The notes under the pieces are model-generated. The model searched no databases, was not told the origin of the DNA, and saw nothing but the letters and a program-made list of their open reading frames with translations. Positions 1 to 60,931 of a stretch of DNA of 60,931 bases are shown piece by piece. Source of the stretch: Candidatus Omnitrophota bacterium (GTDB lineage Bacteria; Omnitrophota; Gorgyraeia; Gygaellales; Profunditerraquicolaceae); assembly GCA_026387455.1 (NCBI GenBank), contig JAPLLR010000030.1, positions 1-60,931 of the forward strand, given 5' to 3'. Each line of letters begins with the position of its first letter. Within the stretch, counting starts at the first letter, position 1. Both the position numbers and the translations under genes were made by a program.

Positions 1-34
1 CGATGCCGAAGGCAGCGAGGACCTATTCTTGTAA
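1..34 (+). CDS. Possible 3' end of an upstream gene (partial)
   Basis: One frame reads through the window edge and ends at a TAA at 32-34, giving the tail DAEGSEDLFL. The acidic, low-complexity tail is compatible with a protein C-terminus. It is too short to identify, and chance is a real alternative. The tRNA-Met gene follows 18 bases later. Confidence 0.25.
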   Translation, partial: DAEGSEDLFL

Positions 35-52
35 ATATATAGTTATCTTTTT

Positions 53-126
53 GGCGGCGTAGCTCAGCCCGATGGAGCAGTCGGCTCATACCCGATAGGT
101 CACTGGTTTAAATCCAGTCGCCGCCA
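53..126 (+). tRNA. tRNA-Met (anticodon CAT)
   Basis: A full cloverleaf folds: acceptor GGCGGCG/CGCCGCC, D stem GCTC/GAGC, anticodon stem 80-84/92-96 with loop CTCATAC and anticodon CAT at 87-89, and T stem ACTGG/CCAGT. The discriminator is A and CCA is not encoded. G1-C72 and the stem bases favour elongator Met. An Ile2 tRNA (CAT modified by TilS, encoded nearby) cannot be fully excluded. The T loop is TTTAAAT rather than TTCRANT, and the D loop carries GA where GG is expected, so the usual G19-C56 pair appears replaced by A19-U56. A -10-like TATAGT lies at 38-43, without a clear -35. Confidence 0.9.
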
Positions 127-222
127 TTAAATTTACCCTAACTTAGCGACTTGGTAAATTTACCCCGAAGCCTGCGTATCCCACGCAAGTTACTTCAGGG
201 GGGAAGCGTTTAGGCAAGGGGC
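127..222 (+). repeat. Palindromic repeat element, copy A (tRNA-Met 3' side)
   Basis: The element starts at the base after tRNA-Met. A first hairpin pairs TAAATTTACC (128-137) with GGTAAATTTA (153-162). The conserved arm CCCGAAGCCTGCG (164-176) follows, then an inner hairpin TGCGT/ACGCA (173-187), and the closing arm AAGCGTTTAGGCAAGGGGC (204-222). The same two-hairpin plan with the same arms recurs at 33161-33249 (inverted) and 12464-12561. No coding potential is seen. It may act as a transcript end or processing structure for the tRNA, or be a small mobile palindrome. Confidence 0.75.
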
Positions 223-236
223 ACACAACCCAATCC

Positions 237-1025
237 ATGACCACAACCATTTTTTACTTCACAGGAACCGGTAATTGCTTAAAAGTCGCCCGCGACTTGG
301 CCAAAGCGCTCGATGATACTAAAATTACCAGCATCTCTAAGGTGTTAAACGGCGAAATCGACTTATCTACAGACCGCATCGGCATCATCTATCCCGTATA
401 CATGTTTGGGATGCCTCTAATAGTAAGCAGGTTCATAAAGAAATTATCCTTAGCCAAAGATAAATACATTTTCGCTATTGCCACTTACGGCGGCATGCCG
501 GGAGGCTCGCTGGGACAGACTGCCAGAGAACTTAAGGCTATCGGCCTGAAATTATCCGCCGGATTTGGCATAGCCATGCCCGGAAACTACACTCCGCTCT
601 ATGGCGCTATTGATAAAAATAAACAAAAATCTATGTTCGTAAAAGAAACCAAAAGAATAGTGGAGATAGCTTCAATAATAAGGGAAAAGAAAGATGCTAA
701 GATAGAAGAGAACAACTTCCTGACTAACGCCATCTTCTCCGGATTAATCTACAAAGCCAGCTCACCCAAGATTCCCTATATGGACAAGGATTTCTGGTCA
801 GATGATAAATGCAACAGCTGTGGCACCTGCGTCAAAGTATGCCCGGTGAACAATATCAAGCTGTTCGACAAAAAGCCCGCTTGGATGCATAAATGCGAGC
901 AGTGTTTTGCCTGCCTGCAATGGTGCCCTAAGGAGGCTATTCAGTACGGCAAAAACACCGCAACTAGAACTCGCTATCATCACCCGGAAATAAAACTGCA
1001 AGATATTATTGCTGGCAAGGTTTAA
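237..1025 (+). CDS. EFR1-type flavodoxin/ferredoxin fusion protein
   Basis: This 262-aa protein joins an N-terminal flavodoxin-like domain to a C-terminal bacterial ferredoxin domain. The N-terminus has the FMN phosphate-loop signature FTGTGNC at about residues 8-14. The C-terminus carries two [4Fe-4S] motifs, CxxCxxCxxxCP from about residue 192 and CxxCxxCxxWCP from about residue 220. The arrangement matches the EFR1 family ferrodoxins, soluble electron carriers or small oxidoreductases whose partner is usually unknown. The ATG at 237 has no strong Shine-Dalgarno. The gene stands alone between repeat copy A and a separate promoter at 1044, so its electron donor or acceptor cannot be inferred from neighbours. 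Confidence 0.85.
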   Translation: MTTTIFYFTGTGNCLKVARDLAKALDDTKITSISKVLNGEIDLSTDRIGIIYPVYMFGMPLIVSRFIKKLSLAKDKYIFAIATYGGMPGGSLGQTARELKAIGLKLSAGFGIAMPGNYTPLYGAIDKNKQKSMFVKETKRIVEIASIIREKKDAKIEENNFLTNAIFSGLIYKASSPKIPYMDKDFWSDDKCNSCGTCVKVCPVNNIKLFDKKPAWMHKCEQCFACLQWCPKEAIQYGKNTATRTRYHHPEIKLQDIIAGKV

Positions 1026-1043
1026 TAAAAATTAACTTATTTC

Positions 1044-1071
1044 TTGCAACTTTAGCAATTTATGGTAGCAT
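1044..1071 (+). promoter_or_regulatory. Promoter for the TIGR04073-like gene
   Basis: A -35-like TTGCAA (1044-1049) and a -10-like TAGCAT (1066-1071) are separated by 16 bases. A TG one base upstream of the -10 makes it an extended -10. Transcription would start about 30 bases before the ATG at 1107, leaving room for the AAAGGGGG ribosome-binding site at 1095-1102. Confidence 0.5.
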
Positions 1072-1106
1072 ATTCATAACTTACAACTTATAGAAAGGGG
1101 GTAGTT

Positions 1107-1787
1107 ATGCGTATAATGGTAGCATTGCTTCTCGCAGTTTTCGCAATATCGACTTGTGCGTATGCTGCAAACGAAAGTATCGCAACAGGAATGGTGGACA
1201 AGGCCGTAAATGGCGGTATAAACGTGCTTACGGGGTGGATTGAACTGCCCATGCAGGTTTATAAAGGCTATGACAAGGGCTTAAAAGACCTAAACAGAGA
1301 AGGGCCATCAAAAGTAGTAGGTGGCATCGTTGGGTTATTCCGCGGAGTATTTCATGCCGCCGGAAGGACAATATGGGGTGCTTTTGAGTTAGCGACTTTC
1401 TGGGCTGCAAATCCTGCAGATAACCAGGGTGTCGGAGTTCCTCTGGACGCGAAGTACTCTTGGGAAACGGGAGAGCAGTATTGCATCGATAAACCCACTC
1501 TTCCTGAGGGCTGCAAGCCTATCGGAACCAAGTTTATCAATGGTATTACCGATGTCTTGCTTGGTATCGTTGAAGTTCCCGCTCAGATCACCAAGAGCGC
1601 AAACGATTCCACTAAGTATTCAAACGTTTTCGTCGGAACATTAAGAGGTTTCTGGTACTGGTTAAGTCGCGAAGTAAATGGCGTAGCGAATCTAGCGTCA
1701 TTCATTCTTCCTAACCCAGCACAGACCATGGGCTATGCCTATAACAGCAAGTGGCCCTGGACCAAAACAGAAGAAAAGGTCAAATAA
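1107..1787 (+). CDS. Exosortase-system-associated protein, TIGR04073-like
   Basis: This 226-aa protein has an N-terminal signal peptide ending near CAYA (about residue 20), so it is probably exported. The mature part is an internal duplication. Each half (about 28-98 and 143-205) has a G-[WI]-[IV]-E-[LV]-P segment, then a G-x-[FL]-R-G-[VF] segment and a hydrophobic G-x-x-[EN]-x-[AL] stretch ending in NP. This matches the TIGR04073 family, found in bacteria with exosortase/PEP-CTERM sorting. Its biochemical role is unknown. It is monocistronic, with its own promoter, a strong AAAGGGGG site six bases before ATG, and a strong terminator after it, which suggests substantial expression. Confidence 0.75.
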   Translation: MRIMVALLLAVFAISTCAYAANESIATGMVDKAVNGGINVLTGWIELPMQVYKGYDKGLKDLNREGPSKVVGGIVGLFRGVFHAAGRTIWGAFELATFWAANPADNQGVGVPLDAKYSWETGEQYCIDKPTLPEGCKPIGTKFINGITDVLLGIVEVPAQITKSANDSTKYSNVFVGTLRGFWYWLSREVNGVANLASFILPNPAQTMGYAYNSKWPWTKTEEKVK

Positions 1788-1810
1788 GTTAAGTTAATAA
1801 AGCTTCCACC

Positions 1811-1847
1811 AGCGGCATTGAGAGATTTTCTCAATGCCGCTTTTTTT
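1811..1847 (+). terminator. Rho-independent terminator after the TIGR04073-like gene
   Basis: A perfect 13-bp stem (1811-1823 with 1829-1841), a five-base loop GATTT and a run of seven T (1841-1847). It separates the monocistronic exported-protein gene from tilS. Confidence 0.93.
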
Positions 1848-1860
1848 ATACGCATTATTG

Positions 1861-1869
1861 TGATAGAAT
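1861..1869 (+). promoter_or_regulatory. Extended -10 promoter of tilS, placing the start near the ATG
   Basis: TGA-TAGAAT gives an extended -10 (TGnTAnAAT). Its -10 hexamer at 1864-1869 ends only six bases before the tilS ATG at 1876. RNA polymerase normally starts about seven bases after the -10, so the transcript would begin at or beside the start codon, with no leader. There is no Shine-Dalgarno sequence before this ATG. The same arrangement occurs at 35070-35087. Confidence 0.55.
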
Positions 1870-1875
1870 ATATTC

Positions 1876-2868
1876 ATGAAAAACAAAAGACTCCCGGTGA
1901 TTATTGCTACTGTAAAAAATACGATCAAAAAATACGGGTTGTTGCAAAAACACGAAACTATCCTAATCGGCGTTTCGGGAGGACCGGACTCTGTCTGTCT
2001 CCTACATATCCTAAATAGCCTAAAACAAGATTTAAAACTTAAGCTGCATGCCGTCCATATCGACCATACGCTACGTGCGGACTCAAACCAAGACCTGAAA
2101 TACGTGCAAAATTTATGCAACCGCCTAAAGATACCGCTTAAATCCGTCCGGATCAATGTCCGAAGCTTAGCACAAAAAGGCTCATTAGAGGAAACGGCCA
2201 GAAACGTGCGTCTAGATTTCTTTTTTAAAACCGCTAAAGCTATCAATGCTAATGCAGTCGCTTTAGGCCACAATCTCGACGACCAGGCAGAAACAGTACT
2301 AATGCGCATTCTGCGCGGCAGCGGCTTGGCCGGACTTTCTGGCATTCTGCCAAAACGTAACATCCTGGGATTTCAGGTGATCAGGCCGCTGATCGAGGTC
2401 AAAAGAAAAGAAATCGAAGCATTCTTAAAAAAAAGAAGGATCAAAGCCCGCATTGACAGCACTAACAATGAGGATATTTACTTCAGAAACAGAATCAGGC
2501 ATAATCTCCTGCCGTTACTGGAAAAAGAGTACAGCTCAAATATCAAAGAGCTCTTAGCCAATATGGCTGAAAGCGTAGCCCTTGACTACAATTACCTAGC
2601 TCAGGCGGCAGAAAAAATTGCCAAAAAATCAACAACCAGGTTTAGTTTAGACAAGCTAAGCTCCCTGCACCCTGCGCTTAAAAGGCTGATTTTTCGTAGT
2701 GCCATCGCTCACCTAAAAGGCGACACCCGAAGACTCACTTTCCAGCATATCCGCGAAATAGAAGACCTGCTCCTAAACCGGCCGTCAGGCTCGATCGTAA
2801 ACCTGCCCCGCAACGTCTGCGCCAGAAAAAAGAAAAACTACCTCGAGTTTTACCTCAAGATTCGCTAA
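1876..2868 (+). CDS. tilS: tRNA(Ile)-lysidine synthetase TilS
   Basis: This 330-aa enzyme would convert the wobble C34 of tRNA-Ile2 (CAU) to lysidine using ATP, so that the tRNA reads AUA and is charged with Ile. The PP-loop motif SGGPDSVC sits at about residues 33-40, followed by the family segments HIDHTLR, GHNLDDQAETVLMR and RPLI. The length matches the short TilS forms without the extended C-terminal domains of E. coli (about 430 aa). The gene appears leaderless, with a -10 element six bases upstream of the ATG, and lies between a terminator and the ftsH promoter, so it is probably transcribed alone. Confidence 0.95.
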   Translation: MKNKRLPVIIATVKNTIKKYGLLQKHETILIGVSGGPDSVCLLHILNSLKQDLKLKLHAVHIDHTLRADSNQDLKYVQNLCNRLKIPLKSVRINVRSLAQKGSLEETARNVRLDFFFKTAKAINANAVALGHNLDDQAETVLMRILRGSGLAGLSGILPKRNILGFQVIRPLIEVKRKEIEAFLKKRRIKARIDSTNNEDIYFRNRIRHNLLPLLEKEYSSNIKELLANMAESVALDYNYLAQAAEKIAKKSTTRFSLDKLSSLHPALKRLIFRSAIAHLKGDTRRLTFQHIREIEDLLLNRPSGSIVNLPRNVCARKKKNYLEFYLKIR

Positions 2869-2875
2869 TATTAAC

Positions 2876-2904
2876 TTGATTTTACGGCTGTTTACCTATA
2901 TAAT
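2876..2904 (+). promoter_or_regulatory. Sigma-70-type promoter of ftsH
   Basis: TTGATT (2876-2881), a 17-base spacer and TATAAT (2899-2904). The predicted start near 2911 leaves a leader of about 20 bases containing GAAAGG (2919-2924) ahead of the ATG at 2932. This is one of the cleanest housekeeping promoters in the window. Confidence 0.75.
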
Positions 2905-2931
2905 AACGAATCTAAAAAGAAAGGTTAACCA

Positions 2932-4785
2932 ATGGCAAATAACGCACCTAAGTCCAAGAAGAATAACGGGTTCAGGAAAATACCCCTAGGCTGGATCCTG
3001 GCATTCATAGTATTTCTTCTCTTCATAAACTCCCTAAATTTAACGCCGATAAGCGGCCTAGCTAAAGAGATTAGCTACAGCGAATTCTACAGAACGCTTA
3101 AAAACAATCCGCAAAACATCAAATCTCTGGTAAAAGTTGAGAACGAGCTTCAGGGAGAATTTAAAGATAATACAAAGTTTAAACTCACCATTCCGGAAAA
3201 CGACCCTGACCTACTTAAAATGATGCGGGAAAATGTGGATAATTTCGACGTAAAACCGCTAAAGACTTTCTGGGCGGCGCTGTTTCTGAATCTTGGGCCG
3301 ATAGTACTGCTAATACTTTTCTGGTGGTTCATGGCTGCGCGCGGAGAACAGCTCGGCAACAGGGTGATGGGCTTCGGAAAGGTCAAGCCGAAGATCCAAA
3401 GCGAGCGGGAAAAAGCCACCTTTAACGATGTCGCCGGAGTTGACGAAGCAAAGGAAGAACTTAAAGAGGTCATCGAATTCCTGAAAGACCCTAAGAAATT
3501 CCAAAAATTAGGCGGAAAGATACCCAAAGGAGTCCTTTTAATCGGGCCTCCGGGGTGTGGAAAGACTTTAATCGCACGCGCAGTTGCCGGAGAAGCGGAA
3601 GTGCCGTTCTTCAGCATTTCAGGCTCAGATTTTGTAGAGATGTTTGTCGGCGTGGGCGCTAGCCGTGTACGTGATTTATTCGAGCAGGGCAGGCGCGCTT
3701 CCAAAATATCGCAAAAGGGAGCGATAATCTTTATCGATGAGATCGACGCTGTAGGCCGCTTGCGTTTTTCAGGGATAGGCGGAGGCAATGATGAACGCGA
3801 GCAGACATTGAACGCGCTGCTGGTAGAAATGGATGGATTCGACACGGCTCAAGGTATCATCCTGATCGCCGCCACTAACAGGCCAGACACATTGGATCCC
3901 GCGCTGCTACGCCCGGGAAGATTCGACCGCACCATCATCGTCAACCTGCCTGATATAAAAGGACGCGAAGAGATCCTGAAAGTGCACACCCGTAAGATCA
4001 AACTTGCCCCGAACGTAGATTTGAAATCCGTAGCTAGTCAAACCCCGGGATTTTCCGGAGCGGACCTGGCTAACCTGTGCAACGAAGCGGCTCTCCTGGC
4101 TGCCCGCCACGATAAAGAATTTGTTGAAGAAATCGATTTTGATAAATCTGTAGAACGCGCGCTGATGGGTCCGGAAAAGAAAAGCCACATCATGTCCAAA
4201 AAAGAAAAAGAGATCACCGCGCTCCATGAATCAGGACACGCTCTTTTATCCTTGCTTTTACCAGAGGTGAACCCATTAAAGAAAGTTTCGATTATCCCGC
4301 GCGGCTTGGCAGGCGGCTACACTTTTACCCCACCGCTTGAAGACCGTCATTACTGGACAAGGACAGAACTGATCGCCGAAGTCACGCTCATGCTCGGCGG
4401 CAGAGCCTCCGAAGAGCTTAACTTAAGCGAAGTGACAACCGGTGCCCAGAACGACCTGGAAATGGCTACAGGCATGGCCAGGCGCATGGTCACCCAGTTC
4501 GGGATGTCCAAAATCCTCGGTCATATAACCCTGGGCAAACGAGAAGGTTTGGTATTCCTGGGCCGAGATATAGTAGAACAGCGCAATTACAGCGAGGATA
4601 CCGCCCGCATAATCGATGAAGAGGTAAAGAAAATAATCGAAGAGTCCTACGCAAAAGCCAAAGAAATACTGCGGCAAAATAACGATAAACTTAAAATGCT
4701 CTCCAACGCGCTTCTGGAAAAAGAAGTCATGGATGGAGAAGCGGTCAAGCAGCTGATCGGCATCGGAAAATTAGACCTCACCTAG
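2932..4785 (+). CDS. ftsH: ATP-dependent zinc metalloprotease FtsH
   Basis: This 617-aa membrane-anchored AAA+ protease degrades misfolded membrane proteins and short-lived regulators. Two transmembrane segments (about 17-37 and 113-133) flank a small periplasmic domain. The AAA module follows, with Walker A GPPGCGKT at about 205-212, Walker B IFIDEID at about 266, and the second region of homology ending GRFDR. The zinc site HESGH is at about 432-436, with the third ligand in the downstream DLEMAT region. Walker A has Cys where many FtsH have Thr. It has its own promoter and starts the folP-cdaA-pdxJ run. tilS directly upstream is a common genomic pairing. Confidence 0.97.
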
Positions 4786-4794
4786 ACATTTGTG

Positions 4795-5979
4795 ATGCGA
4801 ATACTTCACATCAACCATCCGCGGGATATTACGCGCATCATGCAGGATATCAAAGTCGACCCCTACGGGATAAGGATCATGTCCCCCAAGGCTACGACTT
4901 ATCTTTTGAAATTAAACTCCATTTCCAATATCTGCGCAAACATACTCAAGCAAGAAATGCTCTCCCTGGGGGCAGATGCGGCGGTGGCCAGGGGCGCGCT
5001 TACCGGGGCGGTCAAGAAAACCGACTGCCTTCTTATGGGCAATCTTGCCCAATTTGCGGGCTTAAGCCGCAAATTAAATAAGCAACCATTCGGCCTGAAT
5101 GCGATCTCGGAAAATATTACCAAAGCCATAAGAAACTACGGAGCGGACAACCTTACCCTCGGCCTTAAATCACAGAACCTGCGCCTAGGCAGGCGCACAT
5201 TGATCATGGGGGTAGTAAATGCGACTCCCGACTCTTTCAGCGGCGACGGAATAACTTCAGTTTCAGAAGCAGTTGACCTCGCCCAAAAGCTTGCAAAAGA
5301 CGGAGCGGATATCATCGATGTGGGCGGTGAATCCAGCCGGCCGGGAGCAAGACCCGTGCCTCTAGAGGAAGAATTAAAGCGCACTATCCCACTAATCAAA
5401 GCTCTGACAAAGAGTTTATTAATCCCTGTCTCGATAGACACCTGTAAACCTGAAGTGGCAAGACAGGCGCTTGATAACGGTGCGGCGATGATAAATGATA
5501 TTTCCGGAATGCGCGAGGCGCGAATGGCGAAGATAGCCGCAAAATATAAGGCCGCTGTAGTACTCATGCACATGAAGGGAAATCCACGCACCATGCAAAA
5601 CGACCCAAGCTATACTTCGCTGATGGATGAAGTGCTGCAATACCTGCAGGAAGCGATTGACCGCGCGCTGGAGGCCGGTATAGACAGAGAAAGAATCGTC
5701 ATTGACCCAGGGATAGGATTCGGCAAGACCGTCCGGGATAATCTAAACATACTGAATAATCTAAACGAATTTAAGATCCTGGGTAGACCAATACTGATCG
5801 GCACTTCCAGAAAATCTTTTATCGGCAGGATCATAAATGCTGGGCCCAGGGAGTGCATCTATGCAACGGTATCCAGCAGCGTTTTAGCCGCGCATAACGG
5901 CGCTCACATAGTCAGGACCCATGATGTGAGGGAAGTTAGCCAAGCGCTAAAAATCCTTGACGCCGCTAACAGACAATGA
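4795..5979 (+). CDS. folP: Dihydropteroate synthase with N-terminal extension
   Basis: It condenses 6-hydroxymethyl-dihydropterin pyrophosphate with p-aminobenzoate in folate synthesis. The catalytic TIM barrel begins at about residue 135, with MGVVNATPDSFSGDG, then DVGGESSRPGA, SIDTCKP, INDISG, MHMKGNP, DPGIGFGK and GTSRKSFIG. About 130 residues precede the barrel. Similar N-terminal extensions occur on DHPS of several anaerobes, and their function is not established. The ATG at 4795 is chosen; a GTG at 4792 in the same frame adds one residue. No Shine-Dalgarno is evident nine bases after ftsH, so translational coupling is likely. The stop overlaps cdaA by four bases. Confidence 0.95.
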   Translation: MRILHINHPRDITRIMQDIKVDPYGIRIMSPKATTYLLKLNSISNICANILKQEMLSLGADAAVARGALTGAVKKTDCLLMGNLAQFAGLSRKLNKQPFGLNAISENITKAIRNYGADNLTLGLKSQNLRLGRRTLIMGVVNATPDSFSGDGITSVSEAVDLAQKLAKDGADIIDVGGESSRPGARPVPLEEELKRTIPLIKALTKSLLIPVSIDTCKPEVARQALDNGAAMINDISGMREARMAKIAAKYKAAVVLMHMKGNPRTMQNDPSYTSLMDEVLQYLQEAIDRALEAGIDRERIVIDPGIGFGKTVRDNLNILNNLNEFKILGRPILIGTSRKSFIGRIINAGPRECIYATVSSSVLAAHNGAHIVRTHDVREVSQALKILDAANRQ

Positions 5980-6740
5980 ACTACTTATTCCTTAACTCGA
6001 CTTTTAGGCCCGCTATCGAGATACTGGTCCTCTGGTTCCTGATCTACCGCATCATACTTTTTCTGACTGGGACCAGGGCGGTAAAGGTGCTGATCGGTAT
6101 CGCTGTTTTACTGCTGACTTTTCTCGTGGCGCAGGTCTTTGATCTTACGGTAGTGGGATGGCTGTTTACCAAGTTATTCGGCATCTCAGTCATAGCACTA
6201 CTTGTGATCTTCAGCCCGGAGATCAGACAAGGCCTTTCGCAGCTTGGCCAGAGGCACATATTCGCATCCCCACTTAAAGATGAAGAGCTGGACCAGGTTT
6301 TGCACCAAATCAGCGAAGCAGCGGATAACCTGTCCAAGGAAAAACTAGGCGCTCTAATCGCCATAGAGATAAAGGACTCACTTAATGCCTATACCGAAAG
6401 CGGAGTAATTGTTGACGCGCGGGTAAGTGCTGATCTGATTCAAGCGATCTTCACTCCGAACAATCCCTTACACGACGGAGCAGTGATCATCCGTCAGGGC
6501 AGGATCCTGGCCGCAAGTTGCCTGTTTCCGCTTGCGCATAACAAAGACCTAAGCCGCATATTCGGCACGCGCCACCGGGCTGCCCTGGGCTTAAGCGAAG
6601 AGACTGACGCCGCGCTCATAATAATCTCCGAAGAACGCAGGGACATTTCACTTGTATACCGAGGCCGACTTTTCAAGGATATAAGCAAAGAAGAAATTAT
6701 CACAAAGATCAAGGAGATCATAAAAACCAAGAATGCATAA
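5976..6740 (+). CDS. cdaA: Diadenylate cyclase CdaA
   Basis: This 254-aa membrane enzyme would make cyclic di-AMP from two ATP. Three hydrophobic helices (about residues 10-80) precede a DisA_N-type domain with both active-site motifs, DGA at about 167-169 and RHR at about 199-201 within GTRHRAA. Length and topology are those of standard CdaA. It overlaps folP by four bases (ATGA). In many bacteria the next gene is cdaR, encoding a YbbR-repeat regulator. Here only a 45-codon ORF with a CdaR-like membrane anchor follows. A possible degrading enzyme is the PgpH-like protein at 47228. Confidence 0.96.
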   Translation: MNYLFLNSTFRPAIEILVLWFLIYRIILFLTGTRAVKVLIGIAVLLLTFLVAQVFDLTVVGWLFTKLFGISVIALLVIFSPEIRQGLSQLGQRHIFASPLKDEELDQVLHQISEAADNLSKEKLGALIAIEIKDSLNAYTESGVIVDARVSADLIQAIFTPNNPLHDGAVIIRQGRILAASCLFPLAHNKDLSRIFGTRHRAALGLSEETDAALIIISEERRDISLVYRGRLFKDISKEEIITKIKEIIKTKNA

Positions 6741-6870
6741 ACACAAAATTACCTTACTCAACCGCTTTAAACACCTATTCACAAGTCACCCCTGGGTAAA
6801 GCTGACTTCGCTCATTCTAGCTGTACTTACATGGTTATTCGTCAGAAGCGAAATGGGAAAGCTACCTTAA
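6733..6870 (+). CDS. 45-aa CdaR/YbbR-like single-membrane-segment ORF
   Basis: This ORF fills the gap between cdaA and pdxJ exactly: its ATG lies inside the cdaA 3' end (8-base overlap) and its TAA is two bases before the pdxJ ATG. The peptide has a basic N-terminus (KHKITLLNRFKHLF), one hydrophobic segment (about residues 20-38, ending AVLTWLFV) and a short RSE tail. This resembles the N-terminal anchor of CdaR/YbbR proteins, which normally continue into several extracellular YbbR repeats. None follow here. It could be a minimal CdaA partner, a decayed cdaR, or chance; position and composition favour one of the first two. No Shine-Dalgarno is seen. Confidence 0.55.
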   Translation: MHKHKITLLNRFKHLFTSHPWVKLTSLILAVLTWLFVRSEMGKLP

Positions 6871-6872
6871 CC

Positions 6873-7586
6873 ATGCCAAAATTAGGCGTCAATATTGACC
6901 ATGTAGCAACTTTACGCCAGGCTCGGCAAGGAATAGACCCCGAGCCGGGATATGCCGCTTTAATATGCGAAGACGCGGGGGCGGACAGCATTGTGGCACA
7001 TCTACGCGAAGACCGCAGGCATATTAATGACGCGGACTTGAATCTTTTACGCAAGATCATCAACACCCGCCTGAATCTAGAGATGTCTTGCGCCGCTGAA
7101 ATTGTGGGAATAGCCTGCAAAGTCAGACCTGACCAGGCCACACTTGTCCCGGAAAAACGCCGGGAACTGACCACAGAAGGCGGGCTGGATGTAGTCGCTA
7201 ATTTTAAAAAAATCAAAAACACTATCGCCAAACTACAGGATCACGGAATAGAGGTCAGCCTTTTTATAGACCCTAGCAAACGGCAAATCGATGCCTCAAA
7301 AAAATCCGGCGCAAGAATTATCGAGCTGCATACCGGGCGCTATGCCGATGCCTTAGACCGTGAGCAGGAAAATAGCTATTTTAAAGAGCTCGAAGACGCT
7401 TGTATTTATGCTAAATCCTCCGAACTGGTAGTTAATGCCGGTCACGGCCTTGATTATTTTAATACTCCGAAGATCGCCGCGATCAAAGAAATCGAGGAAT
7501 TGAATATTGGCTATTCCATCATCTGCCGCGCGTTAATAATCGGGTTAAAAAAAGCGGTAATGGAAATGAAAAGGCTATGCGTTTAG
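6873..7586 (+). CDS. pdxJ: Pyridoxine 5'-phosphate synthase PdxJ
   Basis: This 237-aa TIM-barrel enzyme joins 1-deoxy-D-xylulose 5-phosphate and 3-amino-2-oxopropyl phosphate to form pyridoxine 5'-phosphate. Family blocks are GVNIDHVATLRQAR at the N-terminus, DSIVAHLREDRRHI, NLEMS, ATLVPEKR, SLFIDP, ELHTGRYA and NAGHGLDY. The frame stays open upstream to 6831, but the family starts at MPKLGVNIDH, so the ATG at 6873 is chosen and the upstream ATG rejected. It is followed two bases later by acpS, a pairing also common in proteobacteria. Confidence 0.97.
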   Translation: MPKLGVNIDHVATLRQARQGIDPEPGYAALICEDAGADSIVAHLREDRRHINDADLNLLRKIINTRLNLEMSCAAEIVGIACKVRPDQATLVPEKRRELTTEGGLDVVANFKKIKNTIAKLQDHGIEVSLFIDPSKRQIDASKKSGARIIELHTGRYADALDREQENSYFKELEDACIYAKSSELVVNAGHGLDYFNTPKIAAIKEIEELNIGYSIICRALIIGLKKAVMEMKRLCV

Positions 7587-7587
7587 A

Positions 7588-7953
7588 ATGATTATCGGTA
7601 CCGGTGTGGACATCACGGAAGTCAAACGCCTGCGCCAGGCAGTAGAAAAATGGGGAGAGGCTTTTCTTGACCGTGTATTCACTAAAGATGAGCTCAGAAA
7701 TGCCAGAAAACGCGTCAGCCTTTACCAGCATCTGGCCGGTAGATTCGCGGCAAAAGAAGCGATATTCAAGGCCATGGGAGACAACCGGCTTAGTTGGAAA
7801 GATCTTGAGATCCTTAATGACAAAGACGGCAAACCATATTGCCGCTTATTAAACTTTAAAATCAAAAAAGCGGATATCCATATATCTATTTCTCATGTCA
7901 AAAATTATGCGACTGCCTTCGCGATTGTTACGAAGAAACCGATTCGCTCATAA
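7588..7953 (+). CDS. acpS: Holo-[acyl-carrier-protein] synthase AcpS
   Basis: This 121-aa enzyme transfers 4'-phosphopantetheine from CoA to the acyl carrier protein. The two family motifs are present: GTGVDITEVKRL near the N-terminus (metal-binding Asp at residue 8) and GRFAAKEAIFKAMG at about 51-64. The C-terminal SISHVKNYATAFAIV is also typical. It begins two bases after pdxJ and overlaps the following nnrD by about 50 bases. Four CoA-synthesis genes lie elsewhere in this window. Confidence 0.96.
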   Translation: MIIGTGVDITEVKRLRQAVEKWGEAFLDRVFTKDELRNARKRVSLYQHLAGRFAAKEAIFKAMGDNRLSWKDLEILNDKDGKPYCRLLNFKIKKADIHISISHVKNYATAFAIVTKKPIRS

Positions 7954-8770
7954 AGGCGATTTCGGACATGTATTCATTCTGGCAGGCTCAACCAGGTTTT
8001 CCGGGGCTGCAGCACTTTGCTCAAACGCCGCAATACGCTCAGGCGCAGGATTAGTGACGCTGGGGATTCCAAAAGGAATAAATTCTGGCATAATAAAGAT
8101 CAAGCCGAAAGAAGTAATGACTCTGCCGCTGCCTGAGACAAAAGATGGCTCCTTAAGCCTGCCGGCGTTCGCTTTGATCCAAAAGTTCGCAAAGAACGCT
8201 GACGTGCTAGCGATCGGCCCAGGGCTTACGCAAGATAAATCAACCCAGACTTTGATCTGCAAAGTCATTGCCGTAATTCTTAAGCCAATGGTTATCGATG
8301 CTGACGGACTAAACGCCCTTGTCAATCATTTAGATATTTTACGAAAGACGAAGAACGATCGACGAGCAACGATATTAACACCCCACCCCGGAGAAATGGC
8401 CAAGCTTCTCAAAATAAACGTTAAGCAGGTGCAAGGCGACAGAAAGAATATCGCGCGGAAATTTGCAAAAAAACATAAAATTACGCTGGTTTTAAAAGGC
8501 CATAACACGGTTGTTGCCGATAGCCTGGGCAAAGTGTTCGTAAACAAGACGGGAAATCCCGGAATGGCTACTGCGGGAAGCGGTGATGTGCTGACGGGGA
8601 TGATTGCGGCATTTCTCGGGCAGGGACTAAACGCTTTTGAGGCATCTATCTACGGCGTATACCTGCACGGACTCGCAGGCGATTTAGCGGCAGGAGAAAA
8701 AACTCAAAACTGCTTGATAGCTTCTGATATAATAGATTGGATTCCTGAGGCGACAAAAGCTTCTTCTTAA
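7895..8770 (+). CDS. nnrD: ADP-dependent NAD(P)H-hydrate dehydratase NnrD
   Basis: This repair enzyme dehydrates damaged NAD(P)H hydrate using ADP or ATP. The ribokinase-like fold is marked by HKGDFGHVFILAGS near the N-terminus, GAGLVTLGIP, AIGPGLTQD, DADGLNAL, TPHPGEMAKLL and the nucleotide site AGSGDVLTG. The NnrE epimerase domain that is often fused N-terminally is absent, so the epimerase must be encoded elsewhere or be missing. The start is uncertain: ATG 7895 and ATG 7907 both give plausible N-termini, and both overlap acpS. Neither has a clear ribosome-binding site, suggesting coupled translation. Confidence 0.93.
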   Translation: MSKIMRLPSRLLRRNRFAHKGDFGHVFILAGSTRFSGAAALCSNAAIRSGAGLVTLGIPKGINSGIIKIKPKEVMTLPLPETKDGSLSLPAFALIQKFAKNADVLAIGPGLTQDKSTQTLICKVIAVILKPMVIDADGLNALVNHLDILRKTKNDRRATILTPHPGEMAKLLKINVKQVQGDRKNIARKFAKKHKITLVLKGHNTVVADSLGKVFVNKTGNPGMATAGSGDVLTGMIAAFLGQGLNAFEASIYGVYLHGLAGDLAAGEKTQNCLIASDIIDWIPEATKASS

Positions 8771-8786
8771 AAAAATGGGGGTGAAA

Positions 8787-9698
8787 ATGAGTTGGAAGAA
8801 AAACACATTCTGGATTATCGGCAGCCTAATAGTGCTGGTAATCATATCTACAGTAGTGATAGCGGTCTTTCCGCCGCAGCAATTTGGCCGAGGAGGTAGA
8901 TACAAAAGGTCTATGGATATGGCGGGAGCAGAGTATGCGCTCTCCGAAAGCGGAAATATGCCTGCAGCTGCTGCGCCACGCATGATGATGAAACAGGTCG
9001 CCGGCGCCTCAGCAGAATTACCAAGAGAAAGAAAGCTGATCAAAAAAGGAGAGCTTAATCTGGAAGTCTCAAGCGCCGATGATACCGCCAAAAAGATCAT
9101 CGATATAGTCAACGCTTGCTCCGGAATAATCGTAGATTCAAGCGTAGAGAAATATCAAAACGTTGCTAAAAAAGGCATTACTGTATTAAAAGTACAACCT
9201 AAGGATTTTGAAGATACGCTCGCTAAAATCAAAGCCATCGGCAAGCTGGATTCACAACGCATCACCGGAGAAGACGTGACCGAAGAATATGTTGACCTGG
9301 AAGCGAGACTTAAAAATTTCCAGATGGTAAAAGACCGGCTCACCGCCATACTACAGGATAAAGCCCGTACGGTAAAAGACATTCTGGAAGTAGAACGGGA
9401 ACTGGCCAGGGTTGGAGAACAAATAGAATCCATCCAGGGCAGAATGAAATACCTGGATAGACAAGTTGACTTTGCGACCATTACCGTCAACTACTATGAG
9501 CCCAGCGCTATAGCCCCTGAGACGCTTAACGTGTTCAAAAAACTCAAAGAGACCATCCGCAGGGCGGTAGAAGCGTTTATCAATGTCTTTAATGCGGGAA
9601 TAATTGTTATATTTGCCCTCTTGCCAATTCTCATTTGGTTAGGTATAATAGTTTTTCTTGTTGTTACGGTTAAAAAGCTATTTTTCAGAAAGAAGTAA
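8787..9698 (+). CDS. DUF4349-family membrane protein
   Basis: The protein of about 303 aa has an N-terminal membrane anchor (about 7-27), a DUF4349-type exterior domain (about 80-240) with a long amphipathic helical hairpin around the ARLKNFQMVKDRL and VERELARVGEQIESIQGRM segments, and a strong C-terminal transmembrane segment followed by KKLFFRKK. DUF4349 proteins are membrane proteins of unknown function, sometimes called putative lipoproteins. ATG 8787 is preferred over 8775 because GGGGGTG at 8777-8783 then serves as ribosome-binding site. tRNA-Thr begins six bases after the stop, so the tRNAs may be read through from this gene. Confidence 0.8.
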   Translation: MSWKKNTFWIIGSLIVLVIISTVVIAVFPPQQFGRGGRYKRSMDMAGAEYALSESGNMPAAAAPRMMMKQVAGASAELPRERKLIKKGELNLEVSSADDTAKKIIDIVNACSGIIVDSSVEKYQNVAKKGITVLKVQPKDFEDTLAKIKAIGKLDSQRITGEDVTEEYVDLEARLKNFQMVKDRLTAILQDKARTVKDILEVERELARVGEQIESIQGRMKYLDRQVDFATITVNYYEPSAIAPETLNVFKKLKETIRRAVEAFINVFNAGIIVIFALLPILIWLGIIVFLVVTVKKLFFRKK

Positions 9699-9703
9699 TT
9701 TGT

Positions 9704-9776
9704 GCCGGCGTAGCTCAGTCGGTAGAGCAGCTGTTTTGTAAACAGCGGGTCGGGGGTTCGATTCCTCTCGCCGGCT
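9704..9776 (+). tRNA. tRNA-Thr (anticodon TGT)
   Basis: Acceptor GCCGGCG/CGCCGGC, D stem GCTC/GAGC, anticodon stem GCTGT/ACAGC with loop TTTGTAA, and T arm GGGGG-TTCGATT-CCTCT. CCA is not encoded. It is first in a Thr-Tyr-Gly order also seen upstream of tuf in many bacteria, but no tuf gene follows here. Confidence 0.97.
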
Positions 9777-9783
9777 AAGATGA

Positions 9784-9885
9784 GCCCGCCGACAGGCGGG
9801 CGAATCCATCCCGAAGCCTATCCCAAAAATATCAAAGTCCCCTGAAGGGGGACGAAGAGATTTTTGGGATGATCAGGCGAGGGAT
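9784..9885 (+). repeat. Palindromic repeat element, copy D (tRNA-Thr 3' side)
   Basis: The first hairpin is GCCCGCC/GGCGGGC (9784-9801, loop GACA). The conserved arm ATCCCGAAGCCT (9808-9819) is followed by a nested inner palindrome (TCCCAAAAAT 9821-9830 with ATTTTTGGGA 9860-9869, and inside it GTCCCC with GGGGGAC) and the closing arm AGGCGAGGGAT (9875-9885). The plan is that of copies A-C with different inner stems. Confidence 0.75.
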
Positions 9886-9902
9886 AAATATATACCGATC
9901 CC

Positions 9903-9985
9903 GGGCAGGTACCCAAGTGGCCAAAGGGGGCAGACTGTAAATCTGCTGCACCTGTGCTTCAGAGGTTCGAATCCTCTCCTGCCCA
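9903..9985 (+). tRNA. tRNA-Tyr (anticodon GTA)
   Basis: A class II tRNA with acceptor GGGCAGG/CCTGCCC, anticodon stem CAGA/TCTG with loop CTGTAAA, a long variable arm (TGCACCTGTGCTTC region) and T arm AGAGG-TTCGAAT-CCTCT. CCA is not encoded. Its discriminator A (9985) is the first base of the hairpin that follows. Confidence 0.96.
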
Positions 9986-10151
9986 CTTTAAAAATCCCGA
10001 CAAGGGATTTTTAAAGTGCACTTGAGCGAGTAAGAGCGGCCCGACAAGGGCCGCCCCGAGCGAAAGTGCACGAAGAAATTGACAAGCGTTTAGACAAGAG
10101 GGCAGAAAAACCTTTACAGCCCGACAAGCGCTGCCACGAGCGAAAGTGCAC
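9985..10151 (+). repeat. Cluster of CCCGACAAGGG-centred palindromes and short direct repeats
   Basis: A 14-bp perfect stem around a GACAA loop (9985-9998 with 10004-10017) starts on the last base of tRNA-Tyr. A second palindrome has the same GACAA loop but another stem, GCGGCCC/GGGCCGC (10036-10054). A third, weaker one is CAGC/GCTG around 10117-10133. The 15-mer CGAGCGAAAGTGCAC occurs twice (10057-10071 and 10137-10151). A diverged copy of the closing arm of the tRNA-associated repeat, AAGCGTTTAGACAAGAGGGC, is at 10084-10103. No ORF is credible here. Confidence 0.7.
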
Positions 10152-10211
10152 AAACGGTTTTCCCCGACAAGGGACGTGGCGAGCTGGGTGAATACTTTTA
10201 ACATAAACGAT

Positions 10212-10285
10212 GCGGGCATAACACAATGGTAGTGTCGTAGCCTTCCAAGCTACTTATACGGGTTCGATTCCCGTTGCCCGCTCCA
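10212..10285 (+). tRNA. tRNA-Gly (anticodon TCC)
   Basis: Acceptor GCGGGCA/TGCCCGC, D stem ACAC/GTGT, anticodon stem GTAGC/GCTAC with loop CTTCCAA, and T arm CGGG-TTCGATT-CCCG. The discriminator is T and the 3' CCA is encoded (10283-10285), unlike in tRNA-Thr, -Tyr and -Met here. Confidence 0.96.
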
Positions 10286-10379
10286 GAATTGACGGAAGAA
10301 GCAACAGTGGGCAATAGCCTTCTCCCGACGCCTTTATAAGTAAATTAACGAGTGTGTCGGGATCCCGATCGAGCCGAAG

Positions 10380-10429
10380 GCGAGCGTCGGGACAAGCTAT
10401 ATATGTCGGTTCGATTCCGATCGCTCGCT
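10380..10429 (+). pseudogene. tRNA fragment: acceptor and T arm without D or anticodon arms
   Basis: GCGAGCG (10380-10386) can pair with CGCTCGC (10422-10428), which directly follows an intact T arm GTCGG-TTCGATT-CCGAT (10405-10421). Only 18 bases separate the 5' strand from the T arm, so D and anticodon arms are missing. The stretch AAGCTATATATGTCGG resembles the same part of the tRNA-Gly just upstream. A GTCGGGA-rich palindrome (10355-10393) sits where the 5' half should be. It is probably a second tRNA gene whose 5' half was replaced by a repeat. Confidence 0.5.
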
Positions 10430-10435
10430 TAATGA

Positions 10436-10481
10436 GTCCATAACTTATGGAGCCCCTCATGGGCGACATAAGTTACTGGAC
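10436..10481 (+). repeat. Long imperfect hairpin in the tRNA/repeat region
   Basis: GTCCA-TAACTTATG (10436-10449) pairs with CATAAGTTA-c-TGGAC (10467-10481), with AGCCC/GGGC nested inside. The stem of about 14 bp has one bulge. No T run follows, so it is not a typical Rho-independent terminator. It sits immediately before repeat copy E and after the tRNA fragment. Confidence 0.6.
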
Positions 10482-10487
10482 GAATTA

Positions 10488-10543
10488 ATCCTGAGCCTAC
10501 GAAAAAATTTCTGAAAGAAATTTTGAGTGATTAGGCGAAGGAT
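10488..10543 (+). repeat. Palindromic repeat element, copy E (diverged)
   Basis: ATCCTGAGCCT (10488-10498) and AGGCGAAGGAT (10533-10543) correspond to the outer arms of copies A-D. Between them the inner stem is AAAATTTC (10504-10511) with GAAATTTT (10517-10524). The element ends six bases before the -10 element of the thymidylate synthase gene. Confidence 0.6.
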
Positions 10544-10548
10544 GGTAT

Positions 10549-10554
10549 TAGAAT
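10549..10554 (+). promoter_or_regulatory. -10 element ahead of the thymidylate synthase gene
   Basis: TAGAAT lies nine bases upstream of the ATG at 10564, which predicts a transcript with only two or three leader bases. No Shine-Dalgarno is present. No good -35 is visible, and the region upstream belongs to repeat copy E. Confidence 0.4.
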
Positions 10555-10563
10555 ATTAAACCT

Positions 10564-11313
10564 ATGACCCGCGATTCCTTACAACCGGTTTACATTGACG
10601 CCTTTGACTTAGACGATGCCTGGTTTCAGTGCCTTTCGGCGATCCTGGAAAAAGGCCATGTCTACACCATCACCCGCGGCAGCTACGAGGGGCAAAAGCG
10701 GTTGGAATTTGACTTTATCACCATCAGAGTTAAAAAGCCGTCGCACCAGATCATTCCCATAATTCCCGAAGGCATGAACATACCCGCGCCCACGGATATG
10801 GATTATATCCAAGGCTACCTAAGCTACCTTCTTACCGGAGCCAAGACCGAAACCGAAGATTACACCTACGGAGAGCGCCTGGTGGATGCAAGGGTAAGAT
10901 TTAAAGATACAGTCGAAGGTAAAGAAATACTGCGGGAGATGCCGCTGGGAGTAAACCAGGTAGAAGAAATCATACGCATTTACAAAGAACAGGGCCACGG
11001 AACAAACCAGTGCGTAATGGAAATAGGCATGCCTTCGGACATAAAACTGGTGGATCCGCCATGCCTCAGACTGATCGATACTCGTATCCGTTACGGAAAA
11101 CTACACTTCATTCTTTATTTTCGCTCTTGGGACCTGTGGGGAGGATTCCCCTCCAATTGCGGCGGCCTGCAGCTGGTCAAGAAATACATGGCTGAGGAGA
11201 TCGGGGTCGAAGACGGAGAGATCATTGCGGTAAGTAAAGGAATGCACCTTTACGACTATGTCTGGGACCTGGCTAAATTACGAACCGGCAAGAATAATCT
11301 TCAGATTAAATAA
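10564..11313 (+). CDS. thyA: Archaeal-type thymidylate synthase (ThyA-like)
   Basis: This 249-aa protein carries the C-terminal half of the thymidylate synthase fold: PPC at about 165-167 (the Cys is the expected nucleophile), then YFRSWDLWGGFPSNCGGLQL and the substrate-binding KGMHLYDY. The N-terminal part is unlike bacterial ThyA. The whole resembles the archaeal (methanogen) thymidylate synthases of similar length. The expected reaction is dUMP to dTMP, though the reductant used by archaeal forms is less well established and a dCMP hydroxymethylase-like role is possible. The gene appears nearly leaderless, sits right after a dense tRNA/repeat block, and is followed five bases later by gpsA. 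Confidence 0.78.
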   Translation: MTRDSLQPVYIDAFDLDDAWFQCLSAILEKGHVYTITRGSYEGQKRLEFDFITIRVKKPSHQIIPIIPEGMNIPAPTDMDYIQGYLSYLLTGAKTETEDYTYGERLVDARVRFKDTVEGKEILREMPLGVNQVEEIIRIYKEQGHGTNQCVMEIGMPSDIKLVDPPCLRLIDTRIRYGKLHFILYFRSWDLWGGFPSNCGGLQLVKKYMAEEIGVEDGEIIAVSKGMHLYDYVWDLAKLRTGKNNLQIK

Positions 11314-11318
11314 AGCGG

Positions 11319-12317
11319 ATGAAAAGACTTGATATAGCAATTTTAGGAGATGGCGGGTGGGGAACGACGCTGGCGATACTATTATCGCATAAAGGCCACT
11401 CAGTCACGCTTTGGGGCGCATTCGATGACTACATCCGAGTACTACGACGCACCAGGGTAAATAAGAGATTCCTTCCGGGCATAAAGATCCCGGATAATAT
11501 TTGCATCACCTCTGACTTAAAACTGGCTCTTTACGATAAACGGCTGATAGTTTTCGCTATACCTTCTCAGCACATGCGCGATATCCTTGAAAAAATAAAA
11601 AAGCTGGGATATCCAAGAAAAGCGATTTATTTAAGCGTCACCAAGGGGATCGAGATTAAGACCCTTAAGCGCATGTCCGAGGTGGTACACGAAGAACTAG
11701 GAAATGTAAAATTTGCCACGCTTTCCGGGCCGACCATCGCACACGAAGTGGCAACCGGCGTACCGACAGTAGCGGTAGTAGCTTCAAACGATAAACACAT
11801 ATGTAAGCTGCTGCAGAACTGTTTTATGACTGAGCGCTTGCGGATCTACACAAACGATGACGTAGTGGGAGTGGAGCTAGGCGGAAGCCTTAAAAATGTC
11901 ATTGCCATCGCCTGCGGAATATCCGATGGGTTGGGGTTCGGCACAAACACCAAAGCCGCCATATTATCCAGAGGCCTTGCAGAAATATCGCGACTCGGGC
12001 ACGCCATGGGAGCGAAATCTAGCACCTTTAGCGGAATAAGCGGGCTAGGAGACCTAGTAACTACATGCATCAGCCTTTACAGCAGGAACAGGTTCGTCGG
12101 CGAGCAACTAGGAAAGGGCAAGACCTTAAAACATATACAAGAATCTATGCAAATGGTGGCCGAAGGAGTTCCTACCGCAAAGGGGGCTTACCTTTTGGGC
12201 AAGAAATATAAAATCGATATGCCGATTGCCAGAGAGACATACCTGATTCTCTATAAAAATAAACCGGCCCTTAAAACTTTTAAGGACCTGATGAATAGAA
12301 AGAAGAAAGAGGAATAG
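11319..12317 (+). CDS. gpsA: Glycerol-3-phosphate dehydrogenase [NAD(P)+] GpsA
   Basis: This 332-aa soluble enzyme reduces dihydroxyacetone phosphate to sn-glycerol 3-phosphate for phospholipid synthesis. The N-terminal dinucleotide fold starts ILGDGGWGTTLA; the usual GAGxWGTALA has Asp-Gly in place of Ala-Gly. Further landmarks are FAIPSQHMR, SVTKGIE, LSGPTIAHEV, the catalytic-Lys segment GGSLKNVIAIACGI, SGLGDLVTTC and SRNRFVG. The length is normal. It follows the thymidylate synthase gene by five bases, so both probably share one transcript. No Shine-Dalgarno better than AAAGCGG is present. Confidence 0.96.
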   Translation: MKRLDIAILGDGGWGTTLAILLSHKGHSVTLWGAFDDYIRVLRRTRVNKRFLPGIKIPDNICITSDLKLALYDKRLIVFAIPSQHMRDILEKIKKLGYPRKAIYLSVTKGIEIKTLKRMSEVVHEELGNVKFATLSGPTIAHEVATGVPTVAVVASNDKHICKLLQNCFMTERLRIYTNDDVVGVELGGSLKNVIAIACGISDGLGFGTNTKAAILSRGLAEISRLGHAMGAKSSTFSGISGLGDLVTTCISLYSRNRFVGEQLGKGKTLKHIQESMQMVAEGVPTAKGAYLLGKKYKIDMPIARETYLILYKNKPALKTFKDLMNRKKKEE

Positions 12318-12386
12318 AACTAGCTCCTTGCGTATTCTTCGCACGCTTCGGAGCGATTTCTCCAGAAGAAAGATTATTGAGAAATT

Positions 12387-12463
12387 CGGGGGATGGCTCA
12401 GTTTGGTAGAGCGCTTGAATGGGGTTCAAGAGGTCGTGAGTTCAAGTCTCACTCCCCCGACCA
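12387..12463 (+). tRNA. tRNA-Pro (anticodon GGG)
   Basis: Acceptor CGGGGGA/TCCCCCG, D stem GCTC/GAGC, anticodon stem CTTGA/TCAAG with loop ATGGGGT, and T arm GTGAG-TTCAAGT-CTCAC. The discriminator is A and CCA is encoded (12461-12463). The first base after CCA starts the stem of repeat copy C. Confidence 0.96.
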
Positions 12464-12561
12464 ATTTTGCAATAGAACAGTTGCAGGCAAAATGTCCCGA
12501 AGCCTGCGCAGTTATTTTCTGAGGCAACCCACAGAAAATAACAAGCGTTTAGGCAAGGGGC
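12464..12561 (+). repeat. Palindromic repeat element, copy C (tRNA-Pro 3' side)
   Basis: The first hairpin ATTTTGC/GCAAAAT (12464-12470 with 12487-12493) starts directly after the CCA of tRNA-Pro. The conserved arm CCCGAAGCCTGCG (12496-12508), an 11-bp inner stem GTTATTTTCTG/CAGAAAATAAC (12511-12521 with 12532-12542) and the closing arm AAGCGTTTAGGCAAGGGGC (12543-12561) follow. That arm is identical to the closing arm of copy A over 19 bases. A further half-arm, TGTTTAGTCAAGGGGCAAG, follows at 12592-12610. Confidence 0.8.
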
Positions 12562-12618
12562 AAGCTTGATGGTCGAAAAGAATTTTGCGGTGTTTAGTCA
12601 AGGGGCAAGTTTCGAGTC

Positions 12619-12646
12619 GGACAGGAGACTGTCCTACAAAGGAGGG
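12619..12646 (+). promoter_or_regulatory. Tetraloop hairpin and ribosome-binding site before the PilZ gene
   Basis: GGACAG and CTGTCC (12619-12624 and 12629-12634) form a perfect 6-bp stem closed by GAGA, a GNRA-type tetraloop. Six bases later comes the strong Shine-Dalgarno GGAGGG (12641-12646), five bases before the ATG at 12652. The hairpin could stabilise the mRNA 5' end or be part of the neighbouring repeat family. No known riboswitch class is recognisable. Confidence 0.45.
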
Positions 12647-12651
12647 ACCAA

Positions 12652-13020
12652 ATGACCAACCAAGGAACAGATAAAAGAAAGCATCCGCGAGTAATGGCAC
12701 ACTTCATCGTTTCTTATCGCATTCTCGATAAGAGTGATTCGCGCGATATTACCCAAACCAAGAACCTAAGCCTGGGCGGCATGCTGCTAACCACTAATCG
12801 ACAGTTTGATCCGGGCACCAATCTAGCCCTAGAGATACGCCTACCATTCGACCCCAATCCGATAATGCTAGTAGGAAAGGTTATTGAGTCAAAACAAATC
12901 ACCAAGAACCTGATTTACGATACCCGGATCACCTTCCAGGCCATAGATGAAAAACATCGCACCGTTATCAGCGATACAGTAAGCTGTTACCTAAGAAAGG
13001 ACGAGCCTAAGAAAAAATGA
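12652..13020 (+). CDS. PilZ-domain protein (predicted cyclic-di-GMP receptor)
   Basis: This 122-aa protein is essentially one PilZ domain. The first c-di-GMP motif is the RKHPR segment at about residues 9-13 (RxxxR). The second is NLSLGGM at about 38-44 (D/NxSxxG). It would sense cyclic di-GMP and pass the signal to an unknown partner. The HD-GYP protein at 35085 is a possible degrading enzyme for the same messenger. The ribosome-binding site is strong. The stop overlaps the hom start by four bases, so it heads the hom-thrC-lysC transcript, an unusual place for a signalling protein. Confidence 0.85.
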   Translation: MTNQGTDKRKHPRVMAHFIVSYRILDKSDSRDITQTKNLSLGGMLLTTNRQFDPGTNLALEIRLPFDPNPIMLVGKVIESKQITKNLIYDTRITFQAIDEKHRTVISDTVSCYLRKDEPKKK

Positions 13021-14312
13021 GAAAGATCAATATAGGCATAATCGGGTTTGGCACAGTCGGTTCAGGAGTTGTAAAGATTCTGCGCGACAAAAAATCCTTT
13101 CTTGCCGAAAAAACCGGGATAGAGATTTGCATAAAAAAGATCTGCGATAAAGACCTTACTTCCAAGCGTAATGTCAGCATAGATAAAAAGCTGCTCACCA
13201 AAAGCGCCTTAGAGGTAATTAATGATCCACAGATAGATATCATAGTCGAGCTAATGGGAGGGGTTCACCCGGCAAAAGAATTCATCATTGAAGCCCTAAA
13301 AAAAGGGAAGAATATCATCACCGCCAACAAAGCCCTACTTGCCCAAGACGGCAGCGAGCTTTTTGCCCTTGCCGCAGACCGGGGCAAAAGCATATATTTC
13401 GAATCCGCGGTAGGAGCCGGAATACCCATAATCAAGTCGCTTCGCGAAAGCCTAGCGGCAAACTCTTTCAGCAGCATTTACGGAATAGTTAACGGAACAT
13501 CAAACTTTATCCTTTCCCGGATGTCACAGGAATCCTGCAATTTCACCGACGCTTTGAACGAAGCAAAAAAGCTCGGCTTTGCGGAAAGCGACCCTACCCT
13601 GGATATCAAAGGCATCGATTCAGCGCACAAGCTGATCCTGCTTACGTATCTGGCTTTCGGGAAAATGGTCAGTCTTAAAGATGTACATATCGAAGGCATT
13701 TCCCAAATATTGCCCGCAGATATTGTTTACGCCAAAGAGCTGGGATTCGAAATCAAGCTCCTGGCCATTGCCAAAAAAGAAGGCGACGGGCTGGAGATGC
13801 GCGTGCATCCGACTTTTATACCAAAGACACATTTGCTGTCTTCGGTTTCCGGGATATTCAACGCCATTTACGCGGAAAGCGACCTGGCCGGCGACCTGCT
13901 TTTTTACGGCCCGGGAGCAGGACAAATGGCTGCTGCCTCAGGTGTAGTTTCCGACCTGATTGACCTGACGCAAGATATCAAAGCGGGATTATTCCGTCCG
14001 ACTATGAATATAGTGGCAGATAAATCTATCAAAAGATTATGCAGCATCGACGACTATAAAAGCCGCTACTATATCCGTTTCATGGCCAATGATAAACCGG
14101 GAGTACTAGCAAAAATCTCAGGAATTTTGGCAAAATACGGGATAAGCATCGCCTCAGTAACCCAAAAAGAACGATCCCGCTCACATGTAGTGCCTATAGT
14201 CATGGTGATCCATGAAGCAGAAGAAAAAGACCTTTGCAGCGCTTTGAACACCATTGACCGGCTGGATACCATAAAAGAAAAGTCCGTAGCCATCAGAATA
14301 GAGGAAGTTTAA
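13017..14312 (+). CDS. hom: Homoserine dehydrogenase
   Basis: This 431-aa enzyme reduces aspartate semialdehyde to homoserine. The NAD(P) motif [10 protein letters not shown] is at about residues 8-17, followed by [29 protein letters not shown] and the substrate-binding segment [17 protein letters not shown]-terminal ACT domain (about 350-431, [20 protein letters not shown]) suggests feedback control, typically by threonine. It overlaps the PilZ gene by four bases, and its last base is the first base of the thrC ATG. It belongs to the aspartate-family operon hom-thrC-(coaB)-putative homoserine kinase-lysC-cimA. Confidence 0.97.
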
Positions 14313-15370
14313 TGACCGGATACTCTGGATTGATCGATAAATATAGAATTTATCTCCCTGTCACAAAGAAGACTCCAGTCATCACTCTTAATGAAGGCAA
14401 TACCCCGCTTATTTACGCCTGCCACCTAAGTTCCCTAGTTGGCAAGAATTGCCAGGTCTACCTAAAATACGAGGGACTTAACCCCACAGGATCATTTAAA
14501 GACAGAGGAATGACCCTGGCCATCTCAAAAGCCTGTGAGGAAGGCTCTAAAGCGGTGATGTGCGCTTCTACAGGAAATACCTCGGCATCTGCCGCGGCAT
14601 ATTCCGCGCGCGCCGGACTTAAATGCATTGTGCTGATCCCTAAAGGCGCTATTGCACTGGGAAAATTAAGCCAAGCGCTGATACATGGTGCCGTGGTATT
14701 GGCGGTAGACGGAAACTTCGATACTGCGCTGGAATTAGTTAAAGATATCACCAAGGATTACCCTATAACATTGGTCAACTCCCTGAACCCTTACCGTATT
14801 GAAGGTCAGAAAACCGCAAGCTTTGAGATATGCGATCACCTTGGGAATGCGCCTGAATATCAGGTCATGCCTGTGGGAAACGCGGGAAATATCACTGCCT
14901 ACTGGAAGGGCTATAAAGAATACCAGCAAGACGGAAAATCAAAAAAGCTGCCTGTGATGCTGGGCTTTCAGGCGCAAGGCTCTGCCCCAATTGTCCGAGG
15001 CTACCCCATAAAAAACCCTGAGACTATCGCTACAGCTATACGTATCGGAAACCCCGCCAGCTGGAAACAAGCGGAAGCGGCGCGCGATGAATCCGGCGGA
15101 CTGATAGACATGGTGTCGGATAAAGAAATCCTCCGTGCTTATAAAATGCTCGCAGAAATTGAAGGCGTATTCGCTGAGCCGGCAAGCGCGGCGTCAGTAG
15201 CCGGACTGCTAAAGCTGATCAAAAAAGGATATTTCAAGAGATCATCCAAAATTGTCTGCATATTGACCGGGCACGGATTAAAAGACCCGGATAGAGCGAT
15301 TAAAAGCGTAAAAGCGCCAAAAATAGTCAAACCCACGCTTAACGCGATACTTAAAGAAATTGGCTACTAA
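14312..15370 (+). CDS. thrC: Threonine synthase
   Basis: This 352-aa PLP enzyme converts O-phosphohomoserine to threonine. The PLP lysine is Lys63 in GSFKDRGM. Other family features are [18 protein letters not shown], the phosphate-binding glycine loop region [16 protein letters not shown], and the C-terminal [14 protein letters not shown] and [11 protein letters not shown]. This is the short class without the N-terminal extension of plant enzymes. It overlaps hom by one base and the following coaB by 11 bases. Confidence 0.97.
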
Positions 15371-15992
15371 ATCCGTTCTTATAACCGCGGGCCCGACATG
15401 GGTGGCTATTGACAGCGTCCGGGTGATCAGCAATACCGCTACCGGAGAAACGGGTTTACTTCTTGCCGAAAAATTTGCCCAGCAGGGCGCCAAAGTAACG
15501 CTCATGCTTGGACCGGTAAGCAACTGCTGCATAAACAAAAAGATCAAAGTCATAAATTTTAAGTTCTTTGACGAATTAAGGTGCAAACTTATCCGGGAGT
15601 TAGTTTCCAGGAATTACGATCTGGTAATCCACTCAGCAGCAGTAAGCGACTATAAACCAAGGAGTATCTGTAGAACGAAAATCAGCTCCAGAAAAAAGCT
15701 ATTAAAATTAAGCATGGTCCCAACTGAGAAGATCATTAACCATATAAAAAAAATGCAGCCCCGGGCATTTCTGGTGGGATTTAAGCTTGAGCCCGGAGCG
15801 AATAAAAACAGACTATTAAAGGAAGCTAAGAATCTCATCAAACAGGCAAAAGCAGACCTTGTAGTAGCCAACACTATTGATAACGGCAAATACAAGGCTT
15901 GCCTACTAGGAAAAGGCAAACTTTATGGACAGGCGCTGAATAAGAGCGCGCTGGTCAAAATACTGACAAAAGTGGTATCGGAGAAAATATGA
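15360..15992 (+). CDS. coaB: Stand-alone phosphopantothenate-cysteine ligase (CoaB-type)
   Basis: This 210-aa protein matches the C-terminal (CoaB) half of bacterial Coa[21 protein letters not shown] at the N-terminus, [30 protein letters not shown] and [10 protein letters not shown]. It would couple 4'-phosphopantothenate to cysteine in CoA synthesis. The flavin decarboxylase half (CoaC) is not fused and is not seen in this window. The only start that keeps the conserved N-terminus is the TTG at 15360, inside the thrC 3' end. Its place within the threonine/lysine operon has no obvious metabolic reason. Confidence 0.88.
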
Positions 15993-17194
15993 AATATATC
16001 GTACTGGTCGGCGACGGAATGGCAGATTACCCCATTGAGGGACTGGGCGGACGGACACCCCTTGAGGCTGCACGCACTCCCAACATGGACTTTATAGCCC
16101 AACAGGGCAGACTCGGACAGGTAAAGACAATACCTGATAAAGCCACCCCCGGCTCGGATGTGGCCAATATCACCATCTTCGGATATGACACCCAGAAATA
16201 TTACACCGGTAGAGGACCGCTGGAAGCTGCGAATCTGGGAATCGACATGGAAGACGACGATGTGGCTTTCCGCTGCAACCTGATAACCGCTTCAGGAGAT
16301 ATACTTACTGACTATAGCGCAGGGCACATCAGCTCTAAAGAAGCTTCCATTCTGATCAAGGCCGTGGATAAAGCCCTGGGCACTAACCGCTTCAGGTTCT
16401 TTCCGGGGGTAAGCTATCGGCACCTGATGCTGGCGAAAAGGGGAGCCGAAGATCACCTTGACCAGCTTAAATGCATACCTCCGCATGATATCGCGGGACA
16501 AAGCATCTCTAAAAACATGCCTAAAGGAGACAACGCAGATATACTCATACGTCTGATGGAAGAATCCCGCAAAATCCTGGAAAACGAAGAGATCAATCAC
16601 GTAAGACTTGACCTTAAGGAAAATCCCGGCAATATGATCTGGCTCTGGGGCCAAGGCAAAAAGCCTGCCATGCCTAAATTCACCGATAAATATAATCTTA
16701 CCGGAAGCGTAATCTCCGCTGTTGACCTGATCAAGGGCCTGGGCAGAATAATCGGGCTGGATGTGATCAATGTGCCGGGCGCCACCGGTTACTACGATAC
16801 GGATTACGAAGGCAAAGCAAACGCCGCCATAAAATCCTTAGAGAAAAATGATTTTGTGTTTGTGCACATAGAAGCCCCGGATGAAGCCGGCCATAACGGA
16901 GACCTGAGGGAAAAGATCCTGGCTATCGAAAGATTTGACCAAATGGTAGTAGGGAATATCCTACGCGCGTATAAAAATAAAAAGAATTTTCGCATCTTGG
17001 TCCTGCCTGACCATGCCACGCCGGTATCACTCAGGACCCATGTGGCGGACAATGTGCTTTTCGCAATCTACGGTAAGGGCATAACTGCCAGGGGATTCCT
17101 GAATTACAGCGAAAAAGAAGCCCAGAAGTCAGATCTTTTAATGGAAAGAGGCTGTGAGCTCATGGATTATTTTATAAAGAGCGAAGAAATATAG
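15989..17194 (+). CDS. Phosphoglycerate-mutase-like protein; putative homoserine kinase
   Basis: This 401-aa protein belongs to the alkaline-phosphatase-fold, cofactor-independent phosphoglycerate mutases (archaeal apgM type): VLVGDGMADYP with the metal-binding Asp, TPGSDVANITIFGYD with the catalytic Ser, and the late metal ligands in DEAGHNGD and LPDHATP. A close subfamily (TIGR02535) was proposed from gene context to be an alternative homoserine kinase. This gene sits between thrC and lysC, and no ThrB-type kinase is in the operon, so homoserine phosphorylation is the preferred inference. Glycolytic mutase activity remains possible. It overlaps coaB by four bases. Confidence 0.8.
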   Translation: MKYIVLVGDGMADYPIEGLGGRTPLEAARTPNMDFIAQQGRLGQVKTIPDKATPGSDVANITIFGYDTQKYYTGRGPLEAANLGIDMEDDDVAFRCNLITASGDILTDYSAGHISSKEASILIKAVDKALGTNRFRFFPGVSYRHLMLAKRGAEDHLDQLKCIPPHDIAGQSISKNMPKGDNADILIRLMEESRKILENEEINHVRLDLKENPGNMIWLWGQGKKPAMPKFTDKYNLTGSVISAVDLIKGLGRIIGLDVINVPGATGYYDTDYEGKANAAIKSLEKNDFVFVHIEAPDEAGHNGDLREKILAIERFDQMVVGNILRAYKNKKNFRILVLPDHATPVSLRTHVADNVLFAIYGKGITARGFLNYSEKEAQKSDLLMERGCELMDYFIKSEEI

Positions 17195-17211
17195 AGGAGG
17201 AAGAAGTAAAG

Positions 17212-18435
17212 ATGCAGAAACGTTTGATAGTACAGAAATTCGGCGGCTCATCAGTGGCCAATGTGGAGCGCATCCAGAATGTCGCCAAAAGAGTGGTCAA
17301 GTACCGCAAAAATGGCCATGACCTGGTAGTCGTAGTCTCTGCCTTAGGAGACACAACCGACGAGCTAATCGACTTAGCCAGTAAAATAAATTCTGATGCC
17401 AGCGAACGTGAAATGGATATGTTGCTTTCAACCGGAGAGCAGATATCAGTAGCGCTCTTGGCCATGGCCATACATAAGCTCGGATACGAAGCCATATCAT
17501 TTACAGGCGCGCAAGTCGGCATTATCACCGATAAGAACCATACCCGGGCAAAAATAGTCAAGATAAACGGCGACCGGATCAAAGAAGCGCTTAAAAAGGG
17601 GAAGATCGTGATTGTCGCAGGATTTCAGGGAATGACCCTGGACCAGGATATCACCACCCTTGGCCGCGGAGGATCTGACCTGACTGCGGTAGCTTTGGCC
17701 AAAGAGCTTGCAGCTGATGAATGTGAGATCTATACTGACGTAGAAGGCATCTTTACCACTGACCCGCGCATTGAGCCAAAAGCGCGTAAAATTGACGCTA
17801 TCACTTACGATGAAATGCTGGAGATGGCCTCCCTCGGAGCGCAGGTCATGCAGGCGCGCTCTATCGAGGTAGCCAAAAAGTTCAACGTGCCCATACAATG
17901 CCGGTCATCATTCTCCGATAAGCCTGGAACCATGATCATCAAGGAGGTCAAACACATGGAAGATGTAGTCTTGAGTGCCGTAACCTTAAACCGCAATGAA
18001 GCCAAGATCACTATTTGCACAGTTCCCGACAAGCCGGGAGTAGCAGCCAAAATTTTCAAAGAGCTGGCTGAAGCCGAAGTGAATGTGGATATGATAGTCC
18101 AAAATGTCTCTCATTTACGCCAGACCGACATATCCTTTACAGTCGCTAAATCCGGAGCCCTGAAAGCCATAAAGCTCACCAAAAAAGTAGCTAAGGCCAT
18201 CGGCGCCGGAGAAGTGCTAGAAGACGAGGATATCGCCCGGGTATCAGTAGTGGGGGTGGGAATGAAATCACATCCCGGAGTCGCGGCTACCATGTTTGAC
18301 ACAATGGCAAAAAACAAGATAAATATCGAGATGATCTCCACATCAGATATAAGCATCTCCTGCATCATCAAAAACCAGCTTGCAGAGAAAGCAGTCAAAG
18401 CCCTGCACCATGAATTCGGGCTGGATAAAAGATAA
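17212..18435 (+). CDS. lysC: Aspartate kinase
   Basis: This 407-aa enzyme phosphorylates aspartate, the first step to lysine, threonine and methionine. KFGGSSVAN is at about residues 6-14, with the catalytic region GRGGSDLTAVALA and EIYTDVEGIFTTDPR. Two C-terminal ACT repeats (about 265-400) bind feedback inhibitors. The length fits monofunctional, ACT-regulated enzymes. It has a good ribosome-binding site (GAGGAGG, 17193-17199) within a 17-base gap and is followed three bases later by cimA. Confidence 0.97.
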   Translation: MQKRLIVQKFGGSSVANVERIQNVAKRVVKYRKNGHDLVVVVSALGDTTDELIDLASKINSDASEREMDMLLSTGEQISVALLAMAIHKLGYEAISFTGAQVGIITDKNHTRAKIVKINGDRIKEALKKGKIVIVAGFQGMTLDQDITTLGRGGSDLTAVALAKELAADECEIYTDVEGIFTTDPRIEPKARKIDAITYDEMLEMASLGAQVMQARSIEVAKKFNVPIQCRSSFSDKPGTMIIKEVKHMEDVVLSAVTLNRNEAKITICTVPDKPGVAAKIFKELAEAEVNVDMIVQNVSHLRQTDISFTVAKSGALKAIKLTKKVAKAIGAGEVLEDEDIARVSVVGVGMKSHPGVAATMFDTMAKNKINIEMISTSDISISCIIKNQLAEKAVKALHHEFGLDKR

Positions 18436-18438
18436 ACT

Positions 18439-20010
18439 ATGAAAGAAGTCAAAATCTACGATACGACATTACGTGACGGATCGCAAGGAGAAGGCATTTC
18501 CTATTCGGTGATGGATAAAGTACGCATCGCTAAGGAACTTGATCTCCTAGGCGTGCAATTTATCGAAGGCGGGTGGCCGGGCTCAAACCCCAAAGATATG
18601 GAGTTCTTCCGCAAGATGTTCGCACATAAATTAAAATCCGCAAAGCTAGTAGCTTTCAGTATGACCCGGCGCACAAACATAAAAGCCGAGGAAGACGCTA
18701 ACCTAAAATCGCTTCTAAAAGCCGGGGTAGAGATCATCACTATCGTAGGTAAAACCTGGGACCTGCATGTGCGGGAAGTCCTAAAAGTTTCCCCTGAAGA
18801 AAATATCCAAATAATCAAAGATACGGTCAAGTTCCTGACCTCAAAAGGTTTGACTATCTTCTACGACGCAGAGCACTTTTTCGATGCCTTTAGAACTAAC
18901 CGCGATTACAGCTTAGCCTGCCTTACGGCCGCCATTGAAGCCGGAGCAAAAGCAATATGTCTTTGCGACACTAACGGCGGAACCCTTACTTCAGAGATAT
19001 CGCGAGTGATCGGCGAAATCCGCCAGAAATTCCCCGGCGCCAGTATCGGCATCCACTGCCATAATGACGCGGGAGTCGCGGTTGCCAACAGCATTGCCGG
19101 AGTTGAAGCAGGAGTGGATATGGTGCAAGGGACGATCAACGGAATAGGGGAACGATGCGGAAACGCGGACCTCATCCCGATTATCGCTAACCTTAAAATT
19201 AAACTGGGGATCAAGTGCATACCTGACGGAAATCTTAAAAACCTCACTTCGGTCTCCCACTTTATCAGCGAAATTAGCAATATGAGAGTAAAAAACGAGC
19301 AACCTTTTGTGGGAGACTCGGCTTTCGCGCACAAAGGCGGAATGCACATCAACGCTATTGTAAAAGATCCGCACACCTATGAACATATCGACCCAACACT
19401 CGTCGGCAATCACCGCAGGATACTGGTATCAGAATTAGGCGGAAAAACCGGAATATTACTGCGCGCCAAGTCTCTAGAGCTGGATTTAAGTAAAGAAGAT
19501 CCACAAACCAAGAAAATCTTACAATTGGTACAAAAACTCGAGCATGAAGGATACCATTTTGAAGCGGCGGAAGCCTCATTCGAGCTTTTGATGAAGCGAG
19601 CGCTCAAAAAGTACAAGAACTTTTTTGAGCTGGAAAGCTTCAAGGTAGTAATAGAAAAACACACTAACAAAAAGCTAACCTCTGAAGCTATCATCAAAAT
19701 CAAGGTCAGGGGCACCAAAGAGCACACTGCCGCAGAAGGCGACGGCCCGGTCAACGCCCTGGATAATGCCCTAAGAAAAGCGCTTAAAGATTTTTACCCC
19801 ACGCTTTCCGAGATGCATTTATCAGACTTCAAGGTGCGTGTTTTGGATGAGAAATCCGGCACTGCCGCGCGCGTACGCGTATTGATTCAATCACAAGATG
19901 AATCTGACACCTGGAGCACGATTGGAGTTTCGGAAAACATCATTGAGGCAAGCTGGCAGGCTTTAGTGGATAGCGTAGAGTACAAATTGCTCAAAGATAA
20001 GCTCGGTTAA
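18439..20010 (+). CDS. cimA: (R)-citramalate synthase CimA
   Basis: This 523-aa enzyme condenses acetyl-CoA and pyruvate to citramalate, feeding a threonine-independent route to isoleucine. The DRE-TIM barrel begins with IYDTTLRDGSQGEGISYS. The metal-binding HCHNDAGVAVANS follows, and the C-terminal LeuA-type allosteric domain (about 390-520) includes EGDGPVNALDNALRKAL. The N-terminal segment VQFIEGGWPGSNPKD is characteristic of CimA rather than 2-isopropylmalate synthase. It ends the aspartate-family operon. This suggests that isoleucine carbon comes from pyruvate even though threonine is also made. Confidence 0.94.
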   Translation: MKEVKIYDTTLRDGSQGEGISYSVMDKVRIAKELDLLGVQFIEGGWPGSNPKDMEFFRKMFAHKLKSAKLVAFSMTRRTNIKAEEDANLKSLLKAGVEIITIVGKTWDLHVREVLKVSPEENIQIIKDTVKFLTSKGLTIFYDAEHFFDAFRTNRDYSLACLTAAIEAGAKAICLCDTNGGTLTSEISRVIGEIRQKFPGASIGIHCHNDAGVAVANSIAGVEAGVDMVQGTINGIGERCGNADLIPIIANLKIKLGIKCIPDGNLKNLTSVSHFISEISNMRVKNEQPFVGDSAFAHKGGMHINAIVKDPHTYEHIDPTLVGNHRRILVSELGGKTGILLRAKSLELDLSKEDPQTKKILQLVQKLEHEGYHFEAAEASFELLMKRALKKYKNFFELESFKVVIEKHTNKKLTSEAIIKIKVRGTKEHTAAEGDGPVNALDNALRKALKDFYPTLSEMHLSDFKVRVLDEKSGTAARVRVLIQSQDESDTWSTIGVSENIIEASWQALVDSVEYKLLKDKLG

Positions 20011-20024
20011 AGCGGGAGACAAAG

Positions 20025-22070
20025 ATGGCTTGTCCTAATTGTAATTGTGAAAATCTTGCCAGTATTTTAACCCAGCAGGGAATAGAGGTTGATTACTGTC
20101 CTACCTGCCGGGGCATATGGCTAGATAGAGGCGAGATTTATTATTTCACAAAAACACCCACCTATCTTAAACAGAACCTCGAAGAAGCCTTAAAAAATCC
20201 TCTTCCCAGCAATAGACTAAATCCGAAAACAAATACTCCATTAATCAGAATAGTTCTGTTCGGAATCAACCTTGATTACTGCAGCAAAACAGGAGGAATC
20301 TGGCTTGACGAAGGAGAGCTGGAAAAACTACCCGGAGTCGATGCAAAGAATCTCTGCATAAGCCTGGACAAGCGCTCCACATCTGCCCCTGCAGCCGCAG
20401 AAATGGGCGCTGAAACCGCAGTAAAAATAACGGTTGCCGGAATCAGCCCTCTACCAAACTTAACGCTCGCCTCTGCATTTACGCTGGCAGGGCTTTACGC
20501 CCTGCTCACCTTGCTGCTTATACTATGCGTACAATTCCTGCACATGCCTCCGACAACAGCCCTGATCACAGGCGTTGTCATTGCAACAATACAATTTATT
20601 TTTGGGCCATTCATCATGGATTTGTCACTACGCTGGTTTTACAAGGTCTCATGGCAGACCCCCGAAGAGCTGCCGCTGCACCTTAGAGATTTTATCGCCC
20701 GCATAGCCGCAGAAAGAAAAATAAAATTCCCCAGGATAGGCATGATCCCTGACGGAGCGCCCCAGGCTTTTACCTACGGACACCACCCGAATAACGCCCG
20801 CATCGTCTTTTCCGAAGGGCTACTCCTATTGCTTAATCCCGAAGAAACAGTTGCTGTCGCTGCCCACGAAATAGGGCATGCCGTCCACTGGGACATGCTG
20901 GTCATGACTCTGGCAAACCTTGTGCCGTTGGTTTTGTATTACATTTATCGCACGCTTATCAGAATGCGATCGGGGAGTAACGACAAATCCGCCCCTTACC
21001 GGCTTATGATCGCCGTTACTTCTTATGTGCTTTATGTAATCTCAGAATATGTTGTGCTTTGGTTTTCCCGCACCAGAGAGTATTTCGCCGATAGATTTTC
21101 CGGCGAAATAACCGGAAACCCGAACGCGCTGGCTCAAGCGCTGGTAAAAATAGGTTACGGCCTGGCAGGACAAAAATCGGCAGACAAAGAAGAAGCTAAG
21201 CGACGGCCGCAAATGGAAGCTATAGGCTCAATGGGAGTTTTTGATACACGAACCGCCCAAAGCCTGGCAGTTGCCGGTTACTCCACCGCGAATATGGGAG
21301 GAGAAGTAAACAAAGAACTACTGAAAGACGCCATGAAGTGGGACCTTTGGAACCCATGGGCGCTGTATTATGAGCTACATTCAACCCACCCACTGATCGC
21401 CAAACGCCTCGACAGACTCAGCGAACAATCGGCATATCTGGGGAAAGCCCCATACATCGTCTTTGACCACAGCAGGCCGGAGTGCTTCTGGGACGATTTT
21501 TTTATCGACATATTCTTCATGGGCTTACCGCTTGCTGCAATTATCGCTGCGGTAGCTTTGTATTATCCCTTAATCGCTACATCTACGGTAAAGTTTTGGT
21601 CAGGCCTAGCGACGATTTTCGGAGCAGCCTACCTGATAAACATTATATATTCCTATGCCTCCGGAAAAGAGTACCCTGAATTTACTGTCGCGGGGCTTCT
21701 TAAAAACGTTAAGGTATCGGCAGTAAGACCCATACCCTGCACATTAAGGGGCAAGATAATCGGGCGCGGCATTCCCGGCCTGATATGGTCAGAAGATTTC
21801 GTTCTGCAGGATGGAACAGGGATAATATTCCTGGATTTCCGCCAGCCACTGGGAATATGGGAGTTTCTCTTCGGACTGCTTCGCGCAAAAAAATATGTAA
21901 ACGAAGACGTAATCGTAAGCGGCTGGTACCGCCGAAACCCGGTTCCGTATATTGAGTTGAAAACCTTGTGCGACTCGCAGGGAAAAACACTTCGTTCATA
22001 TGTCTATTATGTAAAGCTCGTATTTTCTTTCCTGCTTATAATCGGAGGAATTATTTTCTACTTTGCCTAG
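20025..22070 (+). CDS. zf-TFIIB / M48 (HtpX-like) membrane metalloprotease fusion
   Basis: This 681-aa protein starts with a zf-TFIIB zinc ribbon (CPNCNCENL then YCPTCRGIWLDRGEI, residues 3-44). A second copy (LDYCSKTGGIWLDEGELEKL, about 83-102) has lost its first Cys pair. Hydrophobic helices follow, then an M48 peptidase domain with HEIGHAVHWDM at about 285 and the downstream SRTREYFADRFSGE segment (third ligand Glu). More helices and a C-terminal domain with an OB-like look precede a final membrane segment. It probably cleaves membrane proteins, as HtpX does. It starts 15 bases after cimA behind GCGGGAGAC. The fusion is much longer than HtpX (about 290 aa). Confidence 0.82.
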   Translation: MACPNCNCENLASILTQQGIEVDYCPTCRGIWLDRGEIYYFTKTPTYLKQNLEEALKNPLPSNRLNPKTNTPLIRIVLFGINLDYCSKTGGIWLDEGELEKLPGVDAKNLCISLDKRSTSAPAAAEMGAETAVKITVAGISPLPNLTLASAFTLAGLYALLTLLLILCVQFLHMPPTTALITGVVIATIQFIFGPFIMDLSLRWFYKVSWQTPEELPLHLRDFIARIAAERKIKFPRIGMIPDGAPQAFTYGHHPNNARIVFSEGLLLLLNPEETVAVAAHEIGHAVHWDMLVMTLANLVPLVLYYIYRTLIRMRSGSNDKSAPYRLMIAVTSYVLYVISEYVVLWFSRTREYFADRFSGEITGNPNALAQALVKIGYGLAGQKSADKEEAKRRPQMEAIGSMGVFDTRTAQSLAVAGYSTANMGGEVNKELLKDAMKWDLWNPWALYYELHSTHPLIAKRLDRLSEQSAYLGKAPYIVFDHSRPECFWDDFFIDIFFMGLPLAAIIAAVALYYPLIATSTVKFWSGLATIFGAAYLINIIYSYASGKEYPEFTVAGLLKNVKVSAVRPIPCTLRGKIIGRGIPGLIWSEDFVLQDGTGIIFLDFRQPLGIWEFLFGLLRAKKYVNEDVIVSGWYRRNPVPYIELKTLCDSQGKTLRSYVYYVKLVFSFLLIIGGIIFYFA

Positions 22071-22103
22071 TCTTTAACTATTTCGAAAAATTCTAACATA
22101 ACC

Positions 22104-22274
22104 ATGACTACTAAAAAACAAAGCAAAAACAAAACTTGCGTTGGGAAATATCTGGAAATCTATATTGAAAAAGATGGAAAGGCTATTCTTACGCCTTTAA
22201 CAAACAGTTCCTTAGGCGTTTTCCGGGCCATTACCGACAAAAGGAAGCCCGGCCAAAGCCTTTTTTGCGGTTAA
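22104..22274 (+). CDS. Small 56-aa ORF before the Ycf46-like gene
   Basis: An ATG-started ORF fills most of the gap between the protease gene and the Ycf46-like gene and ends 17 bases before the latter. The peptide is basic, with the readable core KYLEIYIEKDGKAILTPLT and a terminal SLFCG. I do not recognise a family. The KYLEIYIEKDGKA pattern resembles the beta-hairpin opening of the DUF2997 protein in the same cluster (IELFISEDGELKVHI), which may hint at kinship. No clear ribosome-binding site is present. It could be a real small gene or chance. Confidence 0.4.
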   Translation: MTTKKQSKNKTCVGKYLEIYIEKDGKAILTPLTNSSLGVFRAITDKRKPGQSLFCG

Positions 22275-22291
22275 ATTAAACGGAGAGATAG

Positions 22292-23836
22292 ATGGAAACC
22301 AAACACGATAAAGAAATTGATGTGCTGGTGCGCGCGCGCTACCCGCTAATCTATCTGGTAAGCTGGGAAGAAGGGCGCATCACCGAACGGCTCAAAGAAA
22401 TGGCCGCACGGCGGGGAAAAAAGCTGTATCTGTGGTCGATCACCCGCGGGATATTCAAACCCGACGATGAGCCCGCAAAAGTAGATTCCCAGACCCGCGA
22501 TCCGCTGAATGCGCTTGCCTACGTAGAAAAGTGCCCAGACCCGGCGCTTTTTGTTTTCCTGGATTTCCATTCATACCTTAACGACCAGACCGTTATCCGC
22601 AAAATGCGCGATCTGGTAAACAACCTTAAGGATACCTATGAAACACTGATCATCCTCTCTCCGATACTGACTGTGCCGGTAGAGCTGGAAAAAGATTTCG
22701 TAGTGATTGATTATGATTTGCCGCTCTATGAAGAAATAGGCGAGCTGCTGGAAAACATTATCTCAGTAGTCTCTAAAAACCAGGAAGTACATATTGACCT
22801 GCCTGCCGACACCAAAGAACGTCTGATCAAGGCATCACTAGGGCTGACCCGCTCAGAAGCAGAGAATGCCTTTGCCAGGGCAATAGTCATGGATAAAAAA
22901 CTAGATATAAACGATATAGACAGCATCCTGGAAGAAAAAAAGCAGGCCATACGCAAAAGCAAGCTTCTGGAATACTATGAATCAAAAGAAGAATTCTCCA
23001 ATGTCGGCGGCCTTGACTGCCTAAAAGACTGGCTGACTAAACGCGGCGTGGCTTTCAGCAAAAAAGCCGAGGATTTCGGTCTGCCCCAGCCAAAAGGCAT
23101 CCTTCTGATAGGTGTACAGGGATGTGGAAAAAGCCTTACTGCCAAAGCAGTAGCCAGCCTTTGGAAGCTACCACTATTACGTCTCGATATCGGATCGGTT
23201 TTTAGCGGTATTGTCGGCTCATCTGAAGAAAATATGCGCCGCGCGATAAAAACAGCAGAGGGCTTAGCGCCAATAATCCTTTGGATCGACGAAATAGAAA
23301 AGGGGCTATCGGGAGTACAAAGCTCGACATTCTCAGACGCGGGAACCGCTGCCCGGGTATTCAGCACATTTCTTACCTGGCTTCAAGAGAAAACCGCGCC
23401 TGTCTTTGTCATCGCAACCGCTAACAATATCCAACAACTTCCTCCAGAATTACTACGTAAAGGAAGATTCGATGAGATCTTCTTTGTGGATCTACCGACC
23501 ACACCGGACCGCAAAGATATATTTAAGATACACATAAATAAACGTAAACGCGATCCCGCCAACTTTGATCTGGATTTGCTTTCCCGGGAAAGCGATGGTT
23601 ATAGCGGTGCAGAAATAGAGCAGGCAGTCATCGCCTCCATGTATGATGCCTTCCTACAAAACAGGGATATCGAAACCAAGGACATTGTCAATAGTGTCAA
23701 AGTGAGCGTGCCGCTCTCAGTGACCATGAAAGAAAATATTGATGAGATACGGGAGTGGGCAAGGTACCGCGCCCGCATGGCCTCTAGCACGCAGAAAGAT
23801 TCAAGCAGTAGAAAAGAACGCAAACTGGAATTGTAA
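22292..23836 (+). CDS. ycf46: Ycf46-like AAA+ ATPase
   Basis: This 514-aa protein has an N-terminal domain of about 230 residues (LVRARYPLIYLVSWEE at the start) and a AAA module with VGGLDCLKDWL, Walker A GVQGCGKS at about 274-281, Walker B IILWIDEIEKG at about 328, sensor segment IATANN and RKGRFDE. The arrangement matches Ycf46 of cyanobacteria and plastids. The substrate is unknown. It has a GGAGAG ribosome-binding site and is followed by a zinc-ribbon protein (overlap one base), a Ycf35/DUF1257 protein and a DUF2997 protein. This cassette is also found in phototrophs, but here there is no sign of photosynthesis. Confidence 0.88.
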   Translation: METKHDKEIDVLVRARYPLIYLVSWEEGRITERLKEMAARRGKKLYLWSITRGIFKPDDEPAKVDSQTRDPLNALAYVEKCPDPALFVFLDFHSYLNDQTVIRKMRDLVNNLKDTYETLIILSPILTVPVELEKDFVVIDYDLPLYEEIGELLENIISVVSKNQEVHIDLPADTKERLIKASLGLTRSEAENAFARAIVMDKKLDINDIDSILEEKKQAIRKSKLLEYYESKEEFSNVGGLDCLKDWLTKRGVAFSKKAEDFGLPQPKGILLIGVQGCGKSLTAKAVASLWKLPLLRLDIGSVFSGIVGSSEENMRRAIKTAEGLAPIILWIDEIEKGLSGVQSSTFSDAGTAARVFSTFLTWLQEKTAPVFVIATANNIQQLPPELLRKGRFDEIFFVDLPTTPDRKDIFKIHINKRKRDPANFDLDLLSRESDGYSGAEIEQAVIASMYDAFLQNRDIETKDIVNSVKVSVPLSVTMKENIDEIREWARYRARMASSTQKDSSSRKERKLEL

Positions 23837-24540
23837 TGACTGAAAAATTCCTCAGGCGTTTTGAGAAGCTAGAGAATATCCCGGTGGATACCTTTGCCAA
23901 AGAAGGCATCCAGATCTCCCGGCGCTTTGAGCGCCTCGAAATAGGCAACAAGTTAATCGAGGTCGCCATTACAGATAGGATCAGCCTCCAAGAAAAAGCT
24001 CCCGAGGCAATTATTTACTGGGTAATCTGCCCGTATTGCGGAGCTGAAAACACCGCGGATTCTAATCTTTGTGTTCTTTGTAAACACGCGCTGCGCACCA
24101 AACTTGCCGAAGAAACGCGGTCAAAGGCAAGCCAGATGAAGAAATGCTCGATTTGCGGCACGGTAAACCATAAGGAAAGAAATAACTGCTGGATCTGCGG
24201 AAAGAACCTTTTTGAGGACGGCACAACTATCTCAAGCGAAAAGGCCACCACCAACACCATCATCCTGAATATTGACAATAAAGAATACCGCTCAACAGAC
24301 CAAAATCTGCCGGTGGATGTGAAAGAGCTTATCGAAAGGATAAGACGTGAAGGCTATAGTCAACGGTTGATAGATGACTGGGTAAAGCTTAGACAAGCGC
24401 AGGCACAAGAACATGCGAACGACCTTAAAGATAGAATCAACGACCTACGGCCACGGATCAGCGGCCTGACAACACAGATAACCATAGGTGTAATATTTAT
24501 CGTACTATACTTAATCTTTAGAATCATGGCCTCAAAATAG
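23836..24540 (+). CDS. Double zinc-ribbon protein with C-terminal membrane anchor
   Basis: This 234-aa protein has two zinc ribbons, CPYCGAENTADSNLCVLC (about residues 64-81) and CSICGTVNHKERNNCWIC (about 101-118). A helical region and a C-terminal transmembrane segment (about 213-231, ending MASK) follow, so the ribbons would be cytoplasmic and tail-anchored. I do not recognise a named family. The ATG shares its A with the stop of the Ycf46-like ATPase, which implies coupled expression. A plausible role is an adaptor that brings the ATPase or its clients to the membrane; this is inference. Confidence 0.7.
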   Translation: MTEKFLRRFEKLENIPVDTFAKEGIQISRRFERLEIGNKLIEVAITDRISLQEKAPEAIIYWVICPYCGAENTADSNLCVLCKHALRTKLAEETRSKASQMKKCSICGTVNHKERNNCWICGKNLFEDGTTISSEKATTNTIILNIDNKEYRSTDQNLPVDVKELIERIRREGYSQRLIDDWVKLRQAQAQEHANDLKDRINDLRPRISGLTTQITIGVIFIVLYLIFRIMASK

Positions 24541-24548
24541 GAGCTCAA

Positions 24549-24938
24549 ATGTCTTCGCATGGCTCGATTATAACCGAAATAATGGACCTGATAGAATTAA
24601 AGCGTACGCTTGCAGACCTGCAGCTGGAATACGAAGCTACCAAGAAAATGACTACTTGCGACGGAACAGTCCATAAGATTGATGTAATAATCAAGGATCC
24701 TAACGGCCGGCAGATCGGCCTTGAAAAAACAGAAAAAGGCGCTTACCGCTTTATCTCGGATACCGCAGGACTTAATAATCAGCAACTTAAAGTCCAGAAA
24801 GATTTTCTCAACAAGATCCGCCAAAAATATGCCTACAATAAAATAGTCACGGAACTGAAAAATCAAGGCTACTCAATAACTGAAGAAGAAAAGGTACAAA
24901 ACAATACCATTAAACTAGTGGCCCGCAAGTGGTCATAA
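24549..24938 (+). CDS. ycf35: DUF1257 (Ycf35-like) protein
   Basis: This 129-aa protein shows the DUF1257/Ycf35 pattern: N-terminal SHGSIITEIMDLIELKRTL, a central beta-rich part (DVIIKDPNGRQIGLEK), the helix FLNKIRQKYAYNKIVTELKNQG, and a C-terminal IKLVARKW. The function is unknown. It starts eight bases after the zinc-ribbon gene behind AGGAG (24538-24542) and is followed 13 bases later by the DUF2997 gene. DUF1257 and DUF2997 proteins are neighbours in cyanobacteria as well, so they probably act together. Confidence 0.85.
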   Translation: MSSHGSIITEIMDLIELKRTLADLQLEYEATKKMTTCDGTVHKIDVIIKDPNGRQIGLEKTEKGAYRFISDTAGLNNQQLKVQKDFLNKIRQKYAYNKIVTELKNQGYSITEEEKVQNNTIKLVARKWS

Positions 24939-24951
24939 GGAGCAGCAAGTA

Positions 24952-25152
24952 ATGCCGGGAAAACACGAAATAGAGTTATTTATCTCTGAAGACGGAGAAT
25001 TAAAAGTCCATATCAAAGGGATCAAAGGCCCAGGATGCACCAAGATCCTCGAATCTCTGGCTAAAGAGATCGGGATAATATCAAGCAGAGAATTGACCAG
25101 CGAATACTACGAAACCGATAAAACCAATAACATCAACCGGACGAACACCTGA
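24952..25152 (+). CDS. DUF2997 small protein
   Basis: This 66-aa protein has the DUF2997 features: an N-terminal beta-hairpin (IELFISEDGELKVHIKGIKG), GPGCTKILESLAKEIG and the C-terminal SRELTSEYYETD. The conserved Cys of the KGPxC segment is present (residue 29). The function is unknown. A good ribosome-binding site (AGGAGCAG) precedes it. Its stop TGA overlaps the valS ATG, so the cassette may be co-transcribed with valyl-tRNA synthetase. Confidence 0.82.
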   Translation: MPGKHEIELFISEDGELKVHIKGIKGPGCTKILESLAKEIGIISSRELTSEYYETDKTNNINRTNT

Positions 25153-27788
25153 TGATCGATTTACCCAGCCGATACAATCCGAAAGATACGGAAGATAAGT
25201 GGTACTCGATTTGGAGCGATAAAGGCTACTTTAGCGCCAAAGTCAACCCTGATAAGAAACCATTCTCCATAGTCATTCCGCCACCCAACGTAACCGGGAT
25301 CCTACACATGGGACATGCCCTGAATAACACTATCCAGGATATCCTCGTCCGATACCACCGGATGATTGGCGAAGAGGCGCTTTGGATGCCCGGTACTGAC
25401 CACGCGGGAATCGCCACGCAAAACGTAGTGGAGAAATCCATTGCTAAAGGTGGCCTGAAGCGTCAGGACTTAGGCAGAGATAAATTCATCGAACGGGTCT
25501 GGCAGTGGAAAGAGCTTTACGGCTCTACCATCATCCACCAGCTGAAAAAACTGGGAGCCTCCTGCGACTGGCAGCGCACCCGCTTTACCATGGATGATGT
25601 TTACTCAAAGAGCGTACTTGAGGTATTTGTCAGGCTCTATGAAAAAGGCCTGATCTACCGGGGAAGCTATATCATCAACTGGTGCCCCAGGTGCCAGACG
25701 GCGCTTTCTGATGAAGAAGCACCCCATCATGACTTAAACGGAAATCTCTATCATCTTAAATATCCACTCAAAGACTCACCCAATGAGTTCGTGATCGTAG
25801 CCACCACCCGGCCTGAAACCATGCTTGGAGACACCGCGGTGGCAGTCAACCCCAAAGACAAGCGCTACAAGTTACTTATCGGTAAATACCTGATCCTGCC
25901 GCTGGTTAACAGAGAAATCAAGATCATCTCAGACCCAATAGTAGATATGAAATTCGGCACAGGTGCTGTAAAAGTCACCCCTGCGCATGACCCCAACGAC
26001 TACGCAATGGGGAAAAAACATGGCCTTGAGTTCATCAACGTGATGACTCCTGACGGCAGAATGAATTCGCTTGCCGGAGATTATCAGGATATGGACCGCT
26101 TCGAAGCCCGGGAAGTTATATTAGAAGACTTAAAAGTTCAGGGATTCCTGGAAAAAGTTCAACCGCATCATTTATCCGCCGGGCACTGCTACCGCTGCCA
26201 CACTATAATAGAACCATATCTATCCAAACAGTGGTTCGTAAAGATGAAACCATTGGCAAAACCTGCGATCGAAGCAGTGAAAAAAGGAAGGATCAAATTC
26301 TTTCCCTCCCGATGGACAAAGGTTTATCTGAATTGGATGGAAAACATCCAGGACTGGTGCATCTCCCGACAGATCTGGTGGGGACACAGAATACCGGTAT
26401 ATTACTGCAAACACTGCGAGGATGTAGTGATGGTCTCTGCGACAAAACCGGAAAAATGCACAAAGTGCGGATCTTGCGACATCTATCAGGATGAGGACGT
26501 GCTGGACACCTGGTTCTCATCATGGCTTTGGCCTTTCGCAACATTCAATTGGCCCAAAGATTCAGCGGATCTTAAATATTTCTACCCAACCTCAGCGCTG
26601 GTGACTGCTCCGGAGATAATCTTTTTCTGGGTGGCGCGGATGATCATGGCCGGATTTGAGTTTATGGGGGATATTCCCTTTAAAGATGTATATATCCATG
26701 GCACAGTGCGCGATATTGAGGGAAAAAAGATGTCCAAGTCTCTGGGCAACATCATCGACCCGCTGGAGATCATCAATGAATACGGCACCGACGCCTTACG
26801 CTTCAGCCTGATCTCTATCACCTCCCAGGGACAGGATGTATATTTATCAAAGGAGAGGTTTGAACAGGGCAGAAATTTCGCCAATAAGATATGGAATGCC
26901 TCACGCTTCATCCTGATGAACCTCGACCCTGCTCAAATCAGGGTAGACCTTTGTCAGTACTCTAAGAATACTGAACTTAGCCTGATCAACCGCTGGATAT
27001 TAAGCAGGCTCTATTCTACACTTAAGGAAGTCTCCGGCAACCTGAAGGCCTACCGGTTTAATGAGGCAGCTAACCTGCTATACAACTTTTTTTGGCATGA
27101 ATTCTGCGACTGGTACCTGGAAATGATCAAGCCCGAGATTCATAAGCCCGAGAATCAGGTTGTTATGTACAAGGTGCTGGAAAAGTACCTGCGCTCCATA
27201 CACCCTTTCATGCCTTTTATCAGCGAGGAGATCTGGCAGATTCTGCCGCACGAAGGCGAATCCATCATGACCAGCTCCTACCCGCACATCCAACAGCAGC
27301 TCATCGATAAAATTGCCGAAGAAAAGATGAGCTTTGTCTTTGAGATCATCACCTCTATCCGCAATATGCGCCAAGACCTGGATATTCCGGTCACCACAAA
27401 AATCAACTGCGTCATCGCAACAGCCAACAAGACTCATCTAGAACTCAGCTCCCAGCTCAGCCCCCTGATCAAGAACCTGGCAAGGGTAGAGGAAATCTCC
27501 GTAGAAGAAAAATACGTACACTTACGTTCCAGTATCACCAGCCTGATCAAAGACACACATGTGACAGTGCCACTTGAAGGCCTGATCGATATAGATATAG
27601 AATTAACTAAAATCAATTCTAGGATCATCCAAACAGAAAAGGAGATAGGCAATAAGAAGAAGATGCTCTCTAATATGGAATTCCTGAAAAAAGCGCCGGA
27701 TGAGATCGTCGAAAATGTAAAGACGAGGCTCGCAGAGCTTACTGAAGCTCTCAAAAAACTAAAGGCGGTGAAAGATGGACTCAGGTAA
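25152..27788 (+). CDS. valS: Valyl-tRNA synthetase
   Basis: This 878-aa class I synthetase charges tRNA-Val. The HIGH equivalent is HMGHA in PPPNVTGILHMGHAL (about residues 53-57). The editing (CP1) domain contains the TTRPETMLGD and GTGAVKVTPAHDPND signatures. KMSKS is at 526-530. A zinc site with CKHC and CTKC pairs is visible near residues 418-443, and a C-terminal coiled-coil arm ends at about 878. All hallmarks of a complete ValRS are present. It overlaps nadC by 14 bases. Confidence 0.97.
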   Translation: MIDLPSRYNPKDTEDKWYSIWSDKGYFSAKVNPDKKPFSIVIPPPNVTGILHMGHALNNTIQDILVRYHRMIGEEALWMPGTDHAGIATQNVVEKSIAKGGLKRQDLGRDKFIERVWQWKELYGSTIIHQLKKLGASCDWQRTRFTMDDVYSKSVLEVFVRLYEKGLIYRGSYIINWCPRCQTALSDEEAPHHDLNGNLYHLKYPLKDSPNEFVIVATTRPETMLGDTAVAVNPKDKRYKLLIGKYLILPLVNREIKIISDPIVDMKFGTGAVKVTPAHDPNDYAMGKKHGLEFINVMTPDGRMNSLAGDYQDMDRFEAREVILEDLKVQGFLEKVQPHHLSAGHCYRCHTIIEPYLSKQWFVKMKPLAKPAIEAVKKGRIKFFPSRWTKVYLNWMENIQDWCISRQIWWGHRIPVYYCKHCEDVVMVSATKPEKCTKCGSCDIYQDEDVLDTWFSSWLWPFATFNWPKDSADLKYFYPTSALVTAPEIIFFWVARMIMAGFEFMGDIPFKDVYIHGTVRDIEGKKMSKSLGNIIDPLEIINEYGTDALRFSLISITSQGQDVYLSKERFEQGRNFANKIWNASRFILMNLDPAQIRVDLCQYSKNTELSLINRWILSRLYSTLKEVSGNLKAYRFNEAANLLYNFFWHEFCDWYLEMIKPEIHKPENQVVMYKVLEKYLRSIHPFMPFISEEIWQILPHEGESIMTSSYPHIQQQLIDKIAEEKMSFVFEIITSIRNMRQDLDIPVTTKINCVIATANKTHLELSSQLSPLIKNLARVEEISVEEKYVHLRSSITSLIKDTHVTVPLEGLIDIDIELTKINSRIIQTEKEIGNKKKMLSNMEFLKKAPDEIVENVKTRLAELTEALKKLKAVKDGLR

Positions 27789-28656
27789 ATATTTTCTCTC
27801 GGAGAAGGAGCCAGGACTTGACCCGACGAAGCTGGAGCACATCATCAAGCACGCGCTGATCGAAGACATCGGAAAAGGCGATATTACCACAACCCTTACT
27901 ATCCCGAAGAACAAAGAAATCAAAGCTCTAATACTTTCAAAAGAAAATTGCATTATCTGCGGAATGCCGGCTGCGCAAAAAGTATTTGAATTGGTGGATA
28001 TCGAGGTAAAATTCATCCCCTGCATAAAAGACGGCCATGCGGTAAAAAAGGGCACGGTCATTGCCAAAATCAGCGGAAAAGCCCATAGCATCCTATCTGC
28101 GGAACGCGTGGCGCTGAATCTATTGACCATGCTTTCAGGGATCGCCACAAAGACCCGCGAGTACGTCAAACATATCGACCCCTACAAAGCCAAGATCACC
28201 GACACCCGCAAAACCATGCCGGGCTTAAGAGAGTTGCAAAAATACGCGGTGAGAATCGGCGGCGGATACAACCACCGCATGGGCCTTGATGAAATGATCT
28301 TGCTCAAGGACAACCACCTCAAAGTCACCGAAGGGCTTACTAAGCTTCCCAGTGTACCAAAAGGATTTAAAATAGAGGTAGAGGTGCAAAACCTCGACGA
28401 GTTTAAACACGCCATCTATTTTAAGCCGGATGTAATCATGCTGGACAATATGGAGCTTAAGGATATCAAAAAAGCGGTCAAGATTCGCAACGACACCAAA
28501 TTCAAGAGCCACCACCTGCCCACAAAGTTAGAAGCCAGCGGCGGGGTAGACTTTAAAAACGTACGTAAACTCGCGGCTTCCGGAGTGGATATCATATCTA
28601 TTGGCGCCCTAACGCATACGGTCAAGGCCATTGATATGAGCCTTGAGGTGTTATAA
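27775..28656 (+). CDS. nadC: Nicotinate-nucleotide pyrophosphorylase (carboxylating)
   Basis: This 293-aa enzyme makes nicotinate mononucleotide from quinolinate and PRPP in NAD synthesis. Family blocks are ALIEDIGKGDITT, ERVALNLLTMLSGIAT, DTRKTMPGLRELQKYAV, GGGYNHRMGLDEMILLKDNH, EVEVQNLDE, DVIMLDN, LEASGGVDFKNV and DIISIGALTH. nadA and nadB are not in the window. The ATG lies within the valS 3' end behind GGCGGTG, so translation is likely coupled. uvrB starts on the base after the stop. Confidence 0.96.
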   Translation: MDSGKYFLSEKEPGLDPTKLEHIIKHALIEDIGKGDITTTLTIPKNKEIKALILSKENCIICGMPAAQKVFELVDIEVKFIPCIKDGHAVKKGTVIAKISGKAHSILSAERVALNLLTMLSGIATKTREYVKHIDPYKAKITDTRKTMPGLRELQKYAVRIGGGYNHRMGLDEMILLKDNHLKVTEGLTKLPSVPKGFKIEVEVQNLDEFKHAIYFKPDVIMLDNMELKDIKKAVKIRNDTKFKSHHLPTKLEASGGVDFKNVRKLAASGVDIISIGALTHTVKAIDMSLEVL

Positions 28657-30630
28657 TTGCCAGGCTTTAAACTTGTCTCGAAATTTTCTCCCTGCGGCGA
28701 CCAACCCGGGGCAATCGACGCATTAGAAAAATCAATCCTCGCTGGCAACCGCTACCAGACATTATTAGGAGTCACCGGTTCAGGCAAGACTTTTACCCTG
28801 GCGAATCTGATCGCCAGACTTAACCTGCCCACATTAGTAATCTCCCATAACAAAACTCTGGCTGCCCAGCTTTATTCGGAATTCAAGGAATTCTTTCCCC
28901 GCAACGCGGTTGAGTATTTTGTCAGCTACTACGACTACTACCAGCCGGAAGCCTATATACCTTCCACAGACACTTATATAGAAAAAGACGCCTCCATCAA
29001 TGACCGGCTAGACCGCCTGAGGCTTTCCGCCACCAGCTCCCTGATGTCGCGCAACGACGTTATCATCGTTGCCTCGGTTTCCTGCATTTACAATCTGGGC
29101 TCGCCCGATGATTACCGCCAGATGATGGTCTTCATGGAAAGAGGGCAAGTGATCTCGCGCGATGAGCTGATCTTAAGCTTTATCAGAATTCAGTACGAGC
29201 GCAATGACTATGAGTTTGTTCGGGGAAGACTTAGGGTAAGAGGGGATACGCTAGAAATATTTCCAACCTATCAGGAAAAGGCTTTGCGCGTAATTCTAAC
29301 AGAGGACTCCATCGAGAAAATCCAGGAATTCAATCCGGTAAGCGGAGAGATAATCAGCGAGCTGGAAAAAACAGCGGTCTATCCGGCCAAACACTTTATA
29401 GTCTCACAAGACAGAATTGGCGCAGCGGTCAAAGACATCCTGGATGAGTTGAATCTCAGGCTTGAATTTCTGCGGGCTCAGGGAAAACTTCTGGAAGCCC
29501 AACGACTTGAATCGCGCACCAAGTACGATTTAGAAATGCTTAAGGAGATCGGCTACTGCCACGGGATAGAAAATTATTCCAGGATACTCTCCGGCAGGCC
29601 TACAGGAGCGCGGCCCTACTGCCTAATCGATTACTTCCCCAAAAACTATCTCACCATTATCGACGAGTCTCACGTAACTATCCCCCAGATCCGCGGCATG
29701 TACGAAGGGGATAAAGCCAGGAAGAATGTTCTGGTGGACTACGGTTTCAGGCTCCCGTCATGCCTAGACAACCGTCCGCTAAAATACGTTGAGTTCAACA
29801 GCTTGATCAAACAGGCCGTGTTCGTATCGGCCACGCCGGATGAATATGAGACGGAGCTTAGCAAAGATTTAATCATGGAACAAATTATCCGGCCAACCGG
29901 CCTGGTTGACCCGGAAATAGTTATCCACCCCACAGAAAGCCAGATTGATGATCTAATGCAGGAAATAAAGGCCAGGGCTGCCAATGGCGAGCGCACGCTG
30001 GTCACCACCCTGACCAAGCGTATGTCTGAAGACTTAACTAATTATTTACAAGAGAGAGGATTGAAGGTAAAATACCTGCATTCTGAAATCCAAACCATCG
30101 AGCGCTCAAAGCTGCTCAGAGACCTGCGACAGGGGCACTTTGACTGCCTGGTGGGGATAAATCTCTTACGCGAAGGACTGGACCTTCCGGAAGTTTCGCT
30201 GGTGGCCATACTGGACGCGGATAAAGAAGGGTTTCTCCGCTCCGCAACTGCCCTTATCCAGGTAGCCGGCCGCGCCGCGCGCAATATCAACGGCAAAGTG
30301 ATAATGTACGCGGACACCCTGACTCACTCGATCAAGAAAGCAGTCTCGGAAAGCAACCGCAGGAGAAAAATCCAGCTTGAGTTTAACCAAAAGAATATGA
30401 TCACCCCTCGCTCTGTCCAGAAGGCGATAAAAGAGGGCATAGAAGACCTGGCTCGGGCAGATGAATTTGTCCGCGACCTGACCGGACAGGCTAAAGACGA
30501 ATTCGAATTAAACAGGTTCATTGCCGAACTGGTTTACGAAATGGAGCTTGCTGCGCGCAACCTTCAGTTTGAGAAAGCAGCAAACTTGAGAGATAAAATC
30601 ATGGAATTAAAAAATGCTACTGGCCGTTGA
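28657..30630 (+). CDS. uvrB: UvrABC system protein B
   Basis: This 657-aa helicase-like protein is the damage-verifying subunit of nucleotide excision repair. Walker A GVTGSGKTFT is at about residues 39-48. The beta-hairpin region FVSYYDYYQPEAYIP, the DESH-type box IDESHVT, motif V/VI REGLDLPEV and QVAGRAARN, and the C-terminal UVR motif ARNLQFEKAANLRDKI are present. The start is TTG at 28657, immediately after the nadC stop, and fits the family N-terminus FKLVSKFSPCGDQP. The 3' end overlaps coaX by 17 bases. Confidence 0.97.
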   Translation: MPGFKLVSKFSPCGDQPGAIDALEKSILAGNRYQTLLGVTGSGKTFTLANLIARLNLPTLVISHNKTLAAQLYSEFKEFFPRNAVEYFVSYYDYYQPEAYIPSTDTYIEKDASINDRLDRLRLSATSSLMSRNDVIIVASVSCIYNLGSPDDYRQMMVFMERGQVISRDELILSFIRIQYERNDYEFVRGRLRVRGDTLEIFPTYQEKALRVILTEDSIEKIQEFNPVSGEIISELEKTAVYPAKHFIVSQDRIGAAVKDILDELNLRLEFLRAQGKLLEAQRLESRTKYDLEMLKEIGYCHGIENYSRILSGRPTGARPYCLIDYFPKNYLTIIDESHVTIPQIRGMYEGDKARKNVLVDYGFRLPSCLDNRPLKYVEFNSLIKQAVFVSATPDEYETELSKDLIMEQIIRPTGLVDPEIVIHPTESQIDDLMQEIKARAANGERTLVTTLTKRMSEDLTNYLQERGLKVKYLHSEIQTIERSKLLRDLRQGHFDCLVGINLLREGLDLPEVSLVAILDADKEGFLRSATALIQVAGRAARNINGKVIMYADTLTHSIKKAVSESNRRRKIQLEFNQKNMITPRSVQKAIKEGIEDLARADEFVRDLTGQAKDEFELNRFIAELVYEMELAARNLQFEKAANLRDKIMELKNATGR

Positions 30631-31363
30631 TATAGGTAATACTTTTATTACCCTTGGGGCGTTCCGGGGCAGGCGCCTGGTTAAGCGCGCTACCTTGCCC
30701 ACAAAAAACAAGACCCATTTCTATGGCCTAAAGAATTTTATTTCCGGCAATACAATAGAAGACGCTATAATCTGCAGCGTTGTCCCACAGGCAACCGTAG
30801 CCCTAGCTAAGGACTTGCGCAGATTAATAGGCACAAAGCCCTATATAGTAGGTAAGAATATCCGCGTGCCGGTAAAAAATCTCTACCACATGCCTAATCA
30901 GGTCGGGATGGACCGCTTAGTAAACGCCTATGCCGGTATTAAGCTTTACAAAGCTCCGCTGATAGCGGTTGACTTCGGTACTGCCATCACTTTTGACGTA
31001 GTCTCTAAAAAGGGAGAATACTTAGGCGGAATGATCCTCCCGGGATTAAGAATCTCCCTCGAAGCCCTAGCAGAGCGCACCGCGCTCCTGCCGCGAATAA
31101 AGCTATCCAGGCCCAAAGAATTTATCGGCAAGGACACCAGAAACAGCATGCTTAGCGGGATCATTTACGGCTTTGCCGCGCTTACCGACGACCTTTCCCA
31201 AAGAATAAAGCGCCTGATCGGGAAAAACGCCCGGGTAATCGGCACGGGAGGAAACATCAAGTTGATTTGCAAATACTGCAAAAAGATTGATGTAGTCGAC
31301 CGGGATATCACTTTGAAAGGCTTAAATCTCATCTACGAGGCCGCAAAATGCAAAAAATATTGA
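30614..31363 (+). CDS. coaX: Type III pantothenate kinase CoaX
   Basis: This 249-aa acetate-kinase-fold enzyme phosphorylates pantothenate, the first step of CoA synthesis. Motifs are DIGNTFITLGAF at the N-terminus, NQVGMDRLVNAYAG, AVDFGTAITFDVV, GGMILPGLRISLEAL and VIGTGGNIKLI. The CoA pathway in this window also has panB, panE and coaB in separate places. It overlaps uvrB by 17 bases and the following secreted-protein gene by 16 bases. Confidence 0.95.
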   Translation: MLLAVDIGNTFITLGAFRGRRLVKRATLPTKNKTHFYGLKNFISGNTIEDAIICSVVPQATVALAKDLRRLIGTKPYIVGKNIRVPVKNLYHMPNQVGMDRLVNAYAGIKLYKAPLIAVDFGTAITFDVVSKKGEYLGGMILPGLRISLEALAERTALLPRIKLSRPKEFIGKDTRNSMLSGIIYGFAALTDDLSQRIKRLIGKNARVIGTGGNIKLICKYCKKIDVVDRDITLKGLNLIYEAAKCKKY

Positions 31364-32208
31364 GAATCATGCTTATACTGCTGATTCTATCCGCCATGAG
31401 CTTTAGTGTGGGCTTTGCCGAAGTCAGCGATGAATTCACTCAAAAGATATTGAATCTAAAGTGGATAGCATATTCGCCCACACAATACAACCCTACAAAT
31501 GAAAATTTCCCGGCAGAAGACACCATATACACCGACCTGCAGCTGCTCTATCAGGCGGGATTTCGCGGAATAGTCACTTACAGTTCCTACAACACATTCT
31601 CCGAGATTCCGCGCATCGCCCGGGAAATCGGGTTTGAGGGCGTGATCATGGGAATATGGGATATCAACAACCAGGAGGAACTGATAAACGCTGAACTTGC
31701 TAACCAGCACGTTGACGGCTACTGCATGGGAAACGAAGGTCTTAATTGCCGCTATGATTTGGAGGAATTAACTAGCGCCATTGCCCGCCTTAAGGAATCC
31801 ACCGGAAAACCGGTGACCACTACCGAGCAGGTCTTCGACTATCACAATAAAGATGTGCTTGATATTGGTGACTGGATATTCCCCAATATCCATCCGTTTC
31901 TAAGCGAGATCCGAAGCCCGAAAAAAGCCGCCACCTGGATCGAAAAACACTACTCAATACTTTCAAGACACGCCGGAACAAAACTGATCATCTTTAAAGA
32001 AGTGGGCTGGCCCACATCGGGAACTAGGGAAGCCACGGCATCCAACCAGAAAGAATTCTTTCTAGCCTTCGAAAAAAAAGGCATCCCATTCATTTATTTT
32101 GAGGCCTTTGACCAGTACTGGAAAAGAGACCTTCCGGTTGAGCCATACTGGGGCCTGTTTGACAAAAACAGAAAAGCCAAAAAGTTTATCGCACCGACTT
32201 TAATATGA
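31348..32208 (+). CDS. Secreted glycoside hydrolase family 17-like protein
   Basis: This 286-aa protein has a signal peptide (about residues 1-24, ending VGFA). The mature part resembles the GH17 clan A TIM barrel: an acid/base Glu in YCMGNEGLN (about residue 130) and a nucleophile Glu in IFKEVGWPTSG (about residue 218), with YFEAFDQYWKRD near the end. GH17 enzymes act on beta-1,3-glucans (laminarin, callose). Bacterial relatives may instead process osmoregulated or exopolysaccharide glucans. It overlaps both coaX and the next exported protein, which may be its partner. Confidence 0.75.
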   Translation: MQKILRIMLILLILSAMSFSVGFAEVSDEFTQKILNLKWIAYSPTQYNPTNENFPAEDTIYTDLQLLYQAGFRGIVTYSSYNTFSEIPRIAREIGFEGVIMGIWDINNQEELINAELANQHVDGYCMGNEGLNCRYDLEELTSAIARLKESTGKPVTTTEQVFDYHNKDVLDIGDWIFPNIHPFLSEIRSPKKAATWIEKHYSILSRHAGTKLIIFKEVGWPTSGTREATASNQKEFFLAFEKKGIPFIYFEAFDQYWKRDLPVEPYWGLFDKNRKAKKFIAPTLI

Positions 32209-32219
32209 AAGGACTTCAA

Positions 32220-32774
32220 ATGAAATCCACTATTATTCCCGTGGCTTTATTTATTATTGCCTTCTCAATAACCCCGCTAAAAGCACAGAACGGCGCATTT
32301 CCCGCGACAGTGCTTGAACTCAAAGAGCAAATAATTGAACTCCAGAACAAAGGAACACTTGGAATAAAAAACTTCCTGCCATGCTCGCAGATATCCACCC
32401 TCGGCTCATACACGATCCTTGGCGAAGCTAAATTCAAACAGAACGAGACTCTTTATGTGTATTTTGAACCGGTCAATTTCTCCACTTCTAAAACAAACGG
32501 AAAATATGAGATCTGGCTTACCGAAGATATCATGATACAGAATGATAAAAAAGAGACGCTTATGGAAAAACCGGGAATAATGGAAAACCATTACATGTCG
32601 GATTCCCCCATCCTGGACATTTATTTCAATAACCATGTAGAGTTCGACAATGTCCCCGCAGGAAAATACATCTTCAAAGTCATCCTCTACGATAAACTCA
32701 AAAACACCTCTGCCAGCGAAAGCCTCCCCTTTGAAGTGGTTGAAGAGCAAAAGCCCGCGGAACAACAAAAATAA
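32220..32774 (+). CDS. Exported hypothetical protein
   Basis: The protein of 184 aa from ATG 32220 (preferred because of AAAGGA at 32208-32213) has a signal peptide ending near LKAQ. A beta-rich mature domain follows, with segments such as ETLYVYFEPVNF, KYEIWLTEDIMI and VPAGKYIFKVILYDKL, like an extracellular sandwich domain. The proline/glutamate/glutamine tail is low-complexity. I do not recognise a family. ATG 32205, four bases inside the GH17-like gene, is an alternative start. Being directly downstream of the GH17-like gene suggests a shared periplasmic or surface role. Confidence 0.7.
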   Translation: MKSTIIPVALFIIAFSITPLKAQNGAFPATVLELKEQIIELQNKGTLGIKNFLPCSQISTLGSYTILGEAKFKQNETLYVYFEPVNFSTSKTNGKYEIWLTEDIMIQNDKKETLMEKPGIMENHYMSDSPILDIYFNNHVEFDNVPAGKYIFKVILYDKLKNTSASESLPFEVVEEQKPAEQQK

Positions 32775-32781
32775 AATTTAC

Positions 32782-32809
32782 TTGACAAACTTCAGTTTAT
32801 CTTTATAAT
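32782..32809 (+). promoter_or_regulatory. groES-groEL promoter
   Basis: TTGACA (32782-32787), a 16-base spacer and TATAAT (32804-32809) give a consensus vegetative promoter. The last T of the -10 is the first base of the CIRCE operator, so repressor binding would block polymerase directly. Confidence 0.92.
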
Positions 32810-32835
32810 TAGCACTCTGTAAGGTGGAGTGCTAA
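32809..32835 (+). promoter_or_regulatory. CIRCE operator (HrcA binding site)
   Basis: A perfect TTAGCACTC (32809-32817), nine bases, GAGTGCTAA (32827-32835) is present. This is the classical CIRCE element bound by the heat-shock repressor HrcA. hrcA itself is not in the window. Confidence 0.97.
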
Positions 32836-32869
32836 TTTATCTACCCAAATCAACCAGGAGGTGTAACAA

Positions 32870-33160
32870 ATGAACATCCAACCATTGGGAGATCGCGTCG
32901 TAGTTCAGCCCTTAGAAGCTGAAAGCAAGACCAAGGGCGGGATACTTTTGCCGGATACCGCAAAAGAGAAACCGCAAGAGGGTAAAATCGTAGCTGTAGG
33001 AAAAGGCAAGGTACTGGATAGCGGCGCAGTCCAAGCGCTGGAAGTCAAAGTCGGAGACAAAGTCCTGTACGCAAAGTATACAGGCAATGAGATCACCACC
33101 AAAGACGGGGAAGAGCTCTTGATCATGCGCGAAGAAGATATCCTCGCGATCATTAAATAG
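32870..33160 (+). CDS. groES: Co-chaperonin GroES
   Basis: This 96-aa heptameric lid of the GroEL folding chamber has the standard layout: [15 protein letters not shown] at the N-terminus, the mobile-loop segment [19 protein letters not shown], and the C-terminal [31 protein letters not shown]. The ribosome-binding site AGGAGGTG lies 7 bases upstream. Expression is predicted to be heat-inducible through CIRCE. Confidence 0.98.
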
Positions 33161-33249
33161 ATCCCTCGCCTAAACGCCCCGAAAATCTCTTCGACATTTT
33201 CGGGGCAGGCTTCGGGATAATTTACCTACCCGTAATAGCGGGTAAATTA
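33161..33249 (-). repeat. Palindromic repeat element, copy B, inserted between groES and groEL
   Basis: Read on the minus strand it is copy A's plan: hairpin TAATTTACC/GGTAAATTA, arm ATCCCGAAGCCTGCC, inner stem CCGAAAAT/ATTTTCGG (33179-33186 with 33196-33203) and closing arm GGCGTTTAGGCGAGGGAT. It begins on the base after the groES stop. Its last hairpin ends at the groEL ribosome-binding site (AAGGAGG, 33249-33255). It could uncouple groES and groEL levels by mRNA processing, or occlude the groEL start. Confidence 0.8.
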
Positions 33250-33264
33250 AGGAGGAAATAAGTT

Positions 33265-34914
<1,650 letters not shown>

Positions 34915-34934
34915 ACTGAAAAGTTAAGATATAT

Positions 34935-35054
34935 ACACCTTGGCTTATAGGTGTGCCAAGTGTCCCGTCCAAAAAGGACGCACCCGCTGATCCTATAAAG
35001 CGGGGTGCAGCTTTCTGCGGGAAAAGGGCGAAGGTTAAAAACTTCGCCCTTTTT
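34935..35054 (+). ncRNA. Candidate structured RNA between groEL and the HD-GYP gene
   Basis: Successive helices can be drawn. ACACC/GGTGT (34935-34939 with 34950-34954) interlocks with CTTGGC/GCCAAG (34939-34944 with 34955-34960), as a pseudoknot or two exclusive hairpins. CGTCC-AAAAA-GGACG follows (34966-34980), then GCACCCGCT with AGCGGGGTGC (34980-34988 with 34999-35008, one bulge), or alternatively GCAG-CTTT-CTGC (35007-35018), and finally an intrinsic terminator (35026-35054). It does not match a riboswitch class I know. It could be a leader that controls the HD-GYP gene, a free small RNA, or the groEL 3' UTR. Confidence 0.45.
35026..35054 (+). terminator. Rho-independent terminator
   Basis: GGGCGAAG (35026-35033) pairs with CTTCGCCC (35042-35049) across an A-rich loop and is followed by TTTTT (35050-35054). 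It ends groEL-derived transcription, or serves as the switching element of the structured RNA before it. The next promoter -10 lies 18 bases downstream. Confidence 0.92.
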
Positions 35055-35069
35055 ATTTCTCTACCTTTG

Positions 35070-35078
35070 TGATAGAAT
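35070..35078 (+). promoter_or_regulatory. Extended -10 promoter of the GAF/HD-GYP gene
   Basis: TGA-TAGAAT with the hexamer at 35073-35078 is followed after exactly six bases by the ATG at 35085. The sequence TTGTGATAGAAT is the same as ahead of tilS (1858-1869). A leaderless transcript is predicted. If this promoter is the main one, the structured RNA upstream would not be part of the mRNA. Confidence 0.55.
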
Positions 35079-35084
35079 CAATCT

Positions 35085-36371
35085 ATGATATTAGCCTTAA
35101 TAACATTATCTTTCCTCATTGGCTTTGCCTGTGGCGTCTTGCTTATCCTTAAAAAAAAGCCCAAGGCTCCAACAGATATAGAATCCTCCCTCAAACGCGC
35201 AGTGATCATCCCTCAGGCTTTACCTCCTAAGCCTTCTGAAACCGAGATTATACAGAAAGAGCGCGCTACGACTATGGAAAAAAAGATCCTCTACGAAGAG
35301 GAGCTTTCTTTAATTTTTAAGATGGGGCGTGATATCTTCACCAACGTAACCCACGAAAATATTGCCAAGAGCATCGCGGAGAGCGCTAATAAAATGGTCA
35401 ACGCTCAGATCTGCACCGTACTCCTGCAGGACAGAAGAAGCGGCATTCTGGTCCCGTTCTATAGCCACGGGGTAAAAGAAAAAATAGTCGCCGCCATGCG
35501 TTACAGGTTAGGAGAGAGTATTTCCGGCTGGGTTGCACTGAACAATAAAATACTAGTCGAGAACAACATCGAAAAAAGCCTCTGGTTAAAAGGGCAAAAT
35601 AAGGGTGAGTATTTCCAAAACAACCTTTTAAGCATACCCTTATCCACAAAAGATCATGTCGTAGGTGTCTTAAACCTGAGCAATAAAAAATCCGGTGAGC
35701 CGTTTACCGAGGAAAATATTGATTTTTTGAAAGGGCTAGTCACTGAGGCATCCATTGCCTTGCAAAACGCCAGCCTTTATGAACAGCTTCAGGAAAGCTA
35801 CCTTGAGTCCATATCAGCACTTGCCTTTGCGCTGGATGCCCGCGACGCCTATACAAAACAGCATTCGGAAAACGTCACCCGCTACGCCGTAGCCATCGCC
35901 GAAGAGATGAACCTTAAACATTTTCAGGTCGAGCAGATCCGCAAAGCCGGGATGCTGCATGATATAGGCAAAATAGGGATACGCGACGGAGTGCTTCTTA
36001 AACCCATTCGGCTAAGCGACACGGAATATAACGTCATAAAACAGCACGCCCTGAAAGGCGAGGCCATAGTCAACGCCCTGCCTTTCTTAAAAGAAGAGGC
36101 AAAGCTGATCAAGCACCACCATGAAAAATACGACGGGACAGGCTACCCTGACGGGTTGATCGGCCAGGCTATAGAGCTTGGCGCACGCATACTGGCCGTA
36201 GCTGATTCTCTGGACGCCATGATCTCAGACAGAGTTTACCGTAAAGCCCTAGGATTAAATTTTGCCTGCGAAGAGCTTAAAATTCAAAGCGGCAAACAGT
36301 TTGACCCGGAAGTAGTCAACGCGTTCCTGCGGCTGACCGAGAAAAATCCCGCTTTTTTTGCCTCAAAATAA
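35085..36371 (+). CDS. Membrane-anchored GAF / HD-GYP phosphodiesterase
   Basis: This 428-aa protein has an N-terminal membrane helix (about 2-22), a linker, a GAF sensory domain (about 85-230) and an HD-GYP domain (about 245-425). The HD pair is in MLHDIGKIG (about residue 291). HHHEKYDGTGYPDGL supplies the H-H and GYP-type motifs. RILAVADSLDAMISDR and FDPEVVNAF are typical. HD-GYP proteins hydrolyse cyclic di-GMP; the GAF ligand is unknown. With the PilZ protein at 12652, it points to c-di-GMP signalling. It appears leaderless and stands alone. Confidence 0.88.
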   Translation: MILALITLSFLIGFACGVLLILKKKPKAPTDIESSLKRAVIIPQALPPKPSETEIIQKERATTMEKKILYEEELSLIFKMGRDIFTNVTHENIAKSIAESANKMVNAQICTVLLQDRRSGILVPFYSHGVKEKIVAAMRYRLGESISGWVALNNKILVENNIEKSLWLKGQNKGEYFQNNLLSIPLSTKDHVVGVLNLSNKKSGEPFTEENIDFLKGLVTEASIALQNASLYEQLQESYLESISALAFALDARDAYTKQHSENVTRYAVAIAEEMNLKHFQVEQIRKAGMLHDIGKIGIRDGVLLKPIRLSDTEYNVIKQHALKGEAIVNALPFLKEEAKLIKHHHEKYDGTGYPDGLIGQAIELGARILAVADSLDAMISDRVYRKALGLNFACEELKIQSGKQFDPEVVNAFLRLTEKNPAFFASK

Positions 36372-36374
36372 GTA

Positions 36375-36403
36375 TTGACAACCGTTAAACTATAGTGTAA
36401 AAT
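36375..36403 (+). promoter_or_regulatory. guaB promoter
   Basis: TTGACA (36375-36380), a 17-base spacer and TAAAAT (36398-36403). The start near 36410 gives an unusually long leader of about 130 bases before the guaB ATG at 36539. Confidence 0.75.
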
Positions 36404-36409
36404 TCACAC

Positions 36410-36538
36410 ATTCCTCTCAGAAAAAAATCTCATTAAAAAAATTAGAGGTAAACGCGTAACTAGCCTTATAACAATAACTTACATAATTATTAATCTAATT
36501 TCCGACCAGTTAAATCGGAGAAATTGAGGAGCTAATCA
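36410..36538 (+). promoter_or_regulatory. Long A/T-rich guaB leader with two hairpins
   Basis: The leader can form CCTCT/AGAGG (36413-36417 with 36444-36448, A-rich loop) and a hairpin TTTCCGA/TCGGA(g)AAA (36499-36505 with 36515-36523) just before the GAGGAG ribosome-binding site (36526-36531). No purine riboswitch core is recognisable, and there is no terminator. Control at translation initiation is possible; this is a weak inference. Confidence 0.35.
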
Positions 36539-37699
36539 ATGGCAGAGTGGATAGGTATCGGCAGACGCGCCCGCAGATGTTACGGTTTCGATGAAATCGC
36601 CCTTGCGCCCGGCACACAGACAACCAACCCTAATGAAGTAGATTGTTCCTTTGCCATAGACGGAAAAAGATTCAAAGTCCCTATCGTTGCCGCAGCCATG
36701 GACGGCGTGGTGGATGTTGTTTTCGCTTCCGAAATGTCTAAATTAGGCGGTATTGCCGTGCTTAATCTTGACGGAGTGCAGACCCGCTACGAAAATCCCG
36801 CTGAAGTCTTGGAACAGATCTCCAAAGCCTCACCAGAAAAAGCCACCCAGCTGATGCAGTCGATTTACACTACACCCATCAAAGACAAGCTAGTCTCAAA
36901 AAGAGTGGCGGAACTGAAGAAAAAAAAAGCCACCGCGGTAGTCAGCTGTATCCCGGCGCACGCGAATAAATTCGCCAAGCTTGCAATAGCTGCCGGAGCA
37001 GATATGTTCGTAGTGCAATCAACCGTAACCTCCACCAAGCACATCACCAAAGAATATAAGAGCCTGGACCTGACCAAATTCTGCAAATCCGTGAAGATCC
37101 CGGTCATATTCGGAAATTGCGTGACCTATGAAACGACTCTGGCGCTAATGGAAACCGGAGCAGCCGCGCTGCTTATCGGCGTAGGACCGGGAGCCGCCTG
37201 CACCACCCGCGGAGTGTTAGGAATAGGCGTTCCTCAAGTAACTGCCACCGTTGATGCCGCTGCCGCGCGCGATTTTTATTTCAAGAGATCCGGAAAATAC
37301 GTGCCTATCATCACCGACGGCGGCATGAATCGCGGCGGAGATATCTGCAAAGCCTTTGCCTGCGGAGCTGACGCGGTAATGATCGGCTCAAGCTTTGCCC
37401 GCGCCAAAGAAGCGCCCGGTCGAGGATACCACTGGGGCATGGCCACATCACACGTGAATCTCCCCAGAGGTACCCGCATCTACGTAGGCACCACCGGATT
37501 ACTAAAAGAGATCCTGTTCGGGCCTGCCAATGTAGATGACGGCTCACAGAACCTTATCGGAGCATTAAAGACTTCCATGGGTACGCTTGGCGTATCCAAT
37601 ATCAAACAGATGCGCGATGTAGAAGTGATCATCGCGCCTTCGATCCAGACCGAAGGAAAGATCTTCCAGGTCGGACAGAGAGTGGGGATGGGCAAATGA
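36539..37699 (+). CDS. guaB: GuaB3-type IMP dehydrogenase family protein (no CBS domains)
   Basis: This 386-aa protein has the IMPDH/GMP-reductase barrel with the catalytic loop [15 protein letters not shown] (Cys at about residue 221), [27 protein letters not shown] and a late loop [12 protein letters not shown]. It lacks the Bateman (CBS) pair found between barrel strands in normal IMPDH (about 490 aa). This is the GuaB3 type known from actinobacteria and cyanobacteria. Its stop overlaps guaA, so IMP to XMP in GMP synthesis is the natural role. The family boundary with GMP reductase is not sharp. Confidence 0.88.
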
Positions 37700-39237
37700 C
37701 CAGACAAACGGTTTTGATCCTGGATTTCGGTTCACAGTACACTCAGCTGATCGCAAGGCGCGTCAGAGAAAACAAGGTCTTCTCCAAGATCATCCCCTAC
37801 AACACGCCTGCAAAAGAAATCGCCGCCATGGCTCCCAAAGGACTGATCCTTTCCGGAGGCCCGGCATCCGTAAATGAGAAGAAGAGCCCTGTTCCTGATA
37901 AAGGCATTTTTAAATTAGGCATCCCGATACTTGGCATCTGCTACGGCATGCAGGTGATGGCTGAGGTGCTGGGAGGAAGAGTAAAACACACTAAAGTTCG
38001 CGAATTCGGAAAAACCGAATTATTCATAGACGACAACGCTAACCTTTTTATGCGCCTACCGGGAAACTTCACCTGCTGGGCAAGCCATGGCGACCATGTG
38101 ATCAAGGTACCGCCGGGATTCCATACCAGCGCGCACACCATGAACGCACCGCTGGCAGCCATGTCAAACTCCAAGAAGAAACTATTTGGAGTACAGTTTC
38201 ACCCTGAGGTCACCCATACCGAAAAAGGCTCCCAGATCTTAGGAAACTTTCTCTTTAAAATCTGCGGGTGTCTTGCCCGCTGGACCATGGAGTCATTTAT
38301 AAAAGAAGCTGTTGACAACATCAAAAAAACCGTAGGAAAAGACAAGGTTGTGCTGGGCTTAAGCGGCGGAGTGGATTCATCGGTAGTAGCCATTCTCCTA
38401 CACAGAGCCATCGGAAGGAATTCCCGTTGTATCTTTATCGATAACGGGCTGCTGCGTAAAGATGAGCCTCAACAGATAGAGAAAATCTTCAAAAGCATGT
38501 ACCACCTTAATCTAGATTACAAAGAAGGCAGCAAACGATTCCTCACCAGACTTAAAGGTATAACCGAGCCGGAAGAAAAAAGAAATATCATTGGAGATGA
38601 GTTTGTAAAAATGTTCGAAGAGGAAGCTGATAAAGTCAAAAGCGCCAAATACTTGGCCCAGGGTACACTTTACCCTGACGTCATCGAATCTATCTCGGTT
38701 ACCGGAGCTCCTTCAAGCCGCATCAAGAGCCACCACAATGTCGGCGGCCTGCCAAAACACATGAAATTAAAGCTTGTCGAGCCATTGCGCGACCTATTCA
38801 AAGACGAAGTCCGGCTTATCGGTAAAGAATTAGGCCTGCCAGATTCCATCATCTACCGTCAGCCGTTCCCGGGCCCGGGCCTGGCTATCCGCATAATAGG
38901 AGAAGTCACCAAAGAACGCCTTGATCTTTTACGCGAGGTAGACCGCAGGGTAATGGATGAGATCTGCTCTGCCGGACTTTACGAAAAAGTCTGGCAGTCA
39001 TTCGCCGTGCTTCTGCCCTTTAAGACCGTCGGAGTCATGGGCGATGAGCGCACCTACGAGAACGTTGTGGCCTTGCGCTGTGTTGAAAGCTTCGATGGCA
39101 TGACCGCTGACTGGACAAAGCTTCCTTACGAAGTCCTTGAAAAAATCTCCAATCGCATCATCAACGAAGTAAAAGGCGTAAACCGCGTTGTTTACGATAT
39201 CAGCTCCAAGCCTCCCGCGACCATTGAGTGGGAATGA
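37696..39237 (+). CDS. guaA: GMP synthase (glutamine-hydrolysing)
   Basis: This 513-aa enzyme converts XMP to GMP. The class I glutamine amidotransferase domain (about 1-195) has the nucleophile Cys in GICYGMQ (about residue 81) and the catalytic HPE in [12 protein letters not shown]. The ATP-pyrophosphatase domain has the PP-loop LSGGVDSSV (about 220-228). The C-terminal dimerisation domain ends with the conserved KPPATIEWE. It overlaps the GuaB3 gene by four bases. Confidence 0.98.
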
Positions 39238-39278
39238 TTTAACGCTTACTCCATTGACGCGGTAACTTTCCGTAAGAT

Positions 39279-42200
39279 ATGCCTCATTCCGAGTTCATCC
39301 ACCTGCACCTGCACACGCAGTTCAGCCTCCTTGACGGCGCATGCCGCATCCCTGAACTCCTAAAACTTGCCGCAGAATACAAAATGCATTCCCTGGCCAT
39401 CACCGACCACGGAAACATGTTCGGAGCCATAGATTTCTATGTCGAGGCTCAGAAAGCCGGGATAAAGCCTATCGTAGGCTGTGAAGTGTATGTCGCCCCC
39501 AACAGCCGGCTGGATAAGACCGCTTGCGGCATAGCTGATGCATCCTACCACCTGATACTCCTTGCCCGCGACGAGACCGGCTACCAGAACCTGATGAAGC
39601 TTGTCTCCATAGGCTACCTCGAAGGTTTTTATTACCGCCCCAGAATTGATAAAGAGATCCTTGCCCAACACTCAAAAGGCCTGATCGCACTAAGCGCCTG
39701 CCTCAAAGGCGAAGTTCCTGTGCTGCTGCAGCAAAACCGCTTTAACGACGCCCTAAAAATGGCGGACACCTACGCAACAATCATGGGCAAAGGCAATTAC
39801 TACCTTGAGATCCAGGAAAACGGGATCCCCGAACAAAAGGCCGTTAACTCCGGTTTGATCAAATTATCCAAAGAGCTGAATCTCGGGCTGGTGGCTACCA
39901 ACGACGTGCATTATCTTGCCAAAGCCAATGCTTTAAGCCATGAGGCCTTGCTATGCATCCAGACCCAAAGCACCCTGGATGATCCCAACCGCATGCGCTT
40001 TCCGACCGAGGAATTCTATTTCAAATCTCCGCAGGAAATGAAAAAACTTTTTGCAGAAGTTCCAGAGGCGATCAGCAATACCTTAGAGATCGCCGGAAGG
40101 TGCAACCTGGAGTTGGATTTCACAAAAGTGCACCTGCCTAAATACGAACCTCCGGTGGGAATCAGCAAAGAGGAATACTTAGAGGAGCTGTGTGAAGAAA
40201 GCCTCAAAAAGAAATTCTCGCAAATCTCAACCGAAATTCGCGAACGCCTGGATCATGAACTCAAAATCATCAAGGATATGGGCTTTGTCAGCTATTTCCT
40301 CATCGTCTGGGACTTTATCCATTACGCAAAGAGCCAGTTTATCCCCGTAGGCCCGGGCCGCGGCTCCGCCGCCGGAAGCTTAGTCAGCTACCTATTGGGA
40401 ATCACCGACCTTAACCCCTTGAAATACGGGCTGCTTTTTGAGCGCTTCCTTAACCCTGAGCGCATGGGCCTGCCGGATATCGATATCGACTTCTGCTACG
40501 AAAGAAGGCAGGAGGTCATCGATTACGTAACCAAGAAATACGGGCAGGAAAATGTCGCCCAGATCATCACTTTCGGAACCATGCAGGCGCGGGCAGTAAT
40601 ACGCGACGTAGGCAGGGTAATGGGTGTGGCTTACGCGGAAGTGGACCGCATCGCCAAGATGATCCCCGCAGAACCCAACACCACGCTCAAAAGCTCGCTG
40701 GAAAGCGAGTCCGAATTAAACAACCTTTATAAAAACGACGCCCAGGTAAAAAAACTTATCGACACCGGTTTGATCCTTGAAGGGCTAAACCGCCATGCCT
40801 CGGTGCACGCTGCCGGAGTAGTCATCGCGGATAAACCTTTAAACAATTACAGCCCGCTCTTTAAAACCGCAGACAATCAGATCACTACCGGATTCAGCAT
40901 GGGCACCCTTGAAAAAATCGGTCTTTTGAAAGTGGATTTTCTGGGCCTGCGCACTCTTACCGTCATCAGCGAAACGGTAAAACTGATAAAAAAAACTCAA
41001 GGCATAGACTTAGACATTAACAATCTGACCCTGGACGATTTGCCCACATATAAGCTCCTGGCTCAAGCCCAGACCATGGGCATATTCCAAATTGAAAGCT
41101 CGGGAATGCGCGACCTACTGAAAAAACTTGAGCCGGAAAGATTCGAGGACCTGATCGCTTTGTTGGCTTTATACCGTCCCGGCCCTATCGGCTCAGGAAT
41201 GCTTGACGATTTTATGAAACGTAAGCACGGCCAGGCTCCCATAAAATATGAGCATCCGCTGCTTGAGCCCATACTCAAAGAAACTTACGGGATCATGGTC
41301 TATCAGGAACAAATCATGCAGATCGCCTCCAGCCTGGCGGGTTTTAGCCTGGCTCAGGCGGATATTCTACGTAAAGCCATGGGCAAAAAAATCCCTGCGG
41401 TAATGGAGAAACAACGGTCAAATTTTATCTCTGGCTGCACCAAAAACGGGATAAAAGAAGGACTGGCCAGCAAAATATTCGATCTGATAGATTATTTCTC
41501 CGGATACGGCTTCAATAAATCGCACTCCACCGCCTATGCGCTGATCTCTTACCGCACCGCTTATCTAAAAGCAAATTATCCGGTTGAGTTCATGACCGCG
41601 CTGCTCACTTCTGAGCGCGACAATACCGATAAAATCGTGGAATATGTAAACGAAACGGAAAAGATGGGTTTGATAGTTCAACCGCCGGACATCAACGAAA
41701 GCGATGTGCTGTTTAAAATCGTGGACCCCAAGACCATCAGGTTCGGATTGCTGGCAGTCAAAAACGTCGGAGCCGGTGCCGCAGAATCCATAGTTGCCGG
41801 GCGAAACATCGCGAAATTCACTTCCCTTGAAGACCTTTGCTCGCGCGTTGACCTGCGCTTAGCTAATAAAAAAGTCCTGGAAGCCCTGATCAAATGCGGT
41901 GCCATGGACAGCTTCCACTTGCCCAGGGCGATGATGTTCGCAGGGCTTGGCACCATGCTGGAAGGCGCAGCGCGCACCCAGAAAGATAAAGCCAAGGGGC
42001 AGTTATCTTTTTTCGATACAGGCTTCTCGGAAAACGGCAACGGCTTAAAGAGTCCGGACAAAAGCCTTCCTTATATAAAAGAGTGGCCGGAGCCGCAGCT
42101 TCTGGCCTTTGAAAAAGAGATGATCGGCTTCTACATCACCGGGCATCCGCTGGCGCGCTACGCCAAGCAACTGAAACGCTTTACCTCCACATCCATCAGT

Positions 42201-42719
42201 AATCTGCACACCCATAAGGACGAAGACGAAATCAAGCTGGTCGGCCTGATCGCTAAGATCAAACAAACCGTGACCCGTGCAAAGCAGGAAAAGATGGCGA
42301 TACTAAAACTGGAAGACCTTGACGGAGTAGTAGAAGCGCTGGTTTTTCCGCGCTCATTCCAGAAAATATCATGCTTCATCTTGCCCAACACCGTAGTCCT
42401 AGTCAGTGGCACGCTTGACCTTAAAGAGGATACCCCCAAGATCATCATCAACGACATGATGCCAGTAGATGAAGTTTATAAGTTGATTTCCGGAGTCAAA
42501 ATCAACCTTTCCGGAGTACGTGAGAATGTTTTTGACAGCCTGAAAGAGATCTTGTCCGCATCCCGCGGGAATGTCCCCATTTACCTGCATCTGGACACCC
42601 CTACAAAATCCAAAATCCAGGTCATTGTAGGCGACAACCTATACGTCCAACCCTCAGAAAAACTTATCCAGGATATTGAAGGCCTCCTAGGAGAAGAAAG
42701 ATTATCCCTGGTATTATAA
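39279..42719 (+). CDS. dnaE: DNA polymerase III alpha subunit
   Basis: This 1146-aa chromosomal replicase catalytic subunit has an N-terminal PHP domain (HLHLHTQFSLLDGA, AITDHGNMFGA), with most PHP metal ligands kept. The C-family polymerase active site contains PGRGSAAGSLVSYLLGI and the catalytic Asp pair in PDIDIDF (about residue 405). A helix-hairpin-helix and an OB-fold (about 985-1070) follow. The size is that of DnaE1 rather than the shorter DnaE2. The 41-base gap after guaA has no clear ribosome-binding site. Confidence 0.97.
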   Translation: MPHSEFIHLHLHTQFSLLDGACRIPELLKLAAEYKMHSLAITDHGNMFGAIDFYVEAQKAGIKPIVGCEVYVAPNSRLDKTACGIADASYHLILLARDETGYQNLMKLVSIGYLEGFYYRPRIDKEILAQHSKGLIALSACLKGEVPVLLQQNRFNDALKMADTYATIMGKGNYYLEIQENGIPEQKAVNSGLIKLSKELNLGLVATNDVHYLAKANALSHEALLCIQTQSTLDDPNRMRFPTEEFYFKSPQEMKKLFAEVPEAISNTLEIAGRCNLELDFTKVHLPKYEPPVGISKEEYLEELCEESLKKKFSQISTEIRERLDHELKIIKDMGFVSYFLIVWDFIHYAKSQFIPVGPGRGSAAGSLVSYLLGITDLNPLKYGLLFERFLNPERMGLPDIDIDFCYERRQEVIDYVTKKYGQENVAQIITFGTMQARAVIRDVGRVMGVAYAEVDRIAKMIPAEPNTTLKSSLESESELNNLYKNDAQVKKLIDTGLILEGLNRHASVHAAGVVIADKPLNNYSPLFKTADNQITTGFSMGTLEKIGLLKVDFLGLRTLTVISETVKLIKKTQGIDLDINNLTLDDLPTYKLLAQAQTMGIFQIESSGMRDLLKKLEPERFEDLIALLALYRPGPIGSGMLDDFMKRKHGQAPIKYEHPLLEPILKETYGIMVYQEQIMQIASSLAGFSLAQADILRKAMGKKIPAVMEKQRSNFISGCTKNGIKEGLASKIFDLIDYFSGYGFNKSHSTAYALISYRTAYLKANYPVEFMTALLTSERDNTDKIVEYVNETEKMGLIVQPPDINESDVLFKIVDPKTIRFGLLAVKNVGAGAAESIVAGRNIAKFTSLEDLCSRVDLRLANKKVLEALIKCGAMDSFHLPRAMMFAGLGTMLEGAARTQKDKAKGQLSFFDTGFSENGNGLKSPDKSLPYIKEWPEPQLLAFEKEMIGFYITGHPLARYAKQLKRFTSTSISNLHTHKDEDEIKLVGLIAKIKQTVTRAKQEKMAILKLEDLDGVVEALVFPRSFQKISCFILPNTVVLVSGTLDLKEDTPKIIINDMMPVDEVYKLISGVKINLSGVRENVFDSLKEILSASRGNVPIYLHLDTPTKSKIQVIVGDNLYVQPSEKLIQDIEGLLGEERLSLVL

Positions 42720-42720
42720 T

Positions 42721-42758
42721 AAAAGCTTGACATCCTAAGCTTTTGGAGCTATTATACT
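42721..42758 (+). promoter_or_regulatory. Promoter of the HU gene overlapping an AAAAGCTT palindrome
   Basis: TTGACA (42727-42732) and TATACT (42753-42758) are 20 bases apart, somewhat long. The -35 lies inside an 8-bp inverted repeat AAAAGCTT (42721-42728) / AAGCTTTT (42737-42744). The palindrome may be an operator, or it may form the 3' hairpin of dnaE mRNA with its TTTT tail. Confidence 0.45.
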
Positions 42759-42798
42759 TAGCAATAGGCTTGCTTTACGGCAGGCAGAGAGGCCAAAT

Positions 42799-43071
42799 AT
42801 GACCAAAAAAGATATCGTCTTAAAAGTCTCTGATCAAACCGGAATAAAACAGATCGACGTCAAAAAAATCGTCCAAAAAACTTTTGACTGCATCGTAGAA
42901 GCCCTTGTCAGGGGAGAAAAGATAGAATTACGAAATTTCGGAGTCTTTAAGGTCAAGCAAAGGAAAAGCCGCACAGGCAGAAACCCGCGCACCAATCAAG
43001 TAATACCTGTCCCTCCCAGGAAAGTCGTGATCTTTAAATCCGGCTTGGCAATGAAACAACAGATTAGATAA
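42799..43071 (+). CDS. hup: HU/IHF-family DNA-binding protein
   Basis: This 90-aa nucleoid protein is full length. It starts TKKDIVLKVSDQTGIKQ. The DNA-binding arm is RKSRTGRNPRTNQVIPVPPRKVV (about 54-77), with the Pro that intercalates into bent DNA in NPRT. The central KIELRNFGVF is typical of HU/IHF. A 79-base intergenic region with its own promoter precedes it. Autoregulation is plausible. Confidence 0.96.
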   Translation: MTKKDIVLKVSDQTGIKQIDVKKIVQKTFDCIVEALVRGEKIELRNFGVFKVKQRKSRTGRNPRTNQVIPVPPRKVVIFKSGLAMKQQIR

Positions 43072-43100
43072 ATTCTCTGACCTCTCCCAATCCCAAATTT

Positions 43101-44339
43101 ATGTACAAAAGAGTAGCTGGTACCAAAGATATTTTGCCGCAGGAAATTGCTTTGTGGCAAAGAATAGAAGACACCGCACGCCGTATATTCTCGCTCTATA
43201 ATTACAAAGAATGCCGCCCGCCGCTCATCGAAGAACTCTCGCTTTTTAACCGCTCTTTAGGCGAAGGCACAGAAATCGTGCAAAAGCAGATGTTTGTCAT
43301 TCATAATAAGGATGAGTCTTACGCCTTAAGGCCGGAAGGCACCGCTTCAATAGTACGCTGCTACATCGAGAATAACCTGGATAAAATCTCCGGATTCCAA
43401 AAGCTTTTTTATATCGGCCCCATGTTCAGGCTTGAGCGGCCACAAAAAGGAAGACTGCGCCAGTTTCACCACATCGGCTGCGAAGTCATCGGCTCCCGAG
43501 AAGCGTCATTAGACGTAGAGATACTCGCGCTTGCCGATAAACTTCTCAAGGATTTTGGCATTGAAGGATATGAAATAAAACTAAACAGCCTGGGATGTTT
43601 GGAAGACAAATTTAAATTAAGCGATTTTTTGCGCAAAGAGTTAAAGAGCAAGATATCCGGACTATGCGCTGACTGTCAAAGAAGATTCGACGGCAATATT
43701 CTAAGGATCCTTGACTGCAAGGTCGACGCCTGCCGGGAAGCGGTAAAAAATATCAGTCTTCATGACCAGCATTTATGCGCTGATTGCAAAACCCACTTTA
43801 GTAGGGTACGCGTTGGGCTGGACACCCTAAAGATCAAATACGCGCTTACCCCGCTTTTAGTGCGCGGCCTGGATTATTACACGGGGACAGTCTTTGAAAT
43901 AACCCATCCGGATTTAGGATCTCAGGACTCCATAGGCGCCGGAGGCAGATATAACAATCTGGTCAAAGAACTGGGCGGACCGGATGTCGGGGCTATCGGA
44001 TTCGCATTCGGAGTAGAAAGACTTCTTCTGACTATTAAGCCAAAAGAAGAAACAACGACAAAGAATCTTACCTTTATAATCACTCTTGGTGAAAAAGCCA
44101 AAAGCTACGGGATCAAGCTGCTCAACGAACTACGCTCTCAAGGGATTACCGCGGACACTGACTATGAAGGAAAGTCCCTGAAGGGCGCCATGCGCACGGC
44201 AAACGACTTAAACGCTAAATTTGCCCTGATCATCGGAGAAGACGAGCTCAACAATGGCTCGGTTACTATAAAAAATATGGTGACAAGCGAGCAAAAAGAA
44301 GTAAAATCAGATGACCTTAAAAGGGAGTTAATTTGCTAA
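43101..44339 (+). CDS. hisS: Histidyl-tRNA synthetase
   Basis: This 412-aa class II synthetase has motif 1 around PPLIEELSLF, motif 2 with GPMFRLERPQKGRLRQFHHIGCE, the HisRS-specific GLDYYTGTVFEI and motif 3 GAIGFAFGVERLLL. The C-terminal anticodon-binding domain covers about 325-412. It overlaps aspS by seven bases. hisS-aspS adjacency is common in bacteria. Confidence 0.97.
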   Translation: MYKRVAGTKDILPQEIALWQRIEDTARRIFSLYNYKECRPPLIEELSLFNRSLGEGTEIVQKQMFVIHNKDESYALRPEGTASIVRCYIENNLDKISGFQKLFYIGPMFRLERPQKGRLRQFHHIGCEVIGSREASLDVEILALADKLLKDFGIEGYEIKLNSLGCLEDKFKLSDFLRKELKSKISGLCADCQRRFDGNILRILDCKVDACREAVKNISLHDQHLCADCKTHFSRVRVGLDTLKIKYALTPLLVRGLDYYTGTVFEITHPDLGSQDSIGAGGRYNNLVKELGGPDVGAIGFAFGVERLLLTIKPKEETTTKNLTFIITLGEKAKSYGIKLLNELRSQGITADTDYEGKSLKGAMRTANDLNAKFALIIGEDELNNGSVTIKNMVTSEQKEVKSDDLKRELIC

Positions 44340-45730
44340 GAACCCATACTTGCGGACAACTTACTGCGGCGGACGTGGATAAAGAGGTGGTGCTGTGCGG
44401 CTGGGTAGCCAGGCGCCGAGACCATGGCAAACTGATCTTTATCGATATCCGCGACAGAGACGGATTTACTCAGGTAGTCTTTATCCCAAAAGATGCTCCG
44501 GAAGCTTACAAGCTGGCGCAGGAGCTGCGCTCTGAATTCGTGATCAAGCTAAAAGGCAAGGTCAATAAGCGGCCGGCCAACACCTCTAACTCCAAGATCA
44601 AAACCGGAGAGATAGAGATACTGGCGCAAGAGCTGACCGTGCTAAACCCCAGCAATACGCCGCCTTTCGAGATCATGGACGAGATCGAGATCGGCGAAGA
44701 TGTGCGGCTTAAGTACCGCTACTTGGATATGCGCAGGAATAAAGTATTCGTTAACTTTAAAATGCGTAGCCAGCTTTTCAAAATCATCCGTAATTACATG
44801 GACAAAGAAGGATTCTTCGAGTGCGAGACCCCGATACTGACTAAGTCCACTCCCGAAGGCGCGCGCGATTACCTGGTGCCCTCAAGGCTTAACCCCGGGC
44901 AGTTTTACGCGCTCCCGCAGTCGCCGCAGTTATTCAAACAGATTCTAATGGTTTCTGGGATCGAGCGCTATTACCAGATCGCCAAATGTTTCCGCGACGA
45001 GGACCTACGCGCTGACCGCCAGCCGGAATTTACACAGCTTGATATCGAGATGTCTTTTATTGAAGAAGAAGACATCTTCAAACTTACTGAGGGACTGATG
45101 CAGCTAGTGTTAAAAGAGCTTAAAGGAATAGAGATCAAAATCCCTTTCCCACGCATCACCTATAAAGAGGCAATGGAAAAATACGGCTGTGATAAACCGG
45201 ATATGCGTAAAGACGTAAACTCCGACTTCGCTTTTGTCTGGGTAGTAGATTTCCCGCTTTTTAAATATAACGAAGAGGAGAAACGCTGGGACAGCGAACA
45301 CCATCCTTTTACCTCGCCAAGCCCTGACTCGCTAGATATCCTGGAAAGCGACCCGGCAAAAGTCAAATCCCGATCCTATGACCTGGTGCTTAACGGCAAC
45401 GAAATAGGTTCAGGCTCTATCAGGATCCACAGCCAGAAACTACAAGAGCGCATCTTTAGAATCATCGGCATTGACGAAGCGCAGGCGCATAGCCGCTTCG
45501 GGTTTCTATTGGAAGCATTTCAGTTCGGCGCACCGCCGCACGGCGGAGTAGCCTTCGGCATGGATAGATTACTGGCAATACTGGCTGGTGAGGCCAGCAT
45601 CAGGGAAGTGATCACCTTTCCCAAAACGAGCGCGGGGACCTGCCCTTTAACCAACGCGCCTTCAGACGTAGATGAGAAGCAGTTAAAAGAATTGAATTTA
45701 ACCATTAGGAAGGAAAGGGGAAAAACATGA
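44333..45730 (+). CDS. aspS: Aspartyl-tRNA synthetase without the bacterial GAD insertion
   Basis: This 465-aa protein has the bacterial-type OB-fold (LCGWVARRRDHGKLIFIDIRDRDG), class II motif 2 (QIAKCFRDEDLRADRQPEFTQLDIEMS), a C-terminal GVAFGMDRLLAILAG and the typical FPKTSAGTCPLTNAPS. Normal bacterial AspRS is about 580-600 aa because a GAD domain interrupts the catalytic core after YGSDKPD. Here GCDKPDMRKDVNSDF runs straight into VWVVDFPLF, so the insertion is missing cleanly. The start is TTG with AAGGGAG (44322-44328) upstream. Specificity (Asp only, or Asp and Asn) cannot be decided here. Confidence 0.93.
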   Translation: MLRTHTCGQLTAADVDKEVVLCGWVARRRDHGKLIFIDIRDRDGFTQVVFIPKDAPEAYKLAQELRSEFVIKLKGKVNKRPANTSNSKIKTGEIEILAQELTVLNPSNTPPFEIMDEIEIGEDVRLKYRYLDMRRNKVFVNFKMRSQLFKIIRNYMDKEGFFECETPILTKSTPEGARDYLVPSRLNPGQFYALPQSPQLFKQILMVSGIERYYQIAKCFRDEDLRADRQPEFTQLDIEMSFIEEEDIFKLTEGLMQLVLKELKGIEIKIPFPRITYKEAMEKYGCDKPDMRKDVNSDFAFVWVVDFPLFKYNEEEKRWDSEHHPFTSPSPDSLDILESDPAKVKSRSYDLVLNGNEIGSGSIRIHSQKLQERIFRIIGIDEAQAHSRFGFLLEAFQFGAPPHGGVAFGMDRLLAILAGEASIREVITFPKTSAGTCPLTNAPSDVDEKQLKELNLTIRKERGKT

Positions 45731-46251
45731 AATACGCGGCATTATTATTGGGTCTGTGTTTTATTTTATCGGGTTGCGTGGTCAGAACCTACACCATGAC
45801 CAAGGATAGAGTCGACCAGAATCTATCGCAAGGTAACAAAGGATACCTCATGGGCCAAAGCCCTACAGAGGAGAAAGTTAGAAAATCCACCCGCGACACT
45901 CAGGTGCTTGAAATAGAGTTCGGGAAAAATGTAAAGGCTAAAAAAGGCCAAGCAGTTAGCCCCGCAGTCCAGGAACCGGCCCCTATCCAGGAAGAGCCTA
46001 CAATGGAAAACGTTGAGCCGGCATCAGTAGAACCTACGGCACCCGCATGCGAAAAATATAAAGTACAAAAAGGCGATACCTTGCAGAAAATTTCCGAGAA
46101 ATTCTATGGCACCAGCAAAAAATGGCACAAGATCTTCGAAGCTAACAAAGACGCGATGAAAACCCCAGACAAGATCTATCCAGGAAAAACCATCTGCGTG
46201 CCGACGGACGGAAAGATTGAGACAAAAGAACCCGCGGAGAACCTGAAATAG
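45727..46251 (+). CDS. LysM-domain lipoprotein
   Basis: This 174-aa protein has a lipoprotein signal with lipobox LSGC (Cys at about residue 17). A disordered Pro/Glu/Ala-rich stretch (about 75-105) leads to a single C-terminal LysM domain (KYKVQKGDTLQKISEKFYG, about 110-160). It would be lipid-anchored and bind peptidoglycan. It overlaps aspS by four bases behind AAGGAAAGGGG, and phoH starts on its last base. The operon position looks like packing rather than function. Confidence 0.85.
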   Translation: MKYAALLLGLCFILSGCVVRTYTMTKDRVDQNLSQGNKGYLMGQSPTEEKVRKSTRDTQVLEIEFGKNVKAKKGQAVSPAVQEPAPIQEEPTMENVEPASVEPTAPACEKYKVQKGDTLQKISEKFYGTSKKWHKIFEANKDAMKTPDKIYPGKTICVPTDGKIETKEPAENLK

Positions 46252-47213
46252 TGAATAAGATCATAAAAATAGAATCTAACAGCGAAGCAAGGATTCTATT
46301 CGGGGCGCATGACGCGAATGTCCGGACCATTGAAAAAGCTTACAAAGTAAAGATCACTGTCCGCGCGGAACACCTGAAGTTAAGCGGCACAACCAGCAAC
46401 ATCAAAAAAGCGGGTGAGCTGATCGAGTTTATCCTCAGCTCCATCCGCTCAGGACAGTCGGACCTGGGCTCTACAGACTTCGCTTACCTGGTGGCTAATT
46501 TCAAGAAGCCACAGGGCAGGCAGTCTCTGGATATGCCCGAGCAGCAGGTGACCCACACCTCAAGCGGTAAACAAATCGGCCCCAAGACCAAAGGCCAGCG
46601 CGAATATGTGGAGGCAATCAGAGAATTCGATATCGTCTTTGGTATCGGCCCGGCAGGCACAGGAAAAACGTACCTGGCCATGGCAAACGCGGTGGAGGCA
46701 CTTAAAAAACAGGAAGTGCGTAGGATCATCCTGACCCGGCCAGCGGTGGAAGCCGGAGAGTCGCTGGGATTCTTGCCCGGAGACTTGCACGCCAAGATCT
46801 CACCGTACCTTCGGCCCTTATACGATGCGCTCTACGATATGATGGAGGCAGAACGCATTGAGAAATATATCGAGACAGGCATTATTGAGGTAGCACCGCT
46901 TGCCTACATGCGCGGCAGGACCCTCAATGATGCTTTTATCGTGCTGGATGAGGCGCAGAATTGCACCGCAGAACAAATGAAAATGTTTCTCACCCGCCTG
47001 GGATTTGACTCTAAGGCAGTGATCACGGGGGACATGACCCAAAGCGACCTGCCTGACGGAAAACCCCTAGGGCTAATGCAGGCACAAGAGATCTTAAAAG
47101 AAATTGAAGGAATCAAATTTATTTATTTCACCGGTTCAGATGTAGTCAGGCACGCCCTAGTACAAAGGATCATCGAAGCCTATAGCAAGATCTCTCCCGC
47201 GCGGCAACCTTAA
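46251..47213 (+). CDS. phoH: PhoH-like ATPase
   Basis: This 320-aa protein has an N-terminal KH-like segment and a P-loop ATPase with Walker A GPAGTGKTYLA (about 133-143), ILTRPAVEAGESLGFLPGD, Walker B FIVLDEAQNC and VITGDMTQSDLP. PhoH proteins are linked to RNA metabolism. It starts with GTG on the last base of the LysM gene. phoH, a PgpH-like HD gene, ybeY and recO in this order is a conserved bacterial cluster. Confidence 0.95.
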   Translation: MNKIIKIESNSEARILFGAHDANVRTIEKAYKVKITVRAEHLKLSGTTSNIKKAGELIEFILSSIRSGQSDLGSTDFAYLVANFKKPQGRQSLDMPEQQVTHTSSGKQIGPKTKGQREYVEAIREFDIVFGIGPAGTGKTYLAMANAVEALKKQEVRRIILTRPAVEAGESLGFLPGDLHAKISPYLRPLYDALYDMMEAERIEKYIETGIIEVAPLAYMRGRTLNDAFIVLDEAQNCTAEQMKMFLTRLGFDSKAVITGDMTQSDLPDGKPLGLMQAQEILKEIEGIKFIYFTGSDVVRHALVQRIIEAYSKISPARQP

Positions 47214-47227
47214 AGACTTACAAGCTC

Positions 47228-48619
47228 ATGACTAAAAAAGAATCAAACTTAAAAACGTCATTCTACATCTGGAGCGCCACAGTCTTTATTGCCAGCTACC
47301 TGTGCGGCATCAACCTGATCGTCCCGACTTTTCTGATGTTGATAGCGGGATATTTCTATATCACCAACAAAAATCCCAGCCGCGCGTTATTCCTTAACAC
47401 TGCGCTCCTTTACCTAATAACCCTGGTAACCGGATATTACTGTATAAAAAACAAGTTGCCGATCTTCGTCATCCCCTTTACTTTGGCCCCAATGCTGGCA
47501 ACCCTGTTATTCCTTGACCTGGATATAGCCAGATTCATAGCTGTAGCGGGCGGCATATCAGTAGCCTTCATACCCAACGCGCCATTCATGGTGCTGCCAT
47601 TTTTTATCGTCAACGGAATACTTTCCAGCTATTTTGTGTATAAGGCCCGTAAACGCAGCACCATCATCAAAAGCGGCGCCGCGATCGGCCTAGCACAAGT
47701 GCTGACGCTTATCTTTATCGAACGATTCTGGATAGGAACGCCGGATAGATACCTTATTCTATTTTTAAACGGCTTGATCACAGCAATAGTCGTACTGGGA
47801 GTGCTTCCTATATTTGAGTACTTATTTAAAACTGTTACCAATATCAGCCTTCTTGAGCTGGCTGACTCCAATCATCCGTTACTGCAGCGAATGATACTAG
47901 AAGCGCCAGGCACTTACCACCACAGCCTAGTCGTTGGCAATCTATCAGATGCTGCCTGCAAGGAAATCGGCGCGAACAACCTGCTTGCAAGGGTGGGCGC
48001 ATATTACCACGATATCGGTAAAATTGAAAAAGCTGAATACTTCAGCGAAAACCAGATCATCGCCCAAAACAAACATGACACGCTTTCTCCAGACATGAGC
48101 AAACTGATCATCATGAACCATGTCAAAAACGGCGTAGAGCTGGCTAAAAAATATCGCATTACCCCGAGCCTTATCGGATTTATCCAGCAACACCACGGAA
48201 ACAGCCTCGTATACTATTTTTACCGCAGGGCAATAGAGAGCCTTGAGGAAGACAGCACCATAAAAGAAGAGGGATTCCGTTACCCCGGACCAAAACCAAG
48301 CACAAAAGAAACCGCGATAGTACTCTTGGCTGATTCAGTGGAAGCAGCAACCCGGGCCCTAAAAGACCCGACAGTAGCAAAAATAGAAGAAGTGGTGCAC
48401 AAAGTGATCAACAACAAATTCATCGATGGCCAGCTGGATGAGTGCGATTTAAAACTTAAGGACATAGAAAGAATTTCGGCGGTATTCATCCGCATACTCG
48501 GCGCAATTTACCACAGCCGCATCCCCTATGGTGATGACAAAAACACCGAACATAATCATAAAAAATCTGCAAAAGAAGATCTCCATTTCCCCGATAAGGA
48601 TAAAAAAAGCAATTCTTAA
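47228..48619 (+). CDS. PgpH-like 7TM-HD phosphodiesterase, short form
   Basis: This 463-aa protein has about seven hydrophobic helices in its first 205 residues and then a cytoplasmic HD domain: EAPGTYHHSLVVGNLSDAAC, YYHDIGK (about residue 260), QHHG and the late LADSVEAATR. This is the core of PgpH/7TMR-HD proteins, which hydrolyse cyclic di-AMP. The large N-terminal extracellular 7TMR-HDED domain of classical PgpH (whole protein about 700 aa) is missing. With cdaA at 5976 it would complete c-di-AMP turnover. It lies between phoH and ybeY, the usual place for this family. Confidence 0.88.
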   Translation: MTKKESNLKTSFYIWSATVFIASYLCGINLIVPTFLMLIAGYFYITNKNPSRALFLNTALLYLITLVTGYYCIKNKLPIFVIPFTLAPMLATLLFLDLDIARFIAVAGGISVAFIPNAPFMVLPFFIVNGILSSYFVYKARKRSTIIKSGAAIGLAQVLTLIFIERFWIGTPDRYLILFLNGLITAIVVLGVLPIFEYLFKTVTNISLLELADSNHPLLQRMILEAPGTYHHSLVVGNLSDAACKEIGANNLLARVGAYYHDIGKIEKAEYFSENQIIAQNKHDTLSPDMSKLIIMNHVKNGVELAKKYRITPSLIGFIQQHHGNSLVYYFYRRAIESLEEDSTIKEEGFRYPGPKPSTKETAIVLLADSVEAATRALKDPTVAKIEEVVHKVINNKFIDGQLDECDLKLKDIERISAVFIRILGAIYHSRIPYGDDKNTEHNHKKSAKEDLHFPDKDKKSNS

Positions 48620-48959
48620 CGCCATTCTTAAAGAAGGCGTAAAGAAAAGCGGAGAGATCACTGTCTGCTTTGTCACCGATGCTCAGATCAAGAAATTAAA
48701 CGTTAAATTCCTTAAACACAACCGGCCCACAGATGTGATCAGTTTTGATATTTCCAATGACCCAAATAAATTTATAGCAGATATCGCGGTATCTACGGAT
48801 ACCGCGATCCGAAACTCTAAAGCTTATCACACTACACCGAGACAAGAACTCCTGCTTTACGCTATCCACGGAATACTGCATTTAATAGGTTACAACGACT
48901 CAACCGCACCACAACGCGCAATCATGCGCAGGAAAGAATCACTCTATGGCCATCCATAA
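48534..48959 (+). CDS. ybeY: Endoribonuclease YbeY
   Basis: This single-domain metal-dependent RNase acts in 16S rRNA maturation and ribosome quality control. VCFVTDAQIKKLNVKFLKHNRPTDVISF and the metal motif HGILHLIGYND identify it. The usual HGxLHLxGYDH has its third His replaced by Asp in this copy, which could still bind metal. ATG 48534 is chosen (48528 is also in frame). The gene overlaps the HD gene by about 86 bases, an unusually long overlap, and recO by 14 bases. Confidence 0.9.
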   Translation: MTKTPNIIIKNLQKKISISPIRIKKAILNAILKEGVKKSGEITVCFVTDAQIKKLNVKFLKHNRPTDVISFDISNDPNKFIADIAVSTDTAIRNSKAYHTTPRQELLLYAIHGILHLIGYNDSTAPQRAIMRRKESLYGHP

Positions 48960-49701
48960 AACAGAAGCAATAGTCATACAAAAAAGGCCTTTTCGCGAGA
49001 CCTCACTGATCGTGGATTTCTATACGCGGGGCTTCGGAAAAATGAGCGGCCTGCTTAAGGGCATCCGCACTGATTTAAAGAAATTCGCCAGTACAGTCGA
49101 GCCATTTTCCTTCAATGAAATAATCTTTTATGAAAAAAGAACGTCTTCTTTGCACTTAGTCTCTCAAGCGGACTCCCTGAATAACTTTGACCCCATAAGG
49201 CAAAGCATCTCTAAGATCTCGGCAGCCAGCCTTATGATGGATCTCCTGAGCGCGGTGATGCCCGCGGAAGATAAAAACGAGGAGGTCTTTGATTTTACGC
49301 TCATGTGTTTAAAAGAGTTGGCTGTTACCAATAGCCCTGAGAAAATCATGACCATCTATAAGATCAAGATGCTAGCACTCTCCGGATTTAAGCCGCACTT
49401 TGACTCCTGCATCTCCTGCGGCGACCGGATCATGGGCCAATCAAAATTCAGCCTAACACTTGGCGGACTTTTGTGCCCAAATTGTTTCGCTAAAGATTTC
49501 TCGGGACGTTCCATTTTCCGGGGGACTGTCGCCTCAATACTACATATCGAACGCAATGATTTCCGCAATAACCTCAGCTTAGGTATGAACCCGGATATCA
49601 AAAAAGAACTGGAGATCATTCTTAACGCTTTTATCAACTTTCATCTGGAAAGAGAATTAAAATCCCAGAGAGTTATAAACAAGCTAGCAGTACCAGTATA
49701 G
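48946..49701 (+). CDS. recO: DNA repair protein RecO
   Basis: This 251-aa protein loads RecA onto SSB-coated DNA in the RecF pathway. The N-terminal OB-fold begins with HKTEAIVIQKRPFRETSLIVDFYT and continues KMSGLLKGI. The zinc site CISCG and CPNC (about 155-182) is complete. The length is typical. It overlaps the ybeY 3' end by 14 bases. Confidence 0.94.
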   Translation: MAIHKTEAIVIQKRPFRETSLIVDFYTRGFGKMSGLLKGIRTDLKKFASTVEPFSFNEIIFYEKRTSSLHLVSQADSLNNFDPIRQSISKISAASLMMDLLSAVMPAEDKNEEVFDFTLMCLKELAVTNSPEKIMTIYKIKMLALSGFKPHFDSCISCGDRIMGQSKFSLTLGGLLCPNCFAKDFSGRSIFRGTVASILHIERNDFRNNLSLGMNPDIKKELEIILNAFINFHLERELKSQRVINKLAVPV

Positions 49702-49714
49702 GGGAGGGTCCACT

Positions 49715-50647
49715 ATGAAAATTGCTATTGTCGGCGCAGGCGCCATTGGGTCGCTTCTTGCGGCTTTATTATCCAAATCTAAAGAAGAAATCTGGGCGCT
49801 GGATAAAGATAAGGAACGCACTGGCAAAATTAGCCGCCAAGGCATCGCGGTAGAAGGGCTCTCTAACTTTAAGGCGGATATCAAAGCCACATCCGACCCG
49901 CAGGAGATCGGCCATGTGGATCTAGCAATCATCTGCGTCAAATCCTACCACACCAAAGAAGCGATAGCTTTCTCAAAGCCGCTCATCGGCGCCAAAACCA
50001 TAGTCTTAACTTTACAAAACGGCTTCGGCAATGTAGAAGTGATCAGCGAAATCGTTGGCAGCGATAAAGTATTGGGAGGGGTGACCAATGCCGGAGCTAC
50101 CCTGATCGACCACGGCAAGGTCCGCTACGCCGGAAAAGGGGAAACAGTAATCGGCATGCTCGATAGCCGGATCACTATCGAAATGCGCTATATTAGAGAA
50201 CTATTTAATAAAGTAGGCCTGGAAACAAAGATCTCCCGGGACATAAAAGGGCTGATCTGGTCAAAACTGATCATAAATGTAGGTATAAACGCGCTCACCG
50301 CCATCACCCGCCTGAACAACGGCAGTCTTGTGGAATTTGACGGAACACGTAAGATCATGCGCGATGCGGTGACTGAAGCGGTGAAAGTCGCCAAAAGAAA
50401 ACGAATCAAGCTGATATACGATGACCCGCTAGCAAAAGTAGAAGCTGTCTGCGAAGCGACTTCCGGAAATGTCTCATCCATGCTTCAGGACGTGCTGAGA
50501 AAAAAGCGCACCGAGATCGACTTCATCAACGGGGTGATTGTGCGCCAGGGCCAGGAAATGGGAATCGCTACGCCCATCAACTCCATACTTGTAGACTTAG
50601 TCAAGACGATTGAGACAAGCTATAAATCATCTGTAAGCACTGAGTAG
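49715..50647 (+). CDS. panE: 2-dehydropantoate 2-reductase
   Basis: This 310-aa NADPH enzyme reduces ketopantoate to pantoate in pantothenate synthesis. The N-terminal nucleotide fold is KIAIVGAGAIGSLLAALL. The catalytic Lys segment is SKLIINVGINALTAITR, and the C-terminal domain has SSMLQDVLRKKRTEIDFINGVIV. A GGGAGGG ribosome-binding site precedes it. The partner panB is 5.4 kb downstream. The stop codon is the edge of the inverted-repeat element that follows. Confidence 0.94.
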   Translation: MKIAIVGAGAIGSLLAALLSKSKEEIWALDKDKERTGKISRQGIAVEGLSNFKADIKATSDPQEIGHVDLAIICVKSYHTKEAIAFSKPLIGAKTIVLTLQNGFGNVEVISEIVGSDKVLGGVTNAGATLIDHGKVRYAGKGETVIGMLDSRITIEMRYIRELFNKVGLETKISRDIKGLIWSKLIINVGINALTAITRLNNGSLVEFDGTRKIMRDAVTEAVKVAKRKRIKLIYDDPLAKVEAVCEATSGNVSSMLQDVLRKKRTEIDFINGVIVRQGQEMGIATPINSILVDLVKTIETSYKSSVSTE

Positions 50648-50809
50648 CGGCCGCCTTGTACTGTTTCTCGCGGGGGCGCTCGTTTTGCCCCTGCGAGGCA
50701 AAACTTCGCTCGGCCTGCGGACCTCGCTCTCACCTGCAAGTGATAGCGGGTGATCCATGCCCGCTCGGTTCCTCGGACGCCCCGCTCGAAATCAGTCCAA
50801 GTCAGCCGC
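50647..50809. repeat. GC-rich element with imperfect ~30-bp terminal inverted repeats
   Basis: The left end (50647-50675, GCGGCCGCCTTGTACTG then TTTCTCGCGGGG) and the right end (50780-50809), read inverted, are about four-fifths identical. Shorter palindromes are nested inside: TTTTGCC/GGCAAAA and CACC...GGGTG. A third degenerate copy of the end sequence, AGCGGGTGGCTTGGCTTGA, follows at 50842-50860. No credible ORF exists. It could be a non-autonomous mobile element or a large foldback RNA. Confidence 0.6.
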
Positions 50810-50882
50810 TAACAACAAGCTTGCTGATAAATGGTAGGTTTAGCGGGTGGCTTGGCTTGATCCGAGCACGGCAAAAAGCCGC

Positions 50883-52592
50883 ATGAAAAGCGTAGAGATA
50901 GCGCGGATATTTCGCGACATTGCTAAAATATTAGAGATCAAAGGCGAGAATGTGTTCCGCGTGCGCGCTTATGAGCGCGCGGCGCAAAGCGTAGAAGACC
51001 TGCCGAACCTACTGGAAAAGTATATTAAGGAAGACCGCCTGCAGGAAATCCCCGGAATCGGTAAGGAGCTGGCTGAGCGGATAAAAGAATACTCTGCAAC
51101 CGGCAAGATCAAGTTATTCGAAGACCTGAAGAAAACTATCCCACCCGGACTACTTGAACTATTAAGGATTCCTTCCGTAGGCCCTAAGACCGCAAAACTG
51201 CTATTTGACCGGTTAAAGATCAAAAGCATCGCCAGCCTTGAAAAAGCTATACAAGCTAAAAAGCTTATTGGACTTGCCGGTATAAAAGAAAGAACAATTG
51301 AGAATATCCAAAAAGGTATCGCTATCGTCAAACGCGGCCAAGAACGCATGACTCTTGCCCAAGCTACTGCTACTGCCCAGGAATTCATCGAGCCTTTAGA
51401 GAAGCTTCCTGAAGTAAAAAGAATTTCAACCGGCGGCAGCCTCAGGCGCAGAAAAGAAACTGTGCGCGATGTTGACATTCTCATCGCCTCTGACAAACCC
51501 AGAGACATAATGCATTCCTTTGTCAATCTTCCGATGGTGCGCGACGTCACTGCGGAAGGAAAGACTAAGGCTTCTGTACGCACCAAAAACGATTCTCAGA
51601 TAGATTGCCGTGTAGTTGAAGACAGATCATTCGGAGCTGCTCTAATGTACTTCACCGGCTCTAAAGAATTCAATATCAAAATTCGCCAGCTGGCCATAAA
51701 AAAAGCCCTTAAAATCAATGAATACGGGGTGTTCCGTAAAGACAAATTTATTTGCGGCAGAACTGAAAAAGAAGTATTCAAAATCCTTGGCCTGTCCTTT
51801 ATACCTCCAGAACTACGCGAAAATAGCGGTGAGATAGAGCTATCACTCAAAAACAAGCTACCAAAACTAGTCACGCTCAACGACATCAAGGGCGACCTAC
51901 ACTCACATTCTACCTGGTCCGACGGAAACAACACCATTGAAGAAATGGCTCAAGCCGCGATAAAGCTCGGCTACTCCTATATCGCTATCACCGACCACTC
52001 CCAAAGCCTTAAAATCGCCAATGGCCTTACCCCCGCGGAATTAAAAAAGAAAAAGGCAGAAATAGAACGGATAAACAAAAAACTGAAGAACTTCCGCATT
52101 CTCTACGGCACAGAAGTAGATATCGACTCTCGGGGCAAAACCGATTATCCTGACAAAATCTTGGCAGAGTTCGATATTGTGATCGGTGCTATCCACACCG
52201 GGTTTAAACAATCCAGAGCCCAGATCACCAAACGACTCGTAAGCGCTTGCAAAAATAAATTCGTAAATATCATCGCTCATCCCACCGGAAGACTCTGGGG
52301 GGTACGCGAGGCTTTTGATCTAGATATAGATGAAATATTTAAGGCAGCTTCCGGAACAAAAACGTGCCTCGAGATCAACTCTTATCCACAAAGGCTCGAC
52401 CTAAACGATATAAACTGCCGCAGGGCAAAAGAATTGGGAGTGAGGATCTCTATCGGAACCGACTCACACACTGCCCAACAGCTTCAATCCATGCAGCTTG
52501 GTGTATCCGTAGCCCGCAGAGGTTGGCTTACCTCAAAAAACATCATCAATGCCTTGCCGCTTGAAAAATTGTTTAAATCGATCAGAAAATGA
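50883..52592 (+). CDS. polX: Family X DNA polymerase / PHP protein PolX
   Basis: This 569-aa DNA repair protein joins a family X polymerase (N-terminal 8-kDa and HhH region VFRVRAYERAAQS, IPGIGKELAERI, VGPKTAKLL; nucleotidyltransferase GGSLRRRKETVRDVDILI) to a C-terminal PHP domain (GDLHSHSTWSDG, AITDHSQSL, HPTGRLWG, IGTDSHTAQQL) that would have 3'-5' exonuclease or phosphatase activity. The frame is open from GTG 50847, but the family N-terminus KSVEIARIFRDIAKILEIKG supports ATG 50883. No Shine-Dalgarno is seen. It overlaps apbE by four bases. Confidence 0.95.
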   Translation: MKSVEIARIFRDIAKILEIKGENVFRVRAYERAAQSVEDLPNLLEKYIKEDRLQEIPGIGKELAERIKEYSATGKIKLFEDLKKTIPPGLLELLRIPSVGPKTAKLLFDRLKIKSIASLEKAIQAKKLIGLAGIKERTIENIQKGIAIVKRGQERMTLAQATATAQEFIEPLEKLPEVKRISTGGSLRRRKETVRDVDILIASDKPRDIMHSFVNLPMVRDVTAEGKTKASVRTKNDSQIDCRVVEDRSFGAALMYFTGSKEFNIKIRQLAIKKALKINEYGVFRKDKFICGRTEKEVFKILGLSFIPPELRENSGEIELSLKNKLPKLVTLNDIKGDLHSHSTWSDGNNTIEEMAQAAIKLGYSYIAITDHSQSLKIANGLTPAELKKKKAEIERINKKLKNFRILYGTEVDIDSRGKTDYPDKILAEFDIVIGAIHTGFKQSRAQITKRLVSACKNKFVNIIAHPTGRLWGVREAFDLDIDEIFKAASGTKTCLEINSYPQRLDLNDINCRRAKELGVRISIGTDSHTAQQLQSMQLGVSVARRGWLTSKNIINALPLEKLFKSIRK

Positions 52593-53497
52593 AGAAGATA
52601 GCAGCGTTACTTATTAGTCTTATCTTAGCCGGATGTCAGAATAAACCTATTTACAAAGACACCCGCTTAGCCCTTGGCACCTACATTAAAATCACCTCAA
52701 ACGACAAAAGAGCGGCAAAAATAGTTTTTGATGAAATCGATCGCATCGAAAACCTGCTCAGCAAATACAAGCCCGATAGCGAAATATCAAAGCTAAACAG
52801 GCTGGGGAGGTTGAAAGTAAGCTTGGAAACTTTTTACATCATAAAGAAAGCTAAAGAATTCTGCCAGCTAAGTAACGGAGCATTTGACATCACCATTGCC
52901 CCCCTAATGGACCTCTGGGGATTCACAGACAAAAAATTCAGGATCCCTGAAACAAAAGAAATCAAAAACACACTGAAACTCATAGGTTCGGAAAAATTAG
53001 TTTTGAATGAATTTGAATCTGTGATAGAATTAAGTTTCCCTGGTATGAAAATCGACCTGGGAGGAATAGCCAAAGGCTTTGCCCTGGATTGCGCGGTAAA
53101 GAAACTTAAGGGAAACTTTATAACCAGCTGCCTGATATCCGCAGGGCAAGTTTACGCATTAGGCAACAATTCGGGGAAACCCTGGAAAATAGCGATTAAG
53201 GATCCGCGCGCGCAGATTACTGCAGGCAAAATAGAATTAATTGATCAGTCTGTGGCAACCTCCGGAGATTACGAACAGTATTTTACCGTAAATGGAAAGC
53301 GATTTTCCCATATCATGGACCCACGCACCGGATACCCGGCTGAATCAAAAGTAATTTCCGCAACCGTAGTTGCCAGTGACGGACTAACCGCAGATGCCCT
53401 GTCCACCGCGATCTTTGTATTAGGTAAGCTAAAGGGAGAAGAGCTTGTGAAGAAGTTCCCCGGCACCAAGATCAAAACCATATGCCAAACCAATTAA
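52589..53497 (+). CDS. apbE: FAD:protein FMN transferase ApbE (lipoprotein)
   Basis: This 302-aa lipoprotein (lipobox LAGC, Cys at about residue 16) would attach FMN to Thr or Ser residues of exported redox proteins such as Nqr/Rnf subunits. Family features are RLALGTYIKIT, KYKPDSEISKLNR, LGGIAKGFALDCAV, TSGDYEQYF, HIMDPRTGYPA and SDGLTADALSTAIFVLG. Its substrate is not in this window. The 3' end overlaps the next gene by 16 bases. Confidence 0.93.
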   Translation: MKKIAALLISLILAGCQNKPIYKDTRLALGTYIKITSNDKRAAKIVFDEIDRIENLLSKYKPDSEISKLNRLGRLKVSLETFYIIKKAKEFCQLSNGAFDITIAPLMDLWGFTDKKFRIPETKEIKNTLKLIGSEKLVLNEFESVIELSFPGMKIDLGGIAKGFALDCAVKKLKGNFITSCLISAGQVYALGNNSGKPWKIAIKDPRAQITAGKIELIDQSVATSGDYEQYFTVNGKRFSHIMDPRTGYPAESKVISATVVASDGLTADALSTAIFVLGKLKGEELVKKFPGTKIKTICQTN

Positions 53498-54834
53498 GGC
53501 CTGACCTCATCACTTTAAAGCACGAAGCTAGCCAGATGTTTGTGTATTTCTCCGACCTGATGGATAAACCGGTCTATGATAAAAACGACAGGCTATCCGG
53601 AAAGATCTACGACATCATAGTCAAACCCACCGAAGTCTATCCCCAATCTGTTGCGTTAATCATCCGCAAGGGTTTCATCAACAAAGTTTACGCGGTCGTG
53701 CCCTGGGGCCAGATCGAAGAACTGGATAAGGATGAGGCCCACCTAGCTATAAGACACTCCCTGCTCAACTTTGAACCAAGGCACGACAATAAAGACGAAT
53801 TTTCCCTGCGTAGAGACATACTCGACCAGCAAGTAGTAGATACTTATAATCATAAAGTCGTGCGTATAAATGATATCCATCTGCTTTTTGTGGAACATGC
53901 AATGATGGCTGCCCACGTGGATATCAGCCTGCGCGGCCTCATCAGGCGCCTGGGTTTCGAAAAAGTCGTGGACGGACTTGTAAACACATTTAACTCAAAT
54001 GCCGACTATATAAAAAATGAGCATCTGATCTCCTGGAAATACATCCATCCGCTGACCATCAACCCGGCAAGCATGACCATTAAGGTGGCGGTTCCCTATA
54101 AACAATTTAACGCCATACCCGCCGCGGACCTGGGAGACATATTTCTGGATCTTGACATCAAACAAAAGGTGGCGCTTTTCAAATCCCTGGACTTAAAGAC
54201 CCGCACTCGCGTTTTCATGAACGTTGATTTCAAAACCCAGCGCTCGCTCCTTAATGAATTAAAAGATAACGAGATCTCCGAAATCCTCTACAATATACCC
54301 ACTGACGAAGCTACCGACTTCTTAGAACGCCTGCCTAAACGCGAAATCACCCAGCTGCTTAGCTTTATCGAATCCAAACACTCCAAAAAACTCTCCCAAC
54401 TGCTGGGGTTCTCCAGTGACTCCGCAGGCGGCTTAATGACCACGGAATATATGGCCTTTGCCAAAAACGCGATTGTAGAGTCTGTATTAAAACAGATAAA
54501 AGAGAAGGAGTTTAAAGTCGAACCTGCGCAGTTCGTCTATATCATAGATGAGGCTAATCATCTGGTAGGAGCGACAAATTTCCGACGGCTGATGCTGGCT
54601 GACCCCCAGGCTTCAATCGAAAGCGTGACATTCCCTAAGACATATTTCGTGCACATCTCCTCCAGCGTCAAAGAAGTGGCTTACTTAATGGAAAAATATA
54701 AATATTACGCGATCCCCGTGGTCGATGAACACAATGTCCTGCAGGGGATCATCACCGTAGATGACATCTTAAGCCAGCTTATCGCCATTGCCTGGCGCAG
54801 GCTCAAAAGAATAAAGGTCCAGCCCAAACAATGA
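53482..54834 (+). CDS. Soluble MgtE-N / CBS protein with PRC-barrel-like N-terminus
   Basis: This 450-aa protein begins with two PRC-barrel-like segments (LSGKIYDIIVKPTE and HKVVRINDIHLL; about 15-130), then an MgtE_N superhelix (about 210-315, with repeated TDEATDFLERLP-type motifs) and a CBS pair (about 320-440, ending VDDILSQL). The MgtE transmembrane channel domain is absent. In MgtE these cytoplasmic domains sense Mg2+ and gate transport. The next gene is an NRAMP-related transporter with a four-base overlap, so this protein is probably its cytoplasmic regulator. The start at ATG 53482, inside apbE, is likely but not certain. Confidence 0.82.
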   Translation: MPNQLRPDLITLKHEASQMFVYFSDLMDKPVYDKNDRLSGKIYDIIVKPTEVYPQSVALIIRKGFINKVYAVVPWGQIEELDKDEAHLAIRHSLLNFEPRHDNKDEFSLRRDILDQQVVDTYNHKVVRINDIHLLFVEHAMMAAHVDISLRGLIRRLGFEKVVDGLVNTFNSNADYIKNEHLISWKYIHPLTINPASMTIKVAVPYKQFNAIPAADLGDIFLDLDIKQKVALFKSLDLKTRTRVFMNVDFKTQRSLLNELKDNEISEILYNIPTDEATDFLERLPKREITQLLSFIESKHSKKLSQLLGFSSDSAGGLMTTEYMAFAKNAIVESVLKQIKEKEFKVEPAQFVYIIDEANHLVGATNFRRLMLADPQASIESVTFPKTYFVHISSSVKEVAYLMEKYKYYAIPVVDEHNVLQGIITVDDILSQLIAIAWRRLKRIKVQPKQ

Positions 54835-56072
54835 AACACAAGCTAAATAGATTCTGGCTAAAATTCGTCCTTTTCCTCTCGGTAATGGGGCCGGGGATCA
54901 TCACCGCTAATGTCGATAACGACGCCGGCGGCATTACCACCTATTCCGTGGCCGGAGCGCATTTCGGATATTCTCTGATCTGGTCATTCATCCCCATAAT
55001 AATCGCGCTGGTCATCATCCAGGAAATGTGCAGCCGCATGGCCATCGTCACCGGCAAAGGCCTGGCTGACCTCATCCGCGAGGAGTTCGGCGTCAAAGTG
55101 ACTTTTTACGCCATGACCATCCTGGTACTTTCAAACCTTTTTAACACTATCTCCGAATTCGCCGGCATCGCGGCAAGCGCTGAATTATTCGGCATCAGCA
55201 AATATATCCTTGTTCCGGTATGCGCCTTGTTTGTCTGGTGGATCATCGTCAAAGGGACATACAAATCAGTGGAAAAGATATTTCTAATTGCCTGCGTATT
55301 TTATATTTCCTATATTTTCTCCGGATTCCTCTCCAAACCGGATTGGAAAGAAGTAGCACTTAGCTCAATACACCCCCAATTTAATTTTGACAAAGCCTAC
55401 ATACTAATGCTCATCGGAGTAGTCGGTACAACCATAGCTCCCTGGATGCAGTTTTACCAACAATCATCAGTGGTAGAAAAGGGTATCAAGATAGAAAATT
55501 ATAAATACAGCAAATGGGACACTGTGGTAGGCGCTTTTGTAGTAAATATCATAGCTATCTTTATCGTAATAGTCTGCGCTAACACACTTTTTAAGCACGG
55601 TATCCGGGTAGAGACCGCAAAAGACGCGGCCCTTGCCCTTAAGCCGCTGGTAGGAGACTATTGCTTTTACCTTTTTGCCTTCGGCTTGCTGAATGCCTCT
55701 ATATTTGCTGCCTGCATATTGCCGCTTTCCACTGCTTACTCAGTGTGCGAAGGTATGGGGTGGGAGGTAGGAGTGAATCGGCGTTTCCGGGAGGCCCCGC
55801 AATTCTACAGCCTTTATACGGCAATCATCATTATCGGTGCGGCAGTAATATTAATGCCAAACGTTAAACTGGTCCCTATTATGCTGCTTTCACAGGCAAC
55901 CAACGGTATGCTCCTGCCGTTCGTGCTGGTCTTCATGCTTCTTTTGGTAAACAACAAGCGCCTGATGGGCACTTACACTAACTCAAAACTGTACAACATT
56001 ATTTCCATAATTGTAATCTTAGCTATGATCACCCTCTCAATAATCCTGCTTTTCTCAACATTTGTACACTAA
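54831..56072 (+). CDS. NRAMP-related transporter with non-canonical metal-site motifs
   Basis: This 413-aa protein has about 11 transmembrane helices and the NRAMP (SLC11) opening GPGIITANVDNDAGG. Canonical NRAMPs have DPGN in helix 1 and MPH in helix 6. Here helix 1 reads DNDAGG (about residue 29) and helix 6 reads APWMQ (about residue 203), so the metal-selecting Met is replaced by Ala. These changes resemble NRAMP-related magnesium transporters (NRMT) more than Mn/Fe transporters. Coupling to an MgtE-N/CBS protein upstream supports Mg2+ as substrate. panB starts directly after the stop. Confidence 0.83.
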   Translation: MKHKLNRFWLKFVLFLSVMGPGIITANVDNDAGGITTYSVAGAHFGYSLIWSFIPIIIALVIIQEMCSRMAIVTGKGLADLIREEFGVKVTFYAMTILVLSNLFNTISEFAGIAASAELFGISKYILVPVCALFVWWIIVKGTYKSVEKIFLIACVFYISYIFSGFLSKPDWKEVALSSIHPQFNFDKAYILMLIGVVGTTIAPWMQFYQQSSVVEKGIKIENYKYSKWDTVVGAFVVNIIAIFIVIVCANTLFKHGIRVETAKDAALALKPLVGDYCFYLFAFGLLNASIFAACILPLSTAYSVCEGMGWEVGVNRRFREAPQFYSLYTAIIIIGAAVILMPNVKLVPIMLLSQATNGMLLPFVLVFMLLLVNNKRLMGTYTNSKLYNIISIIVILAMITLSIILLFSTFVH

Positions 56073-56906
56073 ATGGAAAATAAAATCACGGTTAACGAAA
56101 TCCTCTCCCTTAAGGGTAAGCGCAAACTGACCATGCTTACTGCCTATGATTATCCGCTGGCGTCATTAGTGGATAAAGCGGGAATTGACATGATCCTCGT
56201 AGGCGACTCGCTGGCTAATGTAGTTTTAGGCCTCGACTCTACCACCAAAGTCGGGATGACTGAAATGCTGCACCACGCTAAAGCTGTAAGCCGGGCGGTG
56301 AGTCATGCTTTAGTGATCGGGGACATGCCTTATGAGTCTTATCAAATCAACCCAGATAATTCAGTCAAAAACGCAAAGCGTTTTATCGAAGAAGCAAAGT
56401 GCGATTGTGTAAAGCTGGAGTGGTTCGATAAATGCCCGCAGGTGACCCGGGAAATCATCAAAGCCGGCATCCCGGTGATGGGCCATATCGGCCTGACCCC
56501 GCAAACCGCGGATCAGCTAGGAGGATTCAAAGTCCAGGGCAAAGACGCCGAAACTGCGAAGCGCCTAATCGATCAGGCGCAAGAACTAGAGAAACTAGGC
56601 TGCTTTGCTGTAGTGCTTGAGTGCGTGCCGGATAAGATCGCCAAAATCATTACCGAGAAACTAAAGATCCCGACTATCGGCATTGGCGCAGGCGTACATT
56701 GCGACGGGCAAGTGCTGGTCATCCATGACATGCTAGGGCTATTCTCCCGCTACACGCCGAAGTTCGTAAAAAAATATCTCGACCTTTCCCCCTTGATCAG
56801 CAAAGCGATCGAAGATTACAAATCCGAAGTCATCGCCGAAAAATTTCCCGGGCCGGAACACTCCTTTAGCATAAAAGAAGAAGAACTAAAAAAGATCAAG
56901 CCATGA
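56073..56906 (+). CDS. panB: 3-methyl-2-oxobutanoate hydroxymethyltransferase
   Basis: This 277-aa enzyme makes ketopantoate from alpha-ketoisovalerate and methylene-THF, the first step of pantothenate synthesis. Family blocks are LTAYDYPLASLVDKAGIDMILVGDSL, GDMPYESYQ, VKLEW, GHIGLTPQ, GIGAGVHCDGQVLVIHDMLG and PKFVKKY. It begins on the base after the transporter stop and overlaps the next gene by four bases. Confidence 0.97.
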   Translation: MENKITVNEILSLKGKRKLTMLTAYDYPLASLVDKAGIDMILVGDSLANVVLGLDSTTKVGMTEMLHHAKAVSRAVSHALVIGDMPYESYQINPDNSVKNAKRFIEEAKCDCVKLEWFDKCPQVTREIIKAGIPVMGHIGLTPQTADQLGGFKVQGKDAETAKRLIDQAQELEKLGCFAVVLECVPDKIAKIITEKLKIPTIGIGAGVHCDGQVLVIHDMLGLFSRYTPKFVKKYLDLSPLISKAIEDYKSEVIAEKFPGPEHSFSIKEEELKKIKP

Positions 56907-57619
56907 GTAATAAAGCTTTGAAGAATATATCTATTGCAATAGTGCTTCTTGTTGCATTGGCCTTCATAATTAAATTCGGCGGGCCGCAGATTCTACGCCA
57001 ATACATTTCCGTAGGCATCGGAGACTGCAAAAAGATCCCCATCCTTTGCGTGGTTCCAAATGACGAAATACTCAAACCCGAAATAGATAAAATTTCAACC
57101 AAAGATTTCGTTAACTATATATTCCCCAAGATGAGCGTCTCTGCGCCCAAAGGCTTCTCAGTGGTGCAGGAAATGATCAAGAAATACTATTACAAGAAAA
57201 ACCTTAAACAAAGCGCGGATTCCATCATCTACGTCCTGCACGAAGAAAAAGGATATTTCATCGAACTTTTCTCTGACGCTAAGAAACTTGGGGTAAAGGA
57301 CAATTTCGAGTTTTTACGGCGCACTTTTAACGCCCGGCCAGATGAGATCAAAAACTTAAGTGACGCTTTCTTTGTGATCATGAAGAGCATCTTCATCCCT
57401 GATATCGGAAACCAGAAAAACGCGGTGATGACCCAATTCCGGCTGGGGGATAAATACGGCTACATCACCTATAACCTAGCTAAAGACGTAAATTACTTCA
57501 GCTGCGACATGACCACTGACACAGACGCCTATTTTAAGATTTATATTAAAGACAAAGGGGCAAAACTTACCCTTAATGACCTCTTTGCCATCATTACCAC
57601 TCTCGCTAAAATCAACTAA
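56903..57619 (+). CDS. Hypothetical single-pass membrane protein
   Basis: This 238-aa protein has one N-terminal hydrophobic helix (about residues 8-28) and a soluble, probably periplasmic domain with a Cys pair (GDCKKIPILCVVP, about 41-53). The remainder is mixed alpha/beta, with readable segments FVVIMKSIFIPDIGNQK and GDKYGYITYNL. I do not recognise a family. It overlaps panB by four bases and ends in a hairpin that includes its own stop codon. Confidence 0.65.
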   Translation: MSNKALKNISIAIVLLVALAFIIKFGGPQILRQYISVGIGDCKKIPILCVVPNDEILKPEIDKISTKDFVNYIFPKMSVSAPKGFSVVQEMIKKYYYKKNLKQSADSIIYVLHEEKGYFIELFSDAKKLGVKDNFEFLRRTFNARPDEIKNLSDAFFVIMKSIFIPDIGNQKNAVMTQFRLGDKYGYITYNLAKDVNYFSCDMTTDTDAYFKIYIKDKGAKLTLNDLFAIITTLAKIN

Positions 57620-57658
57620 CCATTTTTCCATTTCATAGGTGGAAAAAGGGTTGATTTT
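57608..57658 (+). terminator. Terminator-like hairpin spanning the stop codon
   Basis: AAAATCAAC (57608-57616, last codons of the preceding gene) pairs with GTTGATTTT (57650-57658). Inside, TTTTTCCA (57623-57630) pairs with TGGAAAAA (57640-57647). The long A/T-rich stem ends in TTTTTA. It precedes the glycyl-tRNA synthetase promoter. Confidence 0.65.
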
Positions 57659-57670
57659 TATCGGTATTTG

Positions 57671-57679
57671 TGTTAGAAA
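57671..57679 (+). promoter_or_regulatory. Extended -10 promoter of the glycyl-tRNA synthetase gene
   Basis: TGT-TAGAAA with the hexamer at 57674-57679 ends nine bases before the ATG at 57689, so the leader would be only two or three bases. There is no Shine-Dalgarno. It resembles the tilS and HD-GYP promoters. Confidence 0.45.
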
Positions 57680-57688
57680 TATCACTCT

Positions 57689-58996
57689 ATGCCTCAAGAA
57701 CAGTTAATGGATAAGGTAGTTTCGCTGTGCAAGCGGCGCGGTTTCATATTCCAGTCCTCGGATATCTACGGCGGGCTTTCCAATACCTGGGATTACGGCC
57801 CTTACGGCGTTGAGCTTAAAAACAACGTCAAGCGCGCCTGGTGGAAGACCAATGTCTACGAGCGTAACGATATCTTCGGAATGGACGCGGCTATCCTCAT
57901 GCACCCTAAAGTCTGGGAAGCCTCCGGCCACGTCAAAAACTTCTTTGACTTAAAAAGCGACTGCAAAGGCTGCAAGAAACGTTTTAAAGCCGAAGATATA
58001 AAAGAAGCCACTAAGTGTCCTGAATGCGGCGGACAACTTACTGAGGCAAGGCCGTTCAACCTGATGTTTAAGACACATCAGGGCCCGGTTGAAGAAACCG
58101 GCAACGAGATCTATATGCGCCCGGAAACAGCCCAAGGCATGTTCGTCAATTTCTCCAATATCCTTGACGCCAGACATCCAAAATTACCTTTTGGCATGGC
58201 TCAGATCGGCAAAGCCTTCCGCAACGAAATCACTCCCGGAAACCTCACTTTCCGCACCCGCGAGTTTGAGCAGATGGAAATCGAATATTTCGTCAAACCA
58301 TCTGAAGCAGATGAAAAGTTGCAAGAGTGGATAGACACGCGCTGGAGCTGGTATCTTGACCTCGGGCTTCGGCCGGAGAACTTACGCAAGCGCGCCCACG
58401 CGCAAGATGAACTGGCCCACTACGCCAAAGCCTGCACCGATATCGAATATAGTTTTCCTTTCGGCTGGTCGGAACTGGAAGGCATTGCCAACCGTACGGA
58501 TTTTGACTTAAAGCAACACACCCAACATAGCGGTAAGGACCTACAGTATTTTGATGATGCCACCAAGGAGCGCTTTTTCCCCTATATTATCGAGCCTTCT
58601 GGAGGAGTAGATAGAAGCGTCTTAGCGTTTTTAGTTGACGCCTACAACGAAGAGAAGGTTAAAGATGACACCCGCGTAGTTTTAAAATTCCACAAAGATT
58701 TGGCACCTACTAAAGTGGCAGTGCTGCCTCTTTTAAGAAACCGGCCGGAAATAGTGGAGGTGGCCAAATCGCTTGCGGCGGACCTGAAAAAATCCATCAT
58801 CACTGTCTATGACGACACCGGCTCTATCGGAAAGCTTTACCGCAGGCAGGATGAAGTGGGGACACTTTACTGTATCACCGTAGACGTGCAGTCGCTGGAA
58901 GATAAACAGGTGACTGTGCGCGATCGCGATTCAATGTTGCAAGAGAGAATCTCTCTTGATAGAATAAAAGAATATCTAATTACTAAACTAAGTTAA
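57689..58996 (+). CDS. glyQS: Glycyl-tRNA synthetase (single-chain, homodimeric type)
   Basis: This 435-aa class II synthetase is of the alpha2 type used by archaea, eukaryotes and some bacteria, not the alpha/beta type. SSDIYGGLSNTWDYGPYGVELKNN opens the protein. A zinc-type pair CKGC/CPEC (about 92-115) is present, as are RPETAQGMFVNF, GKAFRNEITPGNLTFRTREFEQME (motif 2) and IEPSGGVDRSVLAFL (motif 3). The C-terminal anticodon domain starts near 340. It seems to be transcribed alone from a nearly leaderless promoter. Confidence 0.97.
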   Translation: MPQEQLMDKVVSLCKRRGFIFQSSDIYGGLSNTWDYGPYGVELKNNVKRAWWKTNVYERNDIFGMDAAILMHPKVWEASGHVKNFFDLKSDCKGCKKRFKAEDIKEATKCPECGGQLTEARPFNLMFKTHQGPVEETGNEIYMRPETAQGMFVNFSNILDARHPKLPFGMAQIGKAFRNEITPGNLTFRTREFEQMEIEYFVKPSEADEKLQEWIDTRWSWYLDLGLRPENLRKRAHAQDELAHYAKACTDIEYSFPFGWSELEGIANRTDFDLKQHTQHSGKDLQYFDDATKERFFPYIIEPSGGVDRSVLAFLVDAYNEEKVKDDTRVVLKFHKDLAPTKVAVLPLLRNRPEIVEVAKSLAADLKKSIITVYDDTGSIGKLYRRQDEVGTLYCITVDVQSLEDKQVTVRDRDSMLQERISLDRIKEYLITKLS

Positions 58997-59039
58997 ACTC
59001 CGAATAACGGATTTAACAAAGAAGGAGGATGTAAAAGAA

Positions 59040-60931
59040 ATGGCAAAGATTTACGTTTATAGTTTCGGCGGCGGCAAGGCAGACGGCAATGAAAGCATGA
59101 AGAATCTTCTGGGTGGCAAAGGCGCAAACCTGGCGGAAATGGCCGGCAACAAGAACCTCAAGCTTCCGGTTCCCCCGGGTTTCACTCTCACCACTGACGT
59201 CTGTACATACTACTACCAGAATAAGAAAAAATATCCCGCTAGCCTTAAAAAAGAATTAGAGCTGGCGCTTAAAAAGATAGAGAAGTTGATGGACAAAAAT
59301 TTCGGCGACACCACCAATCCGCTTCTGGTTTCCGTGCGTTCCGGTGCCCGTAAATCCATGCCCGGGATGATGGAGACGGTATTAAACGTGGGGCTCACCG
59401 AAAAGACTATCCCCGGCCTGATAAAAGCCAGCGGCAACGAGCGTTTTGTCTATGACGCCTACCGCCGCCTGATCATGATGTATTCAGACGTTGTAATGGA
59501 AAAGGCCGCCGGAATCGAGCCCAAGGACGATATGGGTATCCGCAAGCAGCTGGAAAGGATTATGGATGGAGTCAAGAAAGAAAGAGGGGTCAAGGGAGAC
59601 ACTGACCTTAGCGCCAAAGACCTAAAAGACCTTTGCGCAAAATTCAAAATCAAAATCAAGGATGTTTTGGGCAAGGAATTCCCTGATGAGCCCATGCAGC
59701 AGCTCTGGGGCGGCATCGGTGCAGTATTCTCATCATGGAACGGCAAGCGAGCTATCAGCTACCGCAGAATTGAAAGCATCCCGGATGCCTGGGGAACCGC
59801 AGTCAACGTCCAGACCATGGTCTTCGGTAATATGGGCAATGATTCGGCAACCGGCGTAGCCTTTACCCGCAACCCCGGAAACGGCGAAAACGAGTTCTAC
59901 GGCGAGTACCTGATCAACGCGCAGGGCGAAGACGTAGTTGCCGGTATCCGCACTCCAGCGCCCATCAATGAGTATTCCACATCAACGCACAATAAAGAGA
60001 TGCTCACCCTGGAAAAGGGCATGCCCAAGATCTATAAAGAGCTTTATGCTATCCAGGACCGCCTTGAGAAACATTACCGCGACATGCAGGATATCGAGTT
60101 TACAATCGAAAAAAACAGGCTCTTCATGTTGCAGTGCCGCGTGGGAAAACGTAATGGCCCGGCAGCAGTGCGCATGGCCATGGATATGTTAAAAGATAAG
60201 TTCATCAAACCGGAAGAGGCAGTGATGCGGGTAACTCCCGCTCAGCTAGATGAGCTTTTGCATCCTATTATTGACCCCAAGGTAGAGCTGACGCATAAGC
60301 CATTAGTCAAAGGTCTGCCTGCCGGCCCGGGTGGCGCGACAGGGCAGATCGTTTTCTCTGCACACGAAGCGGTTAACTGGGCGAAAGAATCCAAGAAAGT
60401 CATCCTTGTGCGTGAAGAGACTAACCCCGAAGATGTCGAAGGTATGCGCGCGGCACAGGCGATTCTCTCCGCACGCGTCGGCATGTCCTCGCATGCGGCA
60501 TTAGTTGACCGCGGTTGGGGCAACTGCTGCGTTGTCGGCTGCGGAGCAATGCAAGTGGATTACGGCAAAAAAGAACTCCACGTTGACGGCAAGGTACTTC
60601 GCGAAGGCGACTGGCTGACCCTAAACGGCACCAAGGGCAATGTTTACGAAGGTCAGCTTCCCATGATGGACGCTACCGAAGAAGACACCCTGCTTAACGA
60701 ATTCCTGAAGGTCTGCGGTAAAATAAAGAAACTGGGCATCCGCACCAATGCTGACACGCCGGAAGATGCTGCCAAAGCGCGATTCTTTGGAGCAGAAGGC
60801 ATTGGATTATTCAGGACCGAACATATGTTCTATGGCTTAGGCGCTGATGAGCCGTTATTCTTACTGCGTAAAATGATCGTCTCTAAAACAGTTGAAGAGA
60901 GAAAGAAGGCCCTTGAGGAGCTTTTCCCGTA
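59040..60931 (+). CDS. ppdK: Pyruvate, phosphate dikinase (partial, runs off the window)
   Basis: The first 630 codons of PPDK are present. The enzyme interconverts pyruvate, ATP and phosphate with PEP, AMP and pyrophosphate. The ATP-grasp domain includes LGGKGANLAEM, SVRSGARKSMPGMMETVLN and FTRNPGNGENEFYGEYLINAQGEDVVAGIRTP. The swivelling phosphohistidine domain has the catalytic His485 in GMSSHAALVDRGWG, a variant of GGMTSHAAVVARGMG. The PEP-binding barrel begins with IRTNADTP and EGIGLFRTEHMFY. About 250 C-terminal residues lie outside. The start ATG 59040 follows GAAGGAGGA (59021-59029). Confidence 0.96.
   Translation, partial: MAKIYVYSFGGGKADGNESMKNLLGGKGANLAEMAGNKNLKLPVPPGFTLTTDVCTYYYQNKKKYPASLKKELELALKKIEKLMDKNFGDTTNPLLVSVRSGARKSMPGMMETVLNVGLTEKTIPGLIKASGNERFVYDAYRRLIMMYSDVVMEKAAGIEPKDDMGIRKQLERIMDGVKKERGVKGDTDLSAKDLKDLCAKFKIKIKDVLGKEFPDEPMQQLWGGIGAVFSSWNGKRAISYRRIESIPDAWGTAVNVQTMVFGNMGNDSATGVAFTRNPGNGENEFYGEYLINAQGEDVVAGIRTPAPINEYSTSTHNKEMLTLEKGMPKIYKELYAIQDRLEKHYRDMQDIEFTIEKNRLFMLQCRVGKRNGPAAVRMAMDMLKDKFIKPEEAVMRVTPAQLDELLHPIIDPKVELTHKPLVKGLPAGPGGATGQIVFSAHEAVNWAKESKKVILVREETNPEDVEGMRAAQAILSARVGMSSHAALVDRGWGNCCVVGCGAMQVDYGKKELHVDGKVLREGDWLTLNGTKGNVYEGQLPMMDATEEDTLLNEFLKVCGKIKKLGIRTNADTPEDAAKARFFGAEGIGLFRTEHMFYGLGADEPLFLLRKMIVSKTVEERKKALEELFP

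Follow-up and report, generated by a model that had tools for sequence, protein, structure and literature searches.

Nramp-related Mg2+ transporters (NRMTs, or NrmT) carry a metal site in which a DxxG - TxxA/T signature replaces DxxN - A/CxxM, and the EleNRMT protein transports Mg2+ and Mn2+, excludes Ca2+ and shows no proton coupling (PMC8806188). Shin et al. (2014; PMC4072509) described a link between NRMTs and the M-box, a Mg2+ riboswitch that they considered a useful pointer to Mg2+ use, and also reported that most NrmT genes adjoin a gene for a homologue of the N-terminal cytoplasmic domain of MgtE; feedback regulation by this MgtE-like cytoplasmic neighbor was proposed in the same study. 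Clostridium NrmT transporters complemented in B. subtilis without the partner, and the NrmT of A. capsulatum, whose gene adjoins an MgtE-like one, restored a Mn2+ transport mutant completely and a Mg2+ mutant only weakly, with rescue of the Mg defect unchanged when the partner was co-expressed (PMC4072509). The text of Shin et al. mentions neither PRC nor CBS domains (PMC4072509), and a search of the open-access literature for an NRAMP protein associated with MgtE_N and CBS, or with PRC, returned nothing beyond that paper.

The window analyzed here, a stretch of 60,931 nucleotides from a Candidatus Omnitrophota bacterium, lies on contig C69 of a 1.68 Mb genome that is 91% complete. It contains a further example of the pairing described by Shin et al. 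(2014). An earlier sequence-only reading of the window had suggested that regulation of such transporters by a separate MgtE-type protein is little described; this suggestion does not stand, as both the pairing and the feedback proposal are found in Shin et al. (PMC4072509). As far as the open-access literature was searched, the tandem PRC architecture of the regulator and its selective retention of the Mg4 and Mg6 sites are undescribed, and the near-complete linkage of the two genes, the largely exclusive occurrence of NRMT and MgtE and cases of apparent transporter exchange are also added here.

The gene pair and its transporter

The regulator gene (53482..54834, forward strand) is an intact ORF encoding a predicted soluble PRC-PRC-MgtE_N-CBS protein of 450 aa, and the transporter gene (54831..56072, forward strand) is an intact ORF encoding a 413-aa NRMT of the SLC11/NRAMP superfamily. 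The two ORFs share 4 bp (ATGA). An alternative regulator start at Met19 (53536) is possible and would abolish the 16 bp that the regulator gene otherwise shares with ApbE upstream. Both genes lie in a dense co-directional run of ketopantoate reductase-like, PolX-like, ApbE, regulator, NRMT, PanB, an unknown ORF and glycyl-tRNA synthetase-like genes, in which neighbors that have no Pfam call are named as read from sequence. No M-box was found before the operon when the window and the genome were searched, and a promoter and terminator scan of positions 49600-57700 gave counts no higher than the average of shuffled sequences. The sequence-only reading had placed an MgtE-N/CBS protein beside an NRAMP-related transporter at 53482-56072, the upstream gene overlapping the transporter gene and encoding the Mg2+-sensing domains of MgtE but no channel. 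The intact ORFs, their 4 bp overlap, the Pfam matches and the lack of a PF01769 match in the upstream protein all bear this out.

The transporter matches the Nramp family (PF01566) with 354.5 bits in Pfam and is the sole Nramp-family protein of the genome. Its helix 1 reads V-D-N-D-A-G-G, with the metal-site motif N-D31-A-G-G34 at 54918..54932 (forward strand), and its helix 6 reads TTIAPWMQ, with the motif T200-T-I-A203-P-W at 55428..55445 (forward strand). D31-x-x-G34 and T200-x-x-A203 thus give the DxxG - TxxA form of the NRMT signature (PMC8806188), and the DPGN and MPH motifs of MntH and classical NRAMPs, with their metal-binding Met, are replaced by NDAGG and APW. The replacement of DPGN by DNDAGG and of MPH by APWMQ, with loss of the Met, had been noted before and is as described, except that DPGN keeps its metal-binding Asp, as D31, and changes only in the Pro (to Ala) and the Asn (to Gly34). 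In helix 6, the Met of MPH becomes Ala203, the Pro is retained and the His becomes Trp205. These changes are not due to chance, because NDAGG is present in 104 and TTIAPWMQF in 91 of the 119 sequences used for phylogenetic analysis.

EleNRMT (7qia) is the top solved relative of the transporter (E 4.5e-114), followed by a classical transporter at 6.6e-25, a gap of about 290 bits. In the 119-sequence tree, the window protein groups with EleNRMT and with all 13 NRMTs at whose loci an upstream M-box was found, and the clade of EleNRMT and the window relatives has a support of 0.94. MntH proteins (10ky, DraNramp and three Omnitrophota MntH) fall outside this clade, as does a second Omnitrophota outgroup with VDAASA/GAVIMPFM. 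A place inside the Mn/Fe NRAMPs, which the sequence-only reading had named in advance as fatal to its interpretation, is therefore not what the tree gives. NRMT relatives with 58-62% identity and an identical metal site have an M-box upstream. Acidobacterial NRMTs, among which A. capsulatum is not represented, group in a clade of this tree apart from the window protein.

By its sequence, the transporter is an NRMT. Sequence, structure prediction, phylogeny, gene neighborhood and genome content support the reading of the pair as an NRAMP-related magnesium transporter with an MgtE-type sensor for a partner. It has in common with the NrmT/NRMT clade (Ca_c0685 and Ca_c3329 of Clostridium acetobutylicum; EleNRMT) the overall sequence, the DxxG/TxxA site, the place outside MntH, membership of the clade of M-box-controlled relatives and an MgtE-like neighbor gene; unlike the characterized NRMTs, it has no upstream M-box and comes from an Omnitrophota host. 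We infer that its substrate is Mg2+. By analogy to EleNRMT, it is expected to carry hydrated Mg2+ without proton coupling, and it probably also carries Mn2+.

Domain architecture and Mg2+ sites of the regulator

The Pfam matches of the upstream protein are PRC (aa 21-85), MgtE_N (213-313) and CBS (387-433), with no Pfam match to the MgtE transmembrane channel domain, and its score against TIGR00400 mgtE (160.7 bits) is below the cut-off of 232.75. An AF2 model of the full protein, built from a 62-sequence alignment (mean pLDDT 87.7), predicts in order PRC-like barrels, a helical N domain, a CBS pair and a C-terminal helix (426-444); the pTM is 0.53 and the linker at 192-207 is weak, so that the relative placement of the two halves is not predicted. 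All of the following features are on the forward strand. The first PRC barrel (about aa 19-98; 53536..53775) is found by Pfam (25.7 bits, cut-off 21.2) and in the AF2 model. The second PRC-like barrel (about aa 109-190; 53806..54051; pLDDT 91) is unrecognized by Pfam in the window protein and was recovered by structure search with Foldseek (CdpB1/CdpB2, E 2e-6), and the equivalent segment of L141 has a PRC match of E 3.7e-4, slightly short of the curated cut-off. The MgtE intracellular N domain (aa 213-313; 54118..54420) is identified by Pfam and by Foldseek similarity to MgtE cytosolic domains, and the CBS pair (aa 318-433; 54433..54780) by the Pfam match of its second CBS and by the AF2 model. 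The predicted C-terminal helix (54757..54813) takes the position that the plug helix has in MgtE; it retains D428 and carries the basic tail LIAIAWRRLKRIK.

In Foldseek searches with the full model, MgtE cytosolic domains rank top (8gpv, E 1.2e-20; Mg2+-bound 2yvy, target TM 0.80). The N-terminal half, when modeled separately (pLDDT 91.1, pTM 0.86), matches the two-PRC proteins CdpB1 and CdpB2 best, followed by single PRC barrels that include the reaction-centre H subunit; the likeness is one of fold, at about 12-22% identity, and implies no shared function. In the reaction-centre H subunit, PRC barrels dock onto membrane protein complexes. The architecture is shared widely among the 62 regulator homologues, all of which have MgtE_N and CBS matches and 58 of which have a PRC match in Pfam. 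On sequence and model, the regulator looks like a cytosolic MgtE-type sensor module, consisting of PRC-PRC-MgtE_N-CBS and a plug-helix remnant, with no channel.

In Thermus MgtE, Mg2+ is bound by E258 (Mg2), D259 (Mg3), D91 and D247 (Mg4), D226 and D250 (Mg5), D95 (Mg6) and E59 (Mg7), and closure requires each of Mg2-Mg7, mutation of a site blocking Mg2+-dependent closure (PMC5882242). By alignment, D275 and D279 of the window protein (54304..54318, forward strand) correspond to D91 (Mg4) and D95 (Mg6), and D428 corresponds to D247 (Mg4). Acidic residues at these positions are retained in 53/62 (D91), 62/62 (D95) and 57/62 (D247) of the regulators, and are less frequent at E59 (23/62), D226 (9/62), D250 (35/62), E258 (5/53) and D259 (5/50), where Lys or Arg is often found. 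A further acidic CBS residue, E216, is acidic in 20/62 regulators and Lys in most. At positions 59, 91, 95, 216, 226, 247, 250, 258 and 259, the window protein has R, D, D, K, K, D, S, R and R, respectively; it thus retains Mg4 and Mg6, has lost Mg2, Mg3, Mg5 and Mg7, and does not possess the full MgtE ligand set. A phylum-wide loss of the acidic sites was considered and is excluded by the MgtE proteins of the same phylum (n=19), in which acids are found at E59 in 14, D91 in 17, D95 in 15, E216 in 17, D226 in 13, D247 in 17, D250 in 13, E258 in 14 and D259 in 19. In MgtE, the segment that follows D247 is acidic, with a median net charge of -5; its net charge is +6 in the window protein and +6 to +7 in that protein's own clade, with a median of +1 among all regulators, some clades of which are negative.

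Compared with the cytosolic domain of Thermus thermophilus MgtE (2yvy/2zy9), the regulator has in common the fold of the N domain and CBS pair and the equivalents of D91, D95 and D247, whereas it has no transmembrane domain, gains two N-terminal PRC barrels, has a basic instead of an acidic plug helix and has mostly lost the ligands of Mg2, Mg3, Mg5 and Mg7. It thus keeps two sites but not the majority of those linking the sensor to the channel plug. Because closure of Thermus MgtE needs every one of the lost sites, the affinity of the regulator for Mg2+ may be weak or lost.

Linkage across genomes and Mg2+ transport gene content

A survey of 285 Omnitrophota genomes identified 58 NRMTs, 56 of which have a full-length regulator within 630 bp on the same contig and strand. 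The regulator gene comes first in 49 of these pairs, and the transporter gene in 7, which form a deep separate clade. As for the two exceptions, G283 has both genes apart from each other, and the NRMT of G267 is a 101-aa fragment at a contig edge. None of the 57 full-length regulators among the matches listed is in a genome that lacks an NRMT. A further 80 loci, taken from other species, include 6 that are truncated by a contig edge; among the 74 informative ones, the regulator is adjacent in 66 and not adjacent in 8. Sixty-three of these 66 pairs have the regulator upstream and co-directional, 1 has it downstream and 2 are convergent. According to their record titles, these loci are from deltaproteobacterial lineages, Nitrospirae, Firmicutes, Acidobacteria, Chloroflexi, Spirochaetes, Zixibacteria, Elusimicrobia and a Methanobacteriaceae archaeon. 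A lack of conserved adjacency, the other result that the sequence-only reading had held to be fatal, is thus not observed. A fused NRMT-regulator protein, which would have proved contact, is present at none of the 58 loci in Omnitrophota or the 80 across phyla; the ORFs of L161, L168 and L154 are long, but what they have in addition lies upstream and does not match the domain of the partner. The sequence distances of NRMTs and regulators are correlated (Mantel r 0.64, 0/2000 permutations), and in some cases the transporter seems to have been exchanged beneath a conserved regulator.

Profile searches of the source genome found no match to PF01769 (the MgtE channel), CorA or MgtA; the genome encodes one CNNM protein, and its single MgtE_N domain is that of the regulator. 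Of the 51 genomes of the window's family, 1 contains both NRMT and MgtE (Fisher p 3.9e-5), and among all 285 Omnitrophota genomes MgtE is present in 4/58 genomes with an NRMT versus 143/227 others (p 9e-16), both tests taking the genomes as independent of phylogeny and as complete. The distribution within the family nevertheless speaks for NRMT taking the place of MgtE, and in Omnitrophota that have neither MgtE nor CorA, Mg2+ seems to be taken up mainly by the NRMT-regulator pair.

Proposed mechanism and alternative explanations

We propose that regulator and transporter genes make up one operon, in which the NRMT takes up Mg2+ and is inhibited in trans by its partner in a Mg2+-dependent manner, and we give this reading as a whole a probability of about 0.6. 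The NRMT would be a LeuT-fold carrier that imports Mg2+, and the regulator a soluble cytoplasmic sensor that is derived from, or shares ancestry with, the MgtE cytosolic domain. A rise in cytosolic Mg2+ would load the retained Mg4/Mg6-type acidic sites and make the N and CBS domains compact; the compact regulator would then dock on the cytoplasmic face of the carrier via its tandem PRC barrels and/or its basic C-terminal helix and hold the carrier inactive. The analysis establishes the identities of the two proteins, the predicted fold, the conservation of the sites, the linkage and the lack of other recognized Mg2+ importers; the binding of Mg2+ by the regulator, its contact with the carrier and the inhibitory direction of its effect are what we infer for this part of the model. 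A more specific version, in which a freed MgtE sensor with PRC docking barrels controls an unrelated alternating-access carrier in trans, the basic plug helix contacts the carrier or the membrane and only Mg4 and Mg6 sense, is put forward tentatively, at somewhat below even odds. The idea of a magnesium transporter whose gate is supplied in trans had been part of the sequence-only reading, of which the identification of transporter and sensor is supported, while the trans gate is putative; transport occurred without the partner (PMC4072509).

Feedback is a requirement of Mg2+ homeostasis, and how it is exerted on NRMTs has been asked since 2014. Should the partner be a trans-acting Mg2+ gate, a single sensing module would serve a channel as well as a carrier, and it could be asked how a sensor passes from one transporter to another that is unrelated to it. 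The trans-gate reading is directly testable thanks to the linkage data and the few retained ligands (D275, D279 and D428). The MgtE-like ancillary gene of Shin et al. has in common with the window regulator the association with NRMT, the MgtE N-domain homology and the proposed feedback role.

Some observations run against trans inhibition by Mg2+: most MgtE Mg2+ sites are unconserved, 8 NRMTs of other phyla have no adjacent regulator, transport was found without the partner (Shin et al., 2014), the A. capsulatum pair acted as a Mn2+ transporter and the window has no M-box. Because an assay of rescue at low Mg2+ hides an inhibitor that acts at high Mg2+, the results of Shin et al. do not exclude feedback. 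The Mn2+ activities of the A. capsulatum NrmT (PMC4072509) and of EleNRMT (PMC8806188), together with the position of the transporter as the only Nramp-family protein of its genome and the missing M-box, are also what would be expected if the pair handled Mn2+ or another divalent metal to which the sensor answers instead of Mg2+. We consider this unlikely, given that the genome has no other recognized Mg2+ importer, that NRMT and MgtE replace each other within the family, that close NRMTs with the same site are M-box-controlled and that the acidobacterial NRMTs are in a separate clade of a tree in which A. capsulatum is not included.

The partner might instead be an assembly, stability or targeting factor whose PRC barrels dock and whose MgtE_N and CBS domains are an inherited scaffold, a role that the precedent of the reaction-centre H subunit and the loss or basic replacement of the plug-side Mg2+ sites would fit. 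It would also fit the unchanged Mg2+ rescue in the single co-expression test done, yet transport without the partner means that the partner was not required for assembly in B. subtilis (PMC4072509), and the equivalents of D95, D247 and D91, needless for a pure scaffold, are among the best conserved positions (62, 57 and 53 of 62); such a role is as improbable, in our judgment, as a Mn2+ function. CBS pairs commonly bind adenine nucleotides. Sensing of ATP, ADP or AMP through the CBS pair, which would match uptake to the energy state of the cell rather than to Mg2+, is the least probable of these alternatives, and we regard it as very unlikely. ATP is bound in the CBS domain of Thermus MgtE (PMC5529423), but its contacts Tyr170, Arg187 and Asp188 correspond to Phe351, Arg368 and Arg369 of the window protein, so that two of the three are changed.

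Possible exchange of the transporter beside a conserved regulator

The regulators (soluble PRC-PRC-MgtE_N-CBS proteins) of genomes G232 (loci L004/L089) and G158 (L011/L090) are 62-67% identical to that of the window, yet the adjoining Nramp-related Mg2+ transporter (NRMT) comes from a different subclade and is about 53% identical, vs about 83% in neighbours. Window-close regulators are likewise found beside an NRMT of another subclade in L018, L019 and L022. The combination of a close regulator with an NRMT of a different subclade suggests that the transporter was swapped under a conserved regulator.

Variation in pairing and metal site

The NRMTs of L082-L088 form a deeply diverged clade (33-36% identical). 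Their pairing is retained with a likewise diverged regulator, in reversed gene order and with 240-630 bp separating the two genes. Among Omnitrophota, G283 (L202, L203) is the sole genome found in which a full-length regulator and an NRMT are located apart, both being contig-internal. The NRMTs of L062 and L163 (Omnitrophota) possess NNSAG in helix 1 and TTITPW in helix 6, so that the metal-binding Asp, conserved elsewhere, is Asn, while the regulator still adjoins; these transporters may have another substrate.

Transporters without a neighbouring regulator

An M-box, i.e., a Mg2+ riboswitch, is found immediately 5' of the NRMT genes of L140 (Acididesulfobacillus) and L148 (Peptococcaceae CEB3), and neither locus has a neighbouring regulator. 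These NRMTs are predicted to be controlled at the RNA level without this protein partner. A third group of Nramp-like proteins, with the motifs VDAASA and GAVIMPFM, is found in L094, L095 and L098 (Omnitrophota) with no regulator nearby; L094 and L095 carry a classical MntH on the same stretch.

Other genes of the window and genome

Between panB and a glycyl-tRNA synthetase-like gene, the window contains an ORF (56903-57619) encoding 238 aa with an N-terminal hydrophobic segment, for which neither Pfam matches over the cut-off nor NCBIfam matches were found. The single CNNM protein (PF01595) of the window's genome (G000:C2:76537-77076) is a candidate Mg2+ exporter or exchanger.
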